A stretch of 33,001 nucleotides of DNA from a virus, in IMG/VR virus record IMGVR_UViG_3300028831_000260, positions 1 to 33,001 of that record; one strand, given 5' to 3'. Below are positions 1-33,001 of this stretch, piece by piece. The notes under the pieces are model-generated. The model was not told the origin of the DNA. It did not search any database and worked only from the letters and a program-made list of their open reading frames with translations. How positions within the stretch are numbered: the first letter of the stretch is position 1; every line of letters begins with the position of its first letter. A program made the position numbers and the translations under genes.

Positions 1-32
1 CACTCTTTCCCTACACGACGCTCTTCCGATCT
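1..32 (+). other. Illumina adapter read-through (not biological)
   Basis: These bases match the Illumina TruSeq read 1 adapter lacking its leading A, ending in the characteristic GCTCTTCCGATCT. They are residual library adapter, so the phage sequence starts at base 33 and the window start is a contig end. Adapter joined to contig sequence usually comes from inserts that end at that point. Confidence 0.97.
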
Positions 33-85
33 GAAAGTTTTCGCGCGGTTCATTTCGGATCTTTCTTCGCGCGTAGTGACGGACG
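33..85. other. Terminal non-coding region, candidate packaging (cos/pac) site
   Basis: This is a short A/T-richer stretch between the adapter and the small terminase gene. It holds two direct copies of TTCGCGCG (40-47 and 66-73, 26 bases apart) and a GAAAG/CTTTC inverted pair (33-37 and 61-65). Actinophage cos sites and small-terminase binding sites normally lie just upstream of the small terminase gene. The location fits, but function is inferred. Confidence 0.4.
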
Positions 86-556
86 GTGATGGCGGTGGGT
101 GCTCGCGGACAGTTACGAATCCCGCGCCGGTTACAGTCCGTGCCGGGCGAGGGTGGTGGCGCTGGGCAACGGACAGCTGCTGACGTAGCGCGACCGCGAC
201 CGCCGGAGAAGCCAGCGACGTTGCCCGCGGACCTGCACCGGGCGTGGGACGAGATGGTCTCGGCGCTGGACGAGGCCGGGCTGATCGCTCGATGCGACGG
301 GTTGGCGTTGGAGTTGGCGCTGCGCCACCACCAGGCTGCGGTGCAGGCCAGCAACGAGCTGGCAGCGTCGGGTTCGGTGTCGGTCGAGGATCGACAGCAG
401 GGACGGTTGGCGAAGCACCCGGCCGACCAGACGTTCCGGGGCCAGTCGTTGGCGTTCCTGGAGTTCGCGAAGCAGCTGGGGCTGACGTTCGTGGCTCGTG
501 CGCGCACACCGCTGCCCGACGCGGAGCAGACAGGCGCAAAGAACCCCTTCGCATAG
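86..556 (+). CDS. terS: Terminase small subunit, P27-like
   Basis: The 156-residue product has a basic, Pro-rich N-terminus followed by a helical region near residues 40-130 (WDEMVSALDEAGLIARCDG, then ALELALRHHQAA and FLEFAKQLGL). That resembles P27-family small terminases, which recognise phage DNA and present it to the large subunit. Position and length fit: it is the first gene of the packaging module. Start choice is open between GTG 86 and ATG 89, with no good ribosome binding site, perhaps because the real leader lies close to the contig end. The annotation rests on helical pattern plus context rather than a sharp motif. Confidence 0.75.
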   Translation: MMAVGARGQLRIPRRLQSVPGEGGGAGQRTAADVARPRPPEKPATLPADLHRAWDEMVSALDEAGLIARCDGLALELALRHHQAAVQASNELAASGSVSVEDRQQGRLAKHPADQTFRGQSLAFLEFAKQLGLTFVARARTPLPDAEQTGAKNPFA

Positions 557-574
557 TGCGATATTATCCATGTT

Positions 575-1327
575 GTGGGGTTTTGTGTAGTCGAGAGCTG
601 CGACCGGCCGGTTTACAAGCGGGCGCTGTGCATGGCTCACGAGCGCAGGCTGCGGATTCACGGCGACGTCCAGGCCGACAAGCCGGTGCGCTCGTTCACG
701 CGTGGTGGGGCGGCGTGTCTGATCGGCGGCTGCGGTCGTCGTGCCGTTTCGCGGGGTATCTGCCACACGCACAACGAGCGGCAGCGCCGCACGGGGTCGG
801 TGCAGGCCCGCCAACCGGTCCGTGACCACTTCGCCGGGTCACCCCCGTGCCGGGTCGATGGCTGCGGCCGGCTGTCGAGCGCGAAGGGTTACTGTCCGCC
901 GCACTACCAGCGGTGGCGTCGGCTCGGGGTGCCGGGCAAGGCTGAGATCCGCGTCGGGCAGGAGCGCTATGTCGAGCCCGGCAGCGGGTACGCGTGGATT
1001 CGTGTTGCGGAGGGTCACCCGGTTCGCCGGGCGGGCCTGCGAATGCTGGAGCACCGCGCCGTGATGGAGATGGTCCTCGGCCGCGCTCTTCGCGGCGAGG
1101 AGACCGTGCATCACCGCAACGGGGTGCGTGACGACAACAGGCCCGCGAATCTGGAGCTCTGGTCGTCCTCGCACGCATCGGGGCAACGTGTGACTGATCT
1201 TCTGTCGTGGGCTAGGAGCCTCATCGAGACGTACGGCGACGAGGAAGGTTTGCTGACTACTTCGGAGGGGGCTAGCGATGCAGTTGCCTCCCAAGGAAGA
1301 GGTCGAAAGGCTCAAACTCAGCCCTGA
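575..1327 (+). CDS. HNH endonuclease with three tandem zinc-knuckle-like motifs
   Basis: The 250-residue protein carries three copies of C-x4-C-x9-C-x2-H: C4/C9/C19/H22, C48/C53/C63/H66 and C92/C97/C107/H110. An HNH_3-type nuclease core follows at about residues 155-200 (EHRAVME, then VHHRNGVRDDNRPANLELW). HNH proteins beside terminases assist cos cleavage in several HK97-like phages; others are free-standing homing nucleases. It sits between the two terminase genes, and its last 50 bases overlap the large terminase start, which suggests coupling. GTG 575 lacks an obvious Shine-Dalgarno, but a later start would delete the first zinc motif. Which role it has cannot be told from sequence alone. 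Confidence 0.85.
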   Translation: MGFCVVESCDRPVYKRALCMAHERRLRIHGDVQADKPVRSFTRGGAACLIGGCGRRAVSRGICHTHNERQRRTGSVQARQPVRDHFAGSPPCRVDGCGRLSSAKGYCPPHYQRWRRLGVPGKAEIRVGQERYVEPGSGYAWIRVAEGHPVRRAGLRMLEHRAVMEMVLGRALRGEETVHHRNGVRDDNRPANLELWSSSHASGQRVTDLLSWARSLIETYGDEEGLLTTSEGASDAVASQGRGRKAQTQP

Positions 1328-2987
1328 GATCGCCTGGTATTTGACTAGTCGTGGCTATAGCCTGCCGGAGTGCCCGCCGAAGATTAAGACGCCTGAGCCG
1401 CGGGACGCGGGCGGCGCCTACTTTGACCCGGAGCGGGTGGACCGCGTTGTCGACGTATTCCGCAGGTTGCGGCACACGCAGGGCAAGTGGAGCGGTCGCC
1501 CGATTGAGCTGCGTGCCTGGCAGATCGCCTACCTGATCGGCCCGACCTACGGGTGGGTGCGGAAGAACGCCGACGGGATCGTGGTGCGCATTATCCGCGC
1601 CCAGTACCTCGATATCCCGAGGAAGAACGCGAAGACCACGATCGGCGGCGGGCAGTGCATTTACCTAACCTGCGCCGATGGTGAGCCTGGCGCGCAGGTG
1701 TTCGCGTTGGCTTCGCGGAAGGACCAGGCCCGGTTCTGCTTCGACCCGGTTCGACAGCTCGCCACACAGGCTCCGGATCTGAAGGGGCACGTCAAGCCGC
1801 TGCGCGACCGCATCATTCATCAGCGAACTGGGTCGTACTTCGCTGTGATGTCATCGGCTGGCGACGCCATGCACGGTGCGTCTCCGCACGCCGCATTCGT
1901 CGATGAGGTCCACGTGCACAAGACGCGCGACCTGATGGATGCAGTCGAGTCCGGCACGGGTGCACGGGCGCAGCCGCTCATCATGTACGCCACCACGGCG
2001 GATGAGGGCACGCCGCACACGCCGTACACTCTGTTGCGCCAGTATTGCGAGCAGATCGCGGCCGGCACGGTCCGCGACGAGTCGTTCTACGGTGTGGTGT
2101 TCGGGGTCGAGGAGTCTGACGATCCTTTTGTTGAGGAGACGTGGCTGCGGGCCAACCCTGGCTGCGCGGCGGGGGACAGCCCGACGTTGGAGTTCCTCCA
2201 GGCGGAGGCGACGAAGGCGCAGCAGTCGCCAGCGCACCTGGCTCGGTTCCAAAGGTTGCATTTGGGGATTCGGACGAAACAGTCGTCCCGGTTTTTCACG
2301 TTGGCGGAGTGGGACCGTTCCGCGGGTATGGTCCGCCCGGACCAGTTGGTGGGTGCGACCGCCTATGGCGGTTTGGATTTGGGGTCTACAAGCGATTTGA
2401 CGTCGTTGTGTTGGGTTTTCCCGCGTGCCCCGGGTCATGATGTGTTGTGGCGGTTCTGGGTACCGGAGGCCCGTATCCAGGATTTGGATCGTCGTACGGC
2501 GGGTTCGGCGTCGGTGTGGGTGCGGCAGGGCTGGTTGCACACCACTGATGGGAACGTCACCGACTATGAGGCGGTGAAGGCGCAGATTCTGCGGGATTTG
2601 GGCGAGTTCCAGGTTTTGGAGCTGGCCTATGACCCGTGGAACGCGACGGATCTGGTGAACCGGCTGGTGGCTGAGGGTGCCCCGATGGTGCAGGTCCGGC
2701 AGGGTTACGGCTCGTTGTCGGCGCCGCTGAAGGAAGTGAAGCGGCTGTTGGCGGAGTCCACCACAGCCCAGCCGATGTTGCGGCACGGCGGGAACCCGGT
2801 GGCCCGGTGGATGGTGGATAACCTGGCGGTGGCGATGGACGCGGCCGGGAACGTGAAACCGGACAAGGCGAACGCCTCCGAGAAGATTGATGGCGTTTCT
2901 GCGTTGGTGACGGCGATGGCCCGGGCGATGCATCATCAGCCACCGCGGCGTTCGGCTTATGAATCCGGCGGCCTTGTCGTCGTTTGA
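1278..2987 (+). CDS. terL: Terminase large subunit
   Basis: The 569-residue protein is the ATP-driven DNA packaging motor and nuclease docking on the portal. It has an atypical Walker A in IPRKNAKTT (residues 113-121), Walker B AAFVDE (205-210), the coupling motif YATT (237-240), and a C-terminal RNase H-like nuclease with acidic strands GGLDLGSTSD (364-373), AYDPW and EKIDGVSAL. Length matches Terminase_1 family members of HK97-like phages. The start is ATG 1278, preceded by GGAGGGG at 1264-1270, inside the end of the HNH gene. No frameshift or missing motif is seen. Confidence 0.96.
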   Translation: MQLPPKEEVERLKLSPEIAWYLTSRGYSLPECPPKIKTPEPRDAGGAYFDPERVDRVVDVFRRLRHTQGKWSGRPIELRAWQIAYLIGPTYGWVRKNADGIVVRIIRAQYLDIPRKNAKTTIGGGQCIYLTCADGEPGAQVFALASRKDQARFCFDPVRQLATQAPDLKGHVKPLRDRIIHQRTGSYFAVMSSAGDAMHGASPHAAFVDEVHVHKTRDLMDAVESGTGARAQPLIMYATTADEGTPHTPYTLLRQYCEQIAAGTVRDESFYGVVFGVEESDDPFVEETWLRANPGCAAGDSPTLEFLQAEATKAQQSPAHLARFQRLHLGIRTKQSSRFFTLAEWDRSAGMVRPDQLVGATAYGGLDLGSTSDLTSLCWVFPRAPGHDVLWRFWVPEARIQDLDRRTAGSASVWVRQGWLHTTDGNVTDYEAVKAQILRDLGEFQVLELAYDPWNATDLVNRLVAEGAPMVQVRQGYGSLSAPLKEVKRLLAESTTAQPMLRHGGNPVARWMVDNLAVAMDAAGNVKPDKANASEKIDGVSALVTAMARAMHHQPPRRSAYESGGLVVV

Positions 2988-3014
2988 CCCTTTAGTGCGA
3001 GGCGGGAGGCCGGC

Positions 3015-3299
3015 GTGTCCGCTCTCCTGGTCCTCATTGGTGTGTCTGCGGTGGCTGTGGGTGTCGCGGTGTGGTTTGTGGCGCAGGTGGTGTGGGCGAA
3101 CCGTGTGGCGTTACACCGGAAGGTCATCGTGAACCTTGTCGGTGACCGGGCCATTTCGGGGGTGCTGTGGTGTCGCCGCGGTGGGCTTGTGGTGTTGAAG
3201 CAGGCGGAGCTGCACGAGCCGGGCGCGGGCCCGGTCCGGATGGACGGCGACGTTCTAATTGAGCGTTCGCGGGTCGATTTTGTTCAGGTGGCGGGCTGA
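3015..3299 (+). CDS. Small membrane-anchored protein between terminase and portal
   Basis: The 94-residue product begins with one strong hydrophobic helix (about residues 3-27, ALLVLIGVSAVAVGVAVWFV) followed by a basic soluble tail. GTG 3015 is preceded by GGGAGG at 3004-3009. Its stop overlaps the portal ATG as TGATG, so the two are probably translationally coupled. Small hypothetical genes at this position are frequent in actinophages. I do not recognise a family and propose no function. Confidence 0.7.
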   Translation: MSALLVLIGVSAVAVGVAVWFVAQVVWANRVALHRKVIVNLVGDRAISGVLWCRRGGLVVLKQAELHEPGAGPVRMDGDVLIERSRVDFVQVAG

Positions 3300-5266
3300 T
3301 GCCGTTCGTGCTGTCGGGGGGGCAGCTTGCCACGGTGGGGTCACCGCCGCCTTCGTGGTCGGCCCCGGCCGGTTTGACTGTCGGGAGTGTCACGTTGGAG
3401 TACGCCGCGATTTGGCGGACCCAGCCGCAGGTTCGGACGGTCACGGCGTTCCTGGCCCGCAACCTCGCCCAGATCGGGCTGCATCCGTACCGGCGGGTGT
3501 CGGACACCGATCGGGAACGGGTCACGGATCATCCGCTGGCCGCGTTGCTGGGCCGGCCGACCCCGACGATGACGCAGTACCGGTTCCTGAACACCCTCGT
3601 CCTGGACATGACGATCTACGACACGTTCGTGGGTGTCAAGATCCGACCGGCGGGTGCTCCGTTGGCGTTGCAGCGGGTCGATCCGCGTCGGGTCACCCCG
3701 ATCGGGAGCGACCCGTTCGACCCGGCCGGGTTCGAGATCCGCGGGAACCGGTCGAAGCGGCAGATCCCCGCCGATCAGGTGGTGTTCCTGCGCGGCTACA
3801 ACCCTGATGACGCCCGGTGGGGTTCCCCGCCGATGGAGGCGCTTCGGGGTCTGCTCGCGGAGGGGTACAGCGCCGAGACGTGGCGGGCGCAGCTGTGGCG
3901 CAACCAGGCCCGCGCGGCCGGCTATCTGCGTCGCCCGCTGGAGGCCCCACCGTGGTCGGATGAGGCGAAGAGCCGGTTCCGGGACCACTGGCACGCCCAG
4001 TACGCCGGCGACGGCCCCGAAGCGGGTGGCACCCCGATCCTTGAGGACGGGATGGAGTGGCTGGCCGCGGCGATGAAGCCGGTGGAGGCCCAGTACCTCG
4101 AGGTGCGGAAGCTGACCCGCGACGAGGTCGCGTCGGCGTATCACGTACCGCTGCCGATGGTTGGGATCCTCGAGCACGCGACCTACTCCAACATCCGGGA
4201 GCAGCACAAGCAGCTGTACCAGGATTGCCTGGGCCCGTGGATGCAGATGATCCAGCAGGATCTGACGTTGCAGCTGGTTTCGGATTTCCCCGACGCCGAC
4301 CAGATGTACGTCGAGTTCAACATCCACGAGAAGCTTCGCGGGAACTTCGAGGAGCAGGCGGCGCACCTGACCACATCGGTGGGTGGCCCGTGGATGACCC
4401 GCAACGAGGCCCGTGCCCGGTTGAACCTGCCCCAGGTCGACGGCGGCGACGAGCTGATCACCCCGTTGAATGTGGTCGAGGGTGGGCAGTCGTCCCCGAA
4501 CACCCCAACGGTTTTCGAGGAGGACGGGACGACCCGCACCAGTCGGGAGGCGCTGCGGGTGGCGTCCCGACCCGTGGTGGTGAAGTCCCGCGCTCCGGAG
4601 GGGGTTGAGCGGCGTGTCGCCGACGTTTTGGCGGCTTACTTCCGTCGGCAGCAGCGGGTGGTGTCGTCCCGGTTGGGTGCGGCGCAGAAGGCCGCCGGTT
4701 CGAAGTCGGTCACGCTGTTGGACATCTACGCGTCCGCCCGGTGGGTGGCTGAGTTGACCGCGGAGTTGTTCTCGTTGGGGTTGTCGGTGACCGAGCGGGC
4801 CGCGAAGGCGGTGCTGCGGGGGCTGTCGCTCGACCCGGATGGCTACGACGTGGACCGCACCCAGGGGTGGCTTCAGGGGCACGCGCAGCGTGTCGCCGAA
4901 CTCGTTGAGACCGACACGGCCCGCGATCTGACGGCCGCGTTGGGGGACCCGGACCCGCAGCGGGCGGTCGCGGACCTGTTCGACGGCTACGCAAGCACTA
5001 GGGCCCCGGTGGTGGCGACGTCGGAAACGACCGCGCTGTCGGGGTTCGCCGCTCAGGAGGCGGTGGAGAAGGCGGGCGTGGCGGCGTCGAAGACGTGGCG
5101 GACCACCTCCGCTGTGCCGCGTCCTTCCCATGCACGGATCAGCGGGGAGTCGGTGTCGGTGGGCGCCGAGTTCAGCAACGGCGCCCAGTTCCCCGGGGAC
5201 TGGGCGTTGCCCCCGAACGAGCGGATGGGTTGCCGCTGCGAAATGACGATCACTCTGGAGCCGTGA
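3299..5266 (+). CDS. Portal protein fused to MuF-like head morphogenesis domain
   Basis: The 655-residue protein has an HK97-type portal over about residues 25-415, including the segments LLGRPTPTMTQYRF, RGYNPDDARWGSPP, and the conserved helical region EVASAYHVPLPMVGILEHATYSNIREQHKQ broken across lines of the family pattern. Portals form the dodecameric channel at one capsid vertex. The C-terminal part (about 440-655) ends in a Mu F-like signature: a KTWRTT strand, HARISGE, then NERMGCRCEMTI with paired cysteines. MuF proteins are minor head proteins; in many phages this is a separate gene, so a single-chain fusion is notable. The downstream protease ATG overlaps its stop (TGATG). Confidence 0.92.
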   Translation: MPFVLSGGQLATVGSPPPSWSAPAGLTVGSVTLEYAAIWRTQPQVRTVTAFLARNLAQIGLHPYRRVSDTDRERVTDHPLAALLGRPTPTMTQYRFLNTLVLDMTIYDTFVGVKIRPAGAPLALQRVDPRRVTPIGSDPFDPAGFEIRGNRSKRQIPADQVVFLRGYNPDDARWGSPPMEALRGLLAEGYSAETWRAQLWRNQARAAGYLRRPLEAPPWSDEAKSRFRDHWHAQYAGDGPEAGGTPILEDGMEWLAAAMKPVEAQYLEVRKLTRDEVASAYHVPLPMVGILEHATYSNIREQHKQLYQDCLGPWMQMIQQDLTLQLVSDFPDADQMYVEFNIHEKLRGNFEEQAAHLTTSVGGPWMTRNEARARLNLPQVDGGDELITPLNVVEGGQSSPNTPTVFEEDGTTRTSREALRVASRPVVVKSRAPEGVERRVADVLAAYFRRQQRVVSSRLGAAQKAAGSKSVTLLDIYASARWVAELTAELFSLGLSVTERAAKAVLRGLSLDPDGYDVDRTQGWLQGHAQRVAELVETDTARDLTAALGDPDPQRAVADLFDGYASTRAPVVATSETTALSGFAAQEAVEKAGVAASKTWRTTSAVPRPSHARISGESVSVGAEFSNGAQFPGDWALPPNERMGCRCEMTITLEP

Positions 5267-6135
5267 TGAAGGTCAAGAGCGCGCCCGCGCAGGTCAAGAT
5301 GCTCGGGGTCGACGGTGTCGATGGGCAGCCCGGCGAGTTCAAGGCGCTGGTGTCGGTGTTCAACACCGTCGACTCGGTCAACGACGTCGTGATCCCCGGC
5401 GCGTTCAAGGCCACACTCGCCCGGTTCATGGAGAAGGGTGAACCCATCCCTGTGGTGTGGTCCCACGACTGGGACGACCCGTTCAGTCACATCGGCTACA
5501 CCACCTCGGCGGAGGAAACCCCCGCCGGGCTCGAGGTCACCGGCCGGTTGGATCTGGACAACCCGAAGGCGGCGCAGGTGTACCGCCTCCTGAAGGGCGG
5601 CCGGATCAGGGACTTCTCGTTCGCCTACGACGTGTTGGCGTCGGGCCCGGGCGAGCGGGAAGGGAAGTCGGTCACCGAGCTCCACGAGCTGGATGTGTTC
5701 GAGGTCGGCCCCACCCTTGTGGGTGCGCACCGCGGCACGGAACTGCGCGACATCAAAGCCACCGCGCCGGTGATTGTGAACGTCGACAACACCATGCCCG
5801 CGCAGCAGACCGTGGACGCCATCACTGCCGCTGTGAAGCGGTACGCCGACGGTGACCACCCCGCCGCTGCGAAGACGGGTCGGGTGTTGTCGGCGAAAAA
5901 CGAGGACCGGATCAGGCAGATCGCGGTCCTCGCCCAGGAACTTCTCGACGCGGTCAATCAGACCGGGTCGGGTCAGCAGAACGACGAAAAGGCCATGCCC
6001 GCCCAGCCCGCCAACGCCGAGGAACCCCAGGCCGCACCGGGGGTCAAGGCGGACGAGCCAGCCCGGCAGGGAGCCGCCTCCTCGCGTCTGCGTACCGCTC
6101 TCGCGCTGCTTGAGGCCGAGAGCGCTCTCTACTGA
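5266..6135 (+). CDS. HK97-family prohead protease with scaffold-like C-terminus
   Basis: The 289-residue protein is a capsid maturation serine protease of the HK97 gp4/U35 type, which cleaves scaffold segments during head assembly. The likely catalytic His is H67 in VVWSHDW and the Ser is S118 in RDFSFAY, followed by the ELDVFEVGPTLVGA strand. Residues about 180-289 are Ala/Gln/Glu-rich and low in structure, consistent with an attached scaffold or delivery tail. The start is ATG 5266, overlapping the portal stop; upstream extension of this frame lies inside the portal gene and is rejected. Confidence 0.93.
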   Translation: MKVKSAPAQVKMLGVDGVDGQPGEFKALVSVFNTVDSVNDVVIPGAFKATLARFMEKGEPIPVVWSHDWDDPFSHIGYTTSAEETPAGLEVTGRLDLDNPKAAQVYRLLKGGRIRDFSFAYDVLASGPGEREGKSVTELHELDVFEVGPTLVGAHRGTELRDIKATAPVIVNVDNTMPAQQTVDAITAAVKRYADGDHPAAAKTGRVLSAKNEDRIRQIAVLAQELLDAVNQTGSGQQNDEKAMPAQPANAEEPQAAPGVKADEPARQGAASSRLRTALALLEAESALY

Positions 6136-6151
6136 CGCTTAGGAGACCCGC

Positions 6152-7504
6152 GTGACTACCACGCTTCCCCGGGTCGAAGCTCTCACCGAGGAGCTGAAGG
6201 CCCACCTGAAGGCGGCCCGCGACATCGCAGCCGCCGCCGAGAACGACAACCGTGACTACACCGACGCTGAGCGGACCCAGCTCACCGAGCTGATGGGCAA
6301 GGCCAGCGAGGCGAAGGTCGGCCTGGAGAAGGCCCGCCAGGACGCGAAGGTCCGTGACGCCATCGCCGATCTGGGTGAGGGCATCGGGGTCAACGAGAAG
6401 GCCGACGAGAAGCGCACCGCGACCGGGCTGATCGTCCCCGACTCCGGCAAGTCCATCGGCGAGCACTACGTGTCCTCAGGCGAGTACAAGGGGATGTTGG
6501 AGTCCGTCCCGGGTGGCCAGTTCACCAAGCAGCACCGGGTGCAGTCCCGCCCGGTGGGGTTTGAGCGGCTGCTGCCGGGCAAGGGCGGTCAGAAGGCTCT
6601 CGTCACGGGTGTTTCGGACACTTCCGCGGGGGCGTTCATCCCTGGTGCGGACCTGGGTTTACAGGTGGGGTTGTCGCCGTTCCAGCGGCCCCTGACCCTG
6701 CGGGACCTTGTCACGCAGGGCAACACGACCTCTGACTCGATCGAGTATGTGCGGGTCACTGGTATCACGAACAACGCGGCGCCGGTTGCTGAGGCGACCT
6801 CGTCGGGCCCGCAGACGGTGTCTGGGGCGAACCTGGTCAACGCGGTCGGTGGTGGCTACAAGCCTGAGTCGGGGATCGCGGTCGCCCGGGTCACGACCGC
6901 GGTGAAGACGATCGCGCACTGGATTCCGGTGACGAAGCGGGCCCTCGCCGACGCCGCCCAGATGGTCACCTTGATTGACAACTTCCTCCAGTACGGCTTG
7001 GAGGAGGAACTCGAAGACCAGATGATCGCCGGTGATGGCACCGGGGAGAACTTCGAGGGCCTCGGCAACGTTTCGGGCGTTCAGGCGCAGGCGTGGGACA
7101 CCAACCTGTTGACGACGCTGCGGAAGGCGAAGACGAAGGTCCGCGTCGGTGGCCGTTCGGTCCCGAACGGGTTCGCGCTCAACCCGGCCGACGTCGAAGC
7201 GCTCGATCTGCTCACCGACAACGAGGCCCGCTACTACTGGGGTGGTCCCGCGCAGCAGGGGATGCCCGGCACCACCCTGTGGGGTCTGCCGGTCATCGAA
7301 ACCGAGGCTGTGCCGGCCGGCACCGGCTACTGCGGTGATTTCCGGAAGGCGATCCTGTGGGACCGCCAGCAGTCGACCATCACGACCACGGACAGCCACG
7401 CCGACTTCTTCATCCGCAACCTAGTGGCGATCTTGGCCGAGCTCCGCGCAGCCTTCGGTGTGCTCCAGCCGTCGGCGTTCGCGGAGATCGACCTCACGCC
7501 GTAG
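6152..7504 (+). CDS. Major capsid protein, HK97 fold
   Basis: The 450-residue protein has an N-terminal helical, highly charged delta/scaffold region (about 1-110, with repeated EELKAHLKAARD and EAKVGLEKARQD helices), which the upstream protease probably removes. The capsid core follows from about residue 130, with the typical SIEYVRVTGITNNAAPVAEA strand, a GGYKPESGI E-loop region, the TVKTIAHWIPVTKRALAD-type helix and the DGTGENFEGL segment. It builds the icosahedral shell. GTG 6152 is preceded by AGGAGA at 6141-6146. Length and order (portal, protease, capsid) are standard. Confidence 0.96.
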   Translation: MTTTLPRVEALTEELKAHLKAARDIAAAAENDNRDYTDAERTQLTELMGKASEAKVGLEKARQDAKVRDAIADLGEGIGVNEKADEKRTATGLIVPDSGKSIGEHYVSSGEYKGMLESVPGGQFTKQHRVQSRPVGFERLLPGKGGQKALVTGVSDTSAGAFIPGADLGLQVGLSPFQRPLTLRDLVTQGNTTSDSIEYVRVTGITNNAAPVAEATSSGPQTVSGANLVNAVGGGYKPESGIAVARVTTAVKTIAHWIPVTKRALADAAQMVTLIDNFLQYGLEEELEDQMIAGDGTGENFEGLGNVSGVQAQAWDTNLLTTLRKAKTKVRVGGRSVPNGFALNPADVEALDLLTDNEARYYWGGPAQQGMPGTTLWGLPVIETEAVPAGTGYCGDFRKAILWDRQQSTITTTDSHADFFIRNLVAILAELRAAFGVLQPSAFAEIDLTP

Positions 7505-7537
7505 TTCGTCACCGAGCCCGTCTGGGAGGTTATGACC

Positions 7538-7726
7538 ATGGCCTACGCGAATCCTTCGGCCGGTGCCCGGCGCGGTGACTACACCGAGGTCGCGGTGGCG
7601 AATGTCGCCACCGCGAACGCTGATGCCACCTACGGCCAACCCGAAGCCGACCTGATCAACGAGTTGAAGGCGAAGCTCAACGCGACCTTGGTCGAGCTCC
7701 GCAACGCCGGGATCATCGCGCCCTGA
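7538..7726 (+). CDS. Small capsid-adjacent protein, possible head decoration
   Basis: The 62-residue protein is directly downstream of the capsid gene. It ends in a short coiled-coil-like helix, LINELKAKLNATLVELRNAGIIA, split by family-typical small residues; similar C-termini occur on head-fiber or decoration proteins of other phages. GGGAGG at 7524-7529 has good spacing to ATG 7538 and is too close to the in-frame ATG 7532, so 7538 is chosen. Its stop overlaps the next start (TGATG). The decoration role is inferred from position and the helix only. Confidence 0.6.
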   Translation: MAYANPSAGARRGDYTEVAVANVATANADATYGQPEADLINELKAKLNATLVELRNAGIIAP

Positions 7727-8142
7727 TGGCCCTTCCTGTCTGCCCCGTCTGTGGTGCCGCGCACGTCCTGTGTGGCACCACAGCGGGGTGGTCCGGCACC
7801 GCCCTCGACATCCCTACCAACACGAGGAGGCCCGCTGTGGGCGACGACAAGGCGCCGGACAAGGCGCGCTACGAGGTCCCGAGCCGCAACTCCACGATGG
7901 TCGTGAAGCTGACCCCGGAGGAGGCGGAGGCGTTGTACGGCGACTCCGCGAAGCGTGTCGGGGATGCCCGGGCGGCGCAGCCGCAGCCGGTGGGGGTGCC
8001 GCCGTACGCGGGTCCGGTCCCCGCCCCGGGCGAGTCGGTGGTGTCGTCTGACGCTGTCGATGACGGCGACCGTTCTTCCGCGTCGGACGCGGCGCCGAAG
8101 CGGCGCGCCACCGCGGCGAACAAGGCCCGCACCACCGCGTAG
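7726..8142 (+). CDS. Small Cys-motif protein with a second internal start
   Basis: The 138-residue protein starts with a zinc-ribbon-like half motif (CPVCGAAHVLC, residues 6-16) and ends in a Pro/Ala-rich, Lys/Arg-rich disordered tail. ATG 7726 overlaps the previous stop and has no ribosome binding site of its own. A second in-frame start, GTG 7837, is preceded by AGGAGG at 7825-7830, with ideal spacing, and would give a 101-residue product lacking the Cys motif. Both forms may be made. The family is unrecognised; head region location suggests a virion or assembly role. Confidence 0.6.
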   Translation: MALPVCPVCGAAHVLCGTTAGWSGTALDIPTNTRRPAVGDDKAPDKARYEVPSRNSTMVVKLTPEEAEALYGDSAKRVGDARAAQPQPVGVPPYAGPVPAPGESVVSSDAVDDGDRSSASDAAPKRRATAANKARTTA

Positions 8143-8369
8143 CGCTGAGGCGCGCCCGGCCGGACGCTAGGAACTTTCCCGCGCCCGGCCGGACGCTTGG
8201 CCACCCTATGGAGGCGACCCTCTTGCCGTAGCGCTGTCATCGGTGACCTACGGCTGTCTCCGGCTTCCCGCCCGTTTGCGGACCCGAGGGTTGTCGCGAT
8301 CACCCCAGAGCTAGCAACCGGTCGGAGCTATTGGGTGCGGAGCCTACCGGACGGGGGAGGGCGCAGCTC
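8143..8369 (+). other. Non-coding gap with direct repeats and a hairpin between head and connector genes
   Basis: This 227-base gap is unusually long for the late operon. It contains an 18-base direct repeat (8151-8168 and 8180-8197), a second 9-base repeat GTAGCGCTG (8139-8147 and 8228-8236), and a bulged hairpin (CCGTAG and GTCA pairing with TGAC and CTACGG, 8226-8253, loop TCGG). No convincing gene is present: an overlapping 65-codon frame starting at 8197 has atypical composition and no ribosome binding site. A promoter could lie here, but no clear -35/-10 pair is visible. Confidence 0.6.
8151..8197 (+). repeat. 18-base direct repeat, two copies
   Basis: The 18-base unit CGCGCCCGGCCGGACGCT occurs identically at 8151-8168 and 8180-8197, 29 bases apart start to start. 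The unit contains the palindrome CCGGCCGG. It lies in the non-coding gap after the head genes and could be a protein-binding or recombination site. Confidence 0.9.
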
Positions 8370-8954
8370 ATGGCGATCGTCAACGGCTACGTGACCCTCC
8401 CCGACTTCAAGGTCGCTGTCGGTGACAGCGGTGCCACCACCCGCGACACCGCTTACGAGCAGGCGATTGAGGCCGCGAGCCGGCAGATCGACGAGTTCTG
8501 CCACCGGGTGTTCTGGCGCACCGCCTCGGCGACGCCACGGGAGTTCCACGCCCTAACCCCATCGGTTGTGCACACCGACGACATCGCCACCACCACCGGG
8601 CTGGCTGTGGAGGTGTATGGCGGCGCCGGGACGTGGGTGCCGCTGACCGGGTGGTCGCCCAGCCCCACGACGCCGTTCAACGGCCGCCCGATCAGCCAGC
8701 TGGTGTCCTACGACGGGCTGTTCCCCGTAGCAGCCCGCCCCACGGTTCGGGTGACCGCCGTGTGGGGGTGGCCGGCAGTGCCGCCGCAGGTGCGGATGGC
8801 CTGCCAAATCCTGGCCATCGACCACTACAAGAGCAAAGACCTCACCGGGGGTATCGCCGGGTTCGGGGAGGTCGGGCCGGTGCGGATCTCCGCGTTCTCA
8901 CCGCAGGCCCGGTCGCTGATCGAGCGTTTGCAGCTGCGCGCGGAGCCGTGCTGA
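8370..8954 (+). CDS. Head-tail connector protein
   Basis: The 194-residue protein resembles HK97 gp6/SPP1 gp15-type connectors that form the ring under the portal. It has an N-terminal helical pattern (TLPDFKVAVGD, then TAYEQAIEAASRQIDEFCHRVFW), a central beta-rich domain, and the C-terminal helix with WGWPAVPPQVRMACQILAIDHYK, characteristic of the family. ATG 8370 is preceded by GGGGGAGGG at 8353-8361; a longer frame beginning at 8331 has no such signal. Its stop overlaps the next start (CTGATG). Confidence 0.88.
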   Translation: MAIVNGYVTLPDFKVAVGDSGATTRDTAYEQAIEAASRQIDEFCHRVFWRTASATPREFHALTPSVVHTDDIATTTGLAVEVYGGAGTWVPLTGWSPSPTTPFNGRPISQLVSYDGLFPVAARPTVRVTAVWGWPAVPPQVRMACQILAIDHYKSKDLTGGIAGFGEVGPVRISAFSPQARSLIERLQLRAEPC

Positions 8955-9355
8955 TGGCCAGGCTCGTCGATGTCCGCGATGACCTCGCGGACCTGGTCGC
9001 CGCAGCGGTGCCAGAGTCGGTGACCCATGCACGGACCCCGGACGCGATCGTCACACCCGCGGTGGTGGTGGTCCCCGCATCCCCGTTCGCGCAGTACCAG
9101 CGGGCGATGGGTGACGCGACGTCGGCACTACTGAGGTTCGACGTCACAGTCCTCACGGGCCGGGTCGCGGAGTTAGCCGCGCAGGAACTGCTCGATGTGT
9201 GGGCGTCCCCGGATGGCCCGGTCGTGCCGGCACTGCTCGACGGTTCCATCGTCGACGCCGAGGTTGTGTCGGTCGTCGGGTCACAGTACGGGTCGTTCCG
9301 GTTCGGTGCGACCGACTATTTGGGGTTCTCACTTCTCGTCGAGGTCGAAGCCTGA
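8954..9355 (+). CDS. Tail terminator / head-tail joining protein, probable
   Basis: The 133-residue protein starts at ATG 8954, overlapping the connector stop. The pattern is an N-terminal amphipathic helix (VRDDLADLVAAAV), a PAVVVVPASP strand with YQRAMGDATSALLRFDVTVLTGRV, a helix (LAAQELLDVWAS) and a closing strand FRFGATDYLGFSLLVEVEA. This resembles small tail-completion proteins that cap the tube, and it lies just before the tail tube gene as expected. No diagnostic motif fixes the exact family. Confidence 0.7.
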   Translation: MARLVDVRDDLADLVAAAVPESVTHARTPDAIVTPAVVVVPASPFAQYQRAMGDATSALLRFDVTVLTGRVAELAAQELLDVWASPDGPVVPALLDGSIVDAEVVSVVGSQYGSFRFGATDYLGFSLLVEVEA

Positions 9356-9422
9356 GCCCGCTCCCCCGTTTCTGTGCTGGGCTCCCCATTTTTAACCGTC
9401 ACCCTTGGAGGGCGATTTCGTC

Positions 9423-9620
9423 ATGCCACAAACCCCTTCGTCGACGCGGTGGCGTGCTGTCACCGACCTGACTGTGGAACCGCGGGGCTCGACCCCGTTG
9501 GTGTTCAAGGCCGGGGAGGAATGCAAGGGCGTCCCGGAGAACTGGCCCCCGAAGTGGCTGGTTGATCAGGAACTGGTGGTCCCGGTCGTGGACGACCAGC
9601 CCGGGAAGGTGGGTAACTGA
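9423..9620 (+). CDS. Small protein upstream of the major tail gene
   Basis: The 65-residue product contains a short conserved-looking core (RAVTDLTVEPRGSTPLVFKAGEEC and PPKWLVDQELVVP). ATG 9423 lies 10 bases after GGAGGG at 9407-9412, and its stop overlaps the next ATG. I do not recognise a family. Location between tail completion and tail tube genes suggests an accessory tail-assembly or structural role. Confidence 0.65.
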   Translation: MPQTPSSTRWRAVTDLTVEPRGSTPLVFKAGEECKGVPENWPPKWLVDQELVVPVVDDQPGKVGN

Positions 9621-10357
9621 TGGCTACGAAGGCGCTGCGGGGTTCCCGCGCCACAATCTATGTTGACGGTTTGAACGCGTCGGCGTTCCTGAACGAGTAT
9701 GAGATCGAGGCCGAGCGGGAGGATTTGGAGTTTTCCCCGTTCGAGTCCGACGACAAGCAGTTCCTCGCGGGCCCATCCGAGAACACGGTCACTTTGACGG
9801 GTGCGTGGAACGGGGACACGGACTCGTTGGACGCCCAGCTGGACGCCACGTTCGGTGGGGACGTCGACAACGTCATCACGGTTTGTCCTGGTGGTGTGGC
9901 CGCCACCGGGAAGGGCGTGTACCTCCTCGCCGGCACGAACGTGAACTACAAGGTCAGCGCGGCGTCGGATGAGATCGCTGAGGCGGAGGCCGAGTTCCGT
10001 TCCGCGCGGCTGCGTGGGGTCATCCTGCAGGGGCCGACGGTGGTGTCGGCCACCGGTAACGGGTCACCGAATGTGTCAGCGGCTCCTGCGACGACGAAGG
10101 GGGCCACGGCGCACCTGCATGTTCTCGCGGTGACCGGCACCCCCACCTCGGTCGCGATTTCGGTGGAGCATTCCGCGGATGGCACCACGTGGGCGAGCCT
10201 GGCATCGTTCCCCACGATCACCACAGGTGGGGCTGGCTATCAGGTGTCGACGGCGAACACCGCGACGGTGAATGTGCAGCTCCGCGCGAAGCACGCCATC
10301 ACCGGCGGCACAACCCCCACGGTGACCTACGTCCTCGCCGCCGGCCGCTACCGGTAA
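9620..10357 (+). CDS. Major tail protein
   Basis: The 245-residue protein has the N-terminal strand pattern of siphovirus tube proteins (SRATIYVDGLNASAFLNEYEIEAEREDLEFSPF), the central TVTLTGAWNGDTDSLDAQLD segment and an acidic AEAEFRSARLRGVIL stretch. A C-terminal Gly/Thr-rich beta domain (about residues 150-245, TPTSVAISVEHSADGTTW) looks like a surface-exposed appended module. It polymerises around the tape measure to form the tail tube. ATG 9620 overlaps the previous stop; order before chaperones and tape measure agrees. Confidence 0.92.
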   Translation: MATKALRGSRATIYVDGLNASAFLNEYEIEAEREDLEFSPFESDDKQFLAGPSENTVTLTGAWNGDTDSLDAQLDATFGGDVDNVITVCPGGVAATGKGVYLLAGTNVNYKVSAASDEIAEAEAEFRSARLRGVILQGPTVVSATGNGSPNVSAAPATTKGATAHLHVLAVTGTPTSVAISVEHSADGTTWASLASFPTITTGGAGYQVSTANTATVNVQLRAKHAITGGTTPTVTYVLAAGRYR

Positions 10358-10363
10358 CCGCCC

Positions 10364-10789
10364 GTGGCGCGGGTGCGGGTGTCGGTGGATGTGGACACCG
10401 CCGCTGTGGAGCGGATGGTCGACGAGGCGTCCCGGGGGTTGTCCCCCCCGGGGGTGACCGACGCGGTTGTAGCGGCAGCGGAGGTGTTCCGCGACGGCGC
10501 ACGCCGGCGGGCGCCGCACCGGTCGGGCCGGTTGGCCGGGTCGATCAGCACCCGGCCGGTTGGTGGGTTCTCCGCGGTCACCAGCACCGACCTGATTTAC
10601 GCGCAGATCACTGAGTTCGGGGGGACGATCCGCCCGGTGCACGCGAAGGTGTTGGCGTTCAACCCGGGTGGGGGCGTGGTGTTCGCCCGCCGCACACGCG
10701 TCCCGTCCCAGCCGTATTGGCTTCCCACGTTCGACCAGGACACCGAGCTTGCGGTGGACGCGTTCGCCGACTCCGCACTCGGGTCCTGA
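10364..10789 (+). CDS. HK97 gp10-like tail/neck protein
   Basis: The 141-residue protein has the gp10-like pattern: a helical N-terminus (VERMVDEASRGL), then FRDGARRRAPHRSGRLAGSI, an internal YAQITEFGGTIRP strand and the late QPYWLPTFDQ. RRRAPHRSGRLAGSI followed by an E-F-G-G-T motif is typical of this family of neck or tail-completion proteins. It starts at GTG 10364 without a visible ribosome binding site. Its place after the major tail protein is unusual, since gp10-like genes normally precede the tube gene. Confidence 0.82.
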   Translation: MARVRVSVDVDTAAVERMVDEASRGLSPPGVTDAVVAAAEVFRDGARRRAPHRSGRLAGSISTRPVGGFSAVTSTDLIYAQITEFGGTIRPVHAKVLAFNPGGGVVFARRTRVPSQPYWLPTFDQDTELAVDAFADSALGS

Positions 10790-10824
10790 CCGACCATTCC
10801 CCCCATTTTGAGAGACGAGTAGGT

Positions 10825-11304
10825 ATGTCGTTGCTGCCCGATTTGACGAACCCATCCCAGCTTCTAGGGAATGTCACCTTGAAGCGGGAACGGGTTGAGG
10901 TCCCCGAGTGGGGGGTGGCGGTGTGGGTGTGGGAGCTGACGGGGGAACAGCTCGACGCCTACCGGTCCTCGATGTGGACCCAGCGGGGCGGCAAGGTGCG
11001 GATGGATCTCACGAAGATGCGCGCGAACACCGCCCGGCTACTCGTCCATGCGTGTCGCACCGCGGACGGCTCCCCGATTTTCGATGAGACCACCGGCCCG
11101 GACCGGATTCTGCAGATGGGTGCGGCGGGGATCGAACGGCTGGCTGCGGCCGCCCGGCGCCTGTCCGGTTTGGACGAGGACGACAAGGAGGACGATGAGG
11201 GGGATGTTGCGGCGGGAAAATCCGTGACCGCCCCGACGTCCTCTCCCAATGGGACGTCGCCGTCGCCCTTGGCCGAACCCGCGGTGAGCTCCTCCGTGGG
11301 ATAA
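10825..11304 (+). CDS. Tail assembly chaperone, short form (gpG-like)
   Basis: The 159-residue protein is the in-frame product of a G/GT-type tail chaperone pair. It has a beta-rich start (VTLKRERVEVPEWGVAVWVWELTG), a helical middle (RMDLTKMRANTARLLVHACR) and an acidic linker LDEDDKEDDEGD before the slip site. Chaperones bind the tape measure and recruit tube subunits; the short form is not usually in the virion. The start is ATG 10825. Codons 131-132 (GGA AAA) form the slippery site, and after them the sequence becomes low-complexity Ser/Pro, as expected of a non-functional tail. Confidence 0.88.
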   Translation: MSLLPDLTNPSQLLGNVTLKRERVEVPEWGVAVWVWELTGEQLDAYRSSMWTQRGGKVRMDLTKMRANTARLLVHACRTADGSPIFDETTGPDRILQMGAAGIERLAAAARRLSGLDEDDKEDDEGDVAAGKSVTAPTSSPNGTSPSPLAEPAVSSSVG

Positions 11305-11555
11305 GCGCCACCGAACTCCAGGAGTTGGAGGCGTATCTGCGGGTCCGGGGGCCGGTGGGTCCGTGGCGCGCGGATTATCAGGCGGCGATCGTGGCGTGGG
11401 CTGTGGTGGCGTCGAACTCGAAACGCCCCCGCCGCTACAAGATCGACCACTTTATTCCGAACTGGGGTGGTGGGTCGGGGCCGGGGCCGTACTGGGTTCC
11501 CGACGACGAACCCGACGACGACCCGGACGATCCGGACGTGGACGTTCCCGAGTAG
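10825..11555 (+). CDS. Tail assembly chaperone, frameshifted long form (gpGT-like)
   Basis: A -1 shift at 11214-11220 joins the first 132 codons to an open frame from 11220 to 11555, giving about 243 residues. The minus-one frame has no stop from the slip site onward and reads into LRGISATELQELEAYLRVRGP and WRADYQAAIVAWAVV, a typical chaperone T domain that binds tail tube subunits. It ends in an acidic tail EPDDDPDDPDVDVPE. The downstream frame's own start at 11325 has no ribosome binding site and would lose half the domain, so expression by frameshifting is the better model. Confidence 0.85.
11214..11220 (+). promoter_or_regulatory. Programmed -1 ribosomal frameshift site GGGAAAA
   Basis: The heptamer G GGA AAA is aligned exactly to the zero frame of the upstream chaperone (codons at 11215 and 11218), the X-XXY-YYZ form needed for simultaneous slippage. 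Shifting back one base gives GGG AAA ATC and opens the T-domain frame. Such sites are conserved in tail chaperone genes of siphoviruses. Confidence 0.88.
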
Positions 11556-11576
11556 CCGACCAGGGGGTGGGTTGCT

Positions 11577-14500
11577 GTGGCCGTCAACCGCACCCTGTCG
11601 ATCCAGGTTGACGCGGACACCCGTCGCGCGATCCGGGAACTTGAGGCGCTGAACCGGGAACTGGAGAAGCTGAAGCGTCTCGGCGGCGACATCGATGTCA
11701 ACGTCGATGTGGACACCAGGGGCGTAGCTCAGGCGACCGCGGAAATCAAGGCGCTGAACCGGGTCGCGAAGGCGGCGCGGAACAGGATCAACATTGATGT
11801 TGATACGCAGGGCGTGGCCCGTGGTATCGCCACAGTGCACAGCCTCGATGAGGCACGGGCCCGCGCCGACGGGAAGCGGATCAACATCCCGGTCGATGCG
11901 GACACCGCTAAGGCTGAGCAGAAACTGAGCTTCATTGAGCGTTCCTTTTTGAAGCAACGCAAGATAGAAGTTGATGCTGACACAGCTGCAGCGGAACGGA
12001 AACTCAGCTTCATCGAGCGGTCGTTCTTAAAGCAGCGCAAGATAGAAGTCGATGCGGACACTGCGGCAGCGCAACAGAAGCTTGACAACGTTGACCGCAC
12101 ATTCTTGAAGCGCCGCAGCATCCAGGTGGATGCGGACACCGCTAAGGCCAACGCGGAGTTGACCCGGCTCGGGAACCGGCGCATCCGGATCGTCGTCGAC
12201 GTCGATGTCGACCGCGGGGTCGTAGGGCTGTCCTTGCTGACCAGTGGTGCCGATTCGGCGATCGGCAGCCTGGACGGCTTGACGTCCGCCGCGGGCAGCG
12301 CTGGGGGCGGCATAGGGGCGCTGGGCGGCCGCGCCGGCGGCCTGGCGAGCACCCTCGTTCAGGTCGCGCAGACGGCTGTGGGGCTCGCGCTCGGGTTGGT
12401 GCAAATTTCCGCGGTGTCCGCGGTCGCGGCGGGTGCGTTGACGGCGGTTGTGGCGGCTGCGGCGGCGTTGGCTGCGGTGTCGTTCGCGGCGTTCGGCGCG
12501 GGGATGCTCGCCGCGGCCGGGGCGGTTAGTTTCTTCGTCGGGAAGCTACTGGCGGGGAACGAGCAGATCAAGAACGCTTACACGCAGCTTGGTGAACACA
12601 TCAAGGGAGTTTTCACCCAGGCGACGCAGGCGTTGATCCCGGTTGTTTTGCAACTGGCGCAACGGCTGACGACAGCCTTCTCCCAGTTGGAGCCAGTGTT
12701 CACGCAGATCTTCAACCGGATCGCAACGGTCGCGCAGGGTGCCATCGAGCCCATTATTGCGTCGTTGGATTCGCTGGCGTTCTCAATGGCCAAGATCACG
12801 AATACGCTGGCGCCCGCGTTCGAGCAGTTCTTCGCGCACCTGCCGTCACTAGTCACATCCGTCGGTCTCGCACTGGAGAGCATGTCGCAGGCGTTCGCGG
12901 ATGTCGCGCAAACGTTCGGGCCGCAGGCGCTGACAGCCCTGGACGGGTTCATCATCGAGCTGGGGAACTTCGCCGCAGACCTGATCCGTATCGGTGGGGA
13001 GATGTTCACCCCCCTGGTTCAGGGGTTGACCACATTCATCGGTCAGGTCCGGACCACGCTGGGGCAGTTGAAGCCCGCGATGCAACCCGCGATGCAAGCG
13101 TTCTTCGATTTGGCGGGCGCGATCCTCGGCGCGATCGGGGACAGCGCGGGCCAGATCGCGTCCTTCGCTACCACGGTGTCCACCCATGCCGGGGCAATCC
13201 GGGGAGTGATCCAGTCGGTTATCACAATCGTGCTGGGTCTCGGTGGCGCGTTCGTTACCGGGCTCGCCCAGGCCGAACCCTCGATCAGGAATCTGGCCGC
13301 CGCCGTCCAGTCGAACGGGCCCCAGATCGCTTCCCTGATCGGGCGGATCGTGACCGCGCTGGCCGATCTCGCCACCGTCGTGGCGAGGGTCGCTGGTGTC
13401 GCCGACAGCATTATCGGGTGGACTGACGGACTCTCCCTCGCGTTCGCCAAGTTGGCGGACAGCGCGGGTGTGGCCACTGAAGGCCAGAAGCAGTTACTGT
13501 CGAATGTCGATGCGGCGAAGGCAGCGATCGCCGCGGGGGGTCAGGCGGCCACCGCTGCGGCACCGCCCCACCAGGAACTGGGCGCAGCAAGCGCTGAGGC
13601 GGCCGCTGGGCAGCAGCAGTTGGCTGCCGCTGGCGCTCCCGCCGCTGGCGCGATCCAGGGGCAGGGCCAGGCGGCGCAGGGCGCGATCCCCCCCACCCAG
13701 GGGTTGGGTGCGGCCGGGTCGCAGGCGGCGCTCGGGTTGGACGAGGCGGGCCGCGCCGCGGTGGGGATGAGCACCGACGTGGTCCGTGCGTTCGGTGAGG
13801 TCAGCACGGCCGCGTCGACCGCGGTCGGGGATCTGACGACCTCGGTGGAGAACATGCGGACCCAGATGGACACCGTGCGGCCCGCGGTGGACCTGATGAG
13901 GTCCGCGACGGACCTGTTCAAAATCTCAGTGGACACGGTGGTCGCGGCGGTGACAGCCCTGACCACGAGCGTGACCGGGGCGGCCCCATCGATCGCTTTG
14001 TTGACCGCCCAGTTCCAGCTGCTCACGACCACAGCGACGACGGTGACCGCTGGGTTGACGACGCTCACGACGACGTTCACCACCTTGACCACGACGCTGA
14101 CTGCGGCGACGACAACGTTGACGACGTTCACGGCGGGGCTCACCACCGCAGGGTCTGCGGCGACGACACTGACCGCCACCGTCACCACCCTGACCGCAGG
14201 GTTCACCACGTTCGGGACCACCCTGACCACGCTGGTGACCACACTTCAGACCGTCACGACGGGGTTCACCACCCTCGGGACCGCGATCACCGCGCTCACT
14301 CCGCTGCTCACCACCCTGAACACGGCCCTGGTGACCTTGGGGACGACGCTGACGACGCTGACCGCGCAGCTCACGACGCTCGGCGCGACGCTGGTCACGT
14401 TCAACACCACGATGGTGACCTTGAACGCGACCCTCGTTCTGATCAACACGACGGTGGTGACGCTGACAGCGTCGGTGACGGCGTTCACCGCCGCGGTCAC

Positions 14501-15272
14501 CGCCGCGGCCGCTGCGATCGCCAACCTCACCACTGTGATCACAGCGTTCGCGGCGGCACTGACCTCGCTCGCCACCGCAACCCTGCCGGCCTTGGTTCAG
14601 GCGTTCACCACGGCGTTCGCGCAGATCCTCCAGATCGCCACCGCAACCACCCAACAGATCCTGCAGGTGTGGCAGCAGGCCATGACCGCGCTGGTGCAGG
14701 CCACCACGGCGGGGATGGCGCAGGTGGTGTCCGCGGTGCAACAGGGTGGCCAGGCCGCGGTGGCGGCGCTGCAGCCGTTCATCGCGCAGTTCCAGCAGAT
14801 CGGTGTGCAGATGGGGCAGGCGTTGGCGGCGGGCCTGATGTCCCAGGTCGGCGCTGTCCGCGCCGCAGGTGCCGCGTTGGGTGCCGCAGCCGCAGAGGGG
14901 GTCCGGTCCGCGGCGCGGATCGCGTCACCCTCCAAGGTGATGATCTCCTGTGGGGTGAGCATGGGTGACGGGCTCATCGTCGGTCTGCACCGGTCCGTGC
15001 CTGGTGTCATCGCCGAGGCCCGCCGGTTGTCCGACGCTGCCGCCCAGGAGATGACGCGGGCGAAACTGCCCGCTCTGCTCGCGGCCGGCGGCGGGTCGAT
15101 CCGGGCGTCGGCGACCGTCGCATCCGACAGTGACGACACCACCGACGACGGCTGCTCACCGGTGGTCCACGTCTACATCGGCAACGAGGAGATCGACAAG
15201 CGGGTGCAGGTCGAAACAGCCCGGTTCGAGCGGAATCTTCGCCGGGCGTTGGCTGTGCAGCGGAGGGGGTGA
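11577..15272 (+). CDS. Tape measure protein
   Basis: The 1231-residue protein sets tail length and helps DNA delivery. Residues 1-210 carry about eight VDADT-like strand motifs, three of them inside 26-residue tandem repeats (106-183). Residues about 250-330 are strongly hydrophobic (several potential membrane segments), followed by helical regions. Residues 828-1002 are 25 tandem Thr-rich heptads, T-T-L-T-x-x-L. A Gln/Ala-rich region and a C-terminal segment (HVYIGNEEIDKRVQVETARFERNLRRALA) resembling other actinophage tape measures close the protein. At roughly 1.5 angstrom per residue, a general rule, the tail would be near 180 nm. GTG 11577 follows AGGGGGTGG. Confidence 0.95.
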   Translation: MAVNRTLSIQVDADTRRAIRELEALNRELEKLKRLGGDIDVNVDVDTRGVAQATAEIKALNRVAKAARNRINIDVDTQGVARGIATVHSLDEARARADGKRINIPVDADTAKAEQKLSFIERSFLKQRKIEVDADTAAAERKLSFIERSFLKQRKIEVDADTAAAQQKLDNVDRTFLKRRSIQVDADTAKANAELTRLGNRRIRIVVDVDVDRGVVGLSLLTSGADSAIGSLDGLTSAAGSAGGGIGALGGRAGGLASTLVQVAQTAVGLALGLVQISAVSAVAAGALTAVVAAAAALAAVSFAAFGAGMLAAAGAVSFFVGKLLAGNEQIKNAYTQLGEHIKGVFTQATQALIPVVLQLAQRLTTAFSQLEPVFTQIFNRIATVAQGAIEPIIASLDSLAFSMAKITNTLAPAFEQFFAHLPSLVTSVGLALESMSQAFADVAQTFGPQALTALDGFIIELGNFAADLIRIGGEMFTPLVQGLTTFIGQVRTTLGQLKPAMQPAMQAFFDLAGAILGAIGDSAGQIASFATTVSTHAGAIRGVIQSVITIVLGLGGAFVTGLAQAEPSIRNLAAAVQSNGPQIASLIGRIVTALADLATVVARVAGVADSIIGWTDGLSLAFAKLADSAGVATEGQKQLLSNVDAAKAAIAAGGQAATAAAPPHQELGAASAEAAAGQQQLAAAGAPAAGAIQGQGQAAQGAIPPTQGLGAAGSQAALGLDEAGRAAVGMSTDVVRAFGEVSTAASTAVGDLTTSVENMRTQMDTVRPAVDLMRSATDLFKISVDTVVAAVTALTTSVTGAAPSIALLTAQFQLLTTTATTVTAGLTTLTTTFTTLTTTLTAATTTLTTFTAGLTTAGSAATTLTATVTTLTAGFTTFGTTLTTLVTTLQTVTTGFTTLGTAITALTPLLTTLNTALVTLGTTLTTLTAQLTTLGATLVTFNTTMVTLNATLVLINTTVVTLTASVTAFTAAVTAAAAAIANLTTVITAFAAALTSLATATLPALVQAFTTAFAQILQIATATTQQILQVWQQAMTALVQATTAGMAQVVSAVQQGGQAAVAALQPFIAQFQQIGVQMGQALAAGLMSQVGAVRAAGAALGAAAAEGVRSAARIASPSKVMISCGVSMGDGLIVGLHRSVPGVIAEARRLSDAAAQEMTRAKLPALLAAGGGSIRASATVASDSDDTTDDGCSPVVHVYIGNEEIDKRVQVETARFERNLRRALAVQRRG
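11892..12125 (+). repeat. Three tandem 78-base (26-residue) repeats in tape measure gene
   Basis: Units at 11892-11969, 11970-12047 and 12048-12125 each encode V-D-A-D-T followed by a KLSFIERSFLKQRKIE-type helix. Units 1 and 2 are almost identical in protein but differ at many third codon positions, so the repeat is old or under protein-level selection. Unit 3 has diverged further. Confidence 0.9.
14058..14582 (+). repeat. 25 tandem 21-base (7-residue) Thr-rich heptads in tape measure gene
   Basis: The translated pattern is T-T-L-T-T-T-L, with hydrophobic residues at positions 3 and 7 of each heptad (3-4 spacing). It runs for exactly 525 bases with no phase break. Copies drift toward Ala near the end. 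The spacing suits a coiled coil or other helical bundle even though Thr dominates. Confidence 0.9.
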
Positions 15273-15275
15273 CCG

Positions 15276-16883
15276 GTGCCGGTTGTCACGACCCGCCCCA
15301 ACGCCACCCTGCAGCTGGGGAGCTGGACGGTCACCGGCGCGGCTACCGCGCACGCCGCGCTGTCCGACGAGCTCGACACCACCTACGTGTCGCACACGAG
15401 CCGGTGCCGGCTGGACACCCAGGTGTTGAAGCTCCAGCTCGGTGACATCTCCATCCCGACCGGGTCGAAGATTTTCAGTGTGCAGATGCGGGTGCGGGTG
15501 TGGCGCAACACCACCAGCTCGCAGCCCCTGTGCATCCTCATTCTTGTTTCGAAAATCATCCGGGTCAGTTTCACGCTGAACGTGTTGAAACTGGTCAAGC
15601 TAGTGTTGTCTTTCCTGCTCCCCCGGGTGCCGGTCACGAGCGTATGGACGACGTTCACCCAGCCTGCGTTGCTTCAGCACCCCGATGGTGGTGAGTGGAC
15701 CCAGGCGTCGTTCAATGACTTTGAGTACCACCTGGGTCGGGAATCGACGGGGACCACCCTGCAGGTGGCGGCGATTTATGCCGATGTGAACTACAACGAG
15801 CGTCCCGTGGGGACCCCCACCGGTCCGACGGGGACCATCACTGACACGACCCGCCCGTTGGTGACCTGGACCTACTCCGATCCCGAGTCGGACCGGCAGG
15901 AACAGTTCCAGGTGCGGGTGTTCAACTCCGCGCAGTACACCGCGGGGGGGTTCGATCCGGTGACCGCGGTCGCGGTCACCGAGTCGGGTTGGACCAAGGG
16001 TGAGGATCTGTCCTGGACGGTGAACCGGGACTTGGTGAATGCCACCTACCGGGCTTATCTGCAGGTGCAGCAGGTGTGGGAGGGGTTGGGCACCCACCGG
16101 TCGGTGGTGGCGTTCACGGGGTGGACGCAGAACGTGCCCGGCCCCGGCACCCCCATCCTCAACGGCGCTTACGAAACATCCCTGAACAGGGTCCGTCTTG
16201 ACCTTGCCGCCGGGCCCGCACCCGCGACGGAAACCTACGACATCGAGTACTCCGACGATGCCGGGTTGACTTGGGGCTATGTGCGGGGTGGCCGGCAGGT
16301 TGTTCCAGCTGTTGGTGGCGCCGCGACCATCTATGACTACGAGTCACCCCTGAACCGGACGCGCCGGTACCGGGTTCAGGCGTTCCGCACCCTGGGCACC
16401 ATCAAGGTGGGGTCCAGTTACTCCAACACCGTCGATGTGGTCCCAGCGTCCTACAGCTTCTGGTTGAAGGACCCACTGGCGCCGTCGCTGAACATGGTGT
16501 TGCCGTTGGGTGACGACGAGTTCAGCCGCCCCCGGTCGGAGGGTGTGTTCAAACCCCTGGTCGCTGATGGCCGGCAAGCTCTCGCGGTGGTGGTGTCGGG
16601 TCCGATCTACGGCCGTGAGGGCAAGTGGGAGCTGCTATTCCCTGCCACGACCCGCTACTCCGCCTGGGCGGACGGACAGACCGCGTGGGACAAGTTTGCC
16701 GCGATCCGTTTCTCCGGTCGGGTGCTGCTGTGGCAGCTCCCCACCGGTGAGCAGTGCTACGTGGCGCTGTCCGGGGATTTCGAAACAACCTGGGATGTTC
16801 GGCTGGACGCCGCGAAGTGGCGCCGCGCGTCGATCAGCTATGTCGAGGTGGACCGCCCCGACGACCAGTCCACGACTGTCTGA
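15276..16883 (+). CDS. Minor tail protein with fibronectin-like domains
   Basis: The 535-residue protein follows the tape measure, the usual place of tail-tip proteins. Its N-terminal third is beta-rich, with an unusual basic-hydrophobic stretch at about residues 85-115 (CILILVSKIIRVSF, then LKLVKLVLSFLL). The middle has two fibronectin III-like units (PLVTWTYSDPESDRQEQFQVRVF and ATETYDIEYSDDAGLTW, then RRYRVQAFRTLG). The C-terminal third (FWLKDPLAPSLNMVLPL, YGREGKWELLFPAT) resembles minor tail proteins of actinophages. GTG 15276 is preceded by GGAGGGGG at 15262-15269. Exact role (distal tail or adhesion) is inferred from order. Confidence 0.82.
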   Translation: MPVVTTRPNATLQLGSWTVTGAATAHAALSDELDTTYVSHTSRCRLDTQVLKLQLGDISIPTGSKIFSVQMRVRVWRNTTSSQPLCILILVSKIIRVSFTLNVLKLVKLVLSFLLPRVPVTSVWTTFTQPALLQHPDGGEWTQASFNDFEYHLGRESTGTTLQVAAIYADVNYNERPVGTPTGPTGTITDTTRPLVTWTYSDPESDRQEQFQVRVFNSAQYTAGGFDPVTAVAVTESGWTKGEDLSWTVNRDLVNATYRAYLQVQQVWEGLGTHRSVVAFTGWTQNVPGPGTPILNGAYETSLNRVRLDLAAGPAPATETYDIEYSDDAGLTWGYVRGGRQVVPAVGGAATIYDYESPLNRTRRYRVQAFRTLGTIKVGSSYSNTVDVVPASYSFWLKDPLAPSLNMVLPLGDDEFSRPRSEGVFKPLVADGRQALAVVVSGPIYGREGKWELLFPATTRYSAWADGQTAWDKFAAIRFSGRVLLWQLPTGEQCYVALSGDFETTWDVRLDAAKWRRASISYVEVDRPDDQSTTV

Positions 16884-16898
16884 GTCAAGGAGACCGGC

Positions 16899-17276
16899 GT
16901 GATCGGCACATCGGCTGCGTTCCAGGCCGCGATTTCGGGCCCCCACGAGCATATCGCCCGGCTGGATGCTGTTCGGGATGGCGCGGTGGTGCGGACCCTG
17001 AACGTGCACAGCGGCGAGGTGAGCGCGGACCGGTCGGGCCGCATTCTGAGGCGCTTCACCGCGTCCGTGGCCGACGCCGAGGGTGAACTCACCCCGGAGG
17101 GCATCCGGGACCTGTTGGCCCCGTTCGGCACGACACTGCGGGGCTACCGGGGTGTGCGCATCCCCACGGTGACCGCGGTTCGGGACGTCGACGACACCCA
17201 GACGGAGTGGTCGGAGGGGACCCGGGCGGGGACCGTCGCGAACGCGCAGGGCGAACTGGTTCTAGGAAACACCTGA
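16899..17276 (+). CDS. N-terminal fragment of a DUF5047-like tail protein (split gene)
   Basis: The 125-residue protein matches the beginning of DUF5047-like tail-tip proteins: AAISGPHEHIARLDAVRDG, then DRSGRILRRFTASVADAEG, and DLLAPFGTTLRGYRGV. Its last 25 residues (TEWSEGTRAGTVANAQGELVL) look like the opening strand of a jelly-roll domain and then stop at GNT. The expected continuation (the remaining jelly roll plus the hub-like domain) is found at the C-terminus of the gene ending at 20982. GTG 16899 is preceded by AAGGAGA at 16887-16893. It may still function as a separate subunit that pairs with the other part. Confidence 0.75.
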   Translation: MIGTSAAFQAAISGPHEHIARLDAVRDGAVVRTLNVHSGEVSADRSGRILRRFTASVADAEGELTPEGIRDLLAPFGTTLRGYRGVRIPTVTAVRDVDDTQTEWSEGTRAGTVANAQGELVLGNT

Positions 17277-17418
17277 TTGTTCGCTCCCCAGCCTGGATGT
17301 CAGTTAATTGCCCCCTGCTCGCCGTGTGTCACACAAGTCGTAGATGACTGACATGTCGCAGTCATGTGTAGCCGCCGCTCCCCAGCGACCCCTCTGAACC
17401 CAGAAAGGGTGGCACGTC
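17277..17418 (+). promoter_or_regulatory. Non-coding gap with two mutually exclusive hairpins
   Basis: This A/T-richer gap lies in the middle of the tail genes. ATGTCAGT (17297-17304) pairs with ACTGACAT (17347-17354); ATGACTG (17344-17350) pairs with CAGTCAT (17359-17365, 8-base loop). The two stems share 17347-17350, so only one can form at a time. A third palindrome, GTGTGTCACAC (17324-17334), lies inside the first loop. The arrangement resembles an attenuator or RNA switch upstream of the fiber genes; function is not shown. Confidence 0.45.
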
Positions 17419-18081
17419 GTGCCCTTCAATCCCACTGCGAAGAACGCTATGTTGGACGCTCTCGACGAGAGCGCCACACAGATCACCCATATCGGTATTC
17501 ACACTTTGACGGACCCGGGGACGGGCACAAACGCGAACGCCGGTGAAGCCACCGGTGGTTCCCCCGCCTATGCCCGCCAGGCTGTCACGTGGGGCGCTGC
17601 GGCGTCGGGCCAGAAAACGAACAGTGGCGCGTTGACGTTCGACGTCCCCGCCGGAACCTACGGGTTCTTCACGATGTTCAACGCATCCACCGGTAACACC
17701 TCGAACTACCGCGGACACATCCCGTTCGGTGGGGCGAACGCGATCCGCGGGTTCTTCTCCACCGACACCACCCTGACCAACGACGCGTTGCTGTCGGTGG
17801 CGCACGGCATGTCCGATGGTGACCGGGTGCAGCTGTTCCCCGTGTTCGCCGAGGCCCTGCCCACGGGCACGGGTTTGACGGCGGGCGCGATTCTGTGGGT
17901 GGTGTCGTCGGCGGCGAACAGTTTCAAGGTGTCCACGACCCAGGGTGGCGCGGCGATCGACCTGACCGCGCTGGGTGGCGGCGAGGGGCATTTCCAGCGG
18001 GTAGTGCCGGAGGTGTTCGGCGCGCAGGGTCAGGTGACGGTCGCCGCGAGCGCGCTCGTGCTCGACCTGACGGCGTTCTGA
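17419..18081 (+). CDS. Tail fiber-type minor tail protein
   Basis: The 220-residue protein resembles a widespread small actinophage tail protein: KNAMLDALDESATQITHIGIHTL, then AYARQAVTWGAAASG, a GALTFDVPAGTYGFFTMFNAS segment, and a C-terminal beta domain (AQGQVTVAASALVLDLTAF). These are usually surface-exposed components of the tail tip. GTG 17419 follows AAAGG at 17404-17408. It and the next gene form a two-gene block with only one base between them, flanked on both sides by the 10-base repeat TTCTAGGAAA. Confidence 0.75.
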   Translation: MPFNPTAKNAMLDALDESATQITHIGIHTLTDPGTGTNANAGEATGGSPAYARQAVTWGAAASGQKTNSGALTFDVPAGTYGFFTMFNASTGNTSNYRGHIPFGGANAIRGFFSTDTTLTNDALLSVAHGMSDGDRVQLFPVFAEALPTGTGLTAGAILWVVSSAANSFKVSTTQGGAAIDLTALGGGEGHFQRVVPEVFGAQGQVTVAASALVLDLTAF

Positions 18082-18082
18082 T

Positions 18083-18550
18083 ATGGCACTGTTCGCGGTC
18101 ACGTTCACCGGGGTGTCCGTCACCGCCCAGCAGGACTTGTTCGAGGTGGTCGGCCCCACCGACGCGGTCACGATCATCCACCAGATCGTGTTGTCGCAGA
18201 CAACCGAGGTTGGGGATGCACAGGAAGAGGGGCTGGCGATCCTGCTGAAGCGGGGCCAAACCACCTCCGGGTCCGGGGGCACCACCCCCACCCCAGTCCC
18301 ATTGGAGACCGGTTCGGCCGCCTACGGTGGCGTAACCGAGGTCAACAACACGACGAAGGCCACCGCTGGCACGATCGTCACCACCCATGCGGAGGCGTGG
18401 AACGTGCGCGGCCCGTGGGTGTACCTCCCGACCCCGGAGGCCCGCCCGATCATGGGTCCGTCGACGCGGTTCACGGTGGAACTTGGGACCACACCCGCGG
18501 ACGCGATCACCATGCACGGCACTCTCCTTTTCGAGGAAGTTGGCGGGTGA
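18083..18550 (+). CDS. Conserved tail-region protein, probable virion surface component
   Basis: The 155-residue protein is beta-rich, with a pattern recurring in actinophage tail or capsid-surface proteins: VSVTAQQDLFEVVGPTDAV, a SGSGGTTPTPVPLE linker, AEAWNVRGPWVYLPTPEARP and the closing MHGTLLFEEVGG. It begins one base after the previous stop, so the two are co-translated. Precise function is unknown; in this place it is most likely part of the tail tip or its fibers. Confidence 0.68.
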   Translation: MALFAVTFTGVSVTAQQDLFEVVGPTDAVTIIHQIVLSQTTEVGDAQEEGLAILLKRGQTTSGSGGTTPTPVPLETGSAAYGGVTEVNNTTKATAGTIVTTHAEAWNVRGPWVYLPTPEARPIMGPSTRFTVELGTTPADAITMHGTLLFEEVGG

Positions 18551-18609
18551 TTTCGCCTTTCTAGGAAAATCTATGTCTTCCTAATTACGCGATGGGGGGC
18601 GGAGGCTAG

Positions 18610-20982
18610 GTGGGTCGCTACACCGCGTCCAGCGCCGCCGGCCGGGGTGTGTTCCGGCGCCTATCGGGGGTTTGGTGGCTGCGCCGCCGCCTAGTCCTTC
18701 CGGGTTACCTCCAGGTCGCTGGTCAGCTCGGGGTCGCAGCTGCGGCCGGTTCAACGACCGCGACCGCCCAGAAACGCTCGGCCGTGGTCGCCGCCGCCGC
18801 TACCGGTGCCGCTGGCGTGGCAACAGCCCGCAAGGTCGTCGCACTGGGTGGTGCCTGCTCGAGTGGCGCTGCGGCTGTGGGCGTAGCCCGCAAGAGCGCC
18901 CCCCAGGCCGCCGCTGCGGTCACCGGCGCGTCCACCACTGGTCGGGCAACGAAACGCGCCACCCCGGTCGCGGCCGGCACAGCGGGCGCCACCGGAACCG
19001 GTGCGGTGGTCAAACGCGCCACCCCCACAGGTGTGTGTGTCGCTGCGGCGTCGGGCAAAGCCACCTCGCAGGCGGGCGCGAAGTGCGCCGCCGGCCCCAG
19101 CTCCACCGCGGGCCCGGTCACGAAGCGTGTCGCGCTGGGTGGGACGTGCACCGCGGTCACTGCGAGCCGGGTCACCGCCCAAAAACGGGCCGTGGAAACC
19201 GGCCAGGCCGCTACCGGTGCCACCGGTTCCGGGGCTGCGAGCCGACGGGCCCCGCAGGCCGGTGCCGCCGCCGCAGGCCCCACAGGGGTCGCGGTCGCGC
19301 GCAAGCAGGCACCCCGCGCTGGGGTGTCCGCTGCTGGGGCCTCAGCCCAGGTCGCGGTCCGGAAAACCGCCCAAGGGGTGGGCGCGTCCACCGGCGGGGC
19401 CACCGGCGCTGGGGGCGCCGCGAAGAAGACACCCCAGGCCGCCGCCGCGGCCGCAGGTCCCGGCCCGCGGGGTGTGGCCGGGAAACGCACCGCCGCCCAG
19501 GGTGTAGGTGGTGGTGGCCCCACGGTGTGGGTGGTGGCCCGCAAGCGGGCCCCCCTGGCGGGGTTCGGGTTCGCCGGCACCGCCGCCGCCGCGCGGACCA
19601 GCGTCATCTTCAATGGGCGTGCCACCGCGGGTGCTACGACCGCCGGTGCCGCCCGCAAGTTCGCTGTGGTCGGCGGCTGCTGCACCGCCGGTGTCGGCCC
19701 CCGTGGGATCGCGGTGGCGCGCAAGCTCGGCCAAACCGGGTGGGTCACCGCTGGGGTTGGGGTGTACGCCCAGGCGGTCAAGCGGACCGCGCAAACCGGC
19801 CGGACCACCGCCGGACCCACCACCTTCGGGTTCATCATCATCGTCGGCCCGACGACGGGAACGCGGGTGTCGCCGCCGTTGGCGATCCCCGACGGCCCCA
19901 TCGCTGGGTCCCGGCTGGTGTGGGATGTGCAGCTCAATGGTGGCACCTTGCTGGTGGAAACATCCGTTGATGGTGGCGCGAGCTGGCAGACCGCGACCAA
20001 CGGTGCGGCGGTCCCCCGCCTCGTCCAGGGCGATGACCGCCCCACGCGGACTGTCCTGACCAGAGTCATCCTGTCCCGGGCGGCCGCAGCGGACCCGTCG
20101 CCGCGGCTGTTCCGGATGGAACTTGAGGTCGCGGTTGACAGTTCGGTGGAAGAACTGGTCCCCGTTGGGGTGTTCACCCTCAACGATGTGGAGATCCTCG
20201 ATGGCCCCCAAGGGCTGTCGATCGAGTTGTCGGGCGCTGACCTGTCGAGGCGGGTTTCTCGCAACCGGTGGGATGACACTTACGTCATCGACGCGGGCGG
20301 GAACTACGCTACCGCGATCCAGGAGTTGATCCGCAACCGGATGCCGGACGCGGTGTTCAATTTCGCGTCGACCCCCCGGGCCACCCCACGGTTGTTCTTC
20401 GGGGAACAGTCGTCGAACGACCCATGGGAAGACGCCCAGAAGATGGCGGAATCCATCGGGTATGAGGTGTTCTTCGACGCCCGCGGAATCTGCACATTAC
20501 GCCCGGAGCCGGACCCAGATGTGGACGATTCGGTGTGGGAGTTCAACGACACCACCCACCCCACCATCATTGAGGTGCGCCGCCGGGTCACCGATGAGAA
20601 CACCTACAACAAGGTGATTGTCACGGGGGAATCTTCGCAGAACGTGGCCCCGGTCCGGGCTGTAGCAATCGACGACGACCCAGCATCCCCCACGTACTAC
20701 TTGGGGCCGTACGGGACGGTCACCTACAGATTGACCAGCCCGCTGATCCTTGTCTACCCCCAAGCGGAGGAGGCGGCGCGGGCATTGCTGCTGCGGGTTA
20801 AGGGCGCCACCGAGGCGGTAGAGATGGACGTTGTACCGATGCCAGCACTGGAGCCGGGGGATGTGGTCACCGTCAACCGGTCCAAGTCGAGGATCGACGG
20901 CCGCTTTTTGATTGATCAGATGTCGATTCCGTGGGGCGCGGACGAGTCGATGCGGTGTGTTGGCCGCCGACAGAGACTCTGA
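18610..20982 (+). CDS. Tail protein: basic-dipeptide repeat array + jelly roll + C-terminal half of DUF5047-like hub
   Basis: The 790-residue protein has three parts. Residues about 42-405 are about 18 degenerate units of 18-22 residues, rich in Ala/Gly/Thr, each ending in a basic pair (KR or RK) and often Ala-Pro. Residues about 410-525 are a jelly-roll-like domain (GTRVSPPLAIPDG, SRLVWDVQLNGGTLLVETSVDGG). Residues about 525-790 are the hub-like part missing from the 16899 gene (VPVGVFTLNDVEILDG, GADLSRRVSRNRWDDTY, then CTLRPEPDP and VVTVNRSKSRIDGRFLIDQ). GTG 18610 directly follows an in-frame stop, with GGAGG at 18601-18605. It probably forms tail-tip structure; the repeats may be an extended stalk. 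Confidence 0.75.
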   Translation: MGRYTASSAAGRGVFRRLSGVWWLRRRLVLPGYLQVAGQLGVAAAAGSTTATAQKRSAVVAAAATGAAGVATARKVVALGGACSSGAAAVGVARKSAPQAAAAVTGASTTGRATKRATPVAAGTAGATGTGAVVKRATPTGVCVAAASGKATSQAGAKCAAGPSSTAGPVTKRVALGGTCTAVTASRVTAQKRAVETGQAATGATGSGAASRRAPQAGAAAAGPTGVAVARKQAPRAGVSAAGASAQVAVRKTAQGVGASTGGATGAGGAAKKTPQAAAAAAGPGPRGVAGKRTAAQGVGGGGPTVWVVARKRAPLAGFGFAGTAAAARTSVIFNGRATAGATTAGAARKFAVVGGCCTAGVGPRGIAVARKLGQTGWVTAGVGVYAQAVKRTAQTGRTTAGPTTFGFIIIVGPTTGTRVSPPLAIPDGPIAGSRLVWDVQLNGGTLLVETSVDGGASWQTATNGAAVPRLVQGDDRPTRTVLTRVILSRAAAADPSPRLFRMELEVAVDSSVEELVPVGVFTLNDVEILDGPQGLSIELSGADLSRRVSRNRWDDTYVIDAGGNYATAIQELIRNRMPDAVFNFASTPRATPRLFFGEQSSNDPWEDAQKMAESIGYEVFFDARGICTLRPEPDPDVDDSVWEFNDTTHPTIIEVRRRVTDENTYNKVIVTGESSQNVAPVRAVAIDDDPASPTYYLGPYGTVTYRLTSPLILVYPQAEEAARALLLRVKGATEAVEMDVVPMPALEPGDVVTVNRSKSRIDGRFLIDQMSIPWGADESMRCVGRRQRL
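18733..19824 (+). repeat. About 18 degenerate 54-66-base repeats coding Ala/Gly units with a basic pair
   Basis: Typical units read like AGAAAAGPTGVAVARKQAP or VAAGTAGATGTGAVVKRATP. The spacing of the basic pair is 18-22 residues throughout. The DNA copies differ strongly from one another, so the array is conserved as protein pattern rather than recently amplified. A long opposite-strand open frame over this stretch is a composition artefact. Confidence 0.8.
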
Positions 20983-20997
20983 CCCGGAGGGCAAGGT

Positions 20998-21720
20998 ATG
21001 AGTACACCCGCGTTCACGGGTTCCTCCGACCCTGACCGCACCGCGCGGGCCATCACCCGTGAGTCGGACCGTGCGGTTTCCGCGCCCACAGTGGAGCTAC
21101 GGCAGGGAACCATCACGGCGGTCGACAACACAACCTCGCGGGTGTCAGTCGCGTTGGGCGCGGACTCCACAGCCATCCCCGACGTGGCGCATGTGTCGAA
21201 CTATCGCCCCTCAGTCAATGATGTTGTGACGGTGCTGGTCAACGGCCCTGATGTGTATGTCCTGGACCGGGTCGGCGCGTTCGGTCCGTCGGTGATCTCC
21301 GGGGCGCAGGTGTCGACCATTTCCTCGCTCCAAACGCGCACCTCAAACTCCTATGGGGACCTCACAACATTTGGTCCGTCGCTGACCTGTGAGATTTCAC
21401 CGTCCGGTCGTCTGCTCGTCGCGTTCACCACTGTCCAATACGACGGCTCGAATTCTGTCCCCGTGGGCAACCAGCGAGGAGCGGTAACGGCCACCGCGTT
21501 CACCGGAGCAAACGTGATCAGCGCAGAGACGCAGGAAAGCAACGGACGCGACCTCACCACAGTTTTCAAAGACGACTTCCAGTGGGTGTCGTCGACTAAA
21601 ACGAATCTGCACATCGGCCTGAATCCCGGATCGACCACGGTCACCATGAAATACCGGGTTTGGGGCAGCGAGGGCGACGCCTCGTTCTCCGACCGTTCTT
21701 TGTGGGTGCTGCCGCTGTGA
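20998..21720 (+). CDS. Minor tail protein with N-terminal OB-fold-like domain
   Basis: The 240-residue protein has an N-terminal segment about residues 30-95 (ELRQGTITAVDNTTSRVSVALG, then VAHVSNYRPSVNDVVTVLVNGPDVYVLDRVG) resembling OB-fold baseplate/spike proteins of siphovirus tails. The C-terminal half is a beta-rich domain (SGRLLVAFTTVQYDG, TTVTMKYRVWGSEG) that could bind receptors or other tail proteins. ATG 20998 follows GGAGGG at 20986-20991 and AAGG nearer the start. It directly follows the hub-like gene, as spike or fiber genes do. Confidence 0.75.
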   Translation: MSTPAFTGSSDPDRTARAITRESDRAVSAPTVELRQGTITAVDNTTSRVSVALGADSTAIPDVAHVSNYRPSVNDVVTVLVNGPDVYVLDRVGAFGPSVISGAQVSTISSLQTRTSNSYGDLTTFGPSLTCEISPSGRLLVAFTTVQYDGSNSVPVGNQRGAVTATAFTGANVISAETQESNGRDLTTVFKDDFQWVSSTKTNLHIGLNPGSTTVTMKYRVWGSEGDASFSDRSLWVLPL

Positions 21721-22097
21721 TCCGGCATCCGCTGGCCCGCAGCAACCTGGACCTGACTGAGATCAAACGCGCACTTGGGTACCGGCTGGACCGGCCAGTC
21801 GAGCTGGTCGTCCAGGAGCCGGACCCGGACTCAGGCACGCCCGGTGAGCTGATCGCCGAGGACCGTGTCACCGGGGAGTGGCTGGATGTCGACCCGGTCC
21901 TTGTGGCTGACCTCGTCGCCGCCGTCCCGGAACGGGCACCGGTTGTGTCGGCGGAGGAACGGGCCCGGAACCGGTTCGACGCGGCCACGACCATCCCCGA
22001 GAGGCTCGCCGTGTTCCGCAGCTATCTGGGGGAACGGATCGACGAACAGCAACGCCGACGACAGATCCGCCGTCCCCCACCCCCCCCGCCCAGCTAG
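21717..22097 (+). CDS. Unrecognised tail-region protein
   Basis: The 126-residue protein begins at GTG 21717, overlapping the previous stop (GTGA). It is charged and mostly helical (NLDLTEIKRALGYRLDRPVELVVQEPDPD, then ERLAVFRSYLGERIDEQQRRRQ) and ends in a Pro run. The frame extends upstream inside the preceding gene, but the coupled GTG is the natural start. I do not recognise a family; context suggests a tail assembly or fiber accessory protein. Confidence 0.68.
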   Translation: MIRHPLARSNLDLTEIKRALGYRLDRPVELVVQEPDPDSGTPGELIAEDRVTGEWLDVDPVLVADLVAAVPERAPVVSAEERARNRFDAATTIPERLAVFRSYLGERIDEQQRRRQIRRPPPPPPS

Positions 22098-22112
22098 GAA
22101 GGTGGTGGCGCT

Positions 22113-22844
22113 GTGGTTGCGGTGAACGCGGCCACCCCCGCGCGGGTCAGCTCAGACAACGTCACCTCGTGTGTCACGGCTGCGTTCAATCCCCCGGCGA
22201 ACTCTCTGCTGTTGGCGTTCCCCACCGCCAACGAATCGGGGGCAACCCCCGTTTTCGCGATGAGCAACAACGGTGCGGCGACCACCTGGACAGAGCAGGT
22301 GCTGCGGGGCGAGTCGGACTCGCCTACCTTCACGGGTGGGGTCGCCGCCTACACCACCTTCTTGTCCGCGGCTCGAACGGGCATGACGGTCACTGTCACG
22401 ATCCCCGTAGCTCAAATGTTGTCGCTGAAGGTGTACGTGTTGACCAGCGTGAATGCGACCAGCCCAGTCGGTGGGGTCAACGAGGGTAACCACACGGCCA
22501 ACGGGTTCACCACCACTGGGTTCACAGTGAACGCGGCTTCGTCGTTGGGGTTTTTCGCCGCTTCATATTTCAGCGGCAGCGGGGCACTCGCCGCGCCCAC
22601 ATCATCAGACACCACATTCGACGGTTTCGGTGTTACAACCGCCTACGCCGGGGGGTCGGGCTACAAAACCCTGGGTGCGGCGGGAACGTCGGCGACGTTC
22701 AACGTCGACGCTCAAGGAACCGCGATCCCGAAGAACTGGCACTGGATCTCTCTGGAGATCCGCGACTCGTCGGCGCCCAACCTCGGCGCAGCCCCCCCAC
22801 CTCAGCACCCGATCCGCCGGCTGCGACCCCTCCTCGTCCGGTGA
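22113..22844 (+). CDS. Beta-rich minor tail or fiber protein
   Basis: The 243-residue protein is rich in Thr, Ser, Gly and small hydrophobics in alternating strands (SLLLAFPTANESGATPVFAMS, LSLKVYVLTSVN, then FFAASYFSGSG and WHWISLEIRDSS), like concanavalin- or jelly-roll-type adhesion domains. It ends in a Pro/Arg tail. GTG 22113 follows AGGAAGG at 22096-22102. It is the last recognisable tail gene and is a candidate receptor-binding component. Its stop overlaps the next small gene (GTGATG). Confidence 0.7.
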   Translation: MVAVNAATPARVSSDNVTSCVTAAFNPPANSLLLAFPTANESGATPVFAMSNNGAATTWTEQVLRGESDSPTFTGGVAAYTTFLSAARTGMTVTVTIPVAQMLSLKVYVLTSVNATSPVGGVNEGNHTANGFTTTGFTVNAASSLGFFAASYFSGSGALAAPTSSDTTFDGFGVTTAYAGGSGYKTLGAAGTSATFNVDAQGTAIPKNWHWISLEIRDSSAPNLGAAPPPQHPIRRLRPLLVR

Positions 22845-22951
22845 TGTGGTGGGCGGCGGTCGCCGCGTTGGGCGGAGTGTGGTTGGTGTTGGCGTGGGGG
22901 TTGGCGGTCCTGATCGGGCGGGTTGTGCGCAACCGGGACCGGTGGGGTTGA
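22844..22951 (+). CDS. 35-residue single-span membrane protein
   Basis: This small gene begins at ATG 22844, overlapping the previous stop. The product has one hydrophobic helix (about residues 2-25, including LGGVWLVLAWGLAVLIG) followed by RVVRNRDRWG, a positive-inside anchor. Such tiny membrane proteins are often holin accessories or unknown virion-linked proteins. Evidence is the coupled start, clean topology and fit to the operon. Confidence 0.55.
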   Translation: MWWAAVAALGGVWLVLAWGLAVLIGRVVRNRDRWG

Positions 22952-22985
22952 GCTGCACCATGAGAGCCGGGAGACCCGCAGCGTG

Positions 22986-23267
22986 ATGAACACAGCCGTG
23001 GTGGTCCTCGCGCAGGGCGGCGGCGATGTGTTCCTGCAGTACGGCGCGCTCGGGGTGGTCGCCGCGCTCGCGTTGGGTGCGGTCAAAGTCCTGTTCGGTC
23101 GGGTGGAGCAGGCCCTCGACCTGGAACGGCAACGAGCGGACCGCCTGGAGGAGGAGTTGCGCACCTTGAACCGCACCGTGCAGGAACGTTATGTCAGCAC
23201 CCTCACGGAGTCGACCCTCGCGATGGGCGAACTCCTCGACCACCTGAAGCGGGACGAGCCGCGGTGA
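22986..23267 (+). CDS. Membrane protein with coiled-coil tail
   Basis: The 93-residue product has one hydrophobic segment (about residues 15-37, FLQYGALGVVAALALGAVKVLF) and a charged coiled coil (about 40-80, LERQRADRLEEELRTLNRTV). GGGAGA at 22969-22974 fits either ATG 22986 or the in-frame GTG 22983. The stop overlaps the next start (GTGA). Holin-like topology is possible, but a separate better holin candidate exists near the amidase, so I leave the function open. Confidence 0.65.
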   Translation: MNTAVVVLAQGGGDVFLQYGALGVVAALALGAVKVLFGRVEQALDLERQRADRLEEELRTLNRTVQERYVSTLTESTLAMGELLDHLKRDEPR

Positions 23268-23437
23268 TCCGGCTCAGCCGGCAGGAACAAACCCGGCAGG
23301 TGATCGTGGAAACCGAACGGCTCCGGGCGAAGCTCGTGGAGCTGTCCGAGCAGCTGGACACGTTCGTCGCCGCGGTCCGCGCCGAGATCGACCGGCAGAC
23401 CGACGAAAGGAAGGGCTGTCATGAGCGAGGTGGGTGA
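23264..23437 (+). CDS. 57-residue coiled-coil protein
   Basis: GTG 23264 overlaps the previous stop, and the gene runs 17 bases into the next gene. The product is one long charged helix with heptad hydrophobics (ETERLRAKLVELSEQLDTFVAAVRAEIDRQ). It lies inside a run of overlapping small genes, and coupled translation is likely. No family recognised; the pattern suggests oligomerisation with the neighbouring coiled-coil membrane proteins. Confidence 0.55.
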   Translation: MIRLSRQEQTRQVIVETERLRAKLVELSEQLDTFVAAVRAEIDRQTDERKGCHERGG

Positions 23438-23807
23438 GCTTGCGGCGCGCGCGAATGCGCTGGCGGAGAAGGTGGGTGAGTTGTCCCTGGCGGTGGCGCA
23501 GATCGGGCGACGCACCGACCGTTCCGAGAAGTTGACCCTCGCGGTCGGGCTGGGGCTCGCGCTGGACCTGGTGTTGTCCGCGATCGTGGCGTTCGCGCTG
23601 CACAGCCTCTACGAGGTGAAGGACCGGGAGGACGCTACCCGCCAGCAGGCGCTGTGCCCCCTCTACTCCCTGATCCTGGGGTCCTACGCGCCCAACACTA
23701 GGCCAGCCGGTGAGGAGCGGGACAAGTACGAGGCCGCGTTCGTCGAGATGGGCAACGCGTACGCGTCGCTGAACTGTCGGGGACCGCTGGTCCCCCCACG
23801 CCGGTAG
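23421..23807 (+). CDS. Membrane protein with N-terminal coiled coil
   Basis: The 128-residue protein has a helical N-terminus (VGELAARANALAEKVGELSLAVAQIG), one membrane segment (about residues 40-62, LAVGLGLALDLVLSAIVAFAL) and a C-terminal domain with two Cys (C79, C119) outside the membrane. AAAGGAAGG at 23406-23414 gives a good start at ATG 23421. Proteins of this layout are common downstream of tail genes in actinophages, with unknown function. Confidence 0.68.
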   Translation: MSEVGELAARANALAEKVGELSLAVAQIGRRTDRSEKLTLAVGLGLALDLVLSAIVAFALHSLYEVKDREDATRQQALCPLYSLILGSYAPNTRPAGEERDKYEAAFVEMGNAYASLNCRGPLVPPRR

Positions 23808-23845
23808 CCGACACACACCCGACAGCGAACACAAGGATACACCCA

Positions 23846-24145
23846 ATGATCGACTCTGTGGTTGCGGTCACGGCGGGGGCGCTGCACGGGTTCACCACCC
23901 CCGCCCCCGTCTACCAGACACCCCCGACGGTTGTGGACTGGCGCGACCGGATGGAAGCCCACGAGAGGCTGCGGGTCCGCACCGCCGCGTACCGCGCCAC
24001 CAAAATCTACCCTGGCGTTGTCGGGGAAGTGCTGGCCCGGGAACTCCTGGCGTGGGAGGAGTTCGGCCAACGGCTCGGGTCGGGCACGGTCATGCGCCTG
24101 GTCGCGCACCTCGAAACCGCGACGCTTCCCGACCCCGCTCGTTAA
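23846..24145 (+). CDS. Small helical protein, unknown
   Basis: The 99-residue product has a hydrophobic start and then a charged helical region (VVDWRDRMEAHERLRVRTAAYRATKIYPG, ELLAWEEFGQRLG). ATG 23846 follows AAGGA. It is separated from the next gene by a perfect hairpin and may be the last gene of the small membrane/coiled-coil run. I do not recognise it. Confidence 0.6.
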   Translation: MIDSVVAVTAGALHGFTTPAPVYQTPPTVVDWRDRMEAHERLRVRTAAYRATKIYPGVVGEVLARELLAWEEFGQRLGSGTVMRLVAHLETATLPDPAR

Positions 24146-24151
24146 CCACAG

Positions 24152-24176
24152 GCACACCCATCACAGGTGGGTGTGC
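24152..24176 (+). terminator. Perfect 9-bp hairpin upstream of the secreted-protein/sortase pair
   Basis: GCACACCCA (24152-24160) pairs with TGGGTGTGC (24168-24176) around a 7-base loop. There is no U-tract after it, so it may be a weak or factor-dependent terminator, an mRNA end protector, or a protein-binding palindrome. It separates the sortase pair from the upstream tail operon. Confidence 0.5.
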
Positions 24177-24232
24177 GGTGAGTCCTCATTCGCGTCCGGC
24201 ACCCGCCGGGCCGCCCCCCGAGGAGACAACTG

Positions 24233-24850
24233 ATGCTGTTCCACCCGTTCCTGCTCACCGCCGGCGTCGGTGCCGCGATGCTGATCGGCACCATGCCAGC
24301 CGCCGCGGTCGCCGTTGACGGCCCCAACTCGTCGGCGTGCGCGACCGCGTCCGCGGATGTCCTGGTCCACGCTGTCGCGGTCGTCGGCGAGGCCAGCAAG
24401 CTCGACCAGGCACAGAAGGCCCGGATCGAGCAGTTGACCGCGGACGTGAAGGCGGCGCAGGCCGCTTTCGACAAGGCCGTCGATGCTGTAGTCGCCGCGG
24501 GCGACAAGGTAACCCCCGCCCAGGTCGCCACGATGGAGACCGCACGGCGGGACCTGGAGAAGAAGACGAAGGCGCTTCAGGACGCGGTTGATGGTCTGCC
24601 CCCGACGGCGCTGCTGCTCGGTCTGACCACGAAGCTCGACGCGGCCGTTGAACTGCGGAACAAGGTGTGCGCCGGCACGATCCCCACCTCGACACCGACC
24701 CCCACGCCGACCCCGACACCGACCCCGACACCGACCCCGACTCCGACGATCACGGTGCCCCCGGCGCCAACACCTGCTCCGCGGATTGAGCGCCCCGCTC
24801 CCCAGGTGATCCGGGTCCCGGTTGGGCCCGCGGAAACGGGTGGGATGTAG
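24233..24850 (+). CDS. Secreted coiled-coil protein with Thr-Pro linker, possible sortase partner
   Basis: The 205-residue protein has an N-terminal signal-like hydrophobic segment (about residues 3-27) ending in AAA, a helical coiled-coil domain (about 50-135), two Cys, and a Thr-Pro repeat linker (about 152-175) of the kind that spans Gram-positive walls. It ends GPAETGGM, which resembles the sortase motif LPAETG but lacks the leading Leu and the usual membrane anchor and basic tail. GAGGAGA at 24220-24226 precedes ATG 24233. The next gene, a sortase, starts directly at its stop. Partnership is inferred from adjacency and the motif-like end. Confidence 0.62.
   Translation: MLFHPFLLTAGVGAAMLIGTMPAAAVAVDGPNSSACATASADVLVHAVAVVGEASKLDQAQKARIEQLTADVKAAQAAFDKAVDAVVAAGDKVTPAQVATMETARRDLEKKTKALQDAVDGLPPTALLLGLTTKLDAAVELRNKVCAGTIPTSTPTPTPTPTPTPTPTPTPTITVPPAPTPAPRIERPAPQVIRVPVGPAETGGM
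24695..24742 (+). repeat. Four tandem 12-base repeats coding Thr-Pro
   Basis: Units of CCGACCCCGACA type occupy 24695-24706, 24707-24718, 24719-24730 and 24731-24742; the middle two are identical. They encode the TPTP linker of the secreted protein and are likely to vary in copy number by slippage. Confidence 0.88.
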
Positions 24851-25447
24851 ATGCGCAGACCCCTCACTGTGGGGGTTCTCGCCGCCGTCCTGGTCGGGTG
24901 TGGCGCACCGGTAGCTGTGGACCCCGCTGGGGCCCCCGACCCCCACAACGAGACCGGTCAGCGGTCCGGGTCGTACACCCCGGGGCCGGCACCGACGGCG
25001 CTGCTGATCCCCCGGATCGGGGTGAACACCCCGCTTGACCCGCTGGGTCTCGACCCCGACGGGACCGTTGAGGAACCACCGGTGACCCAGCCGGACGTGA
25101 CCGGCTGGTACAGCCTGGGGGTGCGGCCCGGCGACCAGGGACCGGCGGTGATCCTCGGGCATGTATCGGGCCGGCCACCGGGTGCACCACGTGCGATCCC
25201 GGGGGTGTTCGCGCGGCTGTCCACCCTCCAGGTCGGCGACGAGGTCACCGTCGAACGTGCGGGTGCTCCCGCTGTCCGGTTCACGGTGTACGACCGGAAA
25301 ACGGTTCTGAAGGACCGGTTCCCGACCGTCGCGGTGTACGGCAACACCGCCGGCCCCGAACTGAGGCTGATCACCTGCGGTGGCCGATTCCGACCTGAGG
25401 TCGCCTCCTACGAATCCAACATCATCGTCTGGGCCAAGGTGGTATGA
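24851..25447 (+). CDS. Class F-type sortase with lipoprotein signal
   Basis: The 198-residue protein has an N-terminal lipobox (LVGC, Cys17) and a sortase domain: IPRIGVNTPLDPLGL, the catalytic His104 in VILGHVSG, and Cys176 in LRLITCGG, followed by SYESNIIVWA. This is the class F pattern common in Actinomycetota. The catalytic Arg is uncertain: R179 and R181 are close to the Cys, while positions 188-189, where SrtA-like spacing would put it, are Glu-Ser. Sortases link proteins to peptidoglycan or build pili; the substrate is unknown. ATG 24851 abuts the preceding stop, so the pair is coupled. A sortase in the late region of a phage is unusual. Confidence 0.85.
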   Translation: MRRPLTVGVLAAVLVGCGAPVAVDPAGAPDPHNETGQRSGSYTPGPAPTALLIPRIGVNTPLDPLGLDPDGTVEEPPVTQPDVTGWYSLGVRPGDQGPAVILGHVSGRPPGAPRAIPGVFARLSTLQVGDEVTVERAGAPAVRFTVYDRKTVLKDRFPTVAVYGNTAGPELRLITCGGRFRPEVASYESNIIVWAKVV

Positions 25448-25456
25448 GAGGCCGGG

Positions 25457-25915
25457 GTGGACCTGAACGAGGAATGGGTTCCCGACCCCCACGCACCTGA
25501 TGGTGACCTGACCGTCCGGGAAGCCGCGTTGACGCTACGCATCGCGACCCTGCTGGGGGTCCCCGTGGAACAGATCGCGGTTGACCGGGTCCCCGGACCC
25601 CGGGGGGTGCTGCTGCGTGCCCTGTGGGCCCCCGCCGGCGGCCCAACCCCACCGCCCCGGTTCCGGCCGCCACCGGCTGTCCGGGCGGAGCTGGAGATGT
25701 GGCGCGCCCGCTCCGCGGAACTCGCCGACGACGTGCGGGTCCTGCAGGGGCTGTTGGCGCTGCTGCCATTCAGCGGCCAGTTGGGGCTGCGCGGTGACCG
25801 GGTACTTCCCGGCCGTGCCGCTCCCTCAGCAGCGAACCGGGGATGGCGGATGCCGACACAACGGCCCGCCGGCACGGCCGAGCAGATCAACCAGAGGGGG
25901 ACCTCGAAGAAATGA
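25457..25915 (+). CDS. Unrecognised protein, helical with Pro-rich linker
   Basis: The 152-residue product has an N-terminal part (LTVREAALTLRIATLLGVPVEQIAVD) with an HTH-like or helical look, a Pro-rich linker (about 58-75), a helical region (ELEMWRARSAELADDVRVLQGLL) and a basic low-complexity tail. GTG 25457 follows GAGAGG. Its stop overlaps the next start (ATGA). Function unknown. Confidence 0.58.
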   Translation: MDLNEEWVPDPHAPDGDLTVREAALTLRIATLLGVPVEQIAVDRVPGPRGVLLRALWAPAGGPTPPPRFRPPPAVRAELEMWRARSAELADDVRVLQGLLALLPFSGQLGLRGDRVLPGRAAPSAANRGWRMPTQRPAGTAEQINQRGTSKK

Positions 25916-26286
25916 GCCAGCAGCAGGCCGGCAGCGTCCGGTCACTGTGGGGGTGGCTGCCTGAACCGTGGGGGCGGCGCCACGACACGTTCGAGCGAGA
26001 GCTGATGCGTCGCATCAGCAGACTGGAGGCACTGATCATGGCATCTGTTTCGGAGATCGTGACCCGGCTTGACGCCGCAACCAACGAGATCGCGTCAGAT
26101 CTGCAGTCCGTGCGGGACCGGCTCGCGGCGGCCCTGGCCGATGTGGACGCCGCGAAGCAGCAGGCTGTTGACGAGGCCCTGGCGCAGCTCGACCCGGCCA
26201 TCGCCCGGCTGGAGGCCCTGGGCGCGGACCCTGCAAACCCGGTGCCTGACCCCGAGGTCCCCGCCAACCCCGACCAGCCGGTCTGA
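25912..26286 (+). CDS. Coiled-coil protein, unknown
   Basis: The 124-residue product begins at ATG 25912, overlapping the previous stop. It has a Trp-rich start (LWGWLPEPWGRR), then a long coiled coil (about 25-105, FERELMRRISRLEAL, RLDAATNEIASDLQSVRDRL) and a Pro-rich C-terminus. It could be a short tail-fiber-like stalk or an assembly accessory. No family recognised. Confidence 0.62.
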   Translation: MSQQQAGSVRSLWGWLPEPWGRRHDTFERELMRRISRLEALIMASVSEIVTRLDAATNEIASDLQSVRDRLAAALADVDAAKQQAVDEALAQLDPAIARLEALGADPANPVPDPEVPANPDQPV

Positions 26287-26574
26287 CGCTGGGTGACTGG
26301 CGCTCACCCGCTGGTGGTGGCAGCATCACCGACGGGTGAGACCGCGACCCAGCCGATCAACTCTCCCGCGGCTGGGTCGCAGGTCGCCGCCCCGCGCGCC
26401 CGGCTCCCCTTCCCATCGAGCTGTTGTGCCGCGGGGCGGCGGCCACCACGTAGGATGCGGTCGCTCTTTGGCGAGAAGAGCAGCGGCGGGGGCTGGTCTC
26501 CACACCGGCCCCCGCCCACCAAGTCCCACCCCGCACCCCCGTCACGCCCCCCGTTGCTTGGAGGTGCCGTCGCC
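26287..26574 (+). other. 288-base non-coding gap with a perfect GC hairpin
   Basis: The one clear element is the 11-bp stem GCGACCCAGCC/GGCTGGGTCGC (26344-26354 with 26370-26380, 15-base loop) without a U-tract. The frame upstream of 26575 stays open through the gap but has low-complexity composition and no start signal, so I treat it as non-coding. No promoter is obvious. Confidence 0.55.
26344..26380 (+). terminator. Perfect 11-bp GC hairpin
   Basis: The stem is GCGACCCAGCC with its exact complement and a 15-base loop. High-GC actinobacterial terminators often lack the poly-U tail, so this may end the transcript of the preceding genes or protect its 3' end. Confidence 0.5.
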
Positions 26575-27000
26575 ATGCCCTGGTACGCCGACCCCCGGGA
26601 ACCCAGCGGTTTCCGATGGGACCCGCCCCCAGACCAGGTGGAGGCAACCGACCGGCGGCTGGATGACCTCGCGTCGGGGATGGCCGCCGCGCACGACCGG
26701 GTCGAGGCCGAACTCGCCGCGATGCGCGACAACGCCACCGCCGACCCGCTCCCCCTCTACGACCAGCTTGTCGAGCAGTACATGCACCTGAGGGACGTAA
26801 GCATGGTCGAACTCGACGCACAGTCCCGGGCCTACCGGGACATGACCGACGCTGACATCGTCACCGACGACGAAATCCCAGGTCTGGCCTCCCGCCGCCA
26901 CGAAGCCACCCCCGACCCCACCCCCCGGATCGCGTTGGTCGAGGACTACGAACGCCACGGCTGGGACGCAGACCGTGTCGATCCCCGGCCCGGCGCCTGA
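26575..27000 (+). CDS. Acidic helical protein before the endolysin, unknown
   Basis: The 141-residue product has a charged helical region (about 20-100, ATDRRLDDLASGMAAAHDRVEAELAAMRD) and ends LVEDYERHGWDADRVDPRPGA. ATG 26575 has GGAGG at 26560-26564. Its stop overlaps the endolysin start (TGATG), so it is probably expressed with the lysis cassette. Not recognised; could be a lysis regulator or minor virion component. Confidence 0.65.
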   Translation: MPWYADPREPSGFRWDPPPDQVEATDRRLDDLASGMAAAHDRVEAELAAMRDNATADPLPLYDQLVEQYMHLRDVSMVELDAQSRAYRDMTDADIVTDDEIPGLASRRHEATPDPTPRIALVEDYERHGWDADRVDPRPGA

Positions 27001-27809
27001 TGGCCGGCGTCTACGTCCCCTGGCTGGTCGACGCCGCCCGGCTCACCGGCTACCCCGTCGCGGAGGTCGCCGGGTGGCGCACCCGCGGACACGGCGGCCT
27101 CGCCGCCGTCGAGGGGGTTGTGTGCCACCACACCGGTGGCCCCAAGACCGGGGAGATGCCGTCACTGCGGGTGGTCCGAGACGGCCGCGCCGACCTCGCC
27201 GGGCCCCTGTCCCAGCTTGGGCTCGGCCGCTCCGGGACGATCTACGTGATCGCGGCGGGCGCGGCATGGCACGCCGGACCGTCCGCATGGGACGGGATGT
27301 CGGGGCTCAACAGCCGGTTCCTCGGGGTCGAAGCCGAAAGCGCCGGTGACGGTGTCTGGACCGCCGAGCAGCGGGACTGCTACCCGCGACTGGTCGCGGC
27401 GCTGCTGCACTACATGCGCCGGCCCCCGACCCGGTGCGCGGCGCACCGGGAGGTTGCGCTGCCGAAGGGTCGCAAACCCGACCCGGTGGGGATCGACATG
27501 GCTCCGTTCCGGGCGCGGGTCACGACACTGCTCGCCGGCCCGCTGGTCCGTATCCCCCGAGCGGGGACGTCGAAACCGCAGGAGGACAACTTGAGCTGGA
27601 CGAAAGCCCAGGGTGCCCCGCCCATCCCCGACTACTACCGCGACGGGCTCGACCCGCTGCCGGACCCGGCGACGGCGTTGGCGTGGGCGACCGCGCACGC
27701 CGCGCACGCCCGCGACGAGGCCCGAGCCGCCCGCGCTGGGCTCACCGAGCTGTTCGCGAAGGTCGATGCGCTCACCGAACTCGTCGAGTCCCTGGCCCCC
27801 CGGCCGTGA
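27000..27809 (+). CDS. Endolysin: N-acetylmuramoyl-L-alanine amidase
   Basis: The 269-residue enzyme cleaves the bond between muramic acid and L-alanine in peptidoglycan at the end of infection. The amidase_2/PGRP core spans about residues 10-180: VVCHHTGG with zinc ligand H43, the SGTIYVIAAGAAWHAG strand (H91), GVEAE (E111), then RCAAHREVALPKGRKPDP with H149 and D161 as the other expected zinc ligands. After residue 185 a linker leads to a helical C-terminus (HAAHARDEARAARAGLTELFAKVDALTELVE) with coiled-coil character, likely for oligomerisation or wall binding. No signal peptide, so release needs the holin downstream. Confidence 0.92.
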   Translation: MAGVYVPWLVDAARLTGYPVAEVAGWRTRGHGGLAAVEGVVCHHTGGPKTGEMPSLRVVRDGRADLAGPLSQLGLGRSGTIYVIAAGAAWHAGPSAWDGMSGLNSRFLGVEAESAGDGVWTAEQRDCYPRLVAALLHYMRRPPTRCAAHREVALPKGRKPDPVGIDMAPFRARVTTLLAGPLVRIPRAGTSKPQEDNLSWTKAQGAPPIPDYYRDGLDPLPDPATALAWATAHAAHARDEARAARAGLTELFAKVDALTELVESLAPRP

Positions 27810-27862
27810 GTGGACACCACCGGCTCCGGCTCGCCGACCACCCCGAACCTGGAGGTTCGACC

Positions 27863-28213
27863 GTGAAGAACTTCAGCTTGAAGCGTGAACCGGCGTTCCT
27901 GTGGATTGGACTGCTCGCTCCCACCGTGCAGGCTGTGTCCGCTTTCGTGCTCGACGCCAACCCCGACATCCAGGGCGCGGTGAACGCTGCCGCGGTCGCC
28001 GTCGCGGGTGGTTTGACCGCGTTCCTGGTCCGCTCCGAGAAGCAGGTGCCGGCGATCACCGCGGCGCTCCAGGCGCTCATCGCGCTCGGGGTCGCGTTCG
28101 GGCTGCACGCCACCGCCGAGCAGCAGGCGACGCTGATGGTCCCGCTCGGGATGGTCGTGTCGCTCCTGGTCCGGGACCGGGTCTACGCCGCACCCCCCGC
28201 TATCGATGACTGA
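27863..28213 (+). CDS. Holin
   Basis: The 116-residue membrane protein has about three hydrophobic segments (residues about 12-30, 41-56 and 66-103) and a short basic N-terminus, in the style of actinophage holins; VNAAAVAVAGGLTAFLVRSEKQVP and LVRDRVYA recur in that group. It would form lesions that let the amidase reach the wall. GTG 27863 has GGAGG at 27851-27855. Position between endolysin and a second small membrane protein supports the call. Confidence 0.82.
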   Translation: MKNFSLKREPAFLWIGLLAPTVQAVSAFVLDANPDIQGAVNAAAVAVAGGLTAFLVRSEKQVPAITAALQALIALGVAFGLHATAEQQATLMVPLGMVVSLLVRDRVYAAPPAIDD

Positions 28214-28367
28214 GCGACCCACGCCCTACCCGCGGCCACCAGCCCGGGATTGGACCTACCGCATCCTGGGTGTGAGTGCCGCGCTGCTCGGGCTGGTCGC
28301 TGCGGTGTGCACGGTGGCCGCCATGTGGGCGGTCGGGGTACTGCTAGGTGATTCCCCGACGGGCTGA
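28206..28367 (+). CDS. 53-residue single-span membrane protein, possible holin partner
   Basis: The gene begins at ATG 28206, eight bases before the holin stop. The product has a soluble Pro/Arg N-terminus (TERPTPYPRPPARDWTYR), one hydrophobic helix (about residues 20-48, LGVSAALLGLVAAVCTVAAMWAVGVLL split by family-like small residues) and a short tail. Two overlapping small membrane genes after an endolysin is a usual holin/antiholin-type arrangement. It ends just before the strong terminator. Confidence 0.6.
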   Translation: MTERPTPYPRPPARDWTYRILGVSAALLGLVAAVCTVAAMWAVGVLLGDSPTG

Positions 28368-28386
28368 CCGGTTCAGGGCAAACGAT

Positions 28387-28437
28387 GGCCCCCTCCTCCT
28401 CATCGCTTCCGGGCGACGAGCGAGGAGGGGGCCTTTT
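28387..28437 (+). terminator. Intrinsic terminator of the rightward late operon
   Basis: A perfect 12-bp stem GGCCCCCTCCTC (28387-28398) pairs with GAGGAGGGGGCC (28422-28433). The stem continues inward with bulges (CTC/GAG and TCGC/GCGA) and is followed by TTTT (28434-28437). It lies after the lysis genes and before convergent leftward genes. This is the clearest rho-independent terminator in the window. Confidence 0.93.
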
Positions 28438-28449
28438 GCTGTGCCCGAC

Positions 28450-28623
28450 CTACGGTTGACGTGGCCGGTCGCCCTGCCCGTGCCCCAGTAGCTCGTCGAC
28501 CTCTTCGATGATCCGGTGCATCTGCTTCCGCACCGCCAGGTTGTGGCGGACGGCGATCACGTTGGACGCGAGGGCCACCAGGCTCAACGCGAGGGCAGAC
28601 CAGGTGACGATCATGACGCACAT
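28450..28623 (-). CDS. 57-residue membrane protein with coiled-coil tail
   Basis: On the minus strand, the product starts MCVMIVTWSALALSLVALAS, a membrane helix, and continues as a charged helix (AVRKQMHRIIEEVDELLGHG). ATG at 28623 has an AGAGG-like site about 10 bases upstream; the longer frame upstream has disordered composition and is not used. It is the last gene of the leftward group, converging on the terminator. Function unknown. Confidence 0.55.
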   Translation of the reverse strand: MCVMIVTWSALALSLVALASNVIAVRHNLAVRKQMHRIIEEVDELLGHGQGDRPRQP

Positions 28624-28777
28624 AGGCTTGCGCCTCTCGGGGTGTCGGTGTGGGGGTGTCGCTGCGGTCGACTTGGCAGTGAGTTTCCAGTCAAATAGCA
28701 GCTCCGCACGTTCACCCAGGTCAGAGCCTGTGGATCTTGACGGGGGTGGCTTCTGGTCAAGCATCGAGTACACGGCG
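28624..28777 (-). other. Non-coding gap in the leftward operon
   Basis: This 154-base gap has no convincing gene. It contains the inverted repeat CTTGAC/GTCAAG (28736-28741 and 28756-28761). TTGAC-like boxes occur on the minus strand but no good -10 partner is visible at 16-18 bases, so I do not call a promoter. Confidence 0.4.
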
Positions 28778-29122
28778 CTAGTCGTCGTCCCGGTCCCGAC
28801 GGTCGTCATCATCATCCCAGTCCGACCGGCGGGGGACCTCCACCCGCTTCACCGGCGGTGGTGGTGTCACAACCGGCGGAGGTGGGGGTCCGGGTGGTGG
28901 CGGCCCGGCCTGCGGCTTCGGCCGGGACGTAGACGGCAGAGCCGACGAGGTCGCCGCCGCCGTGGGCGACTGCACCACCGCGGGGACCTCAGCAGGCACG
29001 TCCCGGGTTGCCACCACAGCCACAGCGGCGAGGACCGCCCCCGCACCGGCCGCGACCAGCGCCCGGGCGTAACCGGCCCGCAGGGTCACAGCCACTGGGC
29101 GACGGTGCCGGCCCGGTGTCAC
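28778..29122 (-). CDS. Membrane-anchored Pro-rich protein with acidic tail
   Basis: The 114-residue minus-strand product has a basic N-terminus, one membrane helix (about residues 20-40, ALVAAGAGAVLAAVAVVAT), a Ser/Thr/Pro-rich linker with PPPPGPPPPP-type runs, and a C-terminus of alternating Asp and Arg. GTG at 29122 follows GGAGAGG and overlaps the previous gene's stop (GTGA). The layout suits a protein anchored in the membrane with a wall-spanning exterior. Function unknown. Confidence 0.62.
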   Translation of the reverse strand: MTPGRHRRPVAVTLRAGYARALVAAGAGAVLAAVAVVATRDVPAEVPAVVQSPTAAATSSALPSTSRPKPQAGPPPPGPPPPPVVTPPPPVKRVEVPRRSDWDDDDDRRDRDDD

Positions 29123-29286
29123 AGCGGGCACCTCTCCGCGTGTCGCCGCCGGACCTCGCGTCGGGCTTGTTCCTCTCGCAGGCTGGCGTTGTCGCGCCGC
29201 ACGGTGAGCACAGTGAGGATGGCTGCGGCGACGCTCATCGCGATCGCCACCGCGGACAGGAGAACGGAGGGCCATATCTCAGGCAT
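29119..29286 (-). CDS. 55-residue single-span membrane protein
   Basis: The product starts MPEIWPSVLLSAVAIAMSVA, continues as one membrane helix, and ends in a basic helix (RRDNASLREEQARREVRRRH). ATG at 29286 has GAGGAGAGGG upstream; four bases overlap the next gene. Its membrane helix plus short charged helix resembles the protein at 28450-28623, and the two may be related partners. Function unknown. Confidence 0.6.
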   Translation of the reverse strand: MPEIWPSVLLSAVAIAMSVAAAILTVLTVRRDNASLREEQARREVRRRHAERCPL

Positions 29287-29306
29287 GCCGGGTTTCCCTC
29301 TCCTCG

Positions 29307-29729
29307 TCAGTCCGCGATCCGTCGCCACTCCCCGGCGAACTCCCGCTGCCGTCGCAGCTCGTAGGTGCCCGGCCCGATGCCGTTGGCGCCATGCTCATCG
29401 GTGTGAACCAGATAGGCCGACGCACCCGCCGGGACGGTGAGCGTCCCCAACGTCAACCCGGTGTCCCCACCGGACGGCTCCGTGTCGAAGAAGCAGCCAC
29501 CGAACCACGAGTGGATCTCGTGTCGGTTCGCCGTCGACGTTTCCGCCGCGACCGCCACCGCCCCAGCCACGGGGACGGGGGTTGTCGCCGGTGCACGGTT
29601 GGGGCGGGGCAGGACGAGGACGTCGCCCTGCCGCTGCGGGCCGGCGAGGATGGGGACGTCGATTTGTGCGTCGAGGACGGTCAGAGGGTCGATCCCGGCG
29701 CGGGCCAGGACATCACCGAGCATAGGCAT
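29307..29729 (-). CDS. Unknown protein with beta-rich C-terminus
   Basis: The 140-residue product starts MPMLGDVLARAGIDPLTVLDAQ, has a VPILAGPQRQGDVLVLPRP strand region, an Ala-rich linker and a beta domain (NRHEIHSWFGGCFFDTEPSG, ASAYLVHTDEHGANGIGPGTYELRR). AAGGAG lies 8 bases before ATG 29729. I do not recognise a family; similar proteins occur in actinobacterial accessory regions. It is the downstream neighbour of the DUF6745-like gene and probably co-transcribed. Confidence 0.6.
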   Translation of the reverse strand: MPMLGDVLARAGIDPLTVLDAQIDVPILAGPQRQGDVLVLPRPNRAPATTPVPVAGAVAVAAETSTANRHEIHSWFGGCFFDTEPSGGDTGLTLGTLTVPAGASAYLVHTDEHGANGIGPGTYELRRQREFAGEWRRIAD

Positions 29730-29753
29730 GATCAGTTCTCCTTCATTGGGGGG

Positions 29754-30998
29754 TCAGGTCGCACGGGCCAGGGTGGCGTACTCCGCCGCCGACACACCGA
29801 ACGTGGCCGCCGCCGCCGAAATCGGGTCGGGCACGTCGGCGGGGACGGGCAACCCGAAACTACGTCGGGTGCCGTCCCGGTCCAACGACGCGTTATCGCA
29901 GATCAGGATGCGCGCGGGCTCGTCGTACAGGTCGACCAGGGCGGCCGGCAGGTCGTAGAGGCGCAGCACCCGGCCCGGGTTCCCCGGATCAGGTGTGGCC
30001 CCGCCGACCTGGACCAGGGACGCTTCGGCGACGAACCGGTCCCAGCCGCGGCGCTCGATCGCGCACCGGCGAACTTCCGCGTTCCGCTCCCGCAGGACCT
30101 GGTCGAGAGCCCAGCCGTCGCCCTCGACCAGGTCCGCTGGGACGGCGACACCGTGCCACCAGTGACCGTGGTAGCCGTCGGCGTAGGTCAGCGCTGGGCC
30201 CCCGTCACGGTGCAGGCGGCCCTGCCCGTCGCGGCACAGCACGGTGGGCCGGTCGGTGAGGACCACCGCGCCGCGCAACGGCCACCAACAGTCGACGGCC
30301 TTCACCGCTGCGGCCATGCTGTCCAGCCGGGGCGGGCGGCCCAGCCCGGCGATGTCCATGGCGCGTGTGTAGAACACAGCCCAGTAGGCGTCCCGCCACG
30401 GGCCAATCTGGCCCGTTAGCTGGGGCCCGAGCTGGTCCCCGAGCTGGTCCCAGAGCTGGTCCCCGAGCTGGTCCCAGAGCTGGTCCCAGAGCTGGTCCCC
30501 GAGCTGGTCCCAGAGCTGACCCCCGAGCTGGTCCCAGAGCTGGTCCCAGAGCTGGACCCCGAGCTGACCCCCGAGCTGGTCCCAGAGCTGGTCCCAGAGC
30601 TGGACCCCGAGCTGGACCCGGAGCTGGTCCCCGAGCTGGCCCCCGAGCTGGACCCGGAGCTGGTCCCGGAGTTGGTCCCGGATCTGGTCCCCGAGCTGGA
30701 CCCGGAGCTGGTCCCCGAGCTGGTCCCGGATCTGGTCCCGGAGCTGGGCCCGATTCGCGGGCAGGACGTGGTGGCGCAGCACAGCGGACGCCAGGAGGCC
30801 CCCGGGGGGGGAGTCCATCCAGACGACGACCGGCGGCCGAGGCAACCCAGCGGTCTCATAGGCGGCGAAGACAGCCTGCTCGGCCCCGGCCCGGTCGCAC
30901 CGTTCCGTGGACAGCGCGGTGCGCATCCAGTCGTCGCGGAGCGCGACTGTATCTGCGATCTGCTGGTCGGTGAGTGTCCCCGCGTACATCTCAGACAC
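29754..30998 (-). CDS. DUF6745-like protein with 29 tandem x-x-Q-L tetrapeptides
   Basis: The 414-residue protein has an N-terminal domain (RDDWMRTALSTERCDRAGAEQAVFAAYETAG, then PPVVVWMDSPPGG), a continuous run of 29 tetrapeptides such as WDQL, GDQL, RVQL (residues 83-198), and a conserved C-terminal domain (CWWPLRGAVVLTDRPTVLCRD, YADGYHGHWWHGVAVP). This three-part pattern matches DUF6745 proteins of Actinomycetota, whose function is unknown. GTG at 30998 is preceded by GAGAGAGGGG; an alternative ATG at 31025 overlaps the upstream stop (ATGA) and adds nine residues. The repeat stretch probably forms a long helix and varies in length by slippage. Confidence 0.75.
   Translation of the reverse strand: MSEMYAGTLTDQQIADTVALRDDWMRTALSTERCDRAGAEQAVFAAYETAGLPRPPVVVWMDSPPGGLLASAVLRHHVLPANRAQLRDQIRDQLGDQLRVQLGDQIRDQLRDQLRVQLGGQLGDQLRVQLGVQLWDQLWDQLGGQLGVQLWDQLWDQLGGQLWDQLGDQLWDQLWDQLGDQLWDQLGDQLGPQLTGQIGPWRDAYWAVFYTRAMDIAGLGRPPRLDSMAAAVKAVDCWWPLRGAVVLTDRPTVLCRDGQGRLHRDGGPALTYADGYHGHWWHGVAVPADLVEGDGWALDQVLRERNAEVRRCAIERRGWDRFVAEASLVQVGGATPDPGNPGRVLRLYDLPAALVDLYDEPARILICDNASLDRDGTRRSFGLPVPADVPDPISAAAATFGVSAAEYATLARAT
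30405..30752 (-). repeat. 29 tandem 12-base repeats
   Basis: Seen on the plus strand as repeated GAGCTGGTCCCA and one- or two-base variants, these run without phase break for 348 bases. They encode W-D-Q-L, G-D-Q-L, R-V-Q-L, G-V-Q-L and G-G-Q-L. There are no spacers, so it is not a CRISPR array. Confidence 0.95.
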
Positions 30999-31021
30999 GC
31001 CGGGGCCCCTCTCTCTCCTCG

Positions 31022-31447
31022 TCATGACGTCGCGCCCTGTTGGTGGATCTGCGCGGCCGTAGCGCGGAAGGTGTCGATGACCCGCTCGGGTGCGCCCTCC
31101 CTTGCGGCTGTGTCCGACCTGGCGAACAGCTCCAGGGGATCGGCGTGCCCGAGCTGAGCGTTGACAGCGCTGAGCGTCTTTGAGCAGACCCACGCACGCT
31201 GCCGGGGGCAGAGTGGTGGGGACCCCCTCACCCCGAGTGCCAGGAACAGGGCACCCCCGGCGCAGCAGCTTCCACCCGGCTTCCACTCGCCGGCGGCCCC
31301 TGAGTCGGGAGAGGTGGGGTCCCACCAGCCCCGGTGGTACAGCCCAACCTCCTCGACCAGGTCCGCGGCGGTGTCCAACGCATCCGCGATCCGAGCGGGG
31401 GTCAGCTCATCGGGCGGGACGGGGGTGTCGGGTAGCCTGGTGCGCAC
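31022..31447 (-). CDS. DUF6197-like protein
   Basis: The 141-residue minus-strand protein has an N-terminal helix (PARIADALDTAADLVEEVGLYHRGWW), a Cys-containing helix CCAGGALFLALG (residues 61-72) and a C-terminal helix (ERVIDTFRATAAQIHQQ). DUF6197 proteins of actinobacteria and their phages share this helix, central CALGAL-like motif and closing helix order. Function unknown. GTG at 31447 is preceded by AAGGAGG, and its stop overlaps an ATG of the DUF6745-like gene. Four extra Cys are spread through the middle. Confidence 0.6.
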   Translation of the reverse strand: MRTRLPDTPVPPDELTPARIADALDTAADLVEEVGLYHRGWWDPTSPDSGAAGEWKPGGSCCAGGALFLALGVRGSPPLCPRQRAWVCSKTLSAVNAQLGHADPLELFARSDTAAREGAPERVIDTFRATAAQIHQQGATS

Positions 31448-31482
31448 TGGTCCTCCTTGGTGGGGGTGCCGGTTCGGGGTTG

Positions 31483-31518
31483 GATGCCCCCGCCTCACGG
31501 ACTGGGGGCGGGGGCATC
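31483..31518 (-). promoter_or_regulatory. 12-bp hairpin overlapping the stop codon of the HTH gene
   Basis: GATGCCCCCGCC (31483-31494) pairs perfectly with GGCGGGGGCATC (31507-31518) around a 12-base loop that includes the minus-strand stop codon. Translation of the HTH gene would melt it, so it could act as an attenuator or partial terminator ahead of the next gene. No U-tract follows. Confidence 0.55.
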
Positions 31519-31785
31519 GCCATCCTGGCGGGTGACCCGCCGCTGACGGACCGGGGATGGCCGGGACGGTTCCCGCCCGTCCCGTACCCGCCGCACATGC
31601 TCGGCGGCGTAGCCGGTGATGTCGGCCATCTGCGAGACGGGGTAGTCGGGGTCCACAGCGAACATCGCCTTGATGGCGCCGTGCAGTTCGTCCCGTACGT
31701 CTTTCAGCGCGGCCTCGATCGCCCGGCGCTTGGCTGCCACTGCCTGCAGTTCGGCCTGCAGTTCGGCTACCGCCTTGTCCAGCAT
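31495..31785 (-). CDS. Coiled-coil protein with helix-turn-helix, candidate regulator
   Basis: The 96-residue protein starts with a helical Ala/Gln-rich segment (LDKAVAELQAELQAVAAKRRAIEAALKDV), then has a helix-turn-helix-like region at about residues 48-70 (DYPVSQMADITGYAAEHVRRVRDG) and a basic Pro/Ser tail. ATG at 31785 has GGAGGGAGG upstream; a longer frame would run into the palindrome region and is less likely. As the first leftward gene beside the operator-like array it is a good candidate to bind it. DNA binding is inferred from the motif only. Confidence 0.65.
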   Translation of the reverse strand: MLDKAVAELQAELQAVAAKRRAIEAALKDVRDELHGAIKAMFAVDPDYPVSQMADITGYAAEHVRRVRDGREPSRPSPVRQRRVTRQDGDAPAPSP

Positions 31786-31989
31786 CGGGGCCTCCCTCCA
31801 CATCGTGTGGACACAGTGTGGCACAAGGTGTGTGGCGGGTCAGCGGTCTCATGATGCTCTCCCGGTCGCCAGTAGGTGCTGCACACAGTGTGGCACGTTT
31901 CCGCCTGCACTGCAACACCGTGTTGCGCGATGTCCGGGAGTATGCCACACTGTGTGCACACCGCTGGCAACCCCGAAGGACTGGCCCCA
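31786..31989. promoter_or_regulatory. Divergent control region with four ACACNGTGT palindromes
   Basis: Sites are 31811-31819 (ACACAGTGT), 31883-31891 (ACACAGTGT), 31915-31923 (ACACCGTGT, within the 15-base perfect palindrome GCAACACCGTGTTGC at 31912-31926) and 31947-31955 (ACACTGTGT). The last three are spaced exactly 32 bases apart, about three helical turns. The first two extend to ACACAGTGTGGCAC, and the last is its inverted copy with one mismatch. The region lies between leftward and rightward genes, so it likely holds divergent promoters under one regulator, or an iteron-type origin. No clear -35/-10 pair is visible. Confidence 0.7.
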
Positions 31990-32424
31990 ATGCCTGCGAT
32001 CCCCTGCGCCATCACCGGCACCACCGGCACCACCGGCACCACCCCCGACACCTACTGGACCGCCGTGCACTGCGCCGCACACGGCACCGGTGCCGCCTAC
32101 TACGACACCCGCGCCGCCGACCCCGCGAACGCACTGGCCGCCGCCTGGAATGGCCACCTCGCGCTCGTAGAGCGTCACGCCCGCGAAGAGGCCGAGTCCG
32201 CCGCTCGACTGGCCGCCGCTCCGCCCCTGGTGTGCGACCACGACTCCGGGTCGGCCACGGGCTGCGTGCCGCTGTGCAACGAGCCGCCTCGGTGGCGCAT
32301 CGTGTACCGCCCCGGCGGCACGTACGTCGCCCACGTGTGCTCCCGGCACAAGGGCGTCACGCTGGGCCGGTTGCACCCCTACCCGATCATCGACATCGCC
32401 GCGCTGCCGGCAGGCCAGCGATGA
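31990..32424 (+). CDS. Unknown protein with Cys/His-rich C-terminus
   Basis: The 144-residue product begins with a Gly/Thr repeat (TGTTGTTGTT) and has a helical middle (ALVERHAREEAESAARLAA) and a C-terminal part rich in Cys and His (CDHDSGSATGCVPLCNEPPRWRI, VAHVCSRHKG), possibly zinc-binding. ATG 31990 is preceded by the 13-base leader CCCCGAAGGACTG, which recurs before the gene at 32462. First rightward gene past the palindrome region. Not recognised. Confidence 0.65.
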   Translation: MPAIPCAITGTTGTTGTTPDTYWTAVHCAAHGTGAAYYDTRAADPANALAAAWNGHLALVERHAREEAESAARLAAAPPLVCDHDSGSATGCVPLCNEPPRWRIVYRPGGTYVAHVCSRHKGVTLGRLHPYPIIDIAALPAGQR

Positions 32425-32456
32425 CCCACGAGTCGAACCCCACCCCGAAGGACTGA
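32421..32456 (+). CDS. 11-codon leader frame between two rightward genes
   Basis: ATG 32421 overlaps the preceding stop and runs MTHESNPTPKD before stopping five bases ahead of the next ATG. It covers the repeated GAAGGACTG ribosome-binding leader. It may simply keep ribosomes moving through the gap to couple the two genes. The frame could be chance. Confidence 0.25.
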   Translation: MTHESNPTPKD

Positions 32457-32461
32457 CCCCC

Positions 32462-32887
32462 ATGCCCGACCCCACCTACGACATTGCCGTGACCTCCGAC
32501 GAACACGAGGTCATCCTCGAAGACGTCACCGCGCCACTCGTCGACGCCAGCCAAGGTCCCATCCACGTCGATCGGATCATGTTCACCTACGGGCGGTGCG
32601 CGGCCGCCGACCCCGACCACGAGTACCCCACCCTCGGTGCGTCGAACTGGCACCACTACCGACACCGGCCCGAATGGGCGCTCGGCTCCGTGCACGTCGA
32701 AGGGAGCTACGCCACCGAGACGGGCGAGCCGTCGAAGTTCGATGCATACGAATCCTGGTCGATCGGGTTCGAGGACGACGACCTGCCCGCCTGGCTGCTC
32801 GAGCTGGGCAGCAGGTTCCTGCCGCACGCCGAACGCGCCGCCCGCGTACTCCCCGGCGAACCCACCGACCCCATCCCGGGGGGCTGA
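32462..32887 (+). CDS. Acidic protein, unknown
   Basis: The 141-residue product has a beta-rich first half (YDIAVTSDEHEVILEDVTAP, HVDRIMFTYG) and a Trp/acidic middle (YESWSIGFEDDDLPAWLLELG) with a Pro-rich end. ATG 32462 is preceded by CCCCGAAGGACTG at 32443-32455. The strongly acidic charge would suit a DNA-mimic or inhibitor-type protein, but that is speculation. Not recognised. Confidence 0.65.
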   Translation: MPDPTYDIAVTSDEHEVILEDVTAPLVDASQGPIHVDRIMFTYGRCAAADPDHEYPTLGASNWHHYRHRPEWALGSVHVEGSYATETGEPSKFDAYESWSIGFEDDDLPAWLLELGSRFLPHAERAARVLPGEPTDPIPGG

Positions 32888-32890
32888 GCC

Positions 32891-33001
32891 GTGCGGGACA
32901 TCCCACCCGACCACGCCGTCTGCCCCGTGTGCGACCGCACCATCCGCGTCGCCACCACCAAAGCCCGCGGCGACCAGCCGACACCCATTCGCAGTCACAC
33001 C
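32891..33001 (+). CDS. Partial gene, zinc-finger-like N-terminus (runs off window)
   Basis: From GTG 32891 the frame stays open to the window end (37 codons). It contains CPVCDRTI with a C-x2-C pair near residue 11 and reads toward RGDQPTPIRSHT. The four-base spacing from the previous stop fits an operon. Small zinc-ribbon proteins of this kind are frequent in actinophage early regions; the rest lies outside the window. Confidence 0.55.
   Translation, partial: MRDIPPDHAVCPVCDRTIRVATTKARGDQPTPIRSHT

Follow-up and report, generated by a model that had tools for sequence, protein, structure and literature searches.

How would a phage come to encode a sortase, an enzyme class that works on the bacterial surface, directly beside a secreted protein that might be its substrate? 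The question is raised by two adjoining genes in a 33,001-base virus record, IMGVR_UViG_3300028831_000260 (68% G+C), which is called 'the window' here. The first-pass annotation had read these genes as a secreted protein and a class F-type lipoprotein sortase, by which the phage might attach its own protein to the host wall. The features of the locus are collected in Table 1.

The contig is a genuine tailed phage. Its genes are typical of such a phage (TerL, portal, head protease, major head protein, adaptor, major tail protein, tape measure and tail proteins), an amidase endolysin is encoded as well, and the pair is sited between the tail genes and the endolysin gene. Host DNA mistaken for virus was rejected as an explanation, both for the window and for the 26 terminase-bearing contigs described below. 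Judged by the portal, the closest isolated phages are Arthrobacter phages (44 to 47% identity), and no substrate-sortase pair was found in those Arthrobacter phages that have closely related structural modules. When actinobacterial genomes, 50 named and 395 class-wide, were searched for the portal, a single strong relative (47%) turned up, and it was without the pair. The pair was absent from the 40 kb examined of prophage G456, whose TerL and head protein are 56% and 61% identical to those of the window. Since related structural modules occur without it, the pair is an accessory module and not an essential one. Elsewhere in the window, a gene on the minus strand (29754-31325) encodes a DUF6745 domain; a segment inside it (30408-30752) has 90.5% DNA identity to prophiGD102-1, a prophage of Mycobacterium abscessus, and nothing else in the right half of the window closely matched a phage record.

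Table 1. Features of the substrate-sortase locus; positions are those of the window
Feature	Position	Strand	Basis
Secreted sortase substrate, 205 aa	24233..24850	+	ORF with signal peptide; P-x-G-x-x-x-T-G end common to class F sortase partners
Substrate signal peptide, about residues 1-27	24233..24313	+	Sequence reading: hydrophobic stretch that ends in AVA
Helical region, residues 34-146, with conserved Cys36 and Cys146	24332..24670	+	AlphaFold2 model and alignment
Thr-Pro/Pro-rich linker, (TP)n	24671..24817	+	Sequence; no secondary structure in model
Sorting motif P196-VGPAETG-G204, one residue before protein end	24818..24844	+	P196 and G198 invariant; same motif before TM and RRR in cellular partners
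Class F sortase, 198 aa, predicted lipoprotein	24851..25447	+	NF033748 166.5 bits, PF04203 67 bits, sortase fold
Lipobox LVGC, Cys17	24890..24901	+	Sequence
Catalytic His104	25160..25162	+	Invariant in 115/115
Arg172 (LRLITC), candidate catalytic-arginine replacement	25364..25366	+	Arg in 110/115
Catalytic Cys176, in LRLITC	25376..25378	+	Invariant in 115/115
Asn190, canonical strand beta-8 arginine position	25418..25420	+	Alignment with class E sortase 5go6, which has Arg there

The assignment of the downstream gene to a class F-type sortase was borne out, narrowly as regards the class and with a sortase fold. The Pfam Sortase profile PF04203 was matched well above its cut-off of 26.6 bits, and the NCBIfam class F profile NF033748 was barely over its cut-off of 166 bits; among ten other phage sortases compared with the latter cut-off, four were above it and six scored 135 to 156 bits. 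The AlphaFold2 model of the sortase had a pLDDT of 89, with values above 90 through the domain, and matched sortases of classes E, C and A when compared with the PDB by Foldseek (E about 1e-8). Of 23 phage sortases checked, most have a lipobox-like motif close to the N-terminus. A possible sortase-like protein, PDB 5uus, gave a weak match to the family profile (E 0.0035) and is without the LITCGG segment; if it is the enzyme of C. acnes that the literature calls class F, that name and NF033748 may refer to different families.

Both of the catalytic residues first noted in the sequence, His104 and Cys176, were found, and neither varies among the 115 aligned family members. All sortases are stated to have a His-Cys-Arg triad (PMC13257024), and in the window sortase the arginine of strand beta-8 is missing. 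The canonical position is occupied by Asn in 109 of the 115 members, Gln in 4 and Arg in only 2, from Planococcus and Thermomicrobium. Since 113 members have Asn or Gln, including cellular enzymes encoded beside classical substrates, absence of the canonical arginine is no sign of inactivity, and the argument for a dead enzyme was rejected: Asn190 characterises the family and does not reflect a loss by the window phage. The doubt raised at the outset, that the sortase might lack a usable arginine and activity, was thus right about the canonical place, yet inactivity does not follow from it. Arg172 lies on the strand leading to the cysteine; it is absent from the two members with canonical arginine and from three others. 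The catalytic arginine may have moved to position 172 in the class F family, in cellular and phage enzymes alike, a relocation that we propose as a hypothesis because it has only two counter-examples.

The junction of the two genes was confirmed together with the secreted nature of the partner, the TAG stop of the substrate gene being followed at once by the ATG of the sortase gene. The partner has a signal peptide, as read from the sequence, and a recognition motif near its C-terminus, which is VPVGPAETGGM (...QVIRVPVGPAETGGM). As had been noticed, there is no C-terminal membrane segment: the hydrophobic helix and basic tail that should come after the motif are missing here, and they are missing in 34 other phage contigs as well. 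A tail concealed by a frameshift was rejected, since the frames after the stop encode no transmembrane segment in the window and the 34 other contigs are equally tail-less. In the AlphaFold2 model the window substrate has helices at residues 34-92, 95-120 and 125-146. The same organisation recurs in 14 aligned phage substrates: the signal peptide is followed by a Cys, a helical region and another Cys, and a linker, either Thr/Pro or acidic, then leads to the motif. No variation was seen among them at Cys36, Cys146, P196 or G198, and we infer a disulfide between the two cysteines. The other phage partner proteins likewise have an N-terminus that reads as hydrophobic. Two of the 14 aligned substrates (L024:6970-7857 and L025:7153-7878) contain an Excalibur calcium-binding domain between linker and motif.

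The end GPAETGGM had been likened to LPAETG. The likeness is real, and the better comparison is with a motif associated with class F sortases, P-x-G-x-x-x-T-G, rather than with a degenerate LPXTG. A class F sortase gene in an actinobacterial plasmid or genome commonly has, directly upstream, the gene of a secreted protein whose C-terminal part bears this motif and, after it, a hydrophobic helix and then a basic tail (RRR). Examples are VPKGHPETGGG with a transmembrane segment and RRRR in Nonomuraea (L007), IPKGHPETGAG in Rhodococcus (L003) and VPSGAPDTG in Streptomyces (L002). The phage substrate end, ...RVPVGPAETGGM, is the class-F-associated motif, after which the protein stops; cleavage is predicted between Thr202 and Gly203. 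Could the neighbour be no substrate at all, and its end a coincidence? The motif is short and partly of low complexity, which would make chance resemblance easier; against this, all 23 of the first phage partner proteins have a recognisable form of it, and the strict core PxG(2-3)[TA]G occurs within the last 45 residues of 20 of them, compared with 5 of 457 other gene-called proteins of the same loci. Moreover, cellular partners bear the same motif ahead of a full sorting tail. The motif of the phage partners is more than chance, and we give coincidence a probability close to nil. Judged from its sequence, the tail-less, motif-bearing partner is what a sortase substrate requires.

Lack of conservation in other phages had been set beforehand as the chief ground for refuting the proposal, and the proposal came through this test. 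A single-sequence scan gave no matches and the first profile (A1) was too diverse for scanning the collection; when IMG/VR was scanned four times under the guidance of profiles, 37 further contigs with this sortase were obtained. In 34 of these the product of the upstream gene is secreted and has the motif but no membrane tail, so that, window included, a substrate without the helix stands next to the sortase in 35 of 38 viral contigs. In the 35 tail-less proteins, the residues after TG number at most 6 in 25 cases, 9 to 13 in five and about 19 to 26 in five (L017 and L172 by eye). The three remaining contigs (L158, L173 and L174) have the cellular, transmembrane form and no terminase match; they may be host DNA or fragments. 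At one of the 35 tail-less loci, substrate and sortase are separated by an inserted HNH endonuclease gene (L047:5076-5693).

A terminase was found on 26 contigs, representing at least three PHROG families, and every one of the 26 has the tail-less form. Cellular pairs whose partner was identified were classified by script and by eye, at loci picked for their likeness to the phage sortases; 17 of 70 were tail-less (Fisher p = 2e-12, a value to be read with the reservation that contigs are not independent and that the partner at some loci was picked by its motif). We conclude that substrate and sortase genes are passed on as a pair in diverse tailed phages, nearly always without a C-terminal membrane anchor.

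These 17 cellular cases (L052, L056, L059, L061, L063, L074, L079, L083, L084, L095, L101, L102, L106, L109, L112, L113 and L119) led us to reject the notion that the tail-less form is found in phages only. They lie mostly in Pseudonocardiales chromosomes, with no shared phage genes nearby, which indicates that tail loss was not invented by phages alone. At several cellular loci, two class F sortases are encoded near each other (L049:6001-6615 and 9535-10137; L050, L102 and L113 are alike). In a tree many of whose forks are unresolved, the phage sortases fall mostly among Pseudonocardiales enzymes, and at least two transfers are required. Cellular Pseudonocardiales pairs as the closest relatives, the transfers and the patchy presence of the pair speak for a captured cellular pair that has no phage role and is decaying or passing through. 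Against it stand the open frames of the sortases read, an active site that is invariant, pN/pS values below 1 in five comparisons, and a pairing kept in 35 of 38 contigs and across several terminase lineages. We regard this explanation as very improbable.

If the pair has a role in the phage, its position may indicate when it is used. In five contigs (L015, L020, L023, L028 and L037) it lies beside terminase or portal genes. The window, L022, L024 and L033 have it between tail and lysis genes; in the last two, the lysis gene was recognised from a weak match or from its resemblance to the window endolysin. In many loci the stop and start of substrate and sortase overlap by 4 bases, which suggests that the two proteins are probably made together; in L028 and L037, the substrate gene overlaps the preceding gene too. 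As far as gene order can tell, this favours late expression and co-synthesis of the pair.

The main rival reading is that the pair is a moron or lysogenic-conversion module, the wall-attached protein serving the lysogen (a surface property, adhesion or development) and not the lytic cycle. Four contigs (L016, L039, L146 and L149) carry IMG genome-type numbers like those of isolate genomes and are, from their names, probably prophages; the cellular class F pairs are chromosomal; the site between tail and lysis genes in the window is a usual one for morons; and SasX shows that prophages carry wall-anchored proteins (PMC10232760). A pair serving the lysogen would not be expected to overlap or abut terminase or portal genes as it does in L015, L028 and L037, where co-transcription with head genes is suggested, and no sigma-70-like promoter was found around the window pair, in a scan that is poor for GC-rich actinobacteria. 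Lysogenic conversion thus appears unlikely to us, while being the most serious of the alternatives.

We consider it reasonably probable that the pair is a late-expressed phage module by which a protein of the phage becomes attached to the wall of the host cell. The substrate would be exported by Sec, and the lipid-anchored sortase would cut the Thr-Gly bond near its end and transfer it to a peptidoglycan precursor, so that the helical domain would stand out from the wall on a flexible stalk. Wall attachment of the substrate is what we infer from the two genes as read, and a limit to this reading is that an anchor-less substrate might diffuse off before it is processed. The lack of a membrane hold on tail-less substrates, together with the displacement of the arginine needed by canonical sortases, would also suit an enzyme acting as a hydrolase or as a ligase joining substrate to protein, whose product would be released or polymerised instead of wall-bound. 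Family members encoded beside classical, transmembrane-anchored substrates share the same active-site residues, however, and sortases are in general transpeptidases; we therefore hold such an activity to be decidedly unlikely.

With wall attachment as the preferred reading, it is probable that certain phages remodel the surface of their host cell during infection. A further step, for which there is less support, is that progeny or rival phages would fail to adsorb to the altered cell or its debris; blocking of adsorption or superinfection is plausible and speculative, being argued by analogy. The other roles put forward by the first-pass annotation, masking of receptors and retention of progeny on cells, are likewise speculative. 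In its widest form, the proposal is that actinobacterial tailed phages have complete, self-sufficient systems for ligating protein to the wall (a class F sortase with relocated arginine and an anchor-less substrate), used late to coat cell and debris against adsorption. Phage sortase systems and tail-less sorting signals would then both be on record for the first time. This wide form we advance tentatively, and as a whole it is rather doubtful.

The recurrent pair gives class F sortases a concrete substrate rule, for whose test a single peptide would do. Sorting, it further suggests, can dispense with a membrane tail, and the arginine of a working sortase family may lie at another position. 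If the substrate is indeed attached, phages would have a covalent route for remodelling the Gram-positive surface. The statement that no system of this form had been described has held so far: tblastn of two different phage sortases against 50,697 phage records gave no match (other sortase classes could escape such a search), the sortase model had no match at E 0.001 in a viral structure library although PDB sortases were found easily, PHROG had no family for the sortase, and no paper on a phage-encoded sortase was found in the open-access literature. Phage-encoded sortases thus appear to be undescribed.

Several systems can nevertheless be compared with the window pair. The tail-less pairs of Pseudonocardiales resemble it in belonging to the same sortase clade and in having the same tail-less motif, and differ from it in being chromosomal and in their other substrate domains; we know of no description of them. 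The class F sortases SrtF1-4 of Actinoplanes missouriensis belong to the same enzyme class, whose physiological role is called unknown; some of their genes lie beside that of a secreted protein of unknown function, and a quadruple sortase mutant had no phenotype (PMC13251363). The same 2026 study set aside two neighbouring secreted proteins as substrates for want of the standard pentapeptide, while considering them possible by gene context (PMC13251363); going by that description, the P-x-G-x-x-x-T-G motif would fit these neighbours. The actinobacterial relatives that we examined share the Asn in place of the canonical arginine. Unlike actinobacterial class F enzymes, the window sortase is phage-borne, in what appears to be a late operon, and its substrate stops at the motif, whereas cellular substrates mostly go on to a transmembrane segment and RRR.

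Comparison with SasX of staphylococcal SPbeta-like prophages brings out another difference: SasX has a full LPXTG tail and depends on the host sortase, whereas the window phage itself supplies the sortase, and its sorting signal has no tail. SasX is likewise phage-encoded and anchored to the cell wall (PMC10232760). The lipoprotein Llp of phage T5 acts on a Gram-negative host, where it binds a receptor in the outer membrane, with no sortase involved; what it may share with the window pair is a purpose, a change of the infected-cell surface such that phages no longer adsorb to the cell or its fragments, and it is in this sense a precedent for the purpose proposed here (PMC9586334).
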